DNA from: an uncultured Clostridium sp.
GTDB lineage: Bacteria > Bacillota > Clostridia > Clostridiales > Clostridiaceae
Direction: 5' to 3'
Assembly: GCA_934746015.1 (NCBI GenBank)
Contig: CAKVEW010000009.1
Span: forward strand, 47,967-111,966
Length of the DNA stretch: 64,000 nt
Part shown: piece by piece, positions 1 through 64,000 of the stretch
Layout of the letters: every line of letters begins with the position of its first letter
How positions within the stretch are numbered: the first letter of the stretch is position 1
The notes under the pieces: generated by a model
What the model was told of the DNA's origin: nothing
Database searches by the model: none
What the model saw: the letters and a program-made list of their open reading frames with translations, nothing else
Program-made: the position numbers and the translations under genes

Positions 1-50
1 TATTTAAAGTATTATATACCTATAATATACTCTGAAATTATATTTCAAAT

Positions 51-1346
51 TTATGCATTATAGAATTGAGTAAATAACTTTATAGTGTATTCATTATCCT
101 TAACAGCTGCAAGCTCTCTAATTGAATGCATTGATAGTAATGGAGCTCCCATATCCATAACTGGAATAGTTAGTAATGATGATGTTATTGGTCCTATAGT
201 AGTACCACCTCTTACATCAGATCTATTAAAGAACTTTTGATATGGAACTTCTGCTGAATTACAAAGGCCTTCAAATATAGCTGCATTATAGCTATCTGTA
301 CTATAACTACCAGATGCTGCTGTTTTTAATACTGGCCCCTTTCCTAATACTGGTCTATTAGTTGGATCGTGCTTTTCTTCAACATTTGGATGAACGGCAT
401 GAGCTAAATCTGCAGAAATCATTAATGAATTTGCTAGTGCTCTATGAAGTCCCTCTCTATCTTTTCCTAAAGCTAAAGTTATTCTTTCTAGTATATTTAA
501 TAATAAAGCTGAATTTGCTCCTTGAGGAGTTAAACTTCCTATTTCTTCATTATCCATACATACCATTACCTTAGTTGATTTATTTGGTTTACTTTCTATT
601 AATCCTTGAATACCTGCATAAACCATCCACATATCGTCTAGTCTTCCAGCTGAAATAAATTCTTCATTTAAGCCTATAACTGCTCCCTTTTCAATTTCAT
701 AAAGGCCTAAATCAAAACCAAGTATATCTGAAGAAGATGCATTTAATTCTTCTGCTAAAATCTTAACTAAGTACCCATCCTTTTCAAACTTATCATTTAT
801 AAGGCTTAATAAAGGTAATGTATCCTTTTGTTTATTAATATTAAGTCCTTCATTTACGTTTCTATTCATATGAATAGCAAGGCTTGGTATTATTAATAAT
901 GGCTTATTTATATTTACAAGCTTAACTTCTGGCTTTAATGGGGAGCTTCCTTTTAAAGTAACCTTACCTGCAATACCTAATGGTCTATCAAACCAAGTAT
1001 AAAGAATTGGTCCTCCATAAACTTCAGTATTTAATTTTAAATAAGTTCCTTCTGAAACCATTTCTGGATTTGCTTTAATTCTAAATCCTGGTGAATCTGT
1101 ATGAGCCCCAATTAATTTGAAGCCATCTTCTTCAACATCTCCATTTCCAATAGTAAAGGCAATAAGAGCTGAATCATTTTTTATAACATAATACTTACCA
1201 TCATTTTGTAAGTTCCACTTATCACTTTCTTTTACTTCATTAAATCCATTTAAGTCTAATCTCTCTTTAATTGTTTTTACAGAGTGATGAGCTGTTGGAC
1301 TTTTATATAAAAAGTCAATTAAATCTAATGCTAAATTCTTTTCCAT
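51..1346 (-). CDS. M18 family aminopeptidase
   Basis: Predicted cytosolic zinc aminopeptidase of peptidase family M18, which removes N-terminal residues from peptides. The metal and catalytic motifs are visible in order: GAHTDSPG with His82, RLDDMW at about 235-240, DNEEIGS with the Glu pair at 267-268, SADLAHAVHP at 311-320, and a C-terminal MGAPLLSMHS segment carrying the last His. The 431-residue length is normal for bacterial members. The ATG follows an AGGAGG at good spacing. It is a single gene, divergent from the cation exporter gene to its right, with no operon partner. Family assignment is secure; natural substrates cannot be read from sequence. Confidence 0.95.
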   Translation of the reverse strand: MEKNLALDLIDFLYKSPTAHHSVKTIKERLDLNGFNEVKESDKWNLQNDGKYYVIKNDSALIAFTIGNGDVEEDGFKLIGAHTDSPGFRIKANPEMVSEGTYLKLNTEVYGGPILYTWFDRPLGIAGKVTLKGSSPLKPEVKLVNINKPLLIIPSLAIHMNRNVNEGLNINKQKDTLPLLSLINDKFEKDGYLVKILAEELNASSSDILGFDLGLYEIEKGAVIGLNEEFISAGRLDDMWMVYAGIQGLIESKPNKSTKVMVCMDNEEIGSLTPQGANSALLLNILERITLALGKDREGLHRALANSLMISADLAHAVHPNVEEKHDPTNRPVLGKGPVLKTAASGSYSTDSYNAAIFEGLCNSAEVPYQKFFNRSDVRGGTTIGPITSSLLTIPVMDMGAPLLSMHSIRELAAVKDNEYTIKLFTQFYNA

Positions 1347-1761
1347 TTGTATCCTCCTAAAGTATTTTATTCTTATTATATCATATAAATAAATAAAAAA
1401 AATATAATGCTAGCTGTGACCTAGTAAACTCCAAGTGGCCTTCATATTATATTTATCCCCTTTAATACTGAATGAAGAAATTTATAAATGAAACACCTTC
1501 TCATATTCATTCGAAGGTGTAAGTTCTACCAAACTAAATCAAAGATTTAGGGTATCACTTAAAATTATTAATAGGGTAATCTTTTTATAATTGAAATTAC
1601 TATTCTTTGGTATATAATAAATTTATAATGCTTTGGAACAATATATATGAAGAATTAAAGTACTAAAAAATTTAGATACATTATATAAATAATTATTAGA
1701 TAAAATAATATAACTTATGTAATTAATTCAATAAATATTTTCTATAGACAGGAGTGATGGT
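1347..1761. other. Divergent intergenic region with one hairpin
   Basis: This 415-bp AT-rich gap separates the leftward M18 gene from the rightward cation exporter gene and should hold both promoters. The one clear structure is an 8-bp perfect inverted repeat (1493-1500 with 1513-1520) with a 12-nt loop. It is not followed by a convincing T-run in either direction. I see no conserved core of a known metal riboswitch and no credible ORF. Confidence 0.5.
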
Positions 1762-2943
1762 ATGCTTTCTAAGTTTTTAGTTAATAGATTTATTAAAAAT
1801 AATGAAGATATAAAAAATCCTAAAGTTCGTAATGCTTATGGGACTTTAGGTGGCATAGTTGGAATAGTAATTAATTTTATTTTATTTTTGATTAAATTTT
1901 TTGTAGGGATGTTAGTTGGATCCATAGCAATTTCTGCTGATGCTTTTAATAACTTATCAGATGCTGGTTCTTCTGTAATTACTATAATTGGATTTAAAAT
2001 GGCAAGCAAACCTGCTGATGCTGAGCATCCCTTTGGTCACGGAAGAATAGAATATTTATCTGCACTTATAGTTGCATTTTTAGTAATGCTTGTAGGAGTT
2101 CAATTTATTAAATCCTCTGTTGAAAGAATTTTAAATCCTACAACAATAACTTTTGAATTTGTACCTTTTATACTTTTATTACTTTCTATTGGATTTAAAG
2201 TTTGGTTATCAACCTTTAATAAATTTGTAGGTAATAAAATTAATTCATCAGCATTAAAAGCAGCAGCTACAGATGCCTTAGGAGATGTATTTACTTCAAG
2301 TACTGTTGTAATTTCTTTCTTACTTGCAAAGTTTACATCCTTCCCATTAGATGGATATATTGGAGTGTTCGTAGCACTAGCAATATTATATGCTGGCTTT
2401 GGCTTAGTTAAGGAGACATTAAATCCATTACTTGGAGAAGCACCTGATCCTGAACTTGTAAATGCAATATGTGAAAAGGTATTAACTTATCCACTTATTT
2501 CTGGTGTTCATGATCTTATAATTCACAATTACGGACCTGGAAGAATTATTGCTTCACTACATGCTGAAATACCATCTGATAAAGATATAATGGAAATTCA
2601 TAATGTTATCGATAGGGTAGAAAGAGAAGTATCAAAAGATTTAAACATACATTTAGTAATCCACATGGATCCTATTTGCGTTATTACTGATGAAATTAAG
2701 GAAACTTGGGACTATGTTGAAAAAGTCCTTAGAAGGTATCCTGAAATTAAGTCTATGCACGACTTTAGAATAGTTGGAGAAGGAGATGCTAAAAATCTTA
2801 TATTCGATATAGTTGTATCCCCTTCATTATCAGGACATAAAAGGGAAAAAGAAGACATGGTGAAAGATATTAAAGATGCTATAAAAAATGAGCATCCACA
2901 ATATAACTGTATTATTACTGTAGACTACGACTACATGGAATAG
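1762..2943 (+). CDS. Cation diffusion facilitator, probably Mn2+ efflux
   Basis: Membrane cation/proton antiporter of the CDF family. Transmembrane segments span roughly residues 30-220, followed by a cytoplasmic dimerisation domain. The metal site in the second membrane helix reads Asn63-x3-Asp67 and the one in the fifth reads Asp171-x3-Asp175. An Asp rather than His at the first position of the fifth-helix site is typical of manganese-type CDFs (MntE/MneP-like), whereas zinc members usually carry His; manganese export is therefore inferred. At 393 residues it is about 90 longer than minimal CDFs because a second alpha/beta module follows the usual C-terminal domain. The ATG is preceded by an AGGAGTGATGG ribosome binding site. 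Confidence 0.9.
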   Translation: MLSKFLVNRFIKNNEDIKNPKVRNAYGTLGGIVGIVINFILFLIKFFVGMLVGSIAISADAFNNLSDAGSSVITIIGFKMASKPADAEHPFGHGRIEYLSALIVAFLVMLVGVQFIKSSVERILNPTTITFEFVPFILLLLSIGFKVWLSTFNKFVGNKINSSALKAAATDALGDVFTSSTVVISFLLAKFTSFPLDGYIGVFVALAILYAGFGLVKETLNPLLGEAPDPELVNAICEKVLTYPLISGVHDLIIHNYGPGRIIASLHAEIPSDKDIMEIHNVIDRVEREVSKDLNIHLVIHMDPICVITDEIKETWDYVEKVLRRYPEIKSMHDFRIVGEGDAKNLIFDIVVSPSLSGHKREKEDMVKDIKDAIKNEHPQYNCIITVDYDYME

Positions 2944-3002
2944 TCAGATGATAAAGGATATTCTAATTTAGCATTACTAATATATGAATTTTTATATAAT
3001 TA

Positions 3003-3036
3003 TAGCTAGTAAAATTTAATTAATTTTTACTAGCTA
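3003..3036 (+). terminator. Terminator after the CDF gene
   Basis: A 12-bp perfect stem (3003-3014 with 3025-3036) around a 10-nt AT-rich loop, followed by CTTTTG. It lies about 60 bp past the CDF stop codon. Confidence 0.75.
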
Positions 3037-3179
3037 CTTTTGTAATATATTATTAGATAAAGTAATATTAAAAGCCTTCTTTTTCTTTTGTCTTTGCTTT
3101 TTTTATAAGTCTTTTAATTGACTATATTAATATTTTAAAAATGACTGCACCTAATTAATACAACCATTTTTTTATTATT

Positions 3180-4520
3180 TTATATATTATTGACTTCACC
3201 TTCTAATTTTTCTTCTTTAAATAGTTTATTATCATACATTTTCATAAAAGGATAATAAATTAACATTGATATTAGTATACAAATTATACTTAATACTATT
3301 GCTCTCCAATCACCACCAGTAGCTAGATATGCTCCAATTGGTCCTGGCAATGTCCATGGTGCAAGTATTTGGACTCTAGAAACTAGTTCTAAAGATGTAG
3401 CAATCCATGCTACTGCTGCATTTACTAATGGAGTTATTAAGAATGGAATTATTAAAGTTGGGTTTAATACAAGTGGTGCTCCAAATACAATTGGTTCATT
3501 AATATTAAATATACTTGGTATAAGTGCTGTTCTTGATAATTGCTTTGCATAAGTAGATTTAGAAAATAATAATAGCACTAAGACTAATCCTAATCCTGAA
3601 CCTCCAATATAAACAAACCATTGAAAGAAAGGTTCTGCTGCTATTGTTGGTAAAGCTTCTCCAGCTGTTGCAGCAACTTGATTTTTATCTAATAACATTA
3701 ACCATACTGGTCTTGCAACTGATCCAACTATAGATGCTCCATGAATTCCAAAACACCAAAAGAAATTATTTAAAAAGGATAGTAACCACACACTTAATAA
3801 TGTATCACTAGCTGATACTAAAGGACTTGCTATCTTTAGCATAATTCCATGCCAATCAAAATGTAAATAATAAGTTATTGATCCAATTAATAAAACTATA
3901 ATTGTAGCTGGTGTTAACGCTTCAAAGCTTCTTGCTACTGATGCTGGAACTTGTTCAGGCATTGAAATCTTAAATCCACTCTTATTAGTAAATCTAAATA
4001 TTTCAACTGCTAATATTGATACTATAATTCCGACGAACATTCCGCCTCCACCCATGTTTGCCATAGGCATTTGAAATCCTTGAGGCACACCTTGATACCA
4101 TTTTAATAAATCTGCATTTCCATTAATTATTTCCATAAGTTCAGGTGCTAATGCTGCTGTACTCTTTGGAACAAGAGTTAATAAGAATGCTGCTGCAGAT
4201 AATGTACCTCCAGTAACTCCATCTAGTTTATAGGATTTAGCTAAACTGTATCCCATACCCCAGCAAGCATAAAGAGTCATAATATACATTGTCATTCTAA
4301 ATGGTAATACTATAGTTGCAGCATTAATTTTTAAAAACTTGTAAAGTTCCCAGCTTTCTGGTAATGGTGGATTTGCAAGTATTAAGAAAAATGATCCAAC
4401 AATAATTAATGGTAATGTAGCTATAATACCATCACGTATTGCACGTAAATGCCTTTGTTCTGCTAGTTTTGCCATAGGTGTAGATAACCTCTTGTCTAAC
4501 AACTCAGTAAAATTCAACAT
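3180..4520 (-). CDS. PTS lactose/cellobiose-family IIC permease (orphan copy)
   Basis: Integral membrane IIC subunit of a lactose/cellobiose-type phosphotransferase system (CelB/ChbC family), which carries a beta-glycoside or diacetylchitobiose-type sugar while IIB phosphorylates it. The 446-residue length and Leu/Ile/Gly-rich helices fit the family, as do the GIHGAS and NINEPIVFG segments. No IIA or IIB gene is adjacent, so it must borrow them, most simply from the operon at 14.6-17.1 kb. That operon encodes a very similar IIC: the two are identical for nearly 70 residues in the middle and diverge strongly in the C-terminal half. Start ATG with an upstream AGGGGG. Confidence 0.92.
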   Translation of the reverse strand: MLNFTELLDKRLSTPMAKLAEQRHLRAIRDGIIATLPLIIVGSFFLILANPPLPESWELYKFLKINAATIVLPFRMTMYIMTLYACWGMGYSLAKSYKLDGVTGGTLSAAAFLLTLVPKSTAALAPELMEIINGNADLLKWYQGVPQGFQMPMANMGGGGMFVGIIVSILAVEIFRFTNKSGFKISMPEQVPASVARSFEALTPATIIVLLIGSITYYLHFDWHGIMLKIASPLVSASDTLLSVWLLSFLNNFFWCFGIHGASIVGSVARPVWLMLLDKNQVAATAGEALPTIAAEPFFQWFVYIGGSGLGLVLVLLLFSKSTYAKQLSRTALIPSIFNINEPIVFGAPLVLNPTLIIPFLITPLVNAAVAWIATSLELVSRVQILAPWTLPGPIGAYLATGGDWRAIVLSIICILISMLIYYPFMKMYDNKLFKEEKLEGEVNNI

Positions 4521-4851
4521 ATTATTTCCCCCTAAAAAATAATTTTATGTATATTTTCATTAATAACTTTTTCACCATCTTATGAAAGTTTATTTCTTTT
4601 AATAAAGATTTATTTTGAAATAGAAACTCTCGTTCATTTATTTATATTGTTTAAAATTATTATTTATACTTATTTTATGTAAAGAAATCTATATTATATT
4701 TAATCAATAAACAAAAAAGCTCAGTGATGATACCACTAAGCAATATTGAAATATTATATCTTTTAACTTTAAATTATACTTATTTCTTATAACCTTTAGC
4801 AATTTATTTACATATAGTTTGTCCATTTGTACGTAATTTAAACTTTTTTCA
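4521..4851. other. AT-rich intergenic region with terminator and possible coding relic
   Basis: The right part of this gap (about 4710-4851) contains a minus-strand open stretch that could be the displaced C-terminus of the truncated gene at 4852-5175, followed by a terminator. The left part (4521-4710) is the leader of the IIC gene. No other feature was recognised. Confidence 0.4.
4713..4741 (-). terminator. Rho-independent terminator
   Basis: On the minus strand an 8-nt stem (4734-4741 with 4719-4726, including one G-U pair) closes a 7-nt loop and is followed by six T. It ends leftward transcription from the small membrane-protein gene at 4852-5175. Confidence 0.75.
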
Positions 4852-5175
4852 CTAGACTCCTTTATTCTTTCCCTTCTCCACAAATCCAGTATCTACATAC
4901 TCTACATCACTAAAATTATACTTCTTACTTTTTAAGTTATAAAAACTATAATCATAAATACCCTCTTCTGTAACCACTACTACACTAGTAAATATTATAT
5001 AAATAATTAAAATTATTATAAAAAGAATAAACTTATTACTCTTTATTTTTTCCAATAAGCTTTCCTCTTTTTTGGGAATTAATAATTTAATTCTACTAGC
5101 AACTAATATCATTATTACAAAGTACAAATATGAATATGGATATTTTACAATATAAGTTGAATATTCCTTCTCCAT
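4852..5175 (-). CDS. Small two-helix membrane protein, probably truncated
   Basis: I do not recognise a named family. The 107-residue product has one hydrophobic segment near residues 16-33 and a second near 48-70, then a short soluble part that ends abruptly in a charged KGKNKGV tail. Just downstream on the same strand a different frame stays open with a lysine-rich sequence (around MDKLYVNKLLKVIRNK). This looks like the end of a longer protein, so the gene may have suffered a frameshift or internal deletion. A terminator at 4713-4741 follows that relic. Function unknown. Confidence 0.55.
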   Translation of the reverse strand: MEKEYSTYIVKYPYSYLYFVIMILVASRIKLLIPKKEESLLEKIKSNKFILFIIILIIYIIFTSVVVVTEEGIYDYSFYNLKSKKYNFSDVEYVDTGFVEKGKNKGV

Positions 5176-5358
5176 AAATATTTTGCTCTTTCAAAGCTTT
5201 TAGGACATGAATATGTTATAGATGATTATGGTTAAAAAACACCAATATAGTCCACATCTTTTAATCTTTCTATATCTTTCATTAGTAATCCTCTCATTTT
5301 TTATACTAAGATTCTTAAGTACTTAATAAATGGTTATAGTATACTTAAAAAACCTTTC

Positions 5359-5655
5359 CTAAAACTCTACTAAGGCTTCTATTTGTTCTTTGTTATACTT
5401 ACTTAACTCTTTGCAAACCACTAATTTGTCTTCTATATCATTTACTCTTTTTATTATAGCTATTACGTATCCTTCGTATATTTCTAAAGGTTCAAATTCT
5501 CCAATAATGTAAACATCAATCTCTTCTCCATCTCCTGATATGGTATTTGGAATAAAACCATAATTCAAAGAATATATAAATTTATGTTTAGGATGTTTAG
5601 ATCCCAAAGGTCTATCAACTTTAACTTTCACTAATTTTCCTAAATAATTATCCAT
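5359..5655 (-). CDS. Inorganic pyrophosphatase-like protein with premature stop
   Basis: Short protein resembling the soluble inorganic pyrophosphatase fold, with a DRPLGSKHP segment near residue 14, a YGFIPNT strand and the acidic GDGEEIDVY loop near residues 42-50. It is much shorter (98 residues) than classical family I enzymes (about 170), like other compact clostridial homologues, so catalytic activity is uncertain. The frame ends with VEF and TAG, but reading through the stop gives ERFF and eight more residues to a TAA at about 5323. This suggests a Gln codon (CAG) became TAG and removed roughly a dozen residues. The ATG is preceded by GGAGGGGAAATGATAT. Confidence 0.7.
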   Translation of the reverse strand: MDNYLGKLVKVKVDRPLGSKHPKHKFIYSLNYGFIPNTISGDGEEIDVYIIGEFEPLEIYEGYVIAIIKRVNDIEDKLVVCKELSKYNKEQIEALVEF

Positions 5656-5715
5656 ATATCATTTCCCCTCCAATAGATGAATTTTTTTCATTCCATGTCT
5701 ATCTCCTTATATATC

Positions 5716-6279
5716 TTATTTTCTCCAAATACATCTAATAAATGTTCTCTCACCTATTCTATATATATTCTTATTCTCTAAGGTATAATTCTCCATGGAT
5801 ATAAAGTCATCTTCTCTTAATATATCTGATTCAGTAATATTAGGATTATCACTTGGAATTTCTTTAAATCCATTAACCCACAAAACGCCACCTTTATTTA
5901 TATAATTCATTAATATACTATATAATTCTGGCCTTAATCTGTAATGATTAATTATAATTGCATCATATTTATCTAAATACACAAAAAAATTATTTGTGGA
6001 TAAATCTACTAATTGAGTATCAATATTTAGCTTTTCTTTTTTAGAAAAATAATTTAATCTTTTTAATGCTTCCTCACTAAAATCAATAGCATGTACATCA
6101 TATCCTAATCTTGCTAAATAAATGGAGTTTCTTCCATCACCACAAGCAATATCTAATATTTTCCCTTCTCTAGGAAAATAATTAATATCTTCTTCTAAAG
6201 ATTCTTCATGTTTCATAAGATTTAATTCTCTTTCTTTAAACTTATTATTCCACCATTGATAATCTCCCATATACTTCAT
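5716..6279 (-). CDS. Class I SAM-dependent methyltransferase (TehB-like)
   Basis: Small Rossmann-fold methyltransferase. Motif I is ILDIACGDGRN at residues 41-51, followed by the motif II acidic strand HAIDFSEEAL near 63-72 and a YDAIIINHY strand near 105. The N-terminal YQWWNNKF segment is like those in TehB and related small-molecule methyltransferases, and 187 residues is the usual size. The acceptor substrate is unknown. Start ATG has GGAGGT eight bases upstream. It lies just upstream of the pyrophosphatase-like gene and may be cotranscribed with it. Confidence 0.85.
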   Translation of the reverse strand: MKYMGDYQWWNNKFKERELNLMKHEESLEEDINYFPREGKILDIACGDGRNSIYLARLGYDVHAIDFSEEALKRLNYFSKKEKLNIDTQLVDLSTNNFFVYLDKYDAIIINHYRLRPELYSILMNYINKGGVLWVNGFKEIPSDNPNITESDILREDDFISMENYTLENKNIYRIGERTFIRCIWRK

Positions 6280-6386
6280 TATTAAATACCTCCCTTAAAA
6301 TTTAAATACTACCTATATCAAATCAATATTTTGTTATTTCTTATGGTATTTCCATTTATAATTACTTACAAAACCATAATGTTCTT

Positions 6387-6394
6387 TTTATTTA
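6387..6394. repeat. Target-site duplication, left copy
   Basis: TTTATTTA directly outside the left end of the IS1595-family element, matching the octamer at 8119-8126. Eight-base duplications are characteristic of the family. Confidence 0.9.
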
Positions 6395-6481
6395 GGCTCT
6401 GTTAGAGAATAATGTTGATATATGTATATAAGTCCTAAATGGTGATATAATATAAATATTAATACTATGGAGGTAAAATTT

Positions 6482-7516
6482 ATGGCAACTATTTCAAATA
6501 TAAAGTCAGATATAACTTCACTTAATGAATATCAACTAAGGGAATTATTTAACTATATAGGAGAAATGCTTACACTTGGTTCTTCTACTGGAAGCCTTAA
6601 TAAAGAATTCAGAGAATCAAGATTTAGAAAAGGTCAATGCTGTCCTCATTGTGAATCTACTTCTGTAGTAAAGAATGGTAAATTAAAAGGTAAACAACGT
6701 TATATATGTCGCTTTTGCAATAAGTCATTTAATGACTTAACTAAATCTGCATTATCTTGGACCAAATTACCTTTAGAAACATGGATTGAGTATGTTAAGG
6801 GAATGGTTATAGGACTTTCTATAAGAAAGAACGCTGAAAATGTAGGTGTGTGTGTTAAAACTTCATTCTATATGAGGCATAAAGTTCTTGATTGTATAAG
6901 AGTATTTATGGGTGTTGGTGATGTGGACGGTATAGTAGAAATGGACGAAACATTCGTTGCCGAATCATTTAAAGGAAATCATAAGAAAAGTGGATTTAAA
7001 ATGCCAAGACCTTCTCGAAAAAGAGGTGGAGAAGTTAAAAAACGTGGTATAAGTAATGAACAAGTTTGTATATCAACCGCCATTGACAGAAATGGAAATA
7101 TAATTTTAGAACCCTTATGTAAAGGAAGGGTTACTTATAATGCTCTTGAAATACTTTATGGAGGTCGCATAGACACTAATTCTATTATTTGCACAGATAG
7201 TCACAAGTCATATATACAGTTTGCTAAGGACCTTAAATTAAATCATAAAAAGATAGCAAGGGGTCATTACAAAAATGATATATACCATATAAATCATGTA
7301 AATTCATTGCATAGTAATCTTAAAATATGGATGTATAGATTTAGAGGGGTATCTACTAAATTCTTATCAAACTATATGAGTTGGTATAAATGGTTACAAA
7401 CTTTCAACAATGATAAAGAAGTAATAAAGAGTAAAAACATGCTTATTCATAGCGTAATACCTTTTGTTGACACAAAAATTAAAGGATATAAGAAAAGGAT
7501 AATTAAATTTATATAA
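6482..7516 (+). CDS. IS1595 family transposase
   Basis: Transposase of the IS1595/ISXO2-like group, 344 residues. An N-terminal zinc ribbon shows the CPHC and CRFC pairs near residues 50-75, with helical DNA-binding segments behind it. The RNase H-like catalytic core follows, with the first Asp in MDETF near residue 155, the second in CTDSHKSY near 235, and the third position in the HVNSLHS segment near 275. The upstream in-frame ATG at 6467 lies inside the GGAGG ribosome binding site, so the ATG at 6482 is chosen. The frame is intact. Confidence 0.93.
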   Translation: MATISNIKSDITSLNEYQLRELFNYIGEMLTLGSSTGSLNKEFRESRFRKGQCCPHCESTSVVKNGKLKGKQRYICRFCNKSFNDLTKSALSWTKLPLETWIEYVKGMVIGLSIRKNAENVGVCVKTSFYMRHKVLDCIRVFMGVGDVDGIVEMDETFVAESFKGNHKKSGFKMPRPSRKRGGEVKKRGISNEQVCISTAIDRNGNIILEPLCKGRVTYNALEILYGGRIDTNSIICTDSHKSYIQFAKDLKLNHKKIARGHYKNDIYHINHVNSLHSNLKIWMYRFRGVSTKFLSNYMSWYKWLQTFNNDKEVIKSKNMLIHSVIPFVDTKIKGYKKRIIKFI

Positions 7517-7612
7517 TCTAATTACAATTATTTGAAAAGTAACATTAATTTGGTATAATTAATGAATGAACAATTTAAATTTATAATTCAATATTTTATA
7601 AGGGAGATTTTT

Positions 7613-8029
7613 ATGAAGAAGGTTAAAAAAATTGGTATCATTGCCTTAGTTTGTTGTCTATTGTTTGTTATCTTAAGTTTTATTTCACCTACAAAATTAA
7701 ATGGAAAATGGTATTTATATAAGGGAAGTGATATAAGATATGAATCTGATATATCTAAACAACTAAATCAAAAGGATTACATGGAGATATCAGGAGGGAC
7801 TATAAAAGAATTTAGAAGTGATGGTAAAGATGGCATTAGTGATTTTAGTCTAATAGGAAATAAAATATATAGTGGTGATGCAATATTAAAATATGAGATA
7901 AAGAAAGTTGGAGAATATAAAGTTTTAGTTTTACAAGAAATAGGATATGATAATGGTCATATGAAACATTCTATTGAAAATGGCGAGAAAAAAACATATG
8001 TACTTGATAAAGATATTAATTTTAATTAA
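7613..8029 (+). CDS. Passenger protein of the IS element, membrane-anchored
   Basis: Unrecognised 138-residue protein. It has a lysine-rich start, one hydrophobic segment at about residues 7-24 containing two adjacent Cys, and then a soluble, mostly beta-like domain (NGKWYLYKGSD, ISGGTIKEFRSDGK, VLVLQEIGYD). It resembles small secreted or membrane-tethered lipocalin-like proteins of Firmicutes, but the Cys context is a poor lipobox. The start is placed at 7613 because AAGGGAG lies six bases upstream; an earlier ATG at 7562 has no such site. It sits inside the IS boundaries and has its own terminator, so it travels with the element. Confidence 0.8.
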   Translation: MKKVKKIGIIALVCCLLFVILSFISPTKLNGKWYLYKGSDIRYESDISKQLNQKDYMEISGGTIKEFRSDGKDGISDFSLIGNKIYSGDAILKYEIKKVGEYKVLVLQEIGYDNGHMKHSIENGEKKTYVLDKDINFN

Positions 8030-8046
8030 ATTATAAATAATTATTA

Positions 8047-8083
8047 AAAGTAGGTTGCCTTAATAACAAAGGCAACCTACTTT
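8047..8083 (+). terminator. Terminator inside the IS element
   Basis: A 15-bp perfect inverted repeat (8047-8061 with 8069-8083) around a 7-nt loop, ending in a short T-run. It lies between the passenger stop codon and the right inverted repeat. Confidence 0.8.
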
Positions 8084-8118
8084 AATATACTAAATCAATA
8101 ATTTAATCTAACAGAGCC

Positions 8119-8126
8119 TTTATTTA
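8119..8126. repeat. Target-site duplication, right copy
   Basis: TTTATTTA directly outside the right inverted repeat, identical to 6387-6394. Confidence 0.9.
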
Positions 8127-8233
8127 TTATAATATATTCCATCCATATATGGTATAATTTACAATATAATAATTAATATGAAGAACTTTTAAATTTTAAT
8201 ATATCATATTTATTGAATAGGGGGATAAGAAAA

Positions 8234-9124
8234 ATGAATATCTATGCATTAGAATTAAATAATGATATTAAAGGTATCCCTGAAAGAAAAAAGTATATTG
8301 AATCCCTAATTGAAAAAACAATAAATCCTGATTTAATTGTACTTCCAGAACTTGCTTTGTGCAGTTATATAGGGAATGATAACATTTGGCAATATGCAGA
8401 TGTTGACAGCCTTAATACTAGTCAATGGGCAATGGAAATGGCTGAGAAATATAATACATTTATTGCTGCTGGCTACCTAGAAAAAATGGGAAATGACTAC
8501 TACAACTCTTATTTAATTGCAGATAAAAATAAGGTATATGGAATTGTCCGAAAAAGCGAAGGAGAATCATATATTTTCAAAAGAGGTGATTTCCCTAATA
8601 TAATAGCAGCCCCCTTTGGGAATGTTGCTATTGGAATATGTTATGACTCACGTAGAAAACATATTTACGATAATATAAAGGATAAAGTTATTTCCCTAAT
8701 TCTTTTCCCACACGGAGCACCAAGCAATCCAAAGCATGCAGATAAAGAAAAGCGTACTGTTGATTATTTTTGTAATGCTTATCTTAATGCCTTTGATGTG
8801 CCAGTTATATATGCTAACAGCAAAGGAAAATTAGATTATATGCTTGGTACAACAGGAAAGATGATGAATAATTCAGGTTTCATTTTAAATGGTATGTCAG
8901 CAATTTACAGTAAACAAGGAAGTGTGATTCCAACAGATATTTCAGAAATCATTGGGTGGTCTGGAGAAATCAGTCCTAAATCACTAAAAAGTGAAATAAC
9001 TTTTTATGGGGAAGACATTATTAAAGGAAATTGGTTGTTCCGTAAGTTAGTTTTAAAACCAGATATAAAAAATGGCATTAGTTTTTATGAAAAATCTGTA
9101 TCCAATAATATACATAATCAGTGA
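8234..9124 (+). CDS. Carbon-nitrogen hydrolase (nitrilase superfamily)
   Basis: Nitrilase-fold amidohydrolase of 296 residues. The Glu-Lys-Cys triad is visible: Glu39 in VLPEL, Lys107 in IVRKSEGES, and Cys136 in GICYDSR. Such enzymes hydrolyse amides or carbamoyl compounds; the substrate is not predictable here. A TTG at 8213 opens the frame earlier, but an AGGGGG precedes the ATG at 8234, which is chosen. The next gene, a methyltransferase, begins 44 bp downstream, so the two are probably cotranscribed. The gene lies immediately right of the IS element. Confidence 0.88.
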   Translation: MNIYALELNNDIKGIPERKKYIESLIEKTINPDLIVLPELALCSYIGNDNIWQYADVDSLNTSQWAMEMAEKYNTFIAAGYLEKMGNDYYNSYLIADKNKVYGIVRKSEGESYIFKRGDFPNIIAAPFGNVAIGICYDSRRKHIYDNIKDKVISLILFPHGAPSNPKHADKEKRTVDYFCNAYLNAFDVPVIYANSKGKLDYMLGTTGKMMNNSGFILNGMSAIYSKQGSVIPTDISEIIGWSGEISPKSLKSEITFYGEDIIKGNWLFRKLVLKPDIKNGISFYEKSVSNNIHNQ

Positions 9125-9168
9125 ATGAACCTAATCGTAATAAAATAATACGAAAAGGAGTGGTTAAA

Positions 9169-9933
9169 ATGAATAAAAAAGATTTAGTTGAAAAATGGTT
9201 AAGAGAAGAACAGGTAGCACATATAAGAGGATGGGATTTCTCACACATACATGGTAAATATGAAGAAGAAAATGATCTGCCATGGGATTACAAAGAAATA
9301 GTCAAAAATTATATAGAGCCAGAATCTTATTTACTTGATATAGATACTGGTGGTGGTGAATTTCTTCTATCATTAAAGCATTCAAATAAAAGGACAAGTG
9401 CAACAGAGGCATATACCCCAAATGTACAACTTTGCAAGGAGACATTATTGCCATTAGGTGTAGACTTTAGAGAAGCAGATGGAAGTGATATTTTACCCTT
9501 TGAAGATGATAAATTCGATATAGTAATTAACAGACATGGAGACTTTAATCCAAAGGAGATTTATCGTGTTTTAAAATCAGGTGGAATATTTATTACAGAG
9601 CAAGTAGGTGCAGAAAATGATAGAGAATTGGTGGAATTACTTCTTACTAATGTTCCAGAATTACCCTTTCCAGAACAATACCTTAATATTGCAGTTGATA
9701 AATTTAAAAAGTCTGGATTTACAATAATTGATGGACAAGAAGCTTATAGACCTATTAAGTTTTTTGATGTTGGTGCACTTGTTTGGTTTGCTCATATTAT
9801 AGAATGGGAATTCCCCAATTTCACAGTAAAGGATAACTTAGAAAATTTATTTAATGCACAAGAGTTATTAGAAAGAAATGGAGTTATTAAAGGAAGTATT
9901 CATAGATTTTTACTTATTGCAAAGAAAAAATAA
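9169..9933 (+). CDS. SAM-dependent methyltransferase
   Basis: Methyltransferase type 11-like protein, 254 residues, with motif I as LLDIDTGGGEF at residues 55-65 and a motif around PFEDDKFDIVINRH near 108-121. The IYRVLKSGGIF strand-turn near 130 is typical of small-molecule methyltransferases. The C-terminal third is substrate-binding and unassigned. AAAAGGAGTGG precedes the ATG at 9169, whereas the earlier GTG at 9121 overlaps the upstream stop codon without a good ribosome binding site. Likely in one transcript with the nitrilase-fold gene. Confidence 0.87.
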   Translation: MNKKDLVEKWLREEQVAHIRGWDFSHIHGKYEEENDLPWDYKEIVKNYIEPESYLLDIDTGGGEFLLSLKHSNKRTSATEAYTPNVQLCKETLLPLGVDFREADGSDILPFEDDKFDIVINRHGDFNPKEIYRVLKSGGIFITEQVGAENDRELVELLLTNVPELPFPEQYLNIAVDKFKKSGFTIIDGQEAYRPIKFFDVGALVWFAHIIEWEFPNFTVKDNLENLFNAQELLERNGVIKGSIHRFLLIAKKK

Positions 9934-9997
9934 TTATCTAAATACAATTAAAATCTTATAATAGAAGAAATAACCTTATAACTATGGAGAAGATAAT

Positions 9998-10606
9998 ATG
10001 GAATTTAATGAAAAATTAAAGGAATTAAGAAAGCAACATAATATGACTCAAGAGCAACTTGCTGAAAAGTTATATGTTTCAAGAACAGCTATTTCAAAAT
10101 GGGAAAGTGGAAAGGGTTATCCAAATATAGAATCTCTAAAAAATATCTCTAAAATTTTTTCAGTTTCAATAGATGACTTACTTTCAAATAATGAATTACT
10201 TCAAGTTGCTGAAAGTGAAAATAAGTCAAACATAAGTAAACTATCTAGCCTTATATTTGGAATATTAGATTTAATAGCCCTTGCCTATATCTTTTTACCT
10301 TTCTATGGACAAGAGATTGATGGATATATTTATTCTGTAAACTTACTTCAATATACTGAAGCCCCTACCTCAATTCGTATTATTTATTATACTTTAATTA
10401 TTATATTATCCTTGATAGGAGCTACAGAAATAATATTACAATTTTTTGATGATAAAAAGAAGTTCAGCATATTGAAATCTATATCAATTACATGGCACTC
10501 CTTAGCCATAATATTTTTTGCAGCTTCCCGTCAGCCCTATGTAACAATATTTCTCTTCCTATTTTTAATACCTAAGATGGCACTACTAATAAAAAACAGT
10601 AAATAG
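9998..10606 (+). CDS. XRE-family regulator with C-terminal membrane domain
   Basis: Helix-turn-helix protein of 202 residues. Residues 1-60 form a canonical XRE domain (MTQEQLAEKLYVSRTAISKW), followed by a short linker and about four hydrophobic segments between residues 84 and 200. Membrane-tethered XRE proteins of this layout are common beside Firmicute ABC exporters, and one follows here 160 bp downstream after a terminator, so control of that exporter is a reasonable inference. Start ATG has ATGGAGAAG upstream. Confidence 0.87.
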   Translation: MEFNEKLKELRKQHNMTQEQLAEKLYVSRTAISKWESGKGYPNIESLKNISKIFSVSIDDLLSNNELLQVAESENKSNISKLSSLIFGILDLIALAYIFLPFYGQEIDGYIYSVNLLQYTEAPTSIRIIYYTLIIILSLIGATEIILQFFDDKKKFSILKSISITWHSLAIIFFAASRQPYVTIFLFLFLIPKMALLIKNSK

Positions 10607-10633
10607 TAATTAACTTATAAAGCCTTTAAAATA

Positions 10634-10659
10634 GCCATTGACACTATAAGTGTCATGGC
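10634..10659 (+). terminator. Terminator after the XRE gene
   Basis: A GCCATTGACAC/GTGTCATGGC stem with a short loop is followed by six T. It separates the regulator from the ABC transporter genes. Confidence 0.85.
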
Positions 10660-10769
10660 TTTTTTCTTGTTGTGATAATAGGTTTCTTGTACTTTCTGCC
10701 ATATGCTCTAATAATTAAATCATAACTTGTACTCAAGTTTTAAAAAGAAAATTGAAAGGAAGTATAGAT

Positions 10770-11681
10770 ATGGAATATGTTATTGAAACAAAAAATTTAA
10801 CAAAAAAATATGGTAGTTCTACTGTTGTTGATAATATAAACCTTCATGTTCCTAAAGGTAAAATTTACGGATTACTTGGTAGAAATGGAGCTGGAAAAAC
10901 AACAACAATGAAAATGATGCTAAAACTTATTAAGGTTACAGAGGGGAATATCAATTTATTTGGAGAGGATTTTAGAAATAACAATATTTATAAAAAAATA
11001 GGCTCGATTATTGAAACCCCTGGTTTTTATCAAAATCTTACTGCTAGAGATAATTTAAAGCTTTTAGCTAAATTACATGGAAATATTACTGATAAAGAAG
11101 TTCAAGAAGCACTTGAAATTGTTGGTCTTCATAAAGAAGATAAAAAAACTTTTTCTAACTTCTCATTAGGAATGAAGCAAAGGCTTGGAATTGCTGCTGC
11201 AATTATGCATAATCCAGAACTTCTTATTTTAGATGAACCAATAAATGGACTTGATCCAATAGGAATATCAGAAATTCGTTCCTTTTTATTAAGTCTGAGT
11301 CATGATAAAGGGGTTACTATTTTTATATCAAGTCATGTTTTAAGCGAAATTGAACAAATTGCAGATGTTATTGGTGTTATGAATAATGGAAAATTAGTTG
11401 AAGAAGTTAATATCTTAGAATTACAAGAGAAACTAAAACATTATATTGAAATAACAGTATCAGATACTAAATTAGCAGAAAAAGTATTGAAAGATAACTT
11501 TTCTATTAAAGATTATTCTATTATTGATAATACCATCTATATTTATGATAAAAATAAAAGCATAAGTGATATAAATAAATCTTTAGTTCAAAATAATATC
11601 TCTGTTACTAAACTTAATCCTTGCAAGGAAAACTTAGAAGATTATTTTGAAAATTTAATTGGAGGTGGGGGCATTGCTTAA
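10770..11681 (+). CDS. ABC transporter ATP-binding protein (bacitracin/lantibiotic-immunity type)
   Basis: ATPase subunit, 303 residues. Walker A is GRNGAGKTTT near residues 38-47, the signature motif is FSLGMKQR near 135-142, and Walker B is LLILDEP near 155-161, followed by the SSH switch His. The long C-terminal extension and the single permease partner match the BcrA/lantibiotic-immunity group, which expels peptide antibiotics or lipid ligands. The earlier TTG at 10752 is rejected because GAAAGGAAG precedes the ATG at 10770. The end overlaps the permease start by 8 bp, indicating translational coupling. Confidence 0.92.
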   Translation: MEYVIETKNLTKKYGSSTVVDNINLHVPKGKIYGLLGRNGAGKTTTMKMMLKLIKVTEGNINLFGEDFRNNNIYKKIGSIIETPGFYQNLTARDNLKLLAKLHGNITDKEVQEALEIVGLHKEDKKTFSNFSLGMKQRLGIAAAIMHNPELLILDEPINGLDPIGISEIRSFLLSLSHDKGVTIFISSHVLSEIEQIADVIGVMNNGKLVEEVNILELQEKLKHYIEITVSDTKLAEKVLKDNFSIKDYSIIDNTIYIYDKNKSISDINKSLVQNNISVTKLNPCKENLEDYFENLIGGGGIA

Positions 11682-12423
11682 TCTTATATCTTGTGAAATG
11701 AAAAAACTAAAAAATTCAAAAATTATTATTTTATGTGTTATTGGAGCCTTTGCTGTACCAGCAATGATGTTAATAGAAGCTATTCAAACTCATTTTGAAT
11801 ATCCTGAGCGTATATTTACACTTAGTGATATTTATGACAACAGCCTTTTATATGCCATGCTACTTATGAATATGATGATTTGTGTTGCTATAATTAGTTA
11901 TATCTTCAGCAGAGAATACTTAGATAATACATTAAAAACAATATTACCTATTCCTATTTCAAGAATAAAGCTACTTATAGGTAAATATGCTGTTACATTA
12001 CTCTTAACCTTATTAATTAATATTATTACCTGGGCTGGAATTTTGTTATTTTCAGGAATTTATCATAGTATATTTACCATAAGTGAGTTTAACCTTAGTG
12101 TAGCTTTTAGTTGGTTAATCAAATTCTTATGTAGTGGTGTTTTAATATTTTTCACAGCTACTCCCTTTTCCTATTTAGCAATTAAAACAAAGGGATTCGT
12201 TGCCCCTATGGTTATTTCAGCAGCTGTAGTAATGGGAAGTGCTGCACTAAGTAACCAAAGCTTTGGTGCTCTTTATCCTTGGACTGCCACCTATTTTATT
12301 GTTAAAGGTTCTCTAGCTTCCAAAGAATATCCTATTTTATTATCAATTATAATTATCCTTCTTATTTTACTATTAGGATTTTTATCAACCTTTAAATATT
12401 TCTTTAATGAGGATTTAAAATAA
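11674..12423 (+). CDS. ABC-2 type permease
   Basis: Membrane partner of the preceding ATPase, about 249 residues with six hydrophobic segments and the FSREYLDNTLKTILPIP cytoplasmic element near residue 75 that is typical of ABC-2 permeases of the lantibiotic-immunity type. The start is a TTG at 11674, seven codons inside the possible frame range, because GGAGGTGGGGG directly precedes it. The transporter is followed by a bidirectional terminator. Substrate unknown; peptide antibiotic export is an inference from family. Confidence 0.88.
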   Translation: MLNLISCEMKKLKNSKIIILCVIGAFAVPAMMLIEAIQTHFEYPERIFTLSDIYDNSLLYAMLLMNMMICVAIISYIFSREYLDNTLKTILPIPISRIKLLIGKYAVTLLLTLLINIITWAGILLFSGIYHSIFTISEFNLSVAFSWLIKFLCSGVLIFFTATPFSYLAIKTKGFVAPMVISAAVVMGSAALSNQSFGALYPWTATYFIVKGSLASKEYPILLSIIIILLILLLGFLSTFKYFFNEDLK

Positions 12424-12443
12424 AATAATCACTTTAATAAAAT

Positions 12444-12474
12444 AAAGTCCAACAAAAAAATTTGCTGGACTTTT
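12444..12474. terminator. Bidirectional terminator between convergent genes
   Basis: AAAGTCCA and TGGACTTT arms with an A/T-rich loop lie between the convergent ABC permease and kinase genes. T-runs are present on both strands. Confidence 0.8.
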
Positions 12475-12495
12475 CAATATAAATACATAATATTA

Positions 12496-13449
12496 TTAAT
12501 TATTATTTACTATTGTATTATAAAATTCTTTATTTACTTCATATCCTGAATTCTTGTATGCAAGAAGACATCCGCCAAGATCTGGAGATAGTATAGGTTC
12601 TATTAATTCTACATTTAATCCTTCAAGCATATTTTTTAGTGGCTTAAGTATTAATTCCCCACTTTTGAAAACTCCACCTGTATAAGATACTTTAACTTGT
12701 TCATTTCCAAAGTTTCTTAATAATACTTTTATCATTTCAGTAATCTCAACAGCAGCTTCATTAAATATTGCCATAGCCTCCTCATCACCTAAGATGGCAG
12801 CATCTGAACATATCTTTGCAAGCTTTGCTATCTCACTTCTATCACCTTTTATCTTATCATTCACATAAGAAATTATTTCAGCATCTTTATTTAAGCCTAA
12901 ATTCTTTCTTACTAATTCATAAAGTGCTCCCTTTTCTGCACGGCCATCACTTTCTTTACTAAATAAAGCTATAGTCTTCTTTCCAATCCAATATGCTGAA
13001 GCTTCATCACCTACTGTATATCCCCAGCCTCCGCATCTTATAATTTCATTATTTTTTAATGCTAAGGCTATTGACCCAGTACCAGCCACAATATTAATTC
13101 CATCTTCTCCAGCTAAATCACCAGCTATTGCAACTCTTACATCGCTTACTAGTTCATATTTAATTTCATTAAATACTCTCTCTACTATTTTTGCTATTCC
13201 TTCTGCAATTTCCTTTACAATTCCATATCCAGCTAGTCCTAAAGTTACTCTTTCTATATCAGATGCAGAAATTTTATTATTAGTTATTATTTCTTCTAAT
13301 CCTTCTCTAAGAAGCTTTTCTAAATTTTCAAAGCCAATTTGAGTAGGATGAGAAGGTCCTTTTATAACTTTACTTATAACTTTTCCATTCACATCTATTA
13401 AAGTAAAACAAGTTTTAGTTCCTCCACCATCAACACCTAAAAAATACAT
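12496..13449 (-). CDS. BadF/BcrA-type amino-sugar kinase (GlcNAc/MurNAc kinase-like)
   Basis: Cytoplasmic ASKHA-fold kinase of 317 residues. Phosphate-1 motif GVDGGGTKT is at residues 5-13, the phosphate-2 GTGSIAL motif is near 126, and an adenosine-loop GGVFKSGE lies near 258. Family members include N-acetylglucosamine kinases and the clostridial MurK, which phosphorylates GlcNAc and MurNAc. It ends an operon with PTS genes and a MupG-like phosphoglycosidase. That context suggests it phosphorylates the free amino sugar left after a PTS-imported disaccharide is split. The start is 10 bp from the MupG-like stop, so the two are coupled. Confidence 0.85.
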   Translation of the reverse strand: MYFLGVDGGGTKTCFTLIDVNGKVISKVIKGPSHPTQIGFENLEKLLREGLEEIITNNKISASDIERVTLGLAGYGIVKEIAEGIAKIVERVFNEIKYELVSDVRVAIAGDLAGEDGINIVAGTGSIALALKNNEIIRCGGWGYTVGDEASAYWIGKKTIALFSKESDGRAEKGALYELVRKNLGLNKDAEIISYVNDKIKGDRSEIAKLAKICSDAAILGDEEAMAIFNEAAVEITEMIKVLLRNFGNEQVKVSYTGGVFKSGELILKPLKNMLEGLNVELIEPILSPDLGGCLLAYKNSGYEVNKEFYNTIVNNN

Positions 13450-13459
13450 AAACTTCTCC

Positions 13460-14554
13460 TTACTTAATTAAGTTAAAATTGAACTTTTGCCATGGTCTAA
13501 TATAATCTAAAATAAATATTTCTTCTTCTTTGATATGAGCTACAACATTAGATTTACCGCTATTTTTCATATCACTTAAAGCTATTTGTAACTCACCAGC
13601 ATAGTGACCATATTCACTACTTTCAATAACTATATCTCCTCTTTTTATAATTTCAGGAGCATTAAATAATTTGAAATCATGTCCTTTATACTTAACCCTA
13701 CTTTGTGTAGATCTAACTATATTATCTGAGAAATCCCCTCTATTAAAATGCATTTCTTCAAATAATATTTTTTGTTCTATTTCAGGAACTCCATCTACAA
13801 GTTGTAAATCAAAGGTAACCATATCTTTTCTCATAGATCCTAACTTCTTCATTTCATCTTCACTTGGATAACAGTTAGAAATTATAATATCATTTATATT
13901 ACCTAAAGCTATTAAATGCTTAGCTTGTACTTCAACAGGTAAATTTCTATGAAGCTCTAAAGTTGGTAATCCATCTGTTACTGGCCAAGGTCCAAAAGTA
14001 TTTTCATTTTGACTAGTTATAAAAGCTGCTGTTCTAAGTCCATATTTATTAAATCTTTCAGTACACTTCATAAAATGGTCAAAATTTAATCCACTATATC
14101 TATGTGGATAGAAGTTATGACAAGCTATAAGATTATCTTTGTTTGGCATATAATCTATTATTGTATCTATATAATTAGTATTGCTACTCATATTAATTTC
14201 AATTTTAAGATTGTCATCATTAAATGTCATTAAAGATTCTTCAGATCCTGTAAAGCCCATATCTAATCTTAAGCCATCTGCTCCTATTTCCTTAAAGAAG
14301 CTTAAGTCTTTATAACTAATACCTAAATCATTAAAGACTCTAGGACTTACATCAACTATTATTTCAAAGCCCTTTCCCTTAGCATAATTATTTATATTAC
14401 TAAATTTATTTATTATATTTTCTCTTGTATCATTTACAGATAATAAGCAGGAAAAAATTCTGCTAAAGCCATTTTCTGCTGCCATATCTATGTAATTTAA
14501 AATTTCTTTTTCAGTTGTTTTCTCTGGATATATTGATATTCCTAGCTTTCCCAT
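13460..14554 (-). CDS. MupG/DUF871-family phosphoglycosidase
   Basis: TIM-barrel protein of the DUF871 family with a small C-terminal cyclophilin-like domain, 364 residues. N-terminal MGKLGISIYPEK and ADGLRLDMGF near 95-104 are family-like strands. The characterised member, Staphylococcus aureus MupG, hydrolyses MurNAc-6-phosphate-GlcNAc imported by a PTS. Here the gene sits between PTS IIC and an amino-sugar kinase, so a 6-phospho-disaccharide hydrolase role is a good inference. MurQ etherase is not in the window. The ATG at 14554 follows GAGGTG at six bases; the GTG at 14563 overlaps that site. Confidence 0.82.
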   Translation of the reverse strand: MGKLGISIYPEKTTEKEILNYIDMAAENGFSRIFSCLLSVNDTRENIINKFSNINNYAKGKGFEIIVDVSPRVFNDLGISYKDLSFFKEIGADGLRLDMGFTGSEESLMTFNDDNLKIEINMSSNTNYIDTIIDYMPNKDNLIACHNFYPHRYSGLNFDHFMKCTERFNKYGLRTAAFITSQNENTFGPWPVTDGLPTLELHRNLPVEVQAKHLIALGNINDIIISNCYPSEDEMKKLGSMRKDMVTFDLQLVDGVPEIEQKILFEEMHFNRGDFSDNIVRSTQSRVKYKGHDFKLFNAPEIIKRGDIVIESSEYGHYAGELQIALSDMKNSGKSNVVAHIKEEEIFILDYIRPWQKFNFNLIK

Positions 14555-14580
14555 TAAATTCACCTCATATTTTAAAATAA

Positions 14581-14602
14581 AGTGGTGAATTGCTTCACCA
14601 CT
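14581..14602 (-). terminator. Intra-operon hairpin between IIC and mupG-like gene
   Basis: Nine-base perfect arms (14581-14589 with 14594-14602) around a 4-nt loop, followed leftward by a weak T-rich run. It probably attenuates rather than fully ends transcription, giving more PTS than downstream enzyme mRNA. Confidence 0.55.
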
Positions 14603-14622
14603 TCTTTTAACTTTTTATATTA

Positions 14623-15984
14623 TTAATTTTTATTTCCAACTAAGCTTTCTTCTAAAGCTTCACCTTGTTCTTCTGCTAATAATTTCTTATCATACATTTT
14701 AACAAATGGATAGTATATTACTATTGATATTAAAATACAAATAATATTTAATACTGTTGCTCTCCAGTCTCCACCAGTAGCTAAGTAAGCTCCTATAGGT
14801 CCTGGTAATGTCCAAGGTGCTACTAGTATAACTCTGTCTACTAACCCTGATAAGGTAGCAAACCATGCTAGTGTTCCTGTAACTAACGGAGTAATAATAA
14901 ATGGTATAATTAATGTTGGGTTTAATACTATTGGTGCACCAAATACTATTGGTTCATTTATATTAAATATACCTGGTACTAATGAAACTCTTCCTATTTG
15001 CTTACCATAAGTGGATTTAGCAAAGAATGTTAAAGCTATAACTAAACCTATAGTACATCCTGAACCTCCAATGTATAAGAACCATTGATAGAACGGTTCT
15101 GCAGCTATTGCTGGTAAAGAAGCTCCTGCTGCTGCTGCAACTGAGTTTTGTTCTAATAATATTAACCATACTGGTCTCGCAATAGATCCAACTACCGATG
15201 CACCATGAATACCAAAGGACCAGAAGAAGTCTTGTAGTATAGCTAATATCCAAACACTTGGTAAAGTATCACTTGCTTTTACAAGTGGTGCAACTATTTT
15301 TCCAATAAATCCATGCCAATCAAAGCCTACATAGTAAGTTATTGATCCAATTAATAAAACTATAATTGCAGCTGGTGTTAATGCTTCAAAGCTTCTAGCA
15401 ACAGATGCTGGAACTTGTTCAGGCATTGAAATCTTAAATCCACTCTTATTAGTAAATCTAAATATTTCAACTGCTAATATTGATACTATAATACCAACGA
15501 ACATTCCGCCTCCACCCATGTTTGCCATAGGCATTTGGAAGCCTTGTGGTACACCTTGGTACCATTTTAATAAATCTGGATTTCCTTTAACTATTTCCAT
15601 TAATTCAGGAGCTAATGCAGCTGCACTCTTTGGAACAAGAGTTAAGAAAAATGCTGCTGCTGATAATGTTCCTCCAGTAACTCCATCTAGCTTATAGGAT
15701 TTGGCTAAACTATAACCTATACCCCAACAAGCATATAATGTCATAATGTACATTGTCATTCTAAATGGTAATACTATAGTTGCTGCATTACCCTTTAAGA
15801 ATTTGTAAAGCCCCCAGCTTTCTGGTAGTGGTGGGTTTCCAAGTATTAAGAAAAATGACCCAACGATAATTAATGGTAAAGTAGCTATAATACCGTCACG
15901 CACAGCACGTAAATGACGTTGCTCTGCTAGTTTTGCCATAGGCGTAGATAATTTTTTGTCTAAAAAATCGGCAAAATTACCCAT
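14623..15984 (-). CDS. PTS lactose/cellobiose-family IIC permease
   Basis: Membrane IIC subunit of 453 residues, same family as the orphan IIC at 3180-4520. It retains the conserved GIHGAS and NINEPIVFG segments and about ten hydrophobic helices. Here it is in an operon with matching IIB and IIA genes plus a MupG-like hydrolase and an amino-sugar kinase, so the imported sugar is likely an amino-sugar disaccharide phosphorylated on entry. Start ATG has AAGGGGGAA upstream. A hairpin follows the gene. Confidence 0.92.
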   Translation of the reverse strand: MGNFADFLDKKLSTPMAKLAEQRHLRAVRDGIIATLPLIIVGSFFLILGNPPLPESWGLYKFLKGNAATIVLPFRMTMYIMTLYACWGIGYSLAKSYKLDGVTGGTLSAAAFFLTLVPKSAAALAPELMEIVKGNPDLLKWYQGVPQGFQMPMANMGGGGMFVGIIVSILAVEIFRFTNKSGFKISMPEQVPASVARSFEALTPAAIIVLLIGSITYYVGFDWHGFIGKIVAPLVKASDTLPSVWILAILQDFFWSFGIHGASVVGSIARPVWLILLEQNSVAAAAGASLPAIAAEPFYQWFLYIGGSGCTIGLVIALTFFAKSTYGKQIGRVSLVPGIFNINEPIVFGAPIVLNPTLIIPFIITPLVTGTLAWFATLSGLVDRVILVAPWTLPGPIGAYLATGGDWRATVLNIICILISIVIYYPFVKMYDKKLLAEEQGEALEESLVGNKN

Positions 15985-16055
15985 AATTTAAAATTCCCCC
16001 TTAAAATAAAAATAATATTAAAATAAATTGTAATTATATAGAAACTTATATCAGC

Positions 16056-16367
16056 TTATTTGCTTTCCATAAGTTCTTTAACTTGTTTAAATAGCTTTGG
16101 TCCACCTAATGGGCTATATGCTTGTGGTTGAATTAATGTACATGGTACATTAGCTTCATCAGCAAAAGTTTTTAAATAATCATAACGGTGTCTAATTTGT
16201 GGTGCTACCATAGCAGCATCATAACCAGCCTTAACTTCCTCTTCAAATTCTTGAGTACTTACGGCCTTAACGTCCATAGCTACTCCTTGCTTTTCAGCTT
16301 CTTTCTTTAAAGCATTTACTGCTATAGCACTTGACATTCCTTGTGAACAAACAAATAATACCTTCAT
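16056..16367 (-). CDS. PTS lactose/cellobiose-family IIB
   Basis: Soluble IIB subunit, 103 residues. The phospho-accepting Cys7 sits in the FVCSQGMSSA P-loop. It receives phosphate from the IIA protein encoded at 16781-17098 and passes it to the sugar bound by IIC. Length and fold are typical. GGAGGTATTAAT precedes the ATG. It is 71 bp upstream of the IIC gene in the same orientation. Confidence 0.94.
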   Translation of the reverse strand: MKVLFVCSQGMSSAIAVNALKKEAEKQGVAMDVKAVSTQEFEEEVKAGYDAAMVAPQIRHRYDYLKTFADEANVPCTLIQPQAYSPLGGPKLFKQVKELMESK

Positions 16368-16417
16368 ATTAATACCTCCAAATATTTTAATTAAATTTTC
16401 AAACGTTTACTTGAACT

Positions 16418-16750
16418 TTATACAAAGAAATTAAGGTATCTCCATAAATAGGACATAATTCCAAATGAAATTCCAAAAAATAAATAGCTTAACCAAAAGT
16501 TTTTACAAAATCCTTTTTTACTTTCAATAAAGTATCTTACATAGACTAGTACAAAACTTGTTATAAAAGTATTTCCAATCATTATGCTAAAATTAGAATT
16601 CACTCCAAAAATTCCTAAAAACCATGGAAAAATAATAGTTCCTAATATTGCTCCAAATAAAATTATCAGAGCACTTTTAAATCCAAAGGTTGGTATATCA
16701 TAATCTGTCTTTTTTGCCTGTAACTCCCCTACTGGAGAAACTTTTTTCAT
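16418..16750 (-). CDS. Small membrane protein within the PTS operon
   Basis: Unrecognised 110-residue protein. A short Lys-rich cytoplasmic start is followed by three hydrophobic segments (about residues 24-47, 53-71 and 84-108) separated by a basic YFIESKKGF loop. It lies exactly between the IIA and IIB genes with intergenic gaps of about 30 and 50 bp, so it is cotranscribed with the PTS. A role in assembling or regulating the permease is possible, but nothing in the sequence proves it. The ATG has an AGGAGGT-like site upstream. Confidence 0.75.
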   Translation of the reverse strand: MKKVSPVGELQAKKTDYDIPTFGFKSALIILFGAILGTIIFPWFLGIFGVNSNFSIMIGNTFITSFVLVYVRYFIESKKGFCKNFWLSYLFFGISFGIMSYLWRYLNFFV

Positions 16751-16780
16751 TAACCTTAATACCTCCTTTAATTATCTTTA

Positions 16781-17098
16781 TTATTTTTGCTCTAACTTCT
16801 TATGAAGCTTAATTATATGCTCTATTAATGTTTTTGCTTCAATTGCTGTCATTAAATGATCTTGGGCATGTACAAATAAAACTGATACTTCTGTCTTTTC
16901 TCCTCTAGCTTCTGCTTGTATTATCCCAGTTTGTATTTTATGTGCTTCTTTTAAACACTCATCTGCTTCTTTTAATAATTCTTCTGACTTATCAAAATTT
17001 CCATTTTCAGCTGCTTCTAAAGCTTCATATGCTAATCCCTTTGCAGTTCCACCTTGGCTTATTATTTCAAAAATTATTACTTCCATATTTTCTTCCAT
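16781..17098 (-). CDS. PTS lactose/cellobiose-family IIA
   Basis: Soluble IIA subunit, 105 residues, all-helical trimer-forming family. The phospho-accepting His77 and the metal-binding Asp80 are in LFVHAQDHLMTA, matching His78/Asp81 of LacF-type proteins. As first gene of the operon it follows a promoter whose -35 element is embedded in an inverted repeat (17171-17207). The ATG follows GGAGGAG. Phosphate comes from general HPr. Confidence 0.94.
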   Translation of the reverse strand: MEENMEVIIFEIISQGGTAKGLAYEALEAAENGNFDKSEELLKEADECLKEAHKIQTGIIQAEARGEKTEVSVLFVHAQDHLMTAIEAKTLIEHIIKLHKKLEQK

Positions 17099-17152
17099 AA
17101 TTACTCCTCCTAATGTTTCAATAAAATTTCATCTAATATGAACTTTATACTA

Positions 17153-17181
17153 ATATTAGCACGTACTACTTTTTATTTCAA
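17153..17181 (-). promoter_or_regulatory. Promoter of the amino-sugar PTS operon
   Basis: Minus-strand -35 TTGAAA (17176-17181), 17-bp spacer, and -10 TAATAT (17153-17158) with a TGC extension just upstream. It lies about 55 bp from the IIA start codon. Confidence 0.7.
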
Positions 17182-17207
17182 TATTTTTTGAAATTTTTGA
17201 AATAAAA
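17171..17207. promoter_or_regulatory. RpiR-type operator candidate
   Basis: Perfect 10-bp inverted repeat, TTTTATTTCA (17171-17180) and TGAAATAAAA (17198-17207), separated by 17 bp and overlapping the -35 element of the PTS operon. A near-identical repeat is present at 47181-47214 before another PTS-linked gene. The consensus resembles RpiR/MurR-family sites; the binding protein is inferred. Confidence 0.65.
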
Positions 17208-17315
17208 TTTTATATGTCTGTATATTTTTACTAAACTATCATTATTATAGGTATTTTTTTTGCACTTTATCATTAAATCTTATTATTGTTAGCTAATAAA
17301 TTAATATTTCAATGA

Positions 17316-19802
17316 TTACTTTTCAGAGATTACATTATAATAAGCCTTCATTTCCTTATACTTATACAAATTAAGTATCCCTTCTCTACTTTTATTTTTT
17401 TCATAAAATTTTATTAAATCATTTATACCTTCATAGAAACCATCATATATACTTTCTAATAGAAGCTTAATTCCTTCATCTATTAGAGTTTTTTCCTTAT
17501 TTTCTATTCCAATGTTAAGTTTGTTCACTCCTCCTATGTATCTACTTTTAGGACTTTCTGACAATTCAAAAACTTCATTTATCTGGTATTCACTTATATC
17601 TCTTCCTCTTTTATATAAGTAATATTCTAAATTTGAGTATCCTTTAGCTTCCCCTAAAGAAATTGCTTTCAAATAGTATTCTATAGCTTTTTCCTCTTTG
17701 TCTAGTAAACCTTCTTCACATAATTCACCTAATATTACATATGCTTTTCCTTCATCTAATCTAAGAAGTTCATTTATATATCTATTACCTTCATCTATAG
17801 ATACTTCTACTCCTATCCCCTTGTAGTAGTAATATACTAACTTTAAATTGCCTTCAATTATGTCTATTTTCCTTAAAAATAAGGCTCCTTCAAAAGCCTT
17901 TAAATAATCTTCTTTTCCTCCAATACCTTTTTCATATATTTCAATAAGAGATAATATTCCTTTTACATTTACTCCTTCTACTGCTTTTTCATACCAAGAA
18001 ATTGAGGATTCTATATCCTTAGCTAAAAATATTCCATGCTTGTACCAATTAGCTATACATATAATAGCTTCATCACATCCTCGCTCTGCGGCTTCCATAA
18101 AATTAAGAAAGGCCATCTCATGGCTCTTATCTATAGAAATTCCATAGTAATTTAGTAATCCATAATAATATGTTCCAATTGGTAATCCGTTTTCCATAGC
18201 ACTATTTACATAACCTAAAAGCTCGGTTTCATTTACCTCTTTATTTCTTAAGTAATCCCTTATCCCTTCTCTTGCTAAAATACTAGCAGCTTGATATGAT
18301 CCTTTCCTATAGGCCTCAACTAAATACTTACTAGCCTTTTCTCTATCCTTATTTAATAGTACTAACCCTAATATATATATACTGTTAGAATCTCCAACTT
18401 TAACAGCCTTTTTAAGATATTCTAATCCCTTTTCTCTATCTTCATTAACCCCCTCTCCATTTAGATACATAACACCAAGTCTTTGTGTAGAATTTATATT
18501 TCCATTCTCATGACCTTTGTAATAATTTATTAATGCTTCTTCTAAATTATCTTCTTCTTCATATAATTTACCAAGCTTATAATACAGACTTACATTCCCT
18601 TCATTTATGCTATCATCGTAGAGTGAAAAGGCCTTTTTTTTATCTTCCTTCACATATAGTCCCCAGTAGTACATATCTCCAAGACTTTCTAAACAATTCT
18701 TATCTTTTTTATTTACTCCCTTAGATAAATAAAAAAAGGCTTTCTTATAGTCTGTATCTATAATACTATTACCTTCTAAATAAGATTGTCCTAAAATATA
18801 ATAAGCATCTTCAAAATCATTATCTGCTGATTCTTCTAACCAATAATATGCTTTAACATTATTTTTCTCACATCCTTCTCCATTTTTATATAAATAGGAC
18901 AAAGCATATTGAGATGGGGCAAATCCTTTTTCTGCAGCTTCCTTATACCACTTAAAGGCATAGTCTAAATTTTGTTCTATCTCTTCTCCTTCATAATAAA
19001 TAAATCCTAATGAGTATTGCGAAAAAATATTGCCTTTTAAAGCAGCCTTCTTATACCAATAAAGAGCCTTGTTAATATCCTTCTCTCCTCCATACCCCTT
19101 TTCATAAAATAATCCTAAATAACTTTCTGCATGCTCATTTCCTTCTTTGGCAGCTTTTTCAAAGTATTCTCTTGCCTTATAATAATCTTTATCTACATTT
19201 TTTCCTAAATAATATAATTCGCCAGCAAGTAAATTTTCTTCAGCTGATATTTCTTCCTTTTCAGTATCTTCATTGTCAAAATCCTCTAGTCCATCTATTT
19301 CAAAGGAATTTATCAAGCTATCCTCTTCATCTTCATCTTCAAATCCAATATTAATATATTTATTAAACATTTCCTTTTCAATATCACTTAATTTATTTAT
19401 AAATAATGAATAATCTTCTTCTCCACATTTTGTAGCTAACCATACACAAAGTTCATAAATAAAATCTTCATTTTTTAAAATATCATAATATTCTTCTACT
19501 TCATCATTTGCTTTGTTTAATGAATCTTTAAAATAATATAATTCCTCTAAGTAATTTATAATATATCTCTTCAAGTCATAGGTAAGGAGTTTTTTCTTGT
19601 ATAGTATATCTATATTTTCTTCTAGGCTATTCTCTGTATTGTAAAATATCTTGTTATTTAAATGCGCTGTAATAATTACCTCTTTTATTAATTTAATTAA
19701 CATTGTATTAGCTACTCTTACATCTTCCTCCTTCCATATCTTGTTTAAAATGTAGTATATGTCTCTAAATTCTAATAATAAAAAATCAAATTTGTACTTC
19801 AT
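17316..19802 (-). CDS. Large Sel1-repeat (SLR) protein
   Basis: Protein of 828 residues. After an N-terminal helical domain (about 1-160) and an acidic linker (about 155-190), roughly 14 Sel1-like repeats of 35-38 residues follow, with the usual A-x-x-x-LG-x-x-Y and A-x-x-W-Y-x-KAA pattern (for example KAREYFEKAAKEGNEHA and ALYWYKKAALKGN). Sel1 repeats are solenoids for protein binding; the partner is unknown. There is no signal peptide or membrane segment, so it is cytoplasmic. The N-terminal domain resembles HEPN-like DUF4145 helices only loosely. Stands alone; downstream is the PTS operon promoter. Confidence 0.85.
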   Translation of the reverse strand: MKYKFDFLLLEFRDIYYILNKIWKEEDVRVANTMLIKLIKEVIITAHLNNKIFYNTENSLEENIDILYKKKLLTYDLKRYIINYLEELYYFKDSLNKANDEVEEYYDILKNEDFIYELCVWLATKCGEEDYSLFINKLSDIEKEMFNKYINIGFEDEDEEDSLINSFEIDGLEDFDNEDTEKEEISAEENLLAGELYYLGKNVDKDYYKAREYFEKAAKEGNEHAESYLGLFYEKGYGGEKDINKALYWYKKAALKGNIFSQYSLGFIYYEGEEIEQNLDYAFKWYKEAAEKGFAPSQYALSYLYKNGEGCEKNNVKAYYWLEESADNDFEDAYYILGQSYLEGNSIIDTDYKKAFFYLSKGVNKKDKNCLESLGDMYYWGLYVKEDKKKAFSLYDDSINEGNVSLYYKLGKLYEEEDNLEEALINYYKGHENGNINSTQRLGVMYLNGEGVNEDREKGLEYLKKAVKVGDSNSIYILGLVLLNKDREKASKYLVEAYRKGSYQAASILAREGIRDYLRNKEVNETELLGYVNSAMENGLPIGTYYYGLLNYYGISIDKSHEMAFLNFMEAAERGCDEAIICIANWYKHGIFLAKDIESSISWYEKAVEGVNVKGILSLIEIYEKGIGGKEDYLKAFEGALFLRKIDIIEGNLKLVYYYYKGIGVEVSIDEGNRYINELLRLDEGKAYVILGELCEEGLLDKEEKAIEYYLKAISLGEAKGYSNLEYYLYKRGRDISEYQINEVFELSESPKSRYIGGVNKLNIGIENKEKTLIDEGIKLLLESIYDGFYEGINDLIKFYEKNKSREGILNLYKYKEMKAYYNVISEK

Positions 19803-19880
19803 CTTTTAATGTACACCCCTCTTTAATTTCTTATTATTATTTTATTTTTCTTATTCTTTTATAGAACAATATTTTATTAA

Positions 19881-19940
19881 TGAATAATGTAGAATGTAAA
19901 ATGTAAAATTACTGTAAAAACTCCACAGTAGTTTTAGGAA
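19881..19940 (+). repeat. Heptad-type dispersed repeat, copy A
   Basis: Three consecutive ATG(T)A(A/G)A-type 7-bp units, then ATTACTG, followed by an imperfect hairpin around ACTCCACAGTAGT. Same architecture as copies at 20341, 29937, 30003 and 34807. Confidence 0.55.
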
Positions 19941-20030
19941 GGAAATAATTAATATAGCTATATTAATAACAATTTTGATAAGCTTACTGAATATGCTTCC
20001 TTTTACTGAATTAATCTTAAATATTATTAA

Positions 20031-20207
20031 TTATATGAAGAATCCTATGGTGGCAATAATTAAATATGCTAAAAAAGTAAATGCTCCTGTCATAGTAGGT
20101 CTACCAGCAGCTAACTCATTACTATGAATAATATTCATTCTAATCAACCCAATAACAGCTGTGAAAATCCATAATACTATTGATACAATCAAACTTTTTT
20201 CTTTCAA
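20031..20207 (-). CDS. Small two-helix membrane protein
   Basis: Unrecognised 58-residue protein with hydrophobic segments at about residues 5-23 and 38-57, joined by a polar HSNELAAGRPTMTG loop. The start is placed at a TTG (20207) because GGAGGGG lies seven bases upstream; an earlier start at 20249 would put that site inside the coding region. Isolated gene between two copies of an intergenic repeat. Confidence 0.6.
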   Translation of the reverse strand: MKEKSLIVSIVLWIFTAVIGLIRMNIIHSNELAAGRPTMTGAFTFLAYLIIATIGFFI

Positions 20208-20340
20208 TAAACTTCCCCTCCTTATTTTATAAGCCATAAAATTTTTCACATTATTACATATTATATTTTATAAAAATTATATGCATATAAGCTTAATATA
20301 TATAATTTATCTTTAAATTTTTATATGCTAATAACTAATT

Positions 20341-20398
20341 GTAAACTCCGTAAGGAGTTTATTCCTTAATTCTACATTCTTCATTTTACATTTTACAT
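20341..20398 (-). repeat. Heptad-type dispersed repeat, copy B
   Basis: Read on the minus strand: five 7-bp units (ATGTAAA, ATGTAAA, ATGAAGA, ATGTAGA, ATTAAGG) followed by a hairpin with AAACTCC and GGAGTTT arms. It lies between glpK and the small membrane-protein gene. Confidence 0.7.
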
Positions 20399-20424
20399 AA
20401 AAAAAAGGTTGCCTTTCGGCAACC
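20399..20424 (-). terminator. Terminator of the glycerol operon
   Basis: Minus-strand GGTTGCC/GGCAACC stem with a 4-nt loop (20407-20424), followed by eight T. It begins ten bases after the glpK stop codon. Confidence 0.92.
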
Positions 20425-20433
20425 CTTTTTATC

Positions 20434-21936
<1,503 letters not shown>

Positions 21937-21951
21937 TCACTCCTTCATCTA

Positions 21952-22707
21952 TTATAATTTTAAAATAAAATCAAATAATAAGCTACCACATACGCCGCCT
22001 AATATAGGTGCTATAACTGGTATCCATGCATATCCCCAATCAGAATCAATTTTATTTTTCATTGGTAAAAATGCATGTACTATTCTAGGTCCTAAATCTC
22101 TAGCAGGATTTATAGCATAACCAGTAGTTCCTCCTAATGATAAACCTATTCCCCATACTAAAATACCAACTAAGAAAGATCCCATTATTCCTACTGTTCC
22201 TACTACATTTCCACCTGTTCCTTCAAGTGTAACTTTAAATACTTCACTATAAGTTATTCCTCTTATACCTATAAGCAATATGAAAGTTCCAGTAAATTCA
22301 CCTATGAAGTTGTATAAAGTATTTTTTATTGCTGGTCCTGTACAGAAAGTACCTCTAACATCTTCACCAACATCTGTTGCATCATAATGTAATTTGTAGT
22401 TAGCGTATACTATAAGCATACCTACCATAGCACCAAGCATTTGAGCTATAATATACATTAAAACTTTATCCCATGGAAATAATCCTGAAGCTGCAAGTCC
22501 AATAGTTACTGCTGGATTTAAATGAGCTCCACCCATCCATCCTGTAATATAAGCGGCAATTGCTACAGCGAACCCCCATCCAGCTGTAATAACAATCCAT
22601 CCTGAAGAATTTCCTTTTGTCTTTCTTAAGACAACATTTGCAACAACACCATTACCAAGTAAAATTAAAATAAGAGTACCAATGAATTCAGAAAAATAAG
22701 CTTGCAT
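21952..22707 (-). CDS. glpF: Glycerol uptake facilitator (aquaglyceroporin)
   Basis: Six-helix MIP-family channel of 251 residues. The two pore half-helices carry GAHLNPAVT near residue 60 and GYAINPARD near 198; the Asp after the second NPAR marks glycerol-conducting rather than water-only channels. It provides glycerol to GlpK encoded next. AGGGGAGAG precedes the ATG. Its leader follows a terminator hairpin that GlpP may control. Confidence 0.96.
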   Translation of the reverse strand: MQAYFSEFIGTLILILLGNGVVANVVLRKTKGNSSGWIVITAGWGFAVAIAAYITGWMGGAHLNPAVTIGLAASGLFPWDKVLMYIIAQMLGAMVGMLIVYANYKLHYDATDVGEDVRGTFCTGPAIKNTLYNFIGEFTGTFILLIGIRGITYSEVFKVTLEGTGGNVVGTVGIMGSFLVGILVWGIGLSLGGTTGYAINPARDLGPRIVHAFLPMKNKIDSDWGYAWIPVIAPILGGVCGSLLFDFILKL

Positions 22708-22830
22708 ATTTTCTCTCCCCTTTAAATAATTTTTATATTTTAAAATAAAATATATTCATAATAAGAAACTGAAGGAAATTATTCACAAAAATTACTCGCA
22801 GTGTAATATTTTTACAATTTTTTAAAATAT

Positions 22831-22866
22831 AAAAAACCACATAAAACTGCCTTAACAGTTCTATGT
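22831..22866 (-). terminator. Terminator between glpP and glpF; possible GlpP target
   Basis: On the minus strand an 11-bp stem with one G-U pair (22839-22849 with 22856-22866) and a 6-nt loop, followed by six T. It ends glpP transcription and stands upstream of glpFK, the place where GlpP-dependent antitermination acts in Bacillus. Whether it is also the regulated leader is inferred. Confidence 0.75.
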
Positions 22867-22887
22867 AGTCTTCTCTCTAACTCTCTT

Positions 22888-23448
22888 CTACATATACCAT
22901 ATTTCTTTTTTAGTTGTAGATATACAGGTTGCTCCACTTTTTAACGTTTCTACTACATCTATCTTTTCAGATATTAATCCACCTGATATTAATGGTTTGT
23001 CCAAAGTTGAAGAAATCTCTCTAATTACCTTAAATAATAGTCCAGGAAGGATTTCTATAGCATCACATTCCTTTACTAAATGATTCTTCATATTTTCTTT
23101 AGATAAGCTATCTATCATAAAAATTCTTTGGATAACTATAAATCCAAGTCTTTTCGCACTTCTTAGTACCTGTGGCTTTGTACTTATTATCCCCTTGAAG
23201 CTTGTATTTTCTTTTAAAAACTTTAAAGCATATTCATTACTAGAAAGTCCTTCTACTAAATCCACATGTATAATTCCTATTTTTTTGCTACTTAATATCT
23301 TATCACTTATTGATTTCACATTAAGTATGTTTCCAAATAAAACGAATATAACCTTTATGTCACTCTCTAATGCTGCTTCAAGATCACTTTCATCTTTTAC
23401 AGCTGCTACAACTGGATTTTCTTCTAGTACCTCTTTAAAACTACTCAT
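22888..23448 (-). CDS. glpP: Glycerol-3-phosphate-responsive antiterminator
   Basis: TIM-barrel-like RNA-binding regulator, 186 residues. Family segments are GIIHVDLVEGLSSNEYAL near 73-91, GIISTKPQ near 106, DAIEILPGL near 140, and PLISGGLI near 158. In Bacillus subtilis GlpP bound to glycerol-3-phosphate prevents termination in glp leaders. Here it lies directly upstream of glpF-glpK with a terminator between, the same arrangement. Identification is good. Confidence 0.93.
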   Translation of the reverse strand: MSSFKEVLEENPVVAAVKDESDLEAALESDIKVIFVLFGNILNVKSISDKILSSKKIGIIHVDLVEGLSSNEYALKFLKENTSFKGIISTKPQVLRSAKRLGFIVIQRIFMIDSLSKENMKNHLVKECDAIEILPGLLFKVIREISSTLDKPLISGGLISEKIDVVETLKSGATCISTTKKEIWYM

Positions 23449-23674
23449 TCTATCACTATCCTTAAAGCTATATTTGTAATCATTTACAGAACAATATCAT
23501 TCTAACACCCAGTATAATTACTGTCAATTATATCTATAGTATATTTTTCTACATTTTCTCTTTATTGTTAAATAATAAACATTCAAATAATAGTCCTATT
23601 AAACTTTTTCTATAGTTATATTTAATATAATTCTTTTATTTTTAGAACTAACTCTTTTTAAGTATAATATTTTA

Positions 23675-23714
23675 ACAAAAAAAGATGTATTAAATTTAAC
23701 TTTAATACATCTTT
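23675..23714 (-). terminator. Terminator of the amino-acid ABC operon
   Basis: A 14-bp perfect stem (23681-23694 with 23701-23714) around a 6-nt loop, with a run of T on the minus strand, nine bases past the ATPase stop. Confidence 0.92.
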
Positions 23715-23722
23715 AACAAAGA

Positions 23723-24445
23723 TTATAAAACCTTAGATAAGAAATCCTTTGTTCTTGGGTTCTTAGGATTATCAAATATTTCATCTGGAGTTCCTTGTTC
23801 TACTATCTTTCCTCCATCCATAAATAAAATCCTATCACCAACTTCTCTTGCAAATCCCATTTCATGAGTTACAACTACCATAGTCATACCTTCCTTTGCA
23901 AGATCCTTCATAACATTTAGCACTTCACCAACCATCTCTGGGTCTAATGCTGATGTTGGTTCATCAAATAGCATAACATCTGGTTCCATAGCTAAAGCTC
24001 TTGCTATTGCTATTCTTTGCTTTTGACCTCCTGATAGTGATGATGGATAAGCATCTGCCTTATCTAATAAGCCTACCTTCTTTAATAAATCCTTTGCTTT
24101 TATCACTGCATCATTTTTTGATTTATTTTTTACATTAATAGGGGCAATAGTTAGATTTTCTAAAACTGTCTTATGTGGGAACAAGTTAAATTGTTGAAAT
24201 ACCATTCCCATCTTTTCTCTTATCTCATTTATGTTAGTATTTTTATCTGTTATATTCTTGCCTTCAAAAATAATTTCTCCATCAGTAGGAACTTCTAATA
24301 AATTTAGACATCTTAAAAAAGTACTTTTCCCAGATCCTGAAGGTCCAATAACTACTACTACCTCACCTTTGTTAATAGTTTCATCTATACCTTTTAAAAC
24401 TTCATTCTCTCCAAAATATTTGTGTAAATTATTAACGTTGATCAC
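23723..24445 (-). CDS. Polar amino-acid ABC transporter ATP-binding protein (GlnQ type)
   Basis: ATPase of a polar amino-acid importer, 240 residues. Walker A is GPSGSGKST at residues 34-42, the Q-loop is [11 protein letters not shown] near 80-90, the signature is LSGGQKQR near 135-142, and Walker B is [14 protein letters not shown] near 155-168. It overlaps the permease gene by 14 bp, showing coupling. Glutamine, cystine or arginine are typical substrates of this class; the sequence does not decide. Confidence 0.95.
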
Positions 24446-25112
24446 CGGCCTTCATTCTCCTTTCTATATAATTCATTAATCTTCCTAAAGTAAATGTAAT
24501 TACAAAATAAAATACTGCTGCAACTATTAATGGCTCAAAACCTCTAAAAGTTTTACCTCTAATAACCTTAGCAGCATACATAATTTCTCCAACTCCAATT
24601 ACAGATGCCATTGAAGATTCCTTAATTACAGTAACAAATTCATTACCTATTGCAGGTAAAATATTGCTAATTGCTTGTGGCATAACAATAAGTCTCATAG
24701 CCATAAACTGACTCATTCCTAAACTTCTTGCAGCTTCATATTGGCCCTTATCTACAGCATCTATACCTGCTCTTATTATTTCAGATACATAAGCAGCTGA
24801 ATTTAATGAAACAGCTATAATACCTGCTGGCAATGGTGCCATATTTATTCCTAATAATTCATCAAAAGCATAATATACTATCATAATTTGAAGAAGCATT
24901 GGAGTTCCTCTAATTATTTCAATATAGGCAGTTGCAATTGCCTTTAATGGATTTATTTTTAATATTGTAAATTTTGATCTTTTCATAAATGTTAATATAG
25001 ATCCAAGAAGTACACCACACAATACACTTATTGCTGATATAATTAATGTCCACTTAACACCATCAAAAAAATATGGCATATATCCAGATAAAAAACTAAA
25101 ATCTAATGTCAA
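24432..25112 (-). CDS. Polar amino-acid ABC transporter permease
   Basis: Integral membrane permease of the HisM/GlnP type, 226 residues. A five-helix core carries the EAA-loop-like segment [20 protein letters not shown] near 137-156, which contacts the ATPase, and the [12 protein letters not shown] motif near 65-76. A single permease gene implies a homodimer. It lies between the substrate-binding protein and the ATPase. Confidence 0.94.
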
Positions 25113-25212
25113 ACCTTACACCCCTTATCTATATTTTTCACAAATTAAAAAATGAATAATTAGAGGATAAGCCCTCTAATTACTTCATTTCTTATTAACT
25201 TAAATTTAATTA

Positions 25213-26034
25213 TTAATTTTCAGTTTGCTTTTCAGCTAATAAATTTGCATCTACAATAAATTGGTCTAATAATTTTTCTTCTTTAATTCTCTTAATTGTA
25301 CCATTAACTGAATCTAATAATTCTTTTTCATTTTTCTTTAATCCTATAGCAGAACCACCTTCTGAATCTTTAACTGTTTCTTCACCAACTACTAATTCTG
25401 GATTATTCTTAACTATCATTTCAGCAACTGGTACTTCAACTACTAAAGCTTCAATTTTACCAGACTTTAATCCAAGAACTAAATCATTAACATTTGAAAG
25501 TAATTGAAGATCTGCTTCTGGGATATTATCCTTAGCTATATCTGCTTGAATAGCACCCATTTGAGCTCCAACTTTTTGTCCCTTTAAATCTGCAAAAGTC
25601 TTATACTTGTCCTTATCTGCAGCTCTTACTACTAGTCCTTGTTCAGCAACATAGTAAATATCTGAAAAATCTACAGCTTCTTTTCTTTCTGGAGTAGGAG
25701 TCATTCCTGAAATAACTAAATCGATTTTTCCAGATGGTACACCTGCTACTAATGAATCAAAATCCATATCTTGAATTTCTAATTCAACCCCCATATCTTT
25801 TGCTATTTCTTTAGCAATATTAATATCAAAGCCTACTATTTCATCTTTTCCTTCATCATTTATTATATGAAACTCATATGGAGCATAATCTGCACTTAGG
25901 CCTACAACTAGCTTTCCTTTATTCTTAATTTCAGTAAGCTTGTCCCCATCTTTTTTTCCACAACTAATTAATCCTATACTCATTATTCCAATAGTAGCTA
26001 TTGCAAATATCTTCTTTAATATTCCTTTTTTCAT
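25213..26034 (-). CDS. Amino-acid-binding lipoprotein of the ABC importer
   Basis: Extracellular substrate-binding protein, 273 residues. A signal peptide with lipobox LISC gives a mature lipid-anchored Cys25. The SBP_bac_3 fold is marked by LVVGLSADYAPYEF near 42-55, VGFDINIAKEIAKDMG near 67-82, and DLVISGMTPTPERKEAVDFS near 105-124. This last element resembles the arginine/glutamine group. First gene of the operon with the permease and ATPase. Confidence 0.95.
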   Translation of the reverse strand: MKKGILKKIFAIATIGIMSIGLISCGKKDGDKLTEIKNKGKLVVGLSADYAPYEFHIINDEGKDEIVGFDINIAKEIAKDMGVELEIQDMDFDSLVAGVPSGKIDLVISGMTPTPERKEAVDFSDIYYVAEQGLVVRAADKDKYKTFADLKGQKVGAQMGAIQADIAKDNIPEADLQLLSNVNDLVLGLKSGKIEALVVEVPVAEMIVKNNPELVVGEETVKDSEGGSAIGLKKNEKELLDSVNGTIKRIKEEKLLDQFIVDANLLAEKQTEN

Positions 26035-26409
26035 ATTTAAATCCCCCTAATTATTAATTCTATCTTCTATTATTATGATAGCATAATTATACACCTAATT
26101 TTCATTTTTATGCAATACCTTTTTATTAATTTTTTATACTTTTTTTATAATTATAATTTTTTATGATAATCACTATAAAAATCTTATTTTCTTCATAGAA
26201 ATATCCTATTTAATATAGAATAAGTCGAATTTTAATATTCATTTTTTTGAAATATTTATACATAAATTTTAAATTCTACTGAAAATTTATGCATTAAATA
26301 AAGTTGTCAGATATAATTTATATTAATTCATTTTATAGTTACACTTTACCTCCATATACATATATTGTTATAGGAACAATATTGCAGCAATATTTAGGAG
26401 TGATAATTT
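26035..26409. other. Divergent intergenic region
   Basis: This 375-bp AT-rich gap separates the leftward amino-acid importer from the rightward PRK06851 gene. The only confident site is the importer promoter at 26086-26115. I see no T-box or amino-acid riboswitch core, and no ORF. Confidence 0.5.
26086..26115 (-). promoter_or_regulatory. Promoter of the amino-acid importer operon
   Basis: Minus-strand -35 TTGCAT (26110-26115), 18-bp spacer, and perfect -10 TATAAT (26086-26091), about 50 bp before the lipoprotein start codon. Confidence 0.65.
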
Positions 26410-27492
26410 TTGACTTATAGCAAAGAAAGGCATATTTTTCTAGGTGGTAATACTTATAAAGGTTTTCATTCTTTTTTTAACTATATAATTAATAAAGAAG
26501 AAGCTAATAGAGTTATTTGTATTAAAGGTGGTCCTGGAACTGGAAAGTCTTATTTAATGAAGAAGGTAGCATCTTTTTTCCTTGATAATGGATATGCAGT
26601 GGAATATAATCATTGTTCTTCTGATGAAAAATCTCTAGATGGAATTGTGATACCAGAATTAAAAATTGCCATGCTTGATGGTACTGCTCCACATATGGTG
26701 GATCCAATATATCCTGGTGCTATTGATGAAATAATAAATATGGGTATTGCCTTGGATAATGATGCTCTTTCTTTAAATAAAAAAGACTTAATCAATATCT
26801 ACAAGGAAATTAGCAACAATTTTCAAAGGGCTTACAAATTTCTTTCTTCAGCCAAGCCTATCCATGAGGATTGGAGTAGGTTAAATTCTGAGGCCCTTGA
26901 TTATAGTAAAATAATTACTATATCTGACAGCCTTAGGGAAGAAATTTTTAATAAGCAAAAATCTGGTTTTGGTGATGAAAGGCATATATTTGCAACGGCT
27001 TTTACACCTAGTGGAATAATTACCTTTACTCAGGATTTAGTTGCTATGTTTAAACACAAATTTGTATTAAAGGGAGGTCCTGGCTTTAGCAAAACTAAAA
27101 TCCTTATAGAATTAGGAAAGCTTGCTCAAAAGAAGGGCTACTTCGTAGAATATCTACATGATCCATTTAATCCAGAAAGAATTGAGCATATTTTAATTCC
27201 TGAAATATCAGTTTCTATAGTTACCGAAAATGAAATTAGTAATTGCTCATTTACTGGAAAAACTTATAATATTGAAGACTTTTGCACTTCTTCTATTCTT
27301 AAAAAGAATAAGGAAGAAATAGAATATGATAAGGCTATTTTTAATCAAATGACAGATAAGGCATTAAAATTAATATCTAATGCTCATATTATTCATGATG
27401 AATTAGAAGCTTATTATATAAAAGCTTTAAATTTTGATGTGTTAAATGATATTTATATTGACACAATTAATAAGCTAAAAAGATATATTTAA
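26410..27492 (+). CDS. PRK06851-family twin P-loop ATPase
   Basis: Cytoplasmic protein of 360 residues belonging to a clostridial and bacillal family of unknown function. It is an internal duplication: each half begins with a glycine-rich nucleotide loop. The first is canonical (GGPGTGKSYLMKK near 38-50); the second is altered (GGPGFSKT near 222-229), with Ser in place of the Gly before Lys. Each half continues with a similar EYxHxxxxPE-like strand. The start is a TTG with AGGAG nine bases upstream. Monocistronic, ended by a bidirectional palindromic terminator. The role may be kinase-like; not established. Confidence 0.85.
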   Translation: MTYSKERHIFLGGNTYKGFHSFFNYIINKEEANRVICIKGGPGTGKSYLMKKVASFFLDNGYAVEYNHCSSDEKSLDGIVIPELKIAMLDGTAPHMVDPIYPGAIDEIINMGIALDNDALSLNKKDLINIYKEISNNFQRAYKFLSSAKPIHEDWSRLNSEALDYSKIITISDSLREEIFNKQKSGFGDERHIFATAFTPSGIITFTQDLVAMFKHKFVLKGGPGFSKTKILIELGKLAQKKGYFVEYLHDPFNPERIEHILIPEISVSIVTENEISNCSFTGKTYNIEDFCTSSILKKNKEEIEYDKAIFNQMTDKALKLISNAHIIHDELEAYYIKALNFDVLNDIYIDTINKLKRYI

Positions 27493-27505
27493 TATAAAGA
27501 ACCAA

Positions 27506-27554
27506 ATCTTTTTTAATACTCCTTAAAAAATCTTATTTAATACTCCTTAAAAAG
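27506..27554. repeat. 25-bp tandem direct repeat
   Basis: Two adjacent copies of a 25-bp unit containing TTTAATACTCCTTAAAAA, starting at about 27506 and 27531, directly after the PRK06851 stop codon. A local duplication. Confidence 0.6.
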
Positions 27555-27577
27555 TGCTTTGGCACAGCATAAATGTT

Positions 27578-27605
27578 AAATGGAGCTGTCTAGACAGCTC
27601 CATTT
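27578..27605. terminator. Perfect 28-bp palindrome, bidirectional terminator
   Basis: A gapless palindrome of 28 bp whose core is GGAGCTGTCTAGACAGCTCC. It lies between convergent genes. Related GGAGCTGT hairpins occur at 44262-44281, 52749-52769 and 55198-55215. Confidence 0.8.
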
Positions 27606-27607
27606 AA

Positions 27608-27895
27608 TTATTTAACCAAGTTTATTATAAACAATAAAGAAATAATTGAAATAGCTATACATATTACTGAATAAATATATTTTTCTTTTCCAAAGCTATT
27701 TAATAGAAATCTAACTCCCCAAAGTGCCATAGTAATACATATTCCTATTTGTAATGGAAAATATGAATTAAATACAGGCATAATATTAATGAAATGATAT
27801 GTTGTTAAAAAGGTAAGTATAATAATTACACTAGTTGATATTGCTGATATTGTACATATAAGTGTAAATAAATCCTTAACATCAAACTTCTTCAT
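27608..27895 (-). CDS. Three-helix membrane protein downstream of ligA
   Basis: Unrecognised 95-residue protein. Hydrophobic segments lie at about residues 11-32, 43-62 and 71-92. The start codon is six bases after the ligA stop, and its AGGAGT ribosome binding site is inside the end of ligA, so it is the third gene of the pcrA-ligA operon. No link to replication or repair can be read from its sequence. Confidence 0.75.
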   Translation of the reverse strand: MKKFDVKDLFTLICTISAISTSVIIILTFLTTYHFINIMPVFNSYFPLQIGICITMALWGVRFLLNSFGKEKYIYSVICIAISIISLLFIINLVK

Positions 27896-27901
27896 TTCTC
27901 T

Positions 27902-29929
<2,028 letters not shown>

Positions 29930-29936
29930 TAAATTA

Positions 29937-29990
29937 AAAATGTAAAATGTAAAATGAAAAATTGTTGAAATAATTCAGCTAAGCTGAATT
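29937..29990 (+). repeat. Heptad-type dispersed repeat, copy C1
   Basis: Plus-strand units ATGTAAA, ATGTAAA, ATGAAAA, then a degenerate stretch, capped by the palindrome at 29972-29990 (AATTCAG and CTGAATT arms). Confidence 0.6.
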
Positions 29991-30002
29991 AAGAAAATTT
30001 CT

Positions 30003-30059
30003 AAATTCCGAAGGAATTTATTCCTTAATTCTTCATTCTACATTCTTAATTCTACATTT
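30003..30059 (-). repeat. Heptad-type dispersed repeat, copy C2
   Basis: Minus-strand units ATGTAGA, ATTAAGA, ATGTAGA, ATGAAGA, ATTAAGG followed by a hairpin with AAATTCC and GGAATTT arms. It faces copy C1, so the two form a convergent pair of elements in the pcrA-ligA gap. Confidence 0.7.
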
Positions 30060-30079
30060 AGTTTTTGCTCGCAAAAACT
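30060..30079 (-). terminator. Hairpin at the pcrA stop codon
   Basis: AGTTTTTGC and GCAAAAACT arms overlap the pcrA stop codon. It could stabilise the mRNA end or partially terminate before ligA. Confidence 0.45.
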
Positions 30080-33000
30080 ACAGCAGTTCTAGGTTTGCTA
30101 ATGAAAGCATCAGTATCTTTATCCCTTGACTATCAAAGGCTATAGTTAGCTTCTTATCGCTTCCTGTATCTGCAATTGCTACTATTGTTCCAACTCCAAA
30201 CTTACTATGTTTTACCTTTCTTCCCATAGTAACCTCATCTCCTGAAACTGTAGATTTTGGTTTTTGTGGTTGTGGCTTTGGTCTATTCATAGAGCTTCCT
30301 CTTAAACTATGAGGATTATTAAAGCTACTTTCTGGTTTAAACATTGATTTTCTTGTTTCTTGTGCTCCTCCAGTTGCTGATACATATTCCTTTAAGTCTG
30401 GTTTAATTTCTGCTATAAAGTCAGATTGAGGATAGGCTACAGTTCTTCCAAATTGTCTCCTAACTTCAGCAGATGTCATAAATAATTGTTCCTTTGCTCT
30501 AGTTATTCCAACATAACAAAGTCTTCTTGACTCTTCCATTTCTGATTCACTATCAAAGGAAGCAACTCCTGGGAAGATTCCATTTTCCATTCCTACCATA
30601 AATACTACTGGGAACTCTAAACCCTTAGCACTATGAACAGTCATTAAAACTATTGTATCATCTTCCTCTTCAAGCTTATCAGTATCTTGAACTAAGGATA
30701 CCTTTTCTAAGTATGCAGATAAGCTCTTATCTTCACTACTCTTTTCAAAATCAACAGCATCAGATACTAATTCCTTTAAGTTTTCTATTCTACTCTTATC
30801 TTCTATTTCATCTGACTTTTCTAATTCAGCTATATATCCTGTTTCCTTTAATATAGTTTCTATTAATACTGATACAGGCATAACTTCACTCATATCTAGG
30901 AATCTTTCCATCATTTCCATAAATACTTCTATTCCGCCACAATTTCTTGCAGTAAGTGTTGGAATATTTCTTACCGTATTTAAAGCGTCCCATAATGGAA
31001 GTTCATAATCATCAGCAAAATCAACAACTTTGTTAACAGTTGCGTCTCCAATTCCCCTCTTTGGAACATTTATAATTCTTCTTAAACTTATACTATCTGT
31101 TGGATTTACTAATACCTTTAAGTATGAAAGCATATCCTTAATTTCTTTTCTATCATAGAACCTAGTTCCGCCTAAAATTTTATATGGAATATCGTTTCTT
31201 CTTAGGCTTTCTTCAAATATACGTGATTGAGCATTAGTTCTATAAAGAATTGCAAAATCCTTAAAGCTTTTATTTTCTGCTTCTTTTATCTTATTTATTT
31301 GACTTGCAACAAAGTTTCCTTCATCTGAGTCTGAGTATGCTCTATATACTTTGATTTTATTACCTGATTCTTGTTCAGTTCTTAAAACCTTACTTTTTCT
31401 ATTTGCATTATTAACTATAACTACATTTGCTGCATCTAAAATATTACCCTTTGAACGATAGTTTTGTTCAAGTTTTATTACTTTTGCATTAGGGTAATCT
31501 TTTTCAAAGTCTAGTATATTCCTAATGTCAGCACCTCTCCATTGGTAGATACAGTTGTGAACAACAATGTCATTAGCTATATAATTTCTTGCATAATCTA
31601 TATTTAAATCATAAACATTTCCACTATAATCTTCAAATTCTACAGAGACTATTTTATCTTCAATTATATTGCTATCCCTTAAAATAGGTAATACCATTCC
31701 TTCTTTTAAACTTCCCATCGGCATAAATTTAAAGGTATTATCAGAAGTTAATTTAGCCTTTTTAACTATTTCAAATTCATCACAAGTTTCCTGAAGTTTT
31801 TTAGCAAACTCTTCTGCATCATCATATAGAGCTCTTTCTGTTTCTACTCTAAAAGTATTTCTTTGCCCATCTCTAACATTAAATCCAGCACTTATAAATT
31901 TATTTTTATCTTCTTCTCCTGAAGTGTTTAATCCTATTCTATGTGAACAAATTCCTCTTTCTTCAGGTTTACGTCCACTGAAAAAGCTTAAGTTAATTAA
32001 TTTTCTTACACTTTCTCCTCTAATTACTGCAGAACTTATGTGGTGAGGATAATCTTTATATAAAAATTCTTCATCCATTAATCTATCTGCTGCATCCAGA
32101 GTATTTATTTCTTTAAATAAATTATTTATTTGTTCTTGTCTCAAAGATATATTTCTTCCCTTAGCACTAAATACTACCTTAGGAATACCATATTTAACAG
32201 AATAAAACTCTTCATAATAAGTTGCCTCTCCCTTAGATTCACAAACCTTTATTATCCACATCTTATCTGCTTTTTCACCATTTAATCTAACTGCTAATCC
32301 ACTAGCTTTTCTATTTTCTCTACTTCTAATTGAAGAAGTTTGGCCTATTCTATATCCATATCCCTTTTTATACATAAGATATACATAATATTTCCCTTCT
32401 TCAATTGCTACCCTAGTAAAAGTTAAATGATTTGGAGTAGATTTAATAACTTTTCCACTTTCAGTAGTTATCTTTACTACCTTACCTTCATAACTTCTTT
32501 TAGAAATATTCTTAACTTCTAGTAGTTTAGTTTCACCATTACCAACTGCAACTCTTACCTTGTCAGAGGTATTTAATTCTTCAATTTTCATTTTTCCATT
32601 TTCAGATTCAATTATAGTTCCTTCAACTAAACATTGATCATCATCTCCAACTACACAGATATTCTTATGACTTTCTGCAAGTAGTCTAATTAATTCATAC
32701 TGAACCTTATTTGTATCTTGGTACTCATCTACCATAATATATTGGAATTTTCTTTGATAAAATTCTAAAGTTTCTTTATTGCTTTTAAATAATTCTACTG
32801 TCTTAAATATTAAGTCATCAAAATCTAAGGCATTGTTTTCTTTAAGCCTCTTTTGATACATTTCATAAACATCTGCTATTTTCTTTTCTCTAAAATTGCT
32901 TTCATGTTCTCTCATAAAGCTTGAAGGACTTTGCATATTATCCTTAGCTTTACCTATCTTACCCATTATTTCTTGTAAGGTTATATCTTTATCATTTATA

Positions 33001-33383
33001 TTTAAAGACTTCATACACTCTTTTATAAGAGTCTTTTGATCTGAAGTATCATAAATTGTGAAATTTTTCTTATATCCTATCTTATCTATTTCTCTTCTAA
33101 GTATCTTTACACAAGTAGAGTGGAAGGTTGATATCCACATATCTTCTGCTCTTTCTCCTATTAAAGCTTTAACTCTGTCCTTCATTTCTTTAGCAGCTTT
33201 ATTAGTAAAAGTTATAGCTAAGATTTTATATGGTAAAATCCCTAAATCATCTATCATATGAGCCATTCTATATGTCAAAACTCTAGTTTTTCCTGAACCT
33301 GCTCCTGCTAGTATTAATACTTGACCATCTACAGTAGTAGCCCCTTCGTATTGTTCTTTGTTAAGTAATGACTTTAAATCCAT
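30078..33383 (-). CDS. pcrA: ATP-dependent DNA helicase PcrA with an intein
   Basis: UvrD/PcrA superfamily 1 helicase acting in repair and replication restart. The reading frame has 1101 codons; removing a 360-residue intein (residues 251-610) leaves a normal 741-residue helicase. Walker A is AGAGSGKT at 26-33 and motif II is DEYQDTN near 218-224. The intein interrupts motif III exactly: VGDDDQ, then the intein, then CIYQWRGAD. The C-terminal half carries the later helicase motifs (TVHSAKGLEFPVVF and RRLCYVGITRA) and the usual C-terminal tudor-like domain after a Pro-rich linker. First gene of the pcrA-ligA operon. Confidence 0.97.
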   Translation of the reverse strand: MDLKSLLNKEQYEGATTVDGQVLILAGAGSGKTRVLTYRMAHMIDDLGILPYKILAITFTNKAAKEMKDRVKALIGERAEDMWISTFHSTCVKILRREIDKIGYKKNFTIYDTSDQKTLIKECMKSLNINDKDITLQEIMGKIGKAKDNMQSPSSFMREHESNFREKKIADVYEMYQKRLKENNALDFDDLIFKTVELFKSNKETLEFYQRKFQYIMVDEYQDTNKVQYELIRLLAESHKNICVVGDDDQCLVEGTIIESENGKMKIEELNTSDKVRVAVGNGETKLLEVKNISKRSYEGKVVKITTESGKVIKSTPNHLTFTRVAIEEGKYYVYLMYKKGYGYRIGQTSSIRSRENRKASGLAVRLNGEKADKMWIIKVCESKGEATYYEEFYSVKYGIPKVVFSAKGRNISLRQEQINNLFKEINTLDAADRLMDEEFLYKDYPHHISSAVIRGESVRKLINLSFFSGRKPEERGICSHRIGLNTSGEEDKNKFISAGFNVRDGQRNTFRVETERALYDDAEEFAKKLQETCDEFEIVKKAKLTSDNTFKFMPMGSLKEGMVLPILRDSNIIEDKIVSVEFEDYSGNVYDLNIDYARNYIANDIVVHNCIYQWRGADIRNILDFEKDYPNAKVIKLEQNYRSKGNILDAANVVIVNNANRKSKVLRTEQESGNKIKVYRAYSDSDEGNFVASQINKIKEAENKSFKDFAILYRTNAQSRIFEESLRRNDIPYKILGGTRFYDRKEIKDMLSYLKVLVNPTDSISLRRIINVPKRGIGDATVNKVVDFADDYELPLWDALNTVRNIPTLTARNCGGIEVFMEMMERFLDMSEVMPVSVLIETILKETGYIAELEKSDEIEDKSRIENLKELVSDAVDFEKSSEDKSLSAYLEKVSLVQDTDKLEEEDDTIVLMTVHSAKGLEFPVVFMVGMENGIFPGVASFDSESEMEESRRLCYVGITRAKEQLFMTSAEVRRQFGRTVAYPQSDFIAEIKPDLKEYVSATGGAQETRKSMFKPESSFNNPHSLRGSSMNRPKPQPQKPKSTVSGDEVTMGRKVKHSKFGVGTIVAIADTGSDKKLTIAFDSQGIKILMLSLANLELL
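31554..32633 (-). other. Intein in PcrA with GIY-YIG-like nuclease insert
   Basis: In-frame intein of 360 residues inside PcrA. It starts at Cys1 (CLVEGTII, splicing block A); block B is STPNHLTF with His69; the end is a block F/G stretch NIDYARNYIANDIVVHN with the last His-Asn pair, followed by the extein Cys. All splicing residues are present, so it should be active. In the middle, residues 82-160 read YYVYLMY, then YRIGQT, then Arg103/Arg105, then an ATYYEEFYSVKYGIP helix; these fit the GIY-YIG nuclease order (Tyr, Tyr-x-Ile-Gly, Arg, Glu). No LAGLIDADG motif was seen. A further 120 residues may recognise DNA. Confidence 0.9.
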
Positions 33384-34008
33384 CTATACAGACTCCTTTC
33401 CTATTACTAACATATTATATCATACATATCTTTTATATTGTTGCCAAAATAATATCAAAATAGCTATATTAAATATAAAAAAATAGAGATAAAAATATAA
33501 TATCTATCTCCTCATATACTGAAAGAAAGGAATTTATAAAAACGCCTTAGGTAGTATCAAAAAACAATTTATTTATAGTATTATTTCTATTTTAAAAATA
33601 AAAATGAAATTATTTATTCGTATTATAAATTTTATGATTTTTATAATTCATAAATTACTTCATTTTTTCATATTTTTGAATTTTATTTTAAAAATATATA
33701 TTAATAAGTACTCAAAATTAAAAATAATCATTTTTATAAATCATTTTGTAAAAGTTTACTTTATGCATTTTGCTAGTTTTTATTCAAAAGAAAACATTTA
33801 CATTTCTAAATAACAAAAAACGCAACCCTTGGGGCTAGGTTGCGCTTTAGCAATAAGCAATAAATAAAAAGGGGGCTATTTATTCCTTTTATTTATCCTT
33901 GCAAAGATATTATATTGCATACACTTTAAAAATGCAAGTTATTTTGAAATAATTATGTAAAAAATATACCCATATGAATGATTTTATTGCATTTTTTTAA
34001 ATCATTCG
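33384..34008. other. AT-rich intergenic region left of the pseudouridine synthase
   Basis: This 625-bp gap contains the pcrA promoter region at its left and the pseudouridine synthase terminator at 33815-33844. The only long frame (33604-33813, plus strand) encodes a Phe/Ile/Lys-rich low-complexity peptide without a ribosome binding site and is not accepted as a gene. I recognise nothing else. Confidence 0.5.
33815..33844 (-). terminator. Terminator of the pseudouridine synthase gene
   Basis: CGCAACC and GGTTGCG arms (33821-33827, 33838-33844) with a 10-nt loop, followed on the minus strand by six T. It lies 165 bp beyond the stop codon. Confidence 0.75.
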
Positions 34009-34725
34009 TTAAAACCCTTTTAATATATTAATTTCCTCTTCTGTAAGTTCTCTATATTCGCCTTCCTCTAAGTCTTCATCTAATTTTAGAGTTCCAAACT
34101 CTACTCTTTGCAAATATACTACATTCTTCCCTACAGCTTCAAACATTCTCTTTACTTGATGATACTTTCCTTCTTGAATTGTAATCATAACTTCTGAACC
34201 TTCTTCTGTAGCTTCTAATATTTCAAGCTTAGCTTCCTTACATACATACCCATCATCTAATGTTATTCCATTTTTAAACTTCTTAACATCGTCTTCTGTA
34301 ACCTTCTTGTCTATTTTTGCATAATAAACTTTATCTACTTTCCACTTAGGAGATATTAATCTATGATTTAATTCTCCATCATTAGTTAGTAATAAAAGCC
34401 CAACAGTATCTTTATCTAATCTTCCAACTGGGAAAGGATTAAATACTTGATGTTCAACTTCTAATAAATCTATTACTGTTTCATCCCTATTATCAACAGT
34501 AGCTGAAACCACACCATCAGGTTTATTCATCATTAAATAAATATATTTTCTATAAAAAATTTCTTCACCATTAACTACTATTTTGTCAGTTTCAGGATCT
34601 ACCTGCATACCATTATCTTTAACTAATTCACCATTTACTTCTATAAGCCCTTTTTTTATAGCTTGCTTAATTTCTTTTCTACTTCCATAACCTAAATTAG
34701 ACAAAACCTTATCAAGTCTTTCCAT
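34009..34725 (-). CDS. RsuA/RluB-family pseudouridine synthase
   Basis: rRNA pseudouridine synthase, 238 residues. An S4 RNA-binding domain (MERLDKVLSNLGYGSRKEI) occupies residues 1-60. The catalytic domain carries the key Asp in PVGRLDKDTVGLLLLTNDG at about 95-113, and the EGKYHQVKRMFEAVGK motif near 183-198. The size and GRLDKDT motif suit the RsuA-like group modifying 16S rRNA, but RluB/RluE specificities cannot be excluded. Monocistronic, with a terminator downstream. Confidence 0.92.
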   Translation of the reverse strand: MERLDKVLSNLGYGSRKEIKQAIKKGLIEVNGELVKDNGMQVDPETDKIVVNGEEIFYRKYIYLMMNKPDGVVSATVDNRDETVIDLLEVEHQVFNPFPVGRLDKDTVGLLLLTNDGELNHRLISPKWKVDKVYYAKIDKKVTEDDVKKFKNGITLDDGYVCKEAKLEILEATEEGSEVMITIQEGKYHQVKRMFEAVGKNVVYLQRVEFGTLKLDEDLEEGEYRELTEEEINILKGF

Positions 34726-34806
34726 TAAGGCACCTTCTTTCTTAGTATATTTTTAACTACTATGAATTATTTTATTACTTAAAGGGAAAAGACACAAGAA
34801 GAAAAA

Positions 34807-34864
34807 TGTAAAATGAAAAATGTAGAATGAAGAATTAAGGAAAAAACTCCTTTCGGAGTTTTGA
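34807..34864 (+). repeat. Heptad-type dispersed repeat, copy D
   Basis: The clearest copy: consecutive 7-bp units ATGTAAA, ATGAAAA, ATGTAGA, ATGAAGA, ATTAAGG, then a perfect hairpin with AAACTCC and GGAGTTT arms around TTTC. It lies just beyond the stop codon of the GNAT gene at 34872. Confidence 0.75.
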
Positions 34865-34871
34865 AATATAT

Positions 34872-35399
34872 TCATTTATTATTAATCCAATATCGTTGTA
34901 TTATCTCATCCTCATCTTTTACTTCATTTTCTAAAACTCCATTTGCTGAAAGAATTGTGTTTCTAGATGAGAAATTATCCTTATCGCATGTTATTAAAAC
35001 CTTATTGATATCAAGATTTTTAGCTTCTAATAAAGCTAACCTTAACTGCTCTTTTCCATATCCTTTTCTTCGTTCTGATTTACGAAGGGAATATCCTATA
35101 TGTCCTCCAACCTTTAATAAATGTTCATTTAATCTATGACGTATATTTACCATTCCTACTACTTTATTATCTAATTTTCTTATAGTTAAAAATTGAGAGC
35201 TTGGAACAAAGTCATTAGCGCAAGTTTCATCATTTTCATTTTTATCTATCCATTCAAGCCAATCTTCTATATTATCAAATCTTTCTAAGCTTGAAGTTCC
35301 ATACATGTGCTCATTATTATCTATAAATTCCTGACGGTATTCATATACTTTTTCTTTATAATCCTTTGAGGGCTTAACTAAAATTAACTCTTCTTTCAT
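34872..35399 (-). CDS. GNAT acetyltransferase
   Basis: N-acetyltransferase of 175 residues. The acetyl-CoA binding loop is RKSERRKGYGKEQLRLAL near 107-124, with the preceding VGGHIGYSL strand and a later NFSSRNTILSANGV helix near 142-155, as in ribosomal-protein or small-molecule acetyltransferases. Substrate unknown. Last gene of a run of four same-strand small genes (34872-36952), two others of which are GNATs. Confidence 0.9.
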   Translation of the reverse strand: MKEELILVKPSKDYKEKVYEYRQEFIDNNEHMYGTSSLERFDNIEDWLEWIDKNENDETCANDFVPSSQFLTIRKLDNKVVGMVNIRHRLNEHLLKVGGHIGYSLRKSERRKGYGKEQLRLALLEAKNLDINKVLITCDKDNFSSRNTILSANGVLENEVKDEDEIIQRYWINNK

Positions 35400-35436
35400 A
35401 AATGTACTACGCCTCCCTCATATCTTATTTTTTATT

Positions 35437-35940
35437 CTACATATTATTAATACTTTTTTCCAAAATATAACTGCTCTCGTATTTATCCATTGGATTCTTA
35501 ATTTTTACAACATGAAATCCACATTTATTTACATAAAAATTATGGTTTCTTCTTGAGAAGCCTGGAGTTTCCGTTCCCCACTTTACTGTTTCCGGATATT
35601 CTTTTTCAACAAACTCCCAAATCTTCTTCCCTATTCCCTTATTTTGTAGATTTGTATCTACAAATATTGTTCCTAGAAAATTAAAATTTGTTTCTTTATT
35701 TATCCATAAAATTATACCTCCAATAGGTTTATCCCCTAAGCTTATCTTATATGCAGTTGAATTTTCATGTAATGCAAATCTCCTAAGAAAATCCCCATTA
35801 TCATATCCTTCTGGTCCACCTTTAGGTTCATTTAAATGAATTCTTGTATCTTCATCAAAGGCTCTCTCCATAATTTCAGTTAATGTCTCTACATCTTTTT
35901 CTTCAAAGACTTCAAAATTTAAATCACCATACTTTTTCAT
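35437..35940 (-). CDS. GNAT acetyltransferase
   Basis: Protein of 167 residues with the GNAT acetyl-CoA loop NLQNKGIGKKIWEFVE near 104-119 and a C-terminal NHNFYVNKCGFHVVK strand-helix near 138-152, typical of the fold. The N-terminal MERAFDEDTRIH helix is shared with family members of unknown substrate. Gaps to both neighbours are short, so cotranscription is likely. Confidence 0.88.
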   Translation of the reverse strand: MKKYGDLNFEVFEEKDVETLTEIMERAFDEDTRIHLNEPKGGPEGYDNGDFLRRFALHENSTAYKISLGDKPIGGIILWINKETNFNFLGTIFVDTNLQNKGIGKKIWEFVEKEYPETVKWGTETPGFSRRNHNFYVNKCGFHVVKIKNPMDKYESSYILEKSINNM

Positions 35941-35958
35941 AATATTATACTCGCCTTC

Positions 35959-36426
35959 TTATAACTTTCTTATAGGAAAAAACATATACCCTTGTCCATT
36001 TTCTTCTGGACAATTAAAATCATTAACAGCACCTACTAATTCTAAATTATTATCTTTCAAATATTCTATAACTCTAGGGAAAATATCTGGTTCATCAAAC
36101 TTTACATAAATATATTCATATGCAGGAATTGTCCACTTAGTCCACCCCTTTGGAGGTATTGCATCATCATTAACTTCTACTCCTGCTAAATATAATCCTT
36201 TAGAAAAATTATCTTCCCAAGGTTTAAAGGAGTGACTAAAATCTGACATGGCACCCCATATTCCTAATATATTTCCCTTATTGTCCTTCTTTGCCATATT
36301 AGCTACTTCTGTAAAATTTTCATTTGCATCTTGCCATAATTTTTGAATAAATCCATTACCATCATTAGTTGAACCTTCTTTTCCAATTACAGAAAATGAT
36401 TCTTTTATACACTTATTAAATTCCAT
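35959..36426 (-). CDS. GyrI-like / effector-binding domain protein
   Basis: Single-domain protein of 155 residues resembling the GyrI-like (AraC-type effector-binding) fold. It has an N-terminal FSVIGKEG strand, GIWGAMSDFSHSFKPWEDNF in the middle, and the WTIPAYEYIYVKFDEP strand near 99-114 that is diagnostic. Such proteins bind hydrophobic small molecules or act as effector sensors. No DNA-binding domain is fused. Partner genes are acetyltransferases. Confidence 0.82.
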   Translation of the reverse strand: MEFNKCIKESFSVIGKEGSTNDGNGFIQKLWQDANENFTEVANMAKKDNKGNILGIWGAMSDFSHSFKPWEDNFSKGLYLAGVEVNDDAIPPKGWTKWTIPAYEYIYVKFDEPDIFPRVIEYLKDNNLELVGAVNDFNCPEENGQGYMFFPIRKL

Positions 36427-36451
36427 ATCAACACCCCTATATTATATTTTT

Positions 36452-36952
36452 TTATATTTCTAGTAATAAAATGTCTGCCATCATCAATATTCCCTTAACT
36501 TTATCTTCTCTTTCTCCTATTATCTTTGCACCCATATGCTTATAGAATTCCAAGGATTTATTACCCTTAAGACAATTTAAAATAACTGAATCAAATCTAT
36601 TCTTTTTTAATTCATCAATGCAAGATGTAAATATCTTTTTCCCAATATCTTTCCCTTGAAAACCTGATAATACATATATAGCATAAATTTCCCCTGCATT
36701 AATAAATTGCTCTTCTCTTGACTCTCCATAAGAAGCAAATCCAACAATTATATCATCTACTGTTGCTACAATAAAATTTTTATTTTCTTCTATTTCCCTT
36801 TTATTTCTTTCTGCTATTTCTATTACTTTTTCTATTCTTGAATCTATAAACTCTTCTGGAATCAAACCAGAATATGTTGGTTTCCAAGTATAAACATTCA
36901 CTATAGATATTCCTAATGCATCTTTTGGAGTAGCTTTTCTAATTGTAATCAT
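36452..36952 (-). CDS. GNAT acetyltransferase
   Basis: Acetyltransferase of 166 residues. The acetyl-CoA loop is GFQGKDIGKKIFTSCIDEL near 97-115, and LNCLKGNKSLEFYKHMGAKIIG near 124-145 forms the next strand and helix. The ATG at 36952 is chosen because AGGGAGTG lies just upstream; the longer frame starting at 37009 begins with a hydrophobic stretch lacking a ribosome binding site. First gene of the four-gene group. Confidence 0.88.
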   Translation of the reverse strand: MITIRKATPKDALGISIVNVYTWKPTYSGLIPEEFIDSRIEKVIEIAERNKREIEENKNFIVATVDDIIVGFASYGESREEQFINAGEIYAIYVLSGFQGKDIGKKIFTSCIDELKKNRFDSVILNCLKGNKSLEFYKHMGAKIIGEREDKVKGILMMADILLLEI

Positions 36953-37084
36953 AAAATCACACTCCCTTAAACAATATTCTATTAAAATAATTATACACCA
37001 TATATCCATTAATTTACATATTGAATATATATCTTATAGAAATATTTTCCTATAGAAAATTTATTTTAAATTTTGTTCTATAAT

Positions 37085-37110
37085 AAAAAAACTCCCTTAG
37101 GAGTTTTTTT
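37085..37110 (-). terminator. Terminator of the transglycosylase gene
   Basis: An AAAAAACTCC/GGAGTTTTTT hairpin with a 4-nt loop and a long T-run on either strand. It lies 49 bp past the stop codon of the transglycosylase gene. Confidence 0.9.
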
Positions 37111-37158
37111 ATTATAGAAATAATTTTTTAACTTTTACTTCTTAATTATTCACTATTT

Positions 37159-37896
37159 CTATACTAGCTGAGACATAATTTTAGGCACATAATTTTGGGT
37201 TTCCTCTGGCATTTTATACAAGTCACTTGGAGAATTTACTCCTCTTCTTGCTATTGTTCCTGGACCTGCATTATATGCCATAAGAGCCATTTCAACATTT
37301 CCATTATACTTATCCAAATATGATTTAATATGCTTAACTCCAGCATTTATATTTTCATCAATATCGAAAGGATTTTTAACACCGTAAGCTTCACTATTAA
37401 AATCCATTAATTGCATAAGTCCCTTTGCTCCAGCACTTGAAACTGCATTAGGATTAAAATTTGATTCTTGTTTTATAATAGCTAGTATTAGATTTTTATC
37501 AACGCCATAACTATTTGCGTATTTATCAACAGCAGCATAAATTTTATCTATATCAGCAGAATTACTTTCAGATGAGTATATATTATAATTATTATCTATA
37601 CTTGTACTATTATCTATTTTATTATTAACTTCTAATATTAACTCTCCTGTCTGTATAGGCTCTCTTCTTATTCTTAATGGAATATCCTCTAGTCTTTGTC
37701 CTGATCCTGATGCTGTATAAGTATATGAATTTTCATCACTATTTTTTGAATTATCTTCTGAATTCATATTTTCCATCTTATCATTTAACATAGTTTCATA
37801 AACTAAATCAAATTCTGGCCCATCACCTATTGCTTGTTTTAAAACATCTTTACTTATAGTTAAGCCTAAAAAATTATCAACCTTTGGTATATTCAC
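37159..37896 (-). CDS. Leaderless lytic transglycosylase (SLT domain)
   Basis: Predicted peptidoglycan lytic transglycosylase, 245 residues. The SLT domain fills about residues 125-243: catalytic Glu in IIKQESNFNP near 148, AGAKGLMQLM near 160, and the MAYNAGPG motif near 212. Residues 1-120 are polar, Asn/Ser-rich and disordered. No signal peptide or membrane helix is visible, which is odd for a wall enzyme; release by lysis, spore location or an unknown export route would be needed. It follows the Y_Y_Y-repeat gene by about 60 bp in the same orientation, suggesting an operon. Confidence 0.88.
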   Translation of the reverse strand: MNIPKVDNFLGLTISKDVLKQAIGDGPEFDLVYETMLNDKMENMNSEDNSKNSDENSYTYTASGSGQRLEDIPLRIRREPIQTGELILEVNNKIDNSTSIDNNYNIYSSESNSADIDKIYAAVDKYANSYGVDKNLILAIIKQESNFNPNAVSSAGAKGLMQLMDFNSEAYGVKNPFDIDENINAGVKHIKSYLDKYNGNVEMALMAYNAGPGTIARRGVNSPSDLYKMPEETQNYVPKIMSQLV

Positions 37897-37955
37897 ATTA
37901 TTCCCTCACTCTCAATATTATAACTACTATTAATTTCGTCTATAATATATTTTTC

Positions 37956-40007
37956 TTAAGACTTAACCTTAAATTCTAAATCAAAATAGTCCTCATAATT
38001 TAAATTTTTATAGTAGCTCTTACTTAATACTAAAACTCTATAATTTCCAGGAGTAAATGGTAGAAAGGTATAATAATTTTTTTTGCTATAAGGTTGAACC
38101 CTTACCCAATTCCCCTTTTCCATAATATAAAATTCATAGCATACATCTTTTCCGCCTTCACTTGTTGCTTCAAAGGTTATTTCCTTACCTACTAAAATAT
38201 CATCAGAATCTAACTTAACCTTAGTATTTGTTATTGGTATAGCTTCATTCACATAAATTGACAGTTCTTTTTTCACATCATATTCTTCTTTGCATTGTAC
38301 ATTTTTAGCATAAATATCAAAGGTATATTTCCCAGGACATTTAGGCTTAACCTTAATATATTTACTAGCAATAAAGCCTGTATCCTCAACTTCATGTCCA
38401 TTTATTTTAGTTACATATCTTAGTAATATATTCTTTGTATTTTGAGTTATTATCTCAATTTCTATTTTGTCTCCTACTAAATAAACTTCTTTTCCTTCTA
38501 AAAGAACATAATCAATTTCTGCTTCTTGATAATCCTTTACTTTGAAAAATATATAATCATGGGCATCATATTCTCTGGAGGAATACTTATCAATTACTCT
38601 AACTTCAACTTCATATTCTCCACTTTCTTCTGGAGTAAAATTAACCCAATTAGTAACTCCATAATTACTTCTTTCTTTTTCAATTCCATCTTTATATACT
38701 ATAAAAGAATATTTAAGATCTGTTCCACCTTCTGCCTTTACCTTTAAATTAATAGGGTAACCCTTAATACATCCTCTAGTTTTGCTTGCACTAATATCTA
38801 AAATTTTTACAGGTTTTTCTCCCTTTTTATCAATTTTAAAAGATATTTCTTTTTTATCCTCATAATCTCCATCAAAAGATATATCTTTAACCTTTAATGT
38901 AATTTTATATTCTCCCTCTATTTTAGTTTCCCAATTAAAACTTTTAGATCTAATATATCCACTATCTTCAGCAACTGGTCCTTCTACTATATATCTATAT
39001 AAAAGTTCTTTTCCGCCTACTACTGAAGCTTTAAGTAAAACACTATTTCCGCATAATTGTGGTGAACTTAATTCTGAAGTAAAACTTTTAATCTTTATTT
39101 CTTCATAAGGTTTTATTGAGTAAATCATAGCAGCTCTATCATCATAAGACTTATTAGAAAAAATATCCCTTACATAACATAATAATTTGTATCCTCCCTC
39201 TTCTCTTTCAGATATAGATACTATATTTTTTGTAGAATAATCTTGGATACAATTAACTTTTCCATTTAAATCAACTCTTAAAAATTTATATAGAATAGTT
39301 CTAGATTTTTCATAATTTACCCCAACTTTAAAAATTAGTTCTTCACCAACTAAAAGGTTATTAGATAAACATTTAAAAGAAGTTATTTCAATAACTGGCT
39401 GCTCCTTAACTTTAAATTTAACAGTTGTGAAATCATCTACATTATTATCTGAAGAAGGCCTCTTACATTCTATTAATATTTCTTCTTCTCCAATTCTCCT
39501 AGTAGTAAAAGTTAATTTATTTTCCGTCCCGTAATCTTTTAATGGTTCCCAGCCTTGACTACCTTTAATCCAAAATCTATATAATAAGATTTCTTCATCC
39601 TCTGGAGAAAAAATATCTAAATTAATCTTTTCTCCAAGAATTAAACTCGTCTTATCAATTATTACGTCTTGTATTAATTTGATTTTCTTATCCTTACTTT
39701 CAATAATTTCTTTTTCATTTATATCATTTACCTTATACTTCATTCTCAAGGTATTTGTATCACCAGAAGATTTATCTATAGTTTGTACCATTATCATATA
39801 ATTACCTGGCTTTTTAGGCATCCATTTACACTCTGGATTATCAGAATAATCTTGTATCTGCTTCCAAGTTAAACTTCTCTCATTAGGAACACCTTCTAAA
39901 AATTTATATTCTAAATTCTCTTCTCCTTCTGAAATAGCCTTTATATTGATTTCCTCATTTACAGTAGACGGACTATCTTTATCAAAAATTAAAACTATAT
40001 CACTCAT
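37956..40007 (-). CDS. Y_Y_Y (triple tyrosine) repeat protein
   Basis: Protein of 683 residues made of about seven beta-sandwich repeats of roughly 95 residues. Each shows a Gly-x-x-x-Tyr-x-Phe/Tyr start and an x-PGxY-x-(V/I) close (for instance KKPGNYMIMV, KCPGKYTFDI, FTPGNYRVLV). This pattern is the Y_Y_Y domain known from sensor extracellular parts and from clostridial stand-alone proteins. There is no signal peptide, membrane segment or kinase domain. It lies directly upstream of a leaderless lytic transglycosylase, so the pair may act together in or on the cell wall; this is inference. Confidence 0.85.
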   Translation of the reverse strand: MSDIVLIFDKDSPSTVNEEINIKAISEGEENLEYKFLEGVPNERSLTWKQIQDYSDNPECKWMPKKPGNYMIMVQTIDKSSGDTNTLRMKYKVNDINEKEIIESKDKKIKLIQDVIIDKTSLILGEKINLDIFSPEDEEILLYRFWIKGSQGWEPLKDYGTENKLTFTTRRIGEEEILIECKRPSSDNNVDDFTTVKFKVKEQPVIEITSFKCLSNNLLVGEELIFKVGVNYEKSRTILYKFLRVDLNGKVNCIQDYSTKNIVSISEREEGGYKLLCYVRDIFSNKSYDDRAAMIYSIKPYEEIKIKSFTSELSSPQLCGNSVLLKASVVGGKELLYRYIVEGPVAEDSGYIRSKSFNWETKIEGEYKITLKVKDISFDGDYEDKKEISFKIDKKGEKPVKILDISASKTRGCIKGYPINLKVKAEGGTDLKYSFIVYKDGIEKERSNYGVTNWVNFTPEESGEYEVEVRVIDKYSSREYDAHDYIFFKVKDYQEAEIDYVLLEGKEVYLVGDKIEIEIITQNTKNILLRYVTKINGHEVEDTGFIASKYIKVKPKCPGKYTFDIYAKNVQCKEEYDVKKELSIYVNEAIPITNTKVKLDSDDILVGKEITFEATSEGGKDVCYEFYIMEKGNWVRVQPYSKKNYYTFLPFTPGNYRVLVLSKSYYKNLNYEDYFDLEFKVKS

Positions 40008-40102
40008 ACTCTCTCACCCATTTTTCTCAATATTACATAATTTTATTATACATTTATTCCATAAAAATACAAAACGAAATTTGTCACCTATATATAAAAA
40101 TA

Positions 40103-40139
40103 AGGATAAACCGTAATTTATATTTCTACAGTTTATCCT
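40103..40139 (-). terminator. Terminator overlapping the DUF188 stop codon
   Basis: AGGATAAAC and GTTTATCCT arms (40103-40111, 40131-40139) around an AT-rich loop, followed on the minus strand by TTATTTTTATA. The stem includes the end of the coding region. Confidence 0.75.
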
Positions 40140-40576
40140 CTTATATTACCCTTTATTAGCTTTATTAGGTTTTTCTCTAATCTTAAATCGTCTTCTTTTG
40201 TCCTTTTTTTAGGATTATTGGTTCTTCCACCTGCACGTCTTATTTTTTGAGATATATGTCTTTCCTCTAACAATCTATCAATATTTTCTTCATTATAATA
40301 ATATCCTTTGGGATTTACTACATAAGCCTTTTTCCCTAAAGCAATAGCTGCAACTCCATAATCTTGACTTATTACTATATCTTTTTCTTTACATATATTT
40401 ATTACATACATATCTACACTTTGAAATCCACTATCTACTACCTTAACTTCTCCATATTCTAAATAGATATAATGGTTAATATCACAAAAAACTATTAATT
40501 CCAGCTTATATTTTTTTGCTATATTTTCAATAATGGATATACCTGGACAAGCATCTCCATCTACTATAATTCTCAT
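40133..40576 (-). CDS. YaiI/YqxD family protein (DUF188)
   Basis: PIN-like/NYN-related protein of 147 residues. The N-terminal acidic motif IIVDGDACPG at residues 3-12, the central VISQDYGVAAIAL near 70-82, and the C-terminal RRAGGRTNNPKKRTKEDD near 115-132 are diagnostic of the family. A nuclease fold is predicted from structure, but no cellular role is established. Monocistronic. Confidence 0.93.
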   Translation of the reverse strand: MRIIVDGDACPGISIIENIAKKYKLELIVFCDINHYIYLEYGEVKVVDSGFQSVDMYVINICKEKDIVISQDYGVAAIALGKKAYVVNPKGYYYNEENIDRLLEERHISQKIRRAGGRTNNPKKRTKEDDLRLEKNLIKLIKGNIRG

Positions 40577-40722
40577 TATTTTAATTTATACCTCCTTAAA
40601 ATGCTTAATTTATATTCCTTTGGTAATTAGATATCTAATTATATCACTTTATAGTTATATATAAAATTATTTGAAATAAATAATTCTTAAATGTCTTGGC
40701 TATAGTCGTACAATCAAATCAT

Positions 40723-40753
40723 AAAAAACAAGCTAAGCATTATACTTAGCTTG
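40723..40753 (-). terminator. Terminator of the mannose-family PTS operon
   Basis: CAAGCTAAG and CTTAGCTTG arms (40729-40737, 40745-40753) with a 7-nt loop, followed by six T on the minus strand. It lies 24 bp past the last gene of the operon. Confidence 0.9.
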
Positions 40754-40776
40754 AAAATTAATCATATTAAAAATTT

Positions 40777-41487
40777 TTATTCTATAAAGTTAATTGGATT
40801 TTCCTTCATATTTAAGTCTAAATATGAAGTATCCTCATCTTTTATAAGAGAAAAGGCTTTTCCAAAAGATACTTCTGTTAACTCAGTATATTGACAATGT
40901 AGCATTTCTAAAAGTAACGGAAATCCAATTGCCAAAGAGTCTGCACCAGCTCTAATAGCCAATTCCGCATCTTTTATAGTTCTAACACTGGCTGCTAGAA
41001 TTTCTGGAGAAGATTCCATCTTATCATAGATTTTTCTTATTGTTTTTATTGTACTCTCCATATCTAAGCCATATTCTATACCTCTAGCAATAAATGGAGA
41101 AATTGCAAATGCATTAACTTGTGCTGCAATAACAGCTTGCCAAACTGTATATAGCCCGGTAGCTATACACTTTATACCCATATCACTTAATATTTTTATT
41201 GCTTGAAATCCATCAGATGTAGAAATAATTTTCACTCCAACCCTAGGAGATAATGAGCAAAGATCTAAAGACTTTCTGACAATATCATTGTAATCTTTCC
41301 CATGTACTGAAGGAAAAACAGGTAAATTTTCACTTTCATCTAGCATTTTTTGTGTACATTCCTTTAAAGAAGTATTCTCTCCATAAGTCCTCAATATACT
41401 ATTTGCATTAGTTAATATTGCAGGAACCCCCAGTCTAGCAGCCAATGACATATTTTCTTTATTATTGACTCCAATATAAATCTTCAT
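40777..41487 (-). CDS. Transaldolase / fructose-6-phosphate aldolase-like protein
   Basis: TIM-barrel aldolase-like protein of 236 residues, close in size to fructose-6-phosphate aldolase (about 220). Schiff-base Lys86 is in GVKIIST, aligned with Lys85 of the Escherichia coli enzyme. The first strand reads IYIGVNN where the family has an Asp in a YLDTSD motif, and the TTNPS loop is replaced by LTNANS. The catalytic acid is therefore missing or displaced, so substrate or reaction may differ from textbook transaldolases. Last gene of the PTS operon after deoC. Confidence 0.78.
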   Translation of the reverse strand: MKIYIGVNNKENMSLAARLGVPAILTNANSILRTYGENTSLKECTQKMLDESENLPVFPSVHGKDYNDIVRKSLDLCSLSPRVGVKIISTSDGFQAIKILSDMGIKCIATGLYTVWQAVIAAQVNAFAISPFIARGIEYGLDMESTIKTIRKIYDKMESSPEILAASVRTIKDAELAIRAGADSLAIGFPLLLEMLHCQYTELTEVSFGKAFSLIKDEDTSYLDLNMKENPINFIE

Positions 41488-41583
41488 TTTTATTTTCAGA
41501 TATATTAAATATATCTGACCTCCCTTCCGTTTAAAAATAGCAATATTTATATATAAGTTTATATCTTATATATTCTCGTAAGC

Positions 41584-42276
41584 TTATATTTGATTAAGTC
41601 TTTCTTTCAAGGAATTTATAATGTTAACTCCAGAGCTTGTACCTATTCTCTCAGCACCTAAATAGATCATTTTAAGAAAACAGTTTGAATCACGTATCCC
41701 ACCTGCAGCTTTTATCTTAATTGATGGAATAGCAACAGCTCTCATAAGCTTTACATCTTGATAGGTAGCCCCTGATAATCCAAAACCTGTAGATGTTTTT
41801 ATAAAATCAGGTTGAACTTCGTTAGCTATCTCACACATTTGGATTATTTCAGAATTATCTAAATAGCAATTTTCAAATATAACTTTTGAAGTTACTTTAC
41901 TTTCCCTACATAAAGTAACAATGCTGCTCATTTCCTTCTTTATATAATCATAGTTTTTTTCTTTTACCTCTGAAATGTTTATGACATAATCAATTTCAGT
42001 AGCACCATTATTAATTGCGTCATCTATTTCAAATAATTTTGTTTCAATGCTTGTTTGTCCTAATGGAAAGCTTATTGCTGCACCTATTCCAATGTCAGTA
42101 CCAGATAGAATATTACTACAGAGCTTGCAATGTACAGAATTAATTGCTACCATTTTAAAATTATATGTCTTAGCTTCTAAACATAACTTTTCTAAATCTT
42201 TATACGAAGCATAAGGTTTCAAATTAGTATGATCAATTAATCTGCATAATTGATTTATAGAAAAATTTTTATCCAT
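41584..42276 (-). CDS. deoC: Deoxyribose-phosphate aldolase (DeoC family)
   Basis: Class I aldolase of 230 residues that would split 2-deoxyribose-5-phosphate into glyceraldehyde-3-phosphate and acetaldehyde. Schiff-base Lys160 is in FIKTSTGFG and the proton-relay Lys189 is in KIKAAGGIRD. The LIDHTNLKP N-terminus is standard. Pairing with a transaldolase-like protein and an aldo/keto reductase in a PTS operon suggests it acts on a phosphorylated sugar brought in by that PTS. That sugar need not be deoxyribose. Confidence 0.92.
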   Translation of the reverse strand: MDKNFSINQLCRLIDHTNLKPYASYKDLEKLCLEAKTYNFKMVAINSVHCKLCSNILSGTDIGIGAAISFPLGQTSIETKLFEIDDAINNGATEIDYVINISEVKEKNYDYIKKEMSSIVTLCRESKVTSKVIFENCYLDNSEIIQMCEIANEVQPDFIKTSTGFGLSGATYQDVKLMRAVAIPSIKIKAAGGIRDSNCFLKMIYLGAERIGTSSGVNIINSLKERLNQI

Positions 42277-42400
42277 ATTTACTCACTTCCTTATATAAGA
42301 GGTAGGTGTGCCTCTTAATTATTTATAGATTCATGAATTGTATTGATAGCTCTAACAAAACATTATTAAGATTCTTTGTATACATAATCTTGAAATTCTA

Positions 42401-43267
42401 TTAAAATGCTGTACTATCAGGGAATGAACCAATCTTTGATCCAAAGGAAGCTATTCCATCAATAGTTTTCATATCCTCAGAACTCAATTCAAAATCATAA
42501 ACATTCAAATTGCTAATTAATCTATCTCTTTTCGTAGTTTTAGGAAGTGGAATAATTTTCTTTTGCAGACTCCAACGAAGACATATTTGGGCTGGAGTTT
42601 TATTATATTTTTCAGCCAAGATTAAAAACTCATGTCTATTTAAATTATTTCCTCTCATTAGTGGACTATATCCCTCCAGGTATATTCCTTCATCTATACA
42701 GAAATTTACTGTATCATATTCAAAGTATAAAGGATGAACTTCAATCTGATTTACCATAGGCTTAACCTTAATATTTTTACTTAAAAGTTCTTTTAAATGA
42801 TGGACCTGAAAATTACTTACCCCAATTGCTCTAACCTTTCCCTCTTCATAGAGATATTCCATAGCTTTCCAGGTTTCATAATTATATTTCTCATACTGGT
42901 CTCTATATTTATTAGGAACAGGCCAATGTATAAGATACAAGTCTAGATACTTAAGTCCTAATTTTTCTAGAGAGCGATTAAATGCTTTTATTGTGTTATC
43001 ATACCCTTGATCATCATTCCATACCTTGCTTGTAACAAATAAATTTTCTCTAGAGACAGAGGCTTTTCTAATCCCTTCCCCTACTCCTTCTTCGTTATTA
43101 TAAACAGCTGCTGTATCTATATGCTTATATCCAACATCTATAGCTTCTTTTACAACAGAAGCTACAACCTTTTGATCACATATTTTCCAAGTTCCTAGCC
43201 CCAAACTTGGAATTGCTACACCATTACTTAGTAAATACTCTTTTTTCACCTTAAATATTTTTACCAT
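42401..43267 (-). CDS. Aldo/keto reductase
   Basis: NADPH-dependent oxidoreductase of 288 residues with the AKR tetrad Asp51 (HIDTA), Tyr56 (AAVYNN), Lys81 (VTSKVW) and His114 (YLIHWP). GVSNFQVHHL near 148-157 is the usual signature, and the C-terminal IPLPKTTKRDRL motif binds the cofactor phosphate. It may reduce an aldehyde released by the operon aldolases; that is inferred. A GGGGG run immediately precedes the ATG. The gene follows the M28-like gene by only 6 bp. Confidence 0.93.
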   Translation of the reverse strand: MVKIFKVKKEYLLSNGVAIPSLGLGTWKICDQKVVASVVKEAIDVGYKHIDTAAVYNNEEGVGEGIRKASVSRENLFVTSKVWNDDQGYDNTIKAFNRSLEKLGLKYLDLYLIHWPVPNKYRDQYEKYNYETWKAMEYLYEEGKVRAIGVSNFQVHHLKELLSKNIKVKPMVNQIEVHPLYFEYDTVNFCIDEGIYLEGYSPLMRGNNLNRHEFLILAEKYNKTPAQICLRWSLQKKIIPLPKTTKRDRLISNLNVYDFELSSEDMKTIDGIASFGSKIGSFPDSTAF

Positions 43268-43273
43268 CCCCCA

Positions 43274-44215
43274 TTATTTTTTAATAAAATCAGAAAGAGC
43301 TAAATAAATATTATTTAGCTGGTCTATATCACACTGAGAATCCTCTTTAGTTCTAGTATTTTCCACTATATACTCTCCATTAGATTCTTTACCTCTAAAT
43401 ATCATAATTCCATTTGAATATAAAGATAATGGAGAATTATTATATTCCTCATCATTTAATTTCAGTATTTTTAAATCAAAATAATTGCTTAAACTTTTTA
43501 TTAAAGTATTATTTTTTAATTCTTTTTTTTCATTAAAAGCTACATAAAGATTTTCACCTTCAGATATGCAATCTAATATTATCAATTGTGGGTCTTTATT
43601 GTTTAATTCATAAAGCAACTCTTTTAATCTCTCATAGCCTTTATAACTTTCTGCTGTATTATCTAAAAACACATATGCTGTTTTTCTTGAAGATACATTT
43701 ACATGTTGAGCTAATTTATACAATACTGTTATCCCACCTGTATTTTTATTAAAGTTATAAAAATTAGCATACCCTTTATTAAGCTTTACCACTAAGACCA
43801 TAACAATTACTAGTAAAGCATATAATATTATTCTTATATTCTTAGTAACATATTTTAAATAATATATACCTAATCCACATATAATTGTGGCTATTATACT
43901 GATAATAAGCACTATGATAATATTCTTTTTTTCTTGTTTTCTATTTTTTCCCCACTCTAAAGGATAATACATAAATCTTGAGAAAAGTATCTTCCTTGGG
44001 GTATCATAGCCAGCTACAATTATTCTTTTAGCCGTCTTTAAGTTTCCCACCACTAGACTCATTTCTTTATCAATTCTACTTGAATGCTTATCAGCAAAGC
44101 ATTCAATATTATTTTTTAATAGTTCTCCACCTATATAATTTATGAATTTTGACCTCTGCCTAAAAGTTAATCTTTTAGCTGCAGAAGTACTAAATAATAT
44201 AAATGTCTTTCTCAT
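43274..44215 (-). CDS. Membrane-anchored M28-like protein lacking zinc ligands
   Basis: Protein of 313 residues. The soluble parts align by eye with family M28 metallopeptidases: VAGYDTPRK near 68 stands where active members have TAHYDTP, NKNTGGITVLYKLA near 155 where they have DNTSGVAVLLE-like sequence, FLDNTAESYKG near 183 for the FFDNEE-GLxG element, and LIILDCISEGENLYV near 208. The His, Asp and Glu metal and catalytic residues are replaced. Two hydrophobic helices (about 98-140) are inserted early. It is probably an inactive pseudopeptidase reused as a sensor or binding protein in a sugar PTS operon; that is inference. Confidence 0.6.
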   Translation of the reverse strand: MRKTFILFSTSAAKRLTFRQRSKFINYIGGELLKNNIECFADKHSSRIDKEMSLVVGNLKTAKRIIVAGYDTPRKILFSRFMYYPLEWGKNRKQEKKNIIIVLIISIIATIICGLGIYYLKYVTKNIRIILYALLVIVMVLVVKLNKGYANFYNFNKNTGGITVLYKLAQHVNVSSRKTAYVFLDNTAESYKGYERLKELLYELNNKDPQLIILDCISEGENLYVAFNEKKELKNNTLIKSLSNYFDLKILKLNDEEYNNSPLSLYSNGIMIFRGKESNGEYIVENTRTKEDSQCDIDQLNNIYLALSDFIKK

Positions 44216-44261
44216 ACCAATACCTCTATATTAAATTAAATAATTCTACATTTTTAATAAA

Positions 44262-44281
44262 GGAGCTGTTGCAACAGCTCC
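44262..44281 (-). terminator. Intra-operon palindrome after the IID gene
   Basis: GGAGCTGTTGCAACAGCTCC, a perfect 20-bp palindrome 24 bp after the IID stop. It is followed on the minus strand by TTTATTAAAAA. It may partly end the PTS transcript before the enzyme genes. Confidence 0.65.
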
Positions 44282-44304
44282 CTTTTAAATGTAACTTAAT
44301 ATAT

Positions 44305-45132
44305 TTATAGTAATCTTATTAAAACCCCTACTGTTGCTATTAGTACATAGATTAACATAACCTTTAGAGCAGAAAATCTCTTCTTTGATATTAACCAATA
44401 TCCTAAAAATACTAACAATACAGGTATTAATTTAGGAAATAGTCCATCTAAAATCTCTTGAATAACAACTGTCTTATATTCACTAACATATTGAGCAGTT
44501 ATATTAAACTTTACATAATTAGCAGTAATTGCACCAGTTACGGTAAGTCCTGCAACTGTAAGTGAATTTTGAATTAAAGTCATCTTTTTGCCAAGTAAAT
44601 TATCAACAACGCTTGCCCCTAAGTTATAACCTTTAAAGAATAATATTCTTGATACAATTAGAAAATATGCCATATTAAACAATACAAATAGTAAAACACC
44701 AGAAGCAGATCCTTCAGCACTTAGCCCAATACATATACTTAACAAGATAGGTGTCATAGTTGCTTGATTTATAGAATCTCCTATACCTGCTAATGGTCCC
44801 ATAAGACCTACCTTTATATTATTAATAAAATCGTCTGAAATATCTGCACCATTTGCTCTAGCTTCTTCAAGACTTAAAACAATTCCAGGTATTACTGAAC
44901 CAAAGCCTACTTCGGTATTGAAAAAGACAGCATGACGTTTTAATAAAGCTTTCTTCTTTTCTTCATCGTCTTTATAAAAATGATCTACAATTGGCATCAT
45001 AGAAAGAAGAAATCCTGGCGCCTCTAATCTTTCAAATCCAAATACACATAGATAATATTTAAACCAAGTAAACCAACTACGATTTAACTCTTTTTTGGTA
45101 AGCCTATTTTCTACTACTTTAACATCAGTCAT
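44305..45132 (-). CDS. PTS mannose/fructose/sorbose-family IID
   Basis: IID membrane component of 275 residues. It begins in the normal way with a basic N-terminus (LTKKELNRSWFTWF), then GFERLEAPGFLLSMMPI near 33-49 and the FFNTEVGFGSVIPGIVLSLEE segment near 70-90. GLMGPLAGIGDSINQATM near 108-125 is diagnostic. The C-terminus has two to three hydrophobic helices. With IIC it forms the sugar channel. It overlaps the IIC gene by one base. Confidence 0.95.
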   Translation of the reverse strand: MTDVKVVENRLTKKELNRSWFTWFKYYLCVFGFERLEAPGFLLSMMPIVDHFYKDDEEKKKALLKRHAVFFNTEVGFGSVIPGIVLSLEEARANGADISDDFINNIKVGLMGPLAGIGDSINQATMTPILLSICIGLSAEGSASGVLLFVLFNMAYFLIVSRILFFKGYNLGASVVDNLLGKKMTLIQNSLTVAGLTVTGAITANYVKFNITAQYVSEYKTVVIQEILDGLFPKLIPVLLVFLGYWLISKKRFSALKVMLIYVLIATVGVLIRLL

Positions 45133-45926
45133 TATAGATCATCCTCCTCATCAGTATTTGTTTCAGCATCTAAAAAAGATTTTTCCATAAACATGTAATA
45201 TATTACTGCTAAGCTAAAAGCTAAAATTGCTATTGTAGTTAAATTAAGTCCTAGTTGAGTAATACTTATAACACCAATCATAAAGAATGCTATCATCTTT
45301 AAGTCTTTTAAAGTATAAGCTAAAAGTATAGACATACCGACTGCAGGAAGTATTCCCCCTGTTACAGAAGCAATTCTAAGTACTGTATCTGGAATAGCAT
45401 TTAAAATATCAGAAGCATATTGAGAACCTAACATTACAAATATAAAAGAAAGACCAAATCTAATAGCAAATGATAATAATACCGGATAAACCTTGTATGC
45501 TCTATTAAGAGCCTTCATATCTCCTTTTTCTATTGCTTTATCACCAGCTGCAAAAAATACAGAACATACAGTTTCATAAGCTGTAAATATAGCAGCTCCA
45601 AGAACTCCTATTGTTGCTGCAAGAGTAACAGTTACTTCCGCATCTGCACCAGCTAACATAGCTATAGCTATACATGGATATGAAACAAAGCTCATATCTG
45701 CTGAAGCAGCTCCACCTACCATAACATTTGCTATATACATCGTTTGAACAGCCACTCCTATAATTATTCCTTGCTTCAAATCACCTAATATAAGCCCAAC
45801 TATAGCTCCCCCAACTAAAGGCTTGGCAAGGGTAGTTGAAAACTTAGCTCCTAAAGGTTGTGGATTTTCAGTTCCCCCTAACCAACAAAAAATACTTATT
45901 AATAGTGCTTTAATGACCATACTCAT
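45132..45926 (-). CDS. PTS mannose/fructose/sorbose-family IIC
   Basis: Membrane IIC component of 264 residues with about seven hydrophobic helices. The N-terminal FCWLGGTENPQPLG and GGAIVGLILGDLKQGIIIG (near 36-54) are family signatures, and GILPAVGMSILL near 190 is a conserved re-entrant segment. The charged C-terminal tail (NTDEEDDL) is cytoplasmic. Its 5' end overlaps the IIB stop by 4 bp. Confidence 0.95.
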   Translation of the reverse strand: MSMVIKALLISIFCWLGGTENPQPLGAKFSTTLAKPLVGGAIVGLILGDLKQGIIIGVAVQTMYIANVMVGGAASADMSFVSYPCIAIAMLAGADAEVTVTLAATIGVLGAAIFTAYETVCSVFFAAGDKAIEKGDMKALNRAYKVYPVLLSFAIRFGLSFIFVMLGSQYASDILNAIPDTVLRIASVTGGILPAVGMSILLAYTLKDLKMIAFFMIGVISITQLGLNLTTIAILAFSLAVIYYMFMEKSFLDAETNTDEEDDL

Positions 45927-46426
45927 TCTCCTCCATTAAAAATTTTTTTTGCATTCTCCCAAGTAAGCCCTATTTCATCAGGTATAAGTTTAAAGATAAT
46001 CTTTATTCCCTTACTCGCCAAGTAATCGCAGGCTTCTGCATCTGCTTCGGTAAAATATATATTATTAGCTACTTTTTTTGTATTATTTCTCATACCTTGA
46101 TTACCCACTATTATCTCATCTCCAAAATCTATTCCTGCCTTGCTTAACTCGTATAATTCCTTAATAGACTTTGATATTACATAATATTTTTTTTCACTAG
46201 AAATAGCTTTAGGAAGTTTTTCTATACCTTGTTCTTTATTAAAAATATATACTTTCTTCCCCATAGAATTTCCTGCATTTTTATACACATTTTTCATAAA
46301 ATTGTCATTACTTATTGTTTCATCAACTAATAATATCATTGCGTCCCCCTGCCTAAATTTAGACCACATAAGAACTACTTGTCCGTGTATTAACCTGTCA
46401 TCCACTCTTATTAAAGAAATAGCCAT
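45923..46426 (-). CDS. PTS mannose/fructose/sorbose-family IIB
   Basis: Cytoplasmic phosphocarrier of 167 residues. Phospho-accepting His14 lies in RVDDRLIHGQVV. DEIIVGNQGMR near 97-107 and the C-terminal EIGLTWENAKKIFNG helix are typical. The start at 46426 is chosen because AAAGGAGGTGAGG precedes that ATG; the frame also opens at 46468 with a non-homologous peptide. Third partner of IIA, IIC and IID. Confidence 0.94.
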   Translation of the reverse strand: MAISLIRVDDRLIHGQVVLMWSKFRQGDAMILLVDETISNDNFMKNVYKNAGNSMGKKVYIFNKEQGIEKLPKAISSEKKYYVISKSIKELYELSKAGIDFGDEIIVGNQGMRNNTKKVANNIYFTEADAEACDYLASKGIKIIFKLIPDEIGLTWENAKKIFNGGE

Positions 46427-46511
46427 ATACCTCACCTCCTTTATTAAAATTCTATATATGCTTCCCAACCTTCATAGAAAGCATATATTTTGCTTTATAT
46501 TAATTAAAAAT

Positions 46512-46937
46512 CTAAAGCTCATCATCATCATTTTCGTATAAAGAAACTCTAAATATATCTATACTATTTTTCCCTGAATCAATGACTGAACTAATAATTC
46601 TATCTATATTATTTTCATAGTTTAATGAAAGCGCAGCTTCTAAAAACATTGGCAAATTAACCCCAGAAATTAATCTGTTATTTGACCTATTCCCCTGAAC
46701 ATATCTACTAGCTTCATTGTAAGGTGTTGCACATTTAATATCTGCCATAAATAATATAGATTCACATTCTTTTTCTAAATCCTCAACTGCTAATTCCAAC
46801 TTATTTCTGAAAATCTCCACACCTTCACTTCCCAAAGAAACGGCTTTAACATTATTAAGCTTTCCTGATATAAACTCGCCACTTTCAATTAGTCCGTTAC
46901 ATAATGTAGAATGGGTTACAACTATAATTCCTAACAA
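46512..46937 (-). CDS. PTS mannose/fructose/sorbose-family IIA
   Basis: IIA domain as a separate protein of 141 residues. The phospho-accepting His9 is in GIIVVTHSTLCNGL. ILFMADIKCATPYNEASR near 65-82 is the usual second signature, and LISGVNLPMFLEAAL near 92-106 closes the fold. First gene of the leftward operon; promoter elements lie in the shared region at 46938-47331. Confidence 0.93.
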   Translation of the reverse strand: MLGIIVVTHSTLCNGLIESGEFISGKLNNVKAVSLGSEGVEIFRNKLELAVEDLEKECESILFMADIKCATPYNEASRYVQGNRSNNRLISGVNLPMFLEAALSLNYENNIDRIISSVIDSGKNSIDIFRVSLYENDDDEL

Positions 46938-47180
46938 AAGTAATCACTCCTTATATATTTTTTTAATCATATATATTAATTATTTTCACTAAAAATATTA
47001 TAATTTTAACAACCTATTTTTTTACTTTTCTTCTTATTTAAAGGTTATCATAAATATTATTTCATTTCAAGTATTTTTATAAAATTTTATTTCATTCTTT
47101 AAAATACTTAATTAAATACATTTTAAGTAATATAAATTTTATTGAAAAGCTAAAAAAATGAATCTCTGAATAAAATTAAA

Positions 47181-47214
47181 TTTTATTTCACAAAAATTAT
47201 TGATATGAAATAAA
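47181..47214. promoter_or_regulatory. RpiR-type operator candidate
   Basis: TTTATTTCA (47182-47190) and TGAAATAAA (47206-47214) form a perfect 9-bp inverted repeat with a 15-bp gap, flanking the -35 hexamer of the isomerase promoter. Nearly the same repeat is found at 17171-17207 ahead of the other PTS operon. Confidence 0.65.
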
Positions 47215-47228
47215 GTTTATATTATAAT
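47200..47228 (+). promoter_or_regulatory. Promoter of the isomerase-like gene
   Basis: TTGATA (47200-47205), 17-bp spacer, perfect TATAAT (47223-47228). The start codon is about 100 bp further on. Confidence 0.7.
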
Positions 47229-47331
47229 ATATATATACAATATGAAAATAGAATAGAACATATAACTTAATTAAATTACATTCAGTATTCTATTTAGTTA
47301 TAAATAAATTAATATTTAAGGAGGACGCTTT

Positions 47332-49158
47332 ATGAGCTTTTTATTTGATCCAGTAGATTACAATGACATGACAGCTATTAACAGACCTACTTTTAAGGAA
47401 GACTACTCAAAAGAAATAACCAATGGAAATGTAAAGATTGGGATGAATATTTCAGAAAATATCATTTCACTTACCAAAAAAAATGGGAAAGCAGTTATAC
47501 TAATTGAAGGCTACCCTACAACGAATTTCCAAAATATAATAAACCTTATTACTCCACATTTAACTGCTGAAGGATATACCTTTAACCTTTATAATATTGA
47601 AGATATATATAAGAGTGAAAAAGATATTGAAAAAATTCTAGAGCCAAACCTTCCTCCTAAATCTGAGGAAGATCCAGTAGCTCTCTATGGTAAAATTTAT
47701 GATGGAACCTTTAATGATTTCTTTGTTCTAGAAAAATATGATAACTTATATAATATAGTTAAAAATGCAGAATCAGGTATCCACATTATATATGGTCATG
47801 GTGCTGCTTCATCAAGTTTTCAAGATTTGAAAGATTTAATTATTTATTCAGATGTACCACATGCTGTCGCTTGTCTAAGAACTAAGAGGGGTGAATACTC
47901 AAATATTGGTGATAAATCTGCTAGGCCATTTAATGAAATTGTTAGAAGAAACTATTATGTGGATTACGAATTAGAAACTCAATTAAGAAGACAACTTATG
48001 GAAGACGATCTTATTGATAAATACATCTGCAACTCTAAGGAAGAAAACTTAATAATGTTAGAAAGGCATGCTTTTAATGGTATATTAAAAGAACTTACTA
48101 ATTACCCATTTAGATGTAAACCTATATATGTTCAAGGTATCTGGGGTGGAGAATTTATTAGAAAGGTTAGAAACTTGCCAGATGCTCCAAGCAATTATGC
48201 ATGGATTTTTGATTTCATACCAATGGAAGTTACAATATTAGTAGAATGCAATAATATTCTGTTAGAATTCCCATTCACTACATTCTATCAAAAATATCCT
48301 GTAGATATAATGGGCCAAAAATCTAAAGATACTTACGGAAGTTACTTCCCTATAAGGATCAACTATGATGATACTTTCCATAGTGATGGAAATATGTCAG
48401 TCCAAGTTCATCCTAATACTGCCTTTGTAAAAGAGCACTATAACGATTTAGGTGCTCAAGATGAAGCATATTACGTAATTGCTACAGGTCATAATGCTAG
48501 AACATATGTTGGATTCAATGAAGAGGCTGATACAGATGAATTCTTTAAACTCACAGCACAGTCAGAAAAAGATGGATCAGATGTTGATTATCAAAAATAT
48601 ATAAGCCATGTTCCTTCAGTTCCTGGAAGACAAATAATGCTTCCTTCAGGCACAATTCACTGTTCTGGTCAAAATCAATTTATTCTAGAATTAGGAAGCT
48701 TAACTGTCGGCTCTTACACTTATAAAATATATGATTATAATAGGAAAGATTCTGAAGGTAATAGACGTCCTATATTCAGTATCAATGGTAAGAAACTTAC
48801 AGATACAAGCAGAAGAACTAATTGGGTTAAAGAGAATATTGCCTTTGAACCTATTGAACTTGAAAAAGGTGAAGGGTACCGTGAATTATTAGTAGGAAGA
48901 ACTGATCTTATGTATTATGAAACAAGGACAGTGGAAATAGCTACAAATCACAAGTGTACCTTCAAAAATAACGGTCAATTTACTTTACTTACATTAGTTG
49001 ATGGAGAAAATACTAAGATTTACTCAAAAACTAATCCTGAGTTCTACTATAATCAGTCTTATTTGGATGTTGTAGTTGTACCTGCTTCCATTGATGAATA
49101 TGTAATAGAAAATACAGGATATCAACCTGTTGTTGTTCATAAAGCCCTTTTAAAATAA
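47332..49158 (+). CDS. Two-domain class I mannose-6-phosphate isomerase-like protein
   Basis: Cytoplasmic protein of 608 residues. The C-terminal part (about 270-608) is a cupin-type phosphomannose isomerase: metal ligands Gln358 and His360 in MSVQVHPNT, Glu378 in DEAYYVI, and His443 in GTIHCSG. The N-terminal 250 residues form an extra domain resembling a nucleoside-kinase-like P-loop fold, with a degenerate loop (LIEGYPTTN near 58-66) and VILIEG/HIIYGHG strands. It is divergent from the mannose-family PTS operon and shares its operator region, so it likely isomerises the imported sugar phosphate. AGGAGGACGC precedes the ATG. Confidence 0.85.
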   Translation: MSFLFDPVDYNDMTAINRPTFKEDYSKEITNGNVKIGMNISENIISLTKKNGKAVILIEGYPTTNFQNIINLITPHLTAEGYTFNLYNIEDIYKSEKDIEKILEPNLPPKSEEDPVALYGKIYDGTFNDFFVLEKYDNLYNIVKNAESGIHIIYGHGAASSSFQDLKDLIIYSDVPHAVACLRTKRGEYSNIGDKSARPFNEIVRRNYYVDYELETQLRRQLMEDDLIDKYICNSKEENLIMLERHAFNGILKELTNYPFRCKPIYVQGIWGGEFIRKVRNLPDAPSNYAWIFDFIPMEVTILVECNNILLEFPFTTFYQKYPVDIMGQKSKDTYGSYFPIRINYDDTFHSDGNMSVQVHPNTAFVKEHYNDLGAQDEAYYVIATGHNARTYVGFNEEADTDEFFKLTAQSEKDGSDVDYQKYISHVPSVPGRQIMLPSGTIHCSGQNQFILELGSLTVGSYTYKIYDYNRKDSEGNRRPIFSINGKKLTDTSRRTNWVKENIAFEPIELEKGEGYRELLVGRTDLMYYETRTVEIATNHKCTFKNNGQFTLLTLVDGENTKIYSKTNPEFYYNQSYLDVVVVPASIDEYVIENTGYQPVVVHKALLK

Positions 49159-49268
49159 TTAAAAATAGCTAGGACACTTTCTTATAACTTTTAGTTAGCT
49201 TTATAAATGTATATGTAATAAGCTCACTAATATACTACCAATTATTATAGCTATCACTCTAAAAAAAC

Positions 49269-49308
49269 ACACCTCAAATGTTAAGTAATATTTTAGCATT
49301 TGAGGTGT
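49269..49308. terminator. Terminator of the isomerase-like gene
   Basis: ACACCTCAAATG and CATTTGAGGTGT arms form a 12-bp perfect stem, followed by a T-run. A-run upstream makes it work in both directions. Confidence 0.88.
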
Positions 49309-49652
49309 ATTTTTTAATGGTTTAAGGAATAATAACTTATGTTATTTAGCAATTGCTAACTGCCTATTGCTTTCATATGGCAGACTTAACCTACTAATAA
49401 GTTTATTTACTGTTTATTATATCTTTCTTGTTACTTTTCAGAAATTAAATATACACAGAATTCCAATTTCTAATTATATAATAAATAGTTCTTGTATATT
49501 GCATCTAGCTATGCTACAAGATTTATCACAACTAAAAGTATATTATTTCTGCAAAATACATATAAACATCTCAAATGGTATCACCTGTAGTATACATTAT
49601 ATACTAGTGTGTAGTGATTACATTTTGTTCTTTTATATAGATATAATAAAAA
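49309..49652. other. Gap between convergent genes
   Basis: This 344-bp stretch lies between the isomerase terminator and the RpiR stop codon. It has a 14-bp palindrome (TTAGCAATTGCTAA, 49346-49359). A plus-strand frame of 100 codons from 49367 is Ile/Tyr/Cys-rich, lacks a ribosome binding site and is not accepted. No other feature was found. Confidence 0.45.
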
Positions 49653-50495
49653 TCATAACTCATTTTTGAAAAAATCATTTAATCTATCAATAAAAGTTTC
49701 AGCATTAACTGCATTTTGTCTTGCTATTCCTAAAAAAAGCATATCAAGTATAAATAGTTGACCATACCTAGAAAAAATAGCAGATAGCCTAGTTCTATTC
49801 AATTCTGTACTAGGGACTACAAGGTTTAAATCTGCCAACTCCTCTAAAGAAGTTTTTGCATTCTTAGTTATAGCTATACACTTAGCCCCTCTTTTTTTTG
49901 CAAGTTTTAATTCCGAATTAGTCTCTTTAGTTTCCCCACTAAAAGAAATTGCGATTGCTACATCTTTATCAGTTATTAATCTTGTATTATGACGACTTAT
50001 AATACTATCAAAATTGAAGACACATTTCTTCTGCATACGTATAAGCTTAAGTTGAAAATCTTGAGCTATAATTGCAGATGCTCCAATCCCGAATATATAA
50101 ACTGTATCTGCTTTTTCAATCAATTCAATAGCTTTCTTAAAAGTCTCAAGTTCATTAACCTTAAGAATGTCTTCACAAACCTTAACAATATTGTTTATTA
50201 TGTTTGTTGGAAGCGTATCAAAGCAGTCTACCCAATTAAGAATTTCTTCTGTATTATTAATACTCTCTTTTTCATTTATACTAGCAAGGCTGATCTTCAA
50301 CTCATTAAAGGACATATTACAATATTTTTTTACAAATCTAGAAATAGATGATGGAGATATATTTAACTGTTCAGCTGTTTTATGAATATTTGCTCCTACT
50401 ATTTCTGAAGTATTGTTTATTATATAACTAGCTATTATTTTCTCTGTTGTCGACATTTTATTATAATTTTTTTCTAAGAAATATAAAATCTCCAT
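49653..50495 (-). CDS. RpiR/MurR-family transcriptional regulator
   Basis: Regulator of 280 residues. The N-terminal HTH_6 domain (about 1-77) includes AEQLNISPSSISRFVKKY near 39-56. The SIS sugar-phosphate-binding domain occupies about 120-260, with YIFGIGASAII near 131 and the ISFSGETKETNSEL motif near 182-195. It sits next to the PTS and isomerase locus and is likely the regulator of the TTTTATTTCA/TGAAATAAA sites. The ATG at 50495 is preceded by GAAAGGAAATGG; the TTG at 50510 lies in that site. Confidence 0.9.
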   Translation of the reverse strand: MEILYFLEKNYNKMSTTEKIIASYIINNTSEIVGANIHKTAEQLNISPSSISRFVKKYCNMSFNELKISLASINEKESINNTEEILNWVDCFDTLPTNIINNIVKVCEDILKVNELETFKKAIELIEKADTVYIFGIGASAIIAQDFQLKLIRMQKKCVFNFDSIISRHNTRLITDKDVAIAISFSGETKETNSELKLAKKRGAKCIAITKNAKTSLEELADLNLVVPSTELNRTRLSAIFSRYGQLFILDMLFLGIARQNAVNAETFIDRLNDFFKNEL

Positions 50496-51061
50496 ACCAT
50501 TTCCTTTCAATACACATTTAAGTTTAATTAATTTACTATATTCGCTACACTAGTTAAAATTACAACTGAATAAATTCTAACATTTTATTTTCACCTTAAT
50601 ATATAGTATCAAATCATCTGTGATACATAAAATGTTAACGTTCACTAGATATTCTATCAAAAAAGTTGTTGTTTCAAAAGATTTCTTTATAATTCATTAT
50701 ACAATCGTTTATAAAATTTACAAGAAAATCATTCACTTTGAAACCAAAAATAAAGAAATATATTAGATTTGTTTAAAAGAATTTTATTGTTATTTATTTA
50801 ATACTTTTTTCCGCGATCTTATTATTGCATTATTTGATAAAGTTTTAAATATTACCCCAAATTTTATTTCTATTTAATTTAAAATACATCTTTTTTCTTT
50901 TATTTGCAATAATTTTTATTATTTTTTTCGTTTTTCTGTTGACAATTTAATAACTCTTAACTTTCCATTTAACAGTATAACTATTTTATATTTTTATTGT
51001 CTTTGTAAGTTTTCTAAAAAATAAAAAAGGATAGTTTTTCATAATATTCAATATTAAAAAT
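50496..51061. other. AT-rich leader region of the RpiR gene
   Basis: This 566-bp gap lies between the RpiR gene and the pgi terminator. It contains a nested inverted repeat (50579-50636) described separately and a cre-like sequence at about 50631-50644 (TGTTAACGTTCACT, two mismatches to the CcpA consensus). No ORF or known riboswitch was recognised. Confidence 0.4.
50579..50636. repeat. Nested inverted repeat upstream of the RpiR gene
   Basis: Outer 10-bp arms AACATTTTAT (50579-50588) and ATAAAATGTT (50627-50636); inner 6-bp arms GTATCA (50606-50611) and TGATAC (50621-50626). It lies about 85-140 bp ahead of the RpiR start and could be its operator or an RNA structure. Confidence 0.5.
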
Positions 51062-51101
51062 AGAGTATATAAATACTAGTTTTGTTGCATTTATATACTC
51101 T
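51062..51101 (-). terminator. Terminator of pgi
   Basis: A 13-bp perfect stem (51062-51074 with 51089-51101) with a 14-nt loop, followed on the minus strand by ATTTTTAAT. It starts 13 bp after the pgi stop. Confidence 0.85.
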
Positions 51102-51113
51102 ATTATATTTCAA

Positions 51114-52469
51114 TTATTTTAATTTAGCTTCTAATTCTGCTTTTAATTCTTCGAAGCCTGGCTTTCCAAGTAAAGCAAACATGTTTTTCTTGTATGCTTC
51201 AACTCCTGGTTGGTCAAATGGATTAACTCCTAATAAGTATCCACTTATTCCACAAGCTTTTTCAAAGAAGTAAACCATATATCCGAAGTAATAAGGACTA
51301 AGTTCTGGAATATTTAACACCATGTTTGGAACTCCGCCATCGTTATGAGCTAATAAAGTTCCATTAAAGGCTTGCTTATTAACAAAATCAATAGTTTTTC
51401 CAGCTAAGAAGTTTAATCCATCTAAGTTACCATCAACTTCTTCAATAGAAACTTCTCTCTTAGCTTTTTCTACATTTAGAACAGTTTCAAATAATATTCT
51501 GTTACCTTCTTGGATAAATTGACCCATTGAGTGTAAATCAGTAGAGAAATCAACTGCTGCAGGGAAAATTCCTTTTTGATCTTTTCCTTCTGATTCTCCG
51601 AATAATTGCTTCCACCATTCATTGAAATAGTGTAATCCTGGTTCGTAGTTAACTAAGATTTCTATGTTCTTTCCTTTATTATATAGTATATTTCTCATTG
51701 CTGCATATTTGTAGCAATCATTGTTCATAAAATCATCAGTTGCATATGCTTCTCTAGCATCAGTAGCGCCTTGCATCATTTCATCTATGCTAATTCCAGC
51801 TACTGCTATTGGTAATAATCCAACTGCTGTTAATACTGAAAATCTTCCACCTACATCATCTGGAATTACAAATGTTTCATATCCCATTTCATCAGCTAAT
51901 GATTTTAAAGCTCCTCTGCTCTTGTCAGTTGTAGCAAATATTCTTTCTTTTGCTCCATCAACACCATATTTCTTTTCCATATAATCTTTAAATACTCTAA
52001 ATGCTATTGCAGGTTCAGTTGTAGTACCTGATTTAGAAATAACATTTACGCTTATATCTAAACCTTCTATAGCATCTAAAAGATCAGATAAGTATGTTGA
52101 ACTAATATTATTTCCAACAAAGAATACTTGTGGAGTTTCTCTCTTATTTTTTCCTAAAACATTATAAAAGTTGCTATTTAACATTTCTATAGCAGCTCTT
52201 GGACCTAAATATGATCCACCTATTCCTATAACTATTAAAGCATCTGAATTTTTCTTTATTTTTTCAGCTGCATTTTTTATTCTTTCAAATTCATTTCTGT
52301 CGTAGTTTATTGGTAAATCTAACCACCCTAAAAAGTCATTTCCTGCACCTGTTCCATTTATAAGAGTATTATGTGCACTTTTAACCATTGCTTCCATATT
52401 AGCTAGTTCTTGATCTAATTTTACATATGGTTCTACTTTAGATAAATCTAGTCTTAAACCTTTATTCAT
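51114..52469 (-). CDS. pgi: Glucose-6-phosphate isomerase
   Basis: Glycolytic isomerase interconverting glucose-6-phosphate and fructose-6-phosphate, 451 residues as in other Firmicutes. Segments include [14 protein letters not shown] near 80-93, [17 protein letters not shown] near 140-156, and the SMGQFIQEG substrate loop near 315-323 containing the base region. The gene is alone, with its own terminator. TGGAGGTTAAAATTA precedes the ATG. Confidence 0.97.
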
Positions 52470-52778
52470 TAATTTTAACCTCCAAATCTTTCTAGGAATT
52501 TTTGTCGATTTATTCTACTACATTATACCATAGTTTGATTTATATAATAAAATTTTTTTCTAAAAATATAGTATTTTGTAGAATTATATAAAATTTCATT
52601 AAAAATATTATCCTTTTATATTATGCCCCTTTCTTATAAATTATAATTGAATTGATTACTTAACATTATGAAATAAGAAAATTAAATACCTATTCATTTT
52701 TTCTCAGTTATAAAAAACACTCTTATATAAAAAAACTTAAAAATTAAAGAAGCTGTCTTAGACAGCTCCTTTAAAATA
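52470..52778. other. Intergenic region with amidase terminator
   Basis: This 309-bp AT-rich gap contains the pgi promoter side at its left and the amidase terminator at 52749-52769. No ORF or other site was recognised. Confidence 0.45.
52749..52769 (-). terminator. Terminator of the amidase gene
   Basis: AGCTGTC and GACAGCT arms closing a 3-nt loop, followed on the minus strand by TTTAATTTTTAAG. Member of the recurrent GGAGCTGT hairpin group. Confidence 0.8.
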
Positions 52779-53600
52779 TTATGCTAAAATTAAGTCTTTT
52801 AGGTAAACCCAGCTAGTTATTTCTTTTAACAAAGCTTTATTATCTGTTATTTGACTAACTGTATAAGTTTCTTGCTTAACCCACTCTGGAATTGTTTCAC
52901 CTGTAGCATAGTTAGTTCCAACTACTTTTACCTTAGATCCTACTACTATAGTTCCTGTTGTTGGATATACCTTTACACCATTACTATTAAAAACGCTATA
53001 GCCAGGATTTGCATCTGCACAATCTATTGCATTTTGCAAGTTACTAAACGCTCCTAATTGTGAGGCAGAATCCGCCCATGTTTTCCTAACTCTATACAAT
53101 TCAGTTGTTGGTGGATTTAAGTTATCTATTTCAGCTTGAATTATATTTAAGAATCTTTGCCATCCCATGTCTAATGTTCTATGAGGACAATATTTTCCAC
53201 TAAAATCTTGGTGTTTTTTTACATTACTTATTGTCCATCCATATTGTTTTAATAATGCTGCAACTTCTTTTGCTGCTCTTTTTTCTGCATTAATAAATCT
53301 ATCTCCTCCTGATTTTGAATAACAGATTTCTACTCCTATATAATATCTGTTACCCTCACCACTTCCTCCATCTCCAGCATGCCAACCATTGCGATTTAGT
53401 GGTAGTCCTAAAATTGCTTCATTATCATCTACCGCAATATGGAAAGATGTGGAGTTAGTATTAGTTTGCATATAAGAAATCTCGTTTGATGCAGAAGCAT
53501 CATTTGCAGTGTTGTGAATACATATACCCTTTGGTGTCATTGAATAAGGGCATTTTAAGCTATACTTGTCTGATGAAATAAGTCTTTGAATTAAAGCCAT
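52779..53600 (-). CDS. Endolysin-like N-acetylmuramoyl-L-alanine amidase
   Basis: Peptidoglycan amidase of 273 residues. The Amidase_2 domain (about 1-160) has zinc ligands His29 in CIHNTA and a His/Cys pair in HQDFSGKYCPHR near 128-139, plus the RNGWHAGDGG loop near 68. A middle SPOR-like repeat (YRVRKTWADSASQLGAFSNL near 169-188) and a C-terminal SH3-like domain bind the wall. There is no signal peptide. This layout is that of clostridial phage endolysins, but no holin or other phage gene is nearby, so it is a domesticated or orphan lysin. Confidence 0.9.
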   Translation of the reverse strand: MALIQRLISSDKYSLKCPYSMTPKGICIHNTANDASASNEISYMQTNTNSTSFHIAVDDNEAILGLPLNRNGWHAGDGGSGEGNRYYIGVEICYSKSGGDRFINAEKRAAKEVAALLKQYGWTISNVKKHQDFSGKYCPHRTLDMGWQRFLNIIQAEIDNLNPPTTELYRVRKTWADSASQLGAFSNLQNAIDCADANPGYSVFNSNGVKVYPTTGTIVVGSKVKVVGTNYATGETIPEWVKQETYTVSQITDNKALLKEITSWVYLKDLILA

Positions 53601-53765
53601 TTAAAATCCTCTCCTTTTTTATTTTAATTTTTTTAGAAAGTACCTTCCTCATCTATTACATACGTAATACAAAAGTCTTTTTTAAAAAATTTTTAAATAA
53701 AATTTTCCATTTAAATATTTATGTTACAATCATATTAATTTAAAGTTTAAAAGGGAGAAAAATTT

Positions 53766-54188
53766 ATGAATATAATAATAAAAAAAGACTGTTCTAATAT
53801 TGATTGGAAGGAAGTTAAAAATATTATAAAAACAGTAGGAATGTCTTGTGTAGATGAAGAAATACATAAAAAATCCTTTGAAAATAGTTATACTGTAGTT
53901 TTCATCTTTGATGAAGAAAAGTTAATAGGCTTTGGTAGAGCTATTTCAGATGGTTTCCGTCAATCTGCCATATATGATGTTGCTATTTTGCCAGAATACC
54001 AAGGTCTTGGTATAGGTAAATTAATTATTGAAAATATAGTGAATAATACACCTACATGCAATTTTATTCTTTATGCATCTCCTGGTAAAGAAGGATTCTA
54101 TGAATCTCTTGGATTTAGCAAATTAAAAACTGGCATGGGACTATTCGTAAACATGGAAAGAATGAAATCTAGAAACTTTATTGAATAA
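53766..54188 (+). CDS. GNAT acetyltransferase
   Basis: Small acetyltransferase of 140 residues. The acetyl-CoA loop is LPEYQGLGIGKLIIENIV near 78-95, preceded by the IYDVAIL strand, with a C-terminal PGKEGFYESLGF element near 107-118. Substrate unknown. AAAAGGGAG precedes the ATG. Divergent from the amidase gene. Confidence 0.92.
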   Translation: MNIIIKKDCSNIDWKEVKNIIKTVGMSCVDEEIHKKSFENSYTVVFIFDEEKLIGFGRAISDGFRQSAIYDVAILPEYQGLGIGKLIIENIVNNTPTCNFILYASPGKEGFYESLGFSKLKTGMGLFVNMERMKSRNFIE

Positions 54189-54328
54189 ACTTGAATATAA
54201 ATATTATATGTGTGCTTAAGAAAGAAATTTATATATAACACTAGTAACAATTATAATCAAATATACATATTATAGAATATGTGCATTGTAGTTATAAGTG
54301 TACAAATATAATTTGGAGATGTATTAGC

Positions 54329-55063
54329 ATGACTTATAGTTATACAAATGATAATTGGGTTTTCTATACTGATGACAAAAAGGAAGATAAAAAGGACAAC
54401 TGCTGTAGAGAAAGAGAAGAAGACCACTGTAAAGATAGAGAAGAAGATAAGAAGAGAAAAGATGAATATTTCTGTAAATGCTATAGAAAAGAAGAAGAGA
54501 AAAAAGAAGAAGATCACTGTAGATGTCCTAGAAATCACTATGAAGAAAAATGTCATGAAGATGATAGAAAGAAAGATTCTTTTAAACTTTGTTGTAAATG
54601 CTACAAGAAAGAAGAAGAGAAAAAAGATAGAGACTGTGATGAAGATAGAAAAGATCATCACGACTATTGTAAGTGTCAAAGACCTAGAAAAGAAAAAGAA
54701 TGTCATGAAGATGATAGAAAAAAAGATTCTTTTAAACTTTGTTGTAAATGCTACAAAAAAGAAGAAGAGAAAAAAGAAGAATGTCGTGAAGAGAAAAGAG
54801 ATCATCATGACTACTGTAAATGTCCTTCAAGACCTAGAGAAGAGAAAGATTGTTACGAAGAGAAAAAGGAAAAAGATGAATATTTCTGCAAATGCTACAG
54901 AAGAGAAGATCATGAAGATAAAAAAGATAATCGCTGTAGAAGACATGAAGATGAAAAAGATAACTGCTGTAGAAGACATGAAGATAGGAAAGATGACTAT
55001 TCTTATGAAGATTTCTTTAAGTGGTGCAAACGTAACAATGAAGAATCAAGAAGATATAGATAG
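54329..55063 (+). CDS. Cys-rich, highly charged repeat protein
   Basis: Unrecognised 244-residue protein built almost wholly of Lys, Glu, Asp, Arg, His, Cys and Tyr. Its units recur: KLCCKCYKKEEEKK appears twice, DEYFCKCYR twice, DHHDYCKC twice, and RCRRHED/CCRRHED near the end. About 30 Cys occur, often as CC or CKC. There is no signal peptide or hydrophobic helix. This composition recalls Cys-rich spore coat or exosporium proteins that cross-link by disulfides, but that is inference. The GGAG 10 bases before the ATG at 54329 sets the start. A strong terminator follows. The product is preferred over alternative frames because its start has a ribosome binding site. Confidence 0.7.
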   Translation: MTYSYTNDNWVFYTDDKKEDKKDNCCREREEDHCKDREEDKKRKDEYFCKCYRKEEEKKEEDHCRCPRNHYEEKCHEDDRKKDSFKLCCKCYKKEEEKKDRDCDEDRKDHHDYCKCQRPRKEKECHEDDRKKDSFKLCCKCYKKEEEKKEECREEKRDHHDYCKCPSRPREEKDCYEEKKEKDEYFCKCYRREDHEDKKDNRCRRHEDEKDNCCRRHEDRKDDYSYEDFFKWCKRNNEESRRYR

Positions 55064-55116
55064 GAGTTTATATTTTTTGTTATTATTTTATTAAAAATTG
55101 CTTAAAATAAAATTTT

Positions 55117-55156
55117 GAGCTATATCTAATTCTTTAAAGGTAATTAGATATAGCTC
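55117..55156 (+). terminator. Terminator of the Cys-rich protein gene
   Basis: A 15-bp perfect stem (55117-55131 with 55142-55156) with a 10-nt loop and TTTT behind it. Confidence 0.9.
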
Positions 55157-55197
55157 TTTTACATACTAAATCTTAAGTAGTTCTGTATAAAAAAATA

Positions 55198-55215
55198 GAG
55201 CTGCCACAACAGCTC
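55198..55215 (-). terminator. Terminator of the ymaF-like gene
   Basis: GAGCTG and CAGCTC arms with a 6-nt loop, followed on the minus strand by TATTTTTTT. Confidence 0.75.
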
Positions 55216-55325
55216 CATATTAAAATGTAGAATTTAAAATATAAAATTATTCATTATATATTTTGTGGCAACCCTGTCTTTTAATATTATTATTCTTGAA
55301 AAATTATTTTATTACATAGATATTT

Positions 55326-55733
55326 CTAACAATATTCACTGTCACCTATAGGATTTTCAATTAAAGTTGCAATCCTAAACATATGCCTATGACCATCACT
55401 ATCTCTTGTACAAGCAAATACATAATGAACATGCCTTGCGCCATTTCCTACTGGTATTGCTGGACCTGTACATACATCAATAACATGAAAATGATCATTA
55501 AAATTATCTGTTCTAGTTACTATTCTGTGAAGATGACTTTCTCTACCAGTACTATCTTTGCATAGAATTCCTTCTCCAGTAACTCCTGCAAAACGATGAT
55601 TATGAACTTCATTAGTTCTTTCTCCAACTATTTTTGTACTACCAAGAAATTCATGAACGTGTCTTAAATTTTCTTTCTCACATCTTTGTCCCTCACATCT
55701 TTGTCCCTCATATCTTTGTTCCTCACATCCCAT
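55326..55733 (-). CDS. YmaF family protein
   Basis: His-rich protein of 135 residues of the YmaF family, whose role is unknown. The core shows regularly spaced His (LRHVHEF, VHNHRF, SHLHRIV, DHFHVID, ARHVHYVF, DGHRHMF), a pattern that suggests metal binding or a beta-helix-like fold. Residues 4-19 are a short tandem repeat (EQRYEGQRCEGQRCE) encoded by about three copies of a 15-bp unit at 55683-55728. It lies convergent to the Cys-rich protein gene; both may belong to a spore or surface layer, which is inferred. The ATG follows a GGAAGGGGTTAAGG site. Confidence 0.85.
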   Translation of the reverse strand: MGCEEQRYEGQRCEGQRCEKENLRHVHEFLGSTKIVGERTNEVHNHRFAGVTGEGILCKDSTGRESHLHRIVTRTDNFNDHFHVIDVCTGPAIPVGNGARHVHYVFACTRDSDGHRHMFRIATLIENPIGDSEYC

Positions 55734-56042
55734 GACCTTAACCCCTTCCTCTTTTGTTGTATAATATATAATCTTTTGTACATAATATATACTATTTTTC
55801 TATCATTGATTTTGTTACTATTTTTTAAATTAAAAACCTAGAAACTATAGTCAATATATTCTCTCTACTCTTCAATAGGTTATTAATAGTATTTTTCTCC
55901 TTGCAAATCCTGCTTCCACAGATGCAAGGCCAAGATTCATAAAAAATAGTAAAATTCCTTGTCAATATATTAAATATTGAACAAATTTTGTAAACATTTT
56001 ATAATTATATTGTATATTTTTAATTGTATGGAGGTATATAAT
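55734..56042. other. Divergent intergenic region
   Basis: This 309-bp gap separates the leftward ymaF-like gene from the rightward lipoprotein gene and should hold both promoters. No distinct structure was recognised. Confidence 0.4.
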
Positions 56043-56693
56043 ATGAAGAAAATTACAAGTTTGCTATTATCTTTTATGATGATCTTTTCTTTAATTGGAT
56101 GTAGTAGTCAGTCCCATGAAGAAGAAATTAAGGATTCTGTAGATACTTACTTTGCAGCAATTAAATCAGGGGATTACAACAAGGCTATGGAAATAACTAC
56201 TAAAGACAGAGGAGATTTTAATGATAGCTTTGGTCTTTCTGAACTTGATTCTTCATTAGTAAGTGGATTTATTAATGATAATATGGGTGAAGCCTTCAAT
56301 GAAGAAGCTAAAAAATTCATTTCTTATATAATTAGTAAAGCTATTGGAGACTACTCAATTGATAAAGTCAAAGAAAAGGATGATGAAGCAATAGTTTCAG
56401 TAAGTGGAAAGTGTATAAACTTTGAAAAGTTCGATCCTTCAACTCTTGAGCTTGATATTGAAGAATTATCTACAAAATACTTAAATGAACATGGTGATGA
56501 ATTAAATAAAATTTATACTGAACAAGGACAAGATGCAATGACTCAAAAGATTTTCGATGATATTACTCCTGAAGTATTTGACAGAATTAAAAAAGTTGTA
56601 GATGATACTGAAAGAATTGAATTTAAAATGGAAATTACAGTGAAGAATTTAGATGGACAATGGTTAATTTCTGATATTCAACAAGTTCAGTAA
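56043..56693 (+). CDS. Predicted lipoprotein with NTF2-like domain
   Basis: Extracellular lipoprotein of 216 residues. A signal peptide with lipobox LIGC makes Cys20 the anchored residue. The mature part begins with a helical DSVDTYFAAIKSGDYNKAMEI segment like that of DUF4878/NTF2-type proteins, and ends in EFKMEITVKNLDGQWLISDIQ, a strand pattern common to the same fold. Function unknown. The ATG at 56043 follows TGGAGGTATATA; the earlier frame opening at 55977 has no such site. Monocistronic with a terminator. Confidence 0.85.
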   Translation: MKKITSLLLSFMMIFSLIGCSSQSHEEEIKDSVDTYFAAIKSGDYNKAMEITTKDRGDFNDSFGLSELDSSLVSGFINDNMGEAFNEEAKKFISYIISKAIGDYSIDKVKEKDDEAIVSVSGKCINFEKFDPSTLELDIEELSTKYLNEHGDELNKIYTEQGQDAMTQKIFDDITPEVFDRIKKVVDDTERIEFKMEITVKNLDGQWLISDIQQVQ

Positions 56694-56751
56694 CAATACA
56701 AATTCTAATTACTAAAAAATTTATTCATTTCCTTGAATAATAAAGTTAGAA

Positions 56752-56778
56752 GGTTGCTGTAGCTACAGCACCTTTTTT
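56752..56778 (+). terminator. Terminator of the lipoprotein gene
   Basis: GCTGTAGCTACAGC palindrome extended to GGT and ACC arms (56752-56772), followed by six T. Confidence 0.88.
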
Positions 56779-56820
56779 GTTTTTAATATTTAAAATAATA
56801 TAATTACTTAATATAAAAAT

Positions 56821-56850
56821 AAAAAACGCCATAATAAAATGACGCTTTTT
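56821..56850 (-). terminator. Terminator of the ABC export operon
   Basis: On the minus strand AAAAAGCGTC and GGCGTTTTTT arms pair with two G-U pairs around a 10-nt loop, ending in T. It lies 16 bp past the permease stop. Confidence 0.8.
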
Positions 56851-56865
56851 ATTATTTAATAAAGT

Positions 56866-59800
56866 TTAATCAACAGATTTTAAGGCCTCAAGCATATCCA
56901 CATTTCTCAAACGCCTATTAACAACAATCCCCAATACAACTGTGATTACTGCAACAACTATAAATGGAATAATGAAGCAATTGTACCATATAGCCGGATT
57001 AAACATAACTTCATCTGGTGGTACAGCATTTAAAATGTAGCTATGAAGTATTTCTCCTAAACCATATCCAACAAGAATTCCAATTGCTGATAGAAGTAGT
57101 GTTTCACGATAAATATACATTGTAACTTCTTTATCAAAGAAGCCTAATACTTTTATTGTTGATAATTCTCTTATACGTTCTGAGACATTAATATTAGTTA
57201 AGTTATAAAGGATAACAACTGCTAACATTGCTGCAACAACAATTAATACCATCATAATCTTATCTAGAGAATTAACTATAGTATCAATTTGATTTATTAA
57301 TGTTGTATTTTGAACAACACCTGCCACTCCAGTTAAATCCATAAACTTAATTGCTTGATTTTCAGTATTTTCATTGCTATTATCTTTCAAAGTCACCATA
57401 TTTGCATTTGTCTTATATGATTGATTGAAAATATCTTCATAAGCCTCTTTATTCATAAAAATAAAATGGCCCATATACATTTCTGTAATATCTGTTACTT
57501 TCATCTCACGATCATATTCATTAGAATCTTTAATTGTAATAGTATCTCCTTCTTTAACATTTAGTAACTTAGATAATCGTTCAGAGATAATAACTCCATC
57601 ACCTTGCAACTTTAATGGTTCTTTTGTCTTTCTATTAACAAGATCGATATATTCGTTAAATTGATCATATTCATCTGGAACAATCAATTTAATTATTTGT
57701 TTATCATTATTTTTACCTGCTACAGTATTCATCTCTTCATAATAAATAGGTAATTGTCTTTCTATTTCATTAGAATTCAAATTCTCCTCTATTTTATTTT
57801 GTTGATTATCTGTTAAATTATCTTGCTGAGCAACAATTAAATCATAATGAATAATATCACCAAATTGCCTTTCATTAATTCCAGATATAGAATGCTTTAC
57901 ACCAAATCCAGCAAATAGTAATGTAACTGAACCACTAACCCCAAAGATTGTCATAAACATTCTTTTTTTATATCTAAAGATATTACGAGCAGTAACTTTA
58001 TGAGTGAAACTCATTTTATTCCAAATAGGTTTAATACCCTCAAGGAAAATTTTAGATCCAGCAACTGGTGGCTTTGGTAGTAGCAATCTTGCTGGTTCTT
58101 CTTTTAGTTCCTTAACTGCAACAATATATGCAGGAACTACAGCACTTATAAATGAAAGAAGTAATGCAAATAATGTTATTCCCCATTGGAAATGTAATTC
58201 TATTTTTGGTAATATAAAGCCATGGCGATATGCGTTATATACAATCATCGGTAACACAGTATGTCCAAGTATAATTCCAAGAATTGAACCAAGAGTACTA
58301 GATACAAATCCATAAATGGTGAACTTTTTCCATACATCATAATCATCATATCCTAATGCTTTTAAAGTACCAGAATTTATTCTTTCTTCGTCAACAAAAC
58401 GTGTCATAGTTGTAAAAGTAACTAGAGCAGCTACAAAATAAAGAAAAATTGGAAATATATTCGCAAGAGAATCAATAATACTAGCAACACTTCCATAAAT
58501 CTTATATCCTTCAGCACCAGGAGTTTCTCTTCTTGTATCAACTGAATAAACTGGCTCCTTAAGAGTATCTAATGTTTTTTGAGCATCTTCAAGCTTTTCT
58601 TCACTTTCTTTAATTTCTTTTTCTGCATCAACTTTTTTATCTTCAAATTCAATTAACTTTTCTTGATATTCTTTTTCCTTATCAGCAAGTTCATTCCTTG
58701 CATCATTAAGCTTATTTTCTCCTTCGGCTTTTTTAGTTGCTAATTCTTCTTTTGCATTTTCTAATTGAATCTTTTTAGAACTAATTTCTTCATTAGCTTG
58801 ATGTTCTCCAATTTCATAAGCATTTTTACCTTCATCTAATTCTTTTTTACCAGCAGTAAGCTTAGCTTCAGCTTCTCTTAGTGCTATTTCTCCATTTAAC
58901 AATTCTTCATTCTTTTCATCAATTACTTTTTGTCCAGCTTCAATTTGAGCCATACCTGGATTATATACTTCACTAATAAACTTTGAATATTCTGAATTAG
59001 TTTCATCTAGTTTTGCATTTGCATATATTAAACTTTGTTCTAGTTTTGCCTTTTCTTCTGCTGTAAGATTTGGATTACTTAATTGTAGCTTTATACCATT
59101 TATCATTTGATTTAATTCTGCAATACCTTGCTCATAACTCTTCTTTCCATTTTCTAATTGAGATTTTTTTGTATCCAAATCATTTTGTGATTCTTCAATG
59201 GCTTGCTTTCCTGCTTCAAGTTCTTCCTTCTTTTGATTAAAATCAACTACAGCTTGATTATATTCATTTTCTTTTAATTGAATATATGATAGCTTTTCAG
59301 ATAAAACCTTATTTATTTCATTTTCAGCATCTTCTATTTGTTTTTCTGCACTATATATTTCACTTTGTGCATTAGAAACTTCCAAATCAAGCTTATTCTG
59401 ATTTTCATCAATTAAATTCTTTGCAGAATCTATTTGACTCTTTGCCTCATCAAGTTGATTTTGAGTATCAGTTAACTTCTTTTTTGCTTCATCTATCTTC
59501 TCTTGTCCTTCATTGATTTTATCTTGATATTCTTCTTTTATAGAAGATAGCCTGTTCTTTGGTTGATCCTTTAACAACTCTTCTAAATTTTCCTTATGAT
59601 TTTGAATCAAGTCTCTATACTCATTATAATAGGGATCCATACCAACTGTATCTGTATATAATATACGAGCCATCATATAAATATCTGAATCAAAAACTTC
59701 CTTGTTAACAACAGCATATCCTTTTAGTTCACCTGTTCCTGCAGTTGTTTGCCCAAGATTAATTGAAGAAATAATTTCACTTGATTTAACATATCCAACA

Positions 59801-60297
59801 ACCTTGAAGTCATGTCTTTTTAAAACCTTATTTCCACTTATATCTTCAAGTTCACTAAATTGAATTATATCTCCAATTTTATAGTCATCCCTATACTCAT
59901 TGTCTATTGCAATTTCATCATCAGAATCAGGCATACTTCCTTCCACTATATCATACTTAGAAATTTCATCTGGTTTTGAAAATATTCTAAAACTAATATT
60001 AGTATCTTTAATGACAACATCTTTTAAATATCCATACTCAATTTTTTCAGCACCTTCCGCCTTATTAATAACTTTTTCATCATCACTATCAATTCCGTAA
60101 TCACTGATAATTGTTAAATCTGCCAAATTGAGCTTATCAAAATAATTCCTACTTGTGGAACGCATATCTGGTCCAGCAACCTTTAATCCTACTAAAGCAA
60201 AGGATCCGATTGCCATTAGAAAGAAGATAGAAAAAAATCTTCCCCAAGAATTAGTAAATGATTTACGAATATCTTTTCCTAAGGTTATCTTTTTCAT
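56866..60297 (-). CDS. Large FtsX-type ABC permease with coiled-coil insert
   Basis: Membrane permease of 1143 residues. A first helix near 17-40 precedes a MacB-type periplasmic-core domain (about 45-240), then a very long Lys/Glu/Gln-rich coiled coil (about 240-580) with many EGxxxLDExKxxL-like heptads. The first FtsX domain with three helices follows (about 600-760), then a second MacB/FtsX unit (about 785-1143). Permeases of this layout partner a LolD/MacB-type ATPase and act as mechanotransmission machines, often for antimicrobial peptide or wall functions. The ATG at 60297 follows AGGTG; the GTG at 60306 abuts the ATPase stop. Confidence 0.9.
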   Translation of the reverse strand: MKKITLGKDIRKSFTNSWGRFFSIFFLMAIGSFALVGLKVAGPDMRSTSRNYFDKLNLADLTIISDYGIDSDDEKVINKAEGAEKIEYGYLKDVVIKDTNISFRIFSKPDEISKYDIVEGSMPDSDDEIAIDNEYRDDYKIGDIIQFSELEDISGNKVLKRHDFKVVGYVKSSEIISSINLGQTTAGTGELKGYAVVNKEVFDSDIYMMARILYTDTVGMDPYYNEYRDLIQNHKENLEELLKDQPKNRLSSIKEEYQDKINEGQEKIDEAKKKLTDTQNQLDEAKSQIDSAKNLIDENQNKLDLEVSNAQSEIYSAEKQIEDAENEINKVLSEKLSYIQLKENEYNQAVVDFNQKKEELEAGKQAIEESQNDLDTKKSQLENGKKSYEQGIAELNQMINGIKLQLSNPNLTAEEKAKLEQSLIYANAKLDETNSEYSKFISEVYNPGMAQIEAGQKVIDEKNEELLNGEIALREAEAKLTAGKKELDEGKNAYEIGEHQANEEISSKKIQLENAKEELATKKAEGENKLNDARNELADKEKEYQEKLIEFEDKKVDAEKEIKESEEKLEDAQKTLDTLKEPVYSVDTRRETPGAEGYKIYGSVASIIDSLANIFPIFLYFVAALVTFTTMTRFVDEERINSGTLKALGYDDYDVWKKFTIYGFVSSTLGSILGIILGHTVLPMIVYNAYRHGFILPKIELHFQWGITLFALLLSFISAVVPAYIVAVKELKEEPARLLLPKPPVAGSKIFLEGIKPIWNKMSFTHKVTARNIFRYKKRMFMTIFGVSGSVTLLFAGFGVKHSISGINERQFGDIIHYDLIVAQQDNLTDNQQNKIEENLNSNEIERQLPIYYEEMNTVAGKNNDKQIIKLIVPDEYDQFNEYIDLVNRKTKEPLKLQGDGVIISERLSKLLNVKEGDTITIKDSNEYDREMKVTDITEMYMGHFIFMNKEAYEDIFNQSYKTNANMVTLKDNSNENTENQAIKFMDLTGVAGVVQNTTLINQIDTIVNSLDKIMMVLIVVAAMLAVVILYNLTNINVSERIRELSTIKVLGFFDKEVTMYIYRETLLLSAIGILVGYGLGEILHSYILNAVPPDEVMFNPAIWYNCFIIPFIVVAVITVVLGIVVNRRLRNVDMLEALKSVD

Positions 60298-60306
60298 ATT
60301 TTTCAC

Positions 60307-61008
60307 CTACCATTCAATTTCAGCAATTTTTTTAGGATTATGATTAATTTCAATATTTTTAACACTAGCATCATGCATATGAATAACACGATCTGCAATA
60401 GGTGCTATAGCCGCATTATGTGTGACAATAATAACTGTTGCACCTTTTTTACGACTCATATCCTGTAAAATTTGCAAAACTTGTTTTCCTGTATTGTAAT
60501 CTAGTGCCCCAGTAGGTTCATCACACAATAAAATTTTAGGATTTTTTGCTACTGCACGAGCAATTGCTACTCTTTGCTGCTCTCCTCCTGAAAGCTGAGC
60601 TGGAAAATTATTAACTCTCTTTTCAAGTCCTACATCTTCTAAGACTTGAAGTGGATCCATAGCACCTTCAACAATTTCAGATGCAAGTTCAACATTTTCT
60701 TTGGCTGTTAGATTAGAAACAAGGTTATAGAATTGGAAAACAAACCCTACATCATTACGACGATACTTTGTCAATTGCTGTTTATTATAGTTTGCAATAT
60801 CTTTCCCATCTATAATAACTTTGCCTTCATCATTTGTATCCATCCCACCTAAAATATTTAATACTGTAGATTTTCCAGCTCCTGAAGAACCCAAAATAAT
60901 AACTAGTTCACCTTTTTCAATAGAAAAATTCACATCTCTATTTGCTACAATCTCTACTTCTCCAGTCTTATACCTCTTATAACTGTGAATCACTTCAATA
61001 TAACTCAT
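60307..61008 (-). CDS. LolD/MacB-type ABC transporter ATP-binding protein
   Basis: ATPase of 233 residues. Walker A is [10 protein letters not shown] near 38-47, the Q-loop [17 protein letters not shown] near 88-104, the signature LSGGEQQR near 138-145, and Walker [12 protein letters not shown] near 158-168. The insert and the short size fit MacB/LolD-type exporters driving FtsX permeases. It is directly followed by the large permease gene and is divergent from a TetR-type gene with overlapping promoters. AAAGGAGGAAAAT precedes the ATG. Confidence 0.95.
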
Positions 61009-61044
61009 ATTTTCCTCCTTTCTTAAACCAACTCACTAAATGAA

Positions 61045-61054
61045 CAACATGTTG
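61045..61054. promoter_or_regulatory. Candidate TetR operator palindrome
   Basis: CAACATGTTG, a 10-bp palindrome at the -35 region of the tetR promoter and just downstream of the leftward start. TGTTGATTTAA immediately beside it (61050-61060) is repeated at 61119-61129, next to the tetR ribosome binding site. Confidence 0.5.
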
Positions 61055-61080
61055 ATTTAATTATGAAATTATTGTATAAT
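61052..61080 (+). promoter_or_regulatory. Promoter of the tetR-like gene
   Basis: TTGATT (61052-61057), 17-bp spacer, perfect TATAAT (61075-61080). Confidence 0.7.
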
Positions 61081-61099
61081 TCTAATATAGAAAAATCAA
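61071..61099 (-). promoter_or_regulatory. Promoter of the ABC export operon
   Basis: Minus-strand TTGATT (61094-61099), 17-bp spacer, TACAAT (61071-61076). Its -10 overlaps the -10 of the rightward promoter, so the two promoters compete. Confidence 0.6.
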
Positions 61100-61142
61100 T
61101 AATCAATTTTTTATAAACTGTTGATTTAAGGAGGTTGTTCTG

Positions 61143-61727
61143 GTGCAAAGGAAGACAGATACAAGAAATCAAATAAAAGAAACTTTTACAAAGTTGTTAA
61201 AAGAAAAGGGCCTAGATTCTCTAACTGTAAGTGATATTGCAAGAGGTGCAGGTATTAATAGAGGTACTTTTTATTTGCACTATTTAGATAAATATGATTT
61301 GATGAATCAATTAGAGGATGTAGCAATTAATGAGTTAACAGATATTCTTCTAAATAATGTTGATGAAAAATTATTAGATGATCCAATAGAAATAATTCCA
61401 TATCATTCAATTCTTGAAGCATTAAAGTATGTAAAAAGTGATTTCGATTTTATTGAAGCCTTAGCTGGACCAGGTGGAGACCCGCAATTTATTCAAAAGA
61501 TTAAAATGATTCTAGAAAACCTTGTGAAAGCAATGATAAAAAAATCAAAGAAACTAGAATTTTCAAAGAAAGGTCTTCCTCAAGATTATGCCAATGAAAT
61601 ATTATTATCAAGTATTACATCTATTATTCTTTTATGGATAAAAAAAGGAGCTAAGGAATCTCCAGAAGAAATTGCTAGAATGATTAGTCAAGCTAAACAA
61701 ATATCACCCTATGAATTACTACTTTAA
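61143..61727 (+). CDS. TetR/AcrR-family transcriptional regulator
   Basis: Regulator of 194 residues. The N-terminal HTH (LTVSDIARGAGINRGTFYLHY near 28-48) is a classic TetR recognition domain. The C-terminal ligand domain resembles the TetR_C_8/Dha-S-type group often found next to ABC exporters in Firmicutes. It is divergent from the export operon, and overlapping promoters with a shared palindrome suggest it represses both. Start is a GTG preceded by AAGGAGG. Confidence 0.92.
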   Translation: MQRKTDTRNQIKETFTKLLKEKGLDSLTVSDIARGAGINRGTFYLHYLDKYDLMNQLEDVAINELTDILLNNVDEKLLDDPIEIIPYHSILEALKYVKSDFDFIEALAGPGGDPQFIQKIKMILENLVKAMIKKSKKLEFSKKGLPQDYANEILLSSITSIILLWIKKGAKESPEEIARMISQAKQISPYELLL

Positions 61728-61742
61728 AAAGTTATATAAATA

Positions 61743-61796
61743 ATTATGAATCTGTCATATTTCTAAATTCAAATTAGATCTATGCAGATTCATAAT
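61743..61796. terminator. Long-loop inverted repeat between convergent genes
   Basis: ATTATGAATCTG (61743-61754) and CAGATTCATAAT (61785-61796), a 12-bp perfect stem with a 30-nt loop. Position between tetR and the DUF815 gene suggests a bidirectional terminator, but T-runs are weak. Confidence 0.5.
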
Positions 61797-61821
61797 ACAT
61801 CTAAATTTATAATTTTATTAG

Positions 61822-63012
61822 TTATTCTTCCATACTTTTTAAGTATTCTACAAATTGACGTGCTGTTCTGCCTGAACGCCCACCTCTCTCCATAGCATAA
61901 CGTTCTGCAAGCATATCAATATTTTCAATATTCTTCACCTTATATTCTTTCACTAATCCATGTACAATATCAAGATATTCATTTTTCCCTGGTTTATGGA
62001 AACAAATAGATAATCCAAATCTATCTGATAATGATATTTGCTCTTGTATTGTTTCATTTCTATGAATATCATCACCTTCTCTATCTGAAAATGACTCCTG
62101 AACTAAATGACGTCTATTACTTGTAGCATATATGACCACATTGGATGTTTTTGCAGTTACAGAACCTTCTAAAATTGCTTTCAAAGCCCCAATTTCTTCA
62201 TTATTTTTTGAAAAAGATAAGTCATCAATAAATATAATAAATTTCAATGGATTGTTTGCAAGCTTGTCTATTAACTCTGGAATTTCAAGCAAATCCTCTT
62301 TTCTTACTTCTATCATCCTTAATCCTTGATTAGCATATTCATTGACAATAGCTTTTACAGTAGAGGATTTTCCCGTTCCTGCATCTCCATACAAAAGTAC
62401 ATTAGCTGCTGGTTTATTTTTTATAAAAGCGTAGGTATTATCAAGTACTCTCTTTCGTTCTCTTTCGTATCCTATATGATTTGATAATCTAATATTATCA
62501 GCATACCTTACAGGTACCACCTCTCCATTATTATAGGTGAACATAATATTATTTGAGTAAATTCTATATCCTACAGTAAATAAATTCTTTATTTTTTCCT
62601 TATACATTTCATTAAAATTATAATCTAAATTTGTTTCCCAGTCTGGTAAAAATATATCATATCCAATTTCTTTTTTTATATCCTGTGATGTTATATTGGA
62701 AATTTCCTGCAAAGTTTCAAGTTCATGCTTTACAACTTCCTCTAACATATTTGAAACATTTTCCTTATTACATATTCTACGAACATACATATTTTCATCT
62801 GATTTGATAAGCTGCCATAAATATTCTGAAAAATTCTCATTCTTTTCAAATAGCTGACGAGCAAAATAGCTATATTTCTCAATTTTATCCCCAACACTTC
62901 TTTCCTCTATGTTAATCATATCAACAAATGCCTTCATAACTCTATCATCCAATATATTATTAAATACTACAAATGCTTTTGTCTTCATATTTATTTGCTC
63001 TAATGAATTCAT
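61822..63012 (-). CDS. AAA-type ATPase of the DUF815 family
   Basis: ATPase of 396 residues. The helical N-terminal domain (about 1-165) is followed by the AAA core with Walker A LLYGDAGTGKSS near 206-217, Walker B FIIFIDDLSF near 257, sensor-1 VVIYATSNRRHL near 288-299 and an arginine-rich C-terminal GGRSGRTARQF segment near 378. Members are cytoplasmic and of unknown role. GGGGGC precedes the ATG. Monocistronic. Confidence 0.9.
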   Translation of the reverse strand: MNSLEQINMKTKAFVVFNNILDDRVMKAFVDMINIEERSVGDKIEKYSYFARQLFEKNENFSEYLWQLIKSDENMYVRRICNKENVSNMLEEVVKHELETLQEISNITSQDIKKEIGYDIFLPDWETNLDYNFNEMYKEKIKNLFTVGYRIYSNNIMFTYNNGEVVPVRYADNIRLSNHIGYERERKRVLDNTYAFIKNKPAANVLLYGDAGTGKSSTVKAIVNEYANQGLRMIEVRKEDLLEIPELIDKLANNPLKFIIFIDDLSFSKNNEEIGALKAILEGSVTAKTSNVVIYATSNRRHLVQESFSDREGDDIHRNETIQEQISLSDRFGLSICFHKPGKNEYLDIVHGLVKEYKVKNIENIDMLAERYAMERGGRSGRTARQFVEYLKSMEE

Positions 63013-63229
63013 AATTAAGCCCCCTTTTTATACTATGGTATAATCTTTCCAAATTCATTTACTTATATTATAAAATATAAATAAATGAATCATCAAGCTA
63101 TTAACTCATACATATCTGTTCGTTTCTAGAATATACGTAATATAGCAATTGAATTTGACTTTATACTTACTATAAGCTTTATAATAAAATTAGAAAATTC
63201 AAAATATTTGTTTTGGGAGAGAAACTTTA

Positions 63230-63544
63230 ATGAGAAATAAAGTAAAAGTAGTTCAATATGGTTGTGGAAAAATGAGTCTATATCTTATGAGATATGTCTT
63301 AGAACATGATGGAGAGCTTGTTGGAGCCATAGATTTAAAACCTGCATTTACAGTTTGCTCTAAAGATGTAAAAGAAATTAAGCTAGATGATACTGAAGTT
63401 ATGACTTTAAAAGAAGTTAAAGCTTTGAAAATTGCGTTTCGTTTATATTATTTTCTTCACAAAAGCTACTTACCATTCCATGAAGAAAATAAATTTATAA
63501 ATTCATTTCATTTTTCATTACTAAGCCTTCTGCCCATAAAATAA
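63230..63544 (+). pseudogene. N-terminal fragment of a DapB/Ord-like dehydrogenase
   Basis: The first 60-65 residues look like the Rossmann start of a dihydrodipicolinate-reductase-like or 2,4-diaminopentanoate dehydrogenase: VKVVQYGCGKMSLYLMRYVL near 5-24 and ELVGAIDLKPA near 29-39. After about residue 68 (KALKIAF) the frame turns into an unrelated Phe/Leu-rich sequence and stops at 104, whereas complete enzymes have about 340 residues. The gene is thus truncated by rearrangement. GGGAGAG precedes the ATG, so it may still be transcribed. Confidence 0.65.
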
Positions 63545-63597
63545 AACCTCCCGAAAAATTATTAATATAATTTTATCAAGAAGTTTATTCACTAACT

Positions 63598-63748
63598 ATA
63601 TATTAAATTTTTGACGCTTCCCTTCGAAGAAGCTAATATAGCTATACTTAAATATATTGAGAGCTGCTATGACAAAAAAGGCTACACTCCTATATAAATT
63701 ACATGACTCCAAATCAATGTGAATTATTAGCTAGAAGTGTAACATAAA
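63598..63748 (+). pseudogene. Remnant of an IS3-type transposase C-terminus
   Basis: One frame reads LPFEEANIAILKYIESCYDK followed by a KGYTPI stretch and a stop at about 63696. The next frame continues with NYMTPNQCELLARSV before its stop at 63748. Together these resemble the end of IS3-family transposases (YIEYYN...KR...YxTPxEY). The frameshift and lost residues show it is decayed. Confidence 0.45.
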
Positions 63749-63939
63749 AAGTTTGACTTTTTGTGTCCAAAATATTGACATAAGACCAATCACAAAGATT
63801 ACATATTCCTGGACATATGGAAGCATCCTTTTGGTGGTGTTCAGCTTACTCTTTTGCAGAAGGAATTTCTGCGTATTTTTCATAGTCTTAATACCTTCTG
63901 CTCCATCTATATAATTTCATTGCTGTAAATGTTAAGATG

Positions 63940-63989
63940 AAAGTGCATAAAAGTTCCAACATGAAAATGTAGGAATTTATGCACTTTTT
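63940..63989 (+). terminator. Hairpin with T-run near the window end
   Basis: Arms at 63940-63957 and 63972-63987, about 16 paired bases with a single bulge, around a 14-nt loop, followed by TT and a T-rich run. It has terminator form, but the transcript it would end is not clear. Confidence 0.6.
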
Positions 63990-64000
63990 ATGTTGTATTT

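Follow-up and report, generated by a model that had tools for sequence, protein, structure and literature searches.

A class 1 intein in a Clostridium PcrA helicase with a probable divergent GIY-YIG nuclease

The pcrA gene of an uncultured Clostridium sp. (contig CAKVEW010000009.1; the window is the whole stretch of 64,000 nucleotides that we analysed) is interrupted by an intein that is probably active and mobile and that probably encodes a divergent GIY-YIG nuclease; its splicing, cleavage and homing are what we infer from these data. We consider it highly likely that the element is a class 1 intein homing by means of a GIY-YIG-type nuclease. The PcrA precursor would be translated with the intein inside, and the Hint domain, to judge from its residues and fold, would excise itself via Cys1, His69, His359-Asn360 and Cys+1 and rejoin motif III. 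The insert sits where Hint domains usually carry an endonuclease; there it would fold as a divergent GIY-YIG nuclease (Tyr85, Arg95-x-Gly97, Arg116, Glu141), and its C-terminal add-on probably reads the target site. Intein-free pcrA would then be cut by the nuclease at the codons of motif III or close to them, and the element would spread when the break is repaired from a copy that carries the intein.

The PcrA intein belongs to a type that is widespread yet apparently unrecognised. We somewhat favour the view that GIY-YIG inteins form a large overlooked mobile class, present in several phyla, plasmids and phages mainly at the motif III Gln of SF1 helicases, with minimal forms (nuclease module only) and long forms (with a recognition domain), that phages may carry them between phyla, and that selection in Clostridium acts more strongly on the nuclease than on the splicing domain, something the usual picture of decay after fixation does not predict. 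If true, a further nuclease fold would have been captured by inteins and widely spread, the natural minimal and long versions would offer a test of how modular nucleases home, new site-specific GIY-YIG enzymes could be drawn from the family, and the Clostridium lineage could be used to test why constraint on a homing nuclease persists under mostly vertical descent.

An intein in motif III of PcrA

The interrupted gene scores 930 bits with the PcrA model TIGR01073 (cut-off 911), and the insertion point lies between Gln and Cys of motif III (GDDDQ/CIYQWRGA; Table 1). The insert is a genuine class 1 intein. Cys1, T66-P67-N68-H69, H359-N360 and Cys+1 are all there, Pfam Intein_splicing matches with an E-value of 3.2e-18, the NCBIfam intein N- and C-terminal regions are both matched, and the Hint fold of class 1 inteins was found. 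The earlier note, written from the letters alone, had described a 360-residue intein splitting motif III at this junction with a full set of splicing residues, and both descriptions hold. Immediately downstream of pcrA, and in the same orientation, lies ligA (NAD-dependent DNA ligase, window 27902-29902).

Table 1. Features of the intein-bearing pcrA gene in the window
Feature	Position	Strand	Remarks
PcrA ORF	30078-33383	(-)	1101 aa
PcrA N-extein, residues 1-250, ending ...CVVGDDDQ	32634..33383	(-)
Intein, 360 residues (PcrA residues 251-610), C1 ... HN	31554..32633	(-)
N-terminal Hint (splicing) part, intein residues 1-76, with C1 and block B T66-P-N-H69	32406..32633	(-)
GIY-YIG-like nuclease module, residues 79-198	32040..32399	(-)
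Tyr85, Tyr of GIY motif	32379..32381	(-)	84/84 non-redundant modules
R95-I96-G97, YIG variant	32343..32351	(-)	R95 84/84, G97 84/84
Arg116, candidate catalytic Arg, predicted helix 112-119	32286..32288	(-)	82/84 modules; absent in both decayed copies
Glu141, candidate catalytic (metal-binding) Glu, helix 134-148	32211..32213	(-)	84/84 modules; present in both decayed copies
C-terminal add-on domain, residues 199-298, probable DNA recognition	31740..32039	(-)	missing from 5 minimal relatives
C-terminal Hint part, residues 301-360, VVHN at end	31554..31733	(-)
PcrA C-extein, Cys+1 first (CIYQWRGA)	30078..31553	(-)

Fold and conserved residues of the insert

The best reading of the insert, from sequence comparison and a structure model, is that of a divergent GIY-YIG nuclease (residues 79-198) with a removable domain of some 100 residues behind it. 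Its similarity to GIY-YIG in profile and fold searches is weak but specific. No match to the superfamily exceeded the Pfam cut-off for the insert (PF01541 scored 14.7 bits, below the gathering cut-off of 22.6), sub-threshold SegE_GIY-YIG matches occurred in 4 of 24 family members, and a Pfam GIY-YIG match was absent in all six phage and plasmid relatives. The rows listed for further relatives (120, 120 and 17) contained helicase, intein and Hint families and no Pfam nuclease family; Pfam labels just the splicing part in the proteins listed. The preference of the earlier note for GIY-YIG over LAGLIDADG is supported by a confident structure model and its topology, by a viral fold search, by these sub-threshold Pfam matches and by a profile comparison with corrected controls.

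That the insert is instead a LAGLIDADG (or HNH) nuclease, degenerate and with its Tyr-x-Tyr and Tyr-x-Ile-Gly motifs due to chance, is very improbable. The accessible text of PMC7765530 lists GIY-YIG among the homing families and gives LAGLIDADG as the commonest nuclease of inteins, strands and helices alternate in the C-terminal add-on, and LAGLIDADG proteins make up 13 of the 50 PDB Foldseek rows listed, but with probabilities of 0.18 at most. With hhalign and a corrected reference of 18 sequences, LAGLIDADG_3 gave probabilities of 0.4-1.4 with the nuclease module, compared with permuted maxima of 1.2-2.8; with the add-on, also with the corrected reference, the value was 0.3 (permuted maximum 0.8), and HNH reached 0.2 or less with corrected references. 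LAGLIDADG and HNH matches were likewise absent among the Pfam families shown for the 24 members, and the GIY-YIG residues are near-invariant across 84 modules. PI-SceI-like LAGLIDADG inteins share the Hint fold and carry their nuclease in the same loop, but that nuclease fold is judged unrelated.

The conservation set combined modules from 258 proteins, less four missed by the motif filter, with 38 window and locus inserts (292 in total); the two decayed copies described below were excluded, and 84 modules remained below 75% identity. Tyr85, Met87, Arg95, Gly97, Trp126 and Glu141 are invariant in all 84, while Arg116 and Glu120 each occur in 82. Three marks of the GIY-YIG superfamily are thereby present: a GIY Tyr on strand 1 (Tyr85), a central Arg (Arg116) and a Glu in the C-terminal part (Glu141). 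The PcrA intein reads Y83-V-Y85, Y94-R-I-G97, Arg, Glu141. Tyr two positions before Gly in the YIG motif, a mark of the GIY-YIG superfamily, was not found: all 84 modules have R95 there, flanked by a variable Y94. Lys takes this position in 9/9 sequences, among those listed, of T5orf172/MUG113, families which we take to be related to GIY-YIG. The YIG Tyr is canonical in I-TevI-type nucleases and SegE. R103 is absent in four of eight Chloroflexota relatives and in the aligned phage and plasmid relatives; we therefore prefer Arg116, located in a helix after strand 2 and a hairpin with a spacing unusual for GIY-YIG, as the candidate catalytic Arg. The motif order given by the earlier note thus stands, with Arg116 (82/84) instead of R103 as its Arg and with a YIG Tyr that is not invariant.

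A related fold that binds DNA without cutting it, serving as a linker or solubility domain, would agree with the weak scores to known families. We regard it as scarcely credible, as Arg116 and Glu141 are near-invariant across phyla and phages and Arg116 is gone from both decayed copies.

The add-on is absent from five minimal phage and plasmid relatives (L110, L111, L112, L114, L116) and is therefore removable. A separate DNA-recognition domain had been suggested for this region; given the minimal relatives, this is plausible, though fold and profile searches with the add-on yielded no fold assignment. I-TevI-type intron nucleases and SegE also combine a GIY-YIG module with a separate DNA-binding region, but are group I intron-encoded or free-standing according to the accessible part of PMC1564403. 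The same part of this 2006 survey records GIY-YIG nucleases as not found in any intein. In the accessible text of PMC7891396, the AceL NrdHF intein is likewise associated with a putative GIY-YIG homing nuclease, but there the nuclease is a putative intervening gene, and the intein itself is of class 3 and split. No description of a GIY-YIG domain inside a contiguous intein was found in the literature searched, where most subscription papers were beyond reach.

Distribution of related inteins

A single scan of genome contigs gave 24 loci, from Clostridium and its kin, one Calditrichales record, Bacilli MAGs, Chloroflexota, Rokubacteria and Nomurabacteria. The intein lies at the same motif in the 22 loci where both junctions were located by script; by eye, that of L017 follows GDDSQ, and L013 is truncated by a contig end, its sequence opening within the insert region. 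Block B of the L017 intein (L017:3764-4840) is TKEH instead of TPNH, with the histidine retained. In the record named Calditrichales bacterium (L015), the pcrA extein and the intein each share 66% identity with their counterparts in a Clostridiales MAG (L016), a likeness that reflects either whole-gene transfer or a label problem. Of 201 genomes in the phylum to which the Chloroflexi record L021 belongs, 8 matched, that of L021 among them.

A search with one Chloroflexota insert retrieved 1010 proteins (clusters at 90% identity), and names among the 120 matches listed include Azospirillum, Steroidobacteraceae, Rubrobacteraceae and Armatimonadota. Matches were also found in 67 phage records, the 60 listed comprising Justusliebigvirus/phi92 helicases, SPO1-like helicases, Streptococcus phage methylases and others, and in four plasmids, two of which were examined. 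The plasmids of Thermobispora bispora (L111) and Nostoc (L110) carry helicase genes with minimal forms of the same intein type. The intein type is thus common in databases, in Clostridium, Chloroflexota, Bacilli, Proteobacteria, the phages SPO1 and phi92 and Streptococcus phage methylases. The rarity expected by the earlier note is not borne out for sequence databases; it may hold only as a lack of description in the literature searched.

The intein of Bacillus phage SPO1 gp34.33 follows GDDDQ of a UvrD-type helicase, as in PcrA, and has the same module (VYLM...FRVG...R...E), but it is 275 aa long, lacks the C-terminal add-on and is annotated merely as an intein. The CampHawk UvrD-helicase intein also matches this type; the accessible part of PMC3868849 reports the SPO1/CampHawk intein without giving a nuclease type. 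The phi92/Justusliebigvirus inteins have both module and add-on in a UvrD/Rep-like helicase, but are about 35% identical over the aligned part of the insert and sit in another helicase branch.

Streptococcus phage Javan575 (L114:1367-3478) encodes an adenine-specific methyltransferase with a minimal intein bearing the same GIY-YIG-like module, showing that inteins of this type also occur outside helicases. L114 is the one sequence read among 15 matching Streptococcus phage records; by name, the 13 rows listed are ten adenine-specific methyltransferases, two DNA methylases and one ParB-like nuclease.

Mobility and selection

From its patchiness, empty sites, one tree conflict and a cross-phylum similarity above that of the host gene, the PcrA intein looks mobile. 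In the genus of Clostridium nigeriense, 18 of 68 genomes (the centre included) matched the intein, one of them (G069) so weakly (E 2e-4, about 60 positions) that the match may be due to chance. pcrA was matched in 65 genomes, and the insertion site was read in the 30 best-scoring, hence those nearest to the window: 20 were intein-free and 10 intein-bearing. In the comparison with intein-free relatives that the earlier note proposed, all 20 empty sites read CVVGDDDQ-CIY[QA]WRGA, with Cys already in place.

Mapped onto the extein tree, which comprises 31 genes, the intein label needs at least five changes (4-5 over bootstrap trees; starred branches impose three), and there are close sister pairs with the intein in one member only. 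The label is also clustered, five changes comparing with a mean of 9.3 for shuffled labels. Extein and intein trees are congruent overall, with the exception of C. saudiense (L005): its extein places it in the window's group, its intein beside L006/L007/L032. For both trees the AU test rejected the alternative placement (p 0.011 and 0.0015), the clades having been defined once the trees were known. The ratio of intein to extein distance has a median of 1.26 among members of Clostridium sensu lato and drops to 0.30 toward L015/L016, which suggests cross-phylum transfer, with the caveat that the long extein distance may be saturated.

Among 14 intact genes, compared in 91 pairs, dN of the nuclease module was below that of the splicing domain in 91/91 pairs (7/7 disjoint pairs) and below that of the add-on in 86/91, and above that of the N-extein in 89/91. 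Purifying selection that is stronger on the nuclease than on the splicing domain is not expected from the homing cycle. The decayed inteins of G035 (339 residues) and G021 (314 residues) retain C1, block B TPNH, HN and Cys+1, as well as Glu141, while Arg116 and stretches of the insert are gone. Their dN order is reversed (nuclease above Hint in 14/14 and 13/14 comparisons), so the nuclease is kept up in the window's lineage and decays elsewhere, matching the prediction of the homing cycle.

A GIY-YIG-derived domain past homing and retained for a host or splicing role, in a domesticated or regulatory intein, appears unlikely. Largely congruent trees in the window's clade, the clustered label, an insertion point in the ATP-sensing motif and a nuclease constraint unexpected for one already fixed in the lineage would all suit such a role; the coupling of splicing to cell state raised by the earlier note finds no support in these data. 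However, close relatives without the intein exist, two lineages have lost the nuclease while retaining the splicing residues, and the tree conflict and cross-phylum similarity require transfer. The two decayed Clostridium pcrA inteins (L035 and L036), with their splicing residues intact, are natural intermediates toward mini-inteins.
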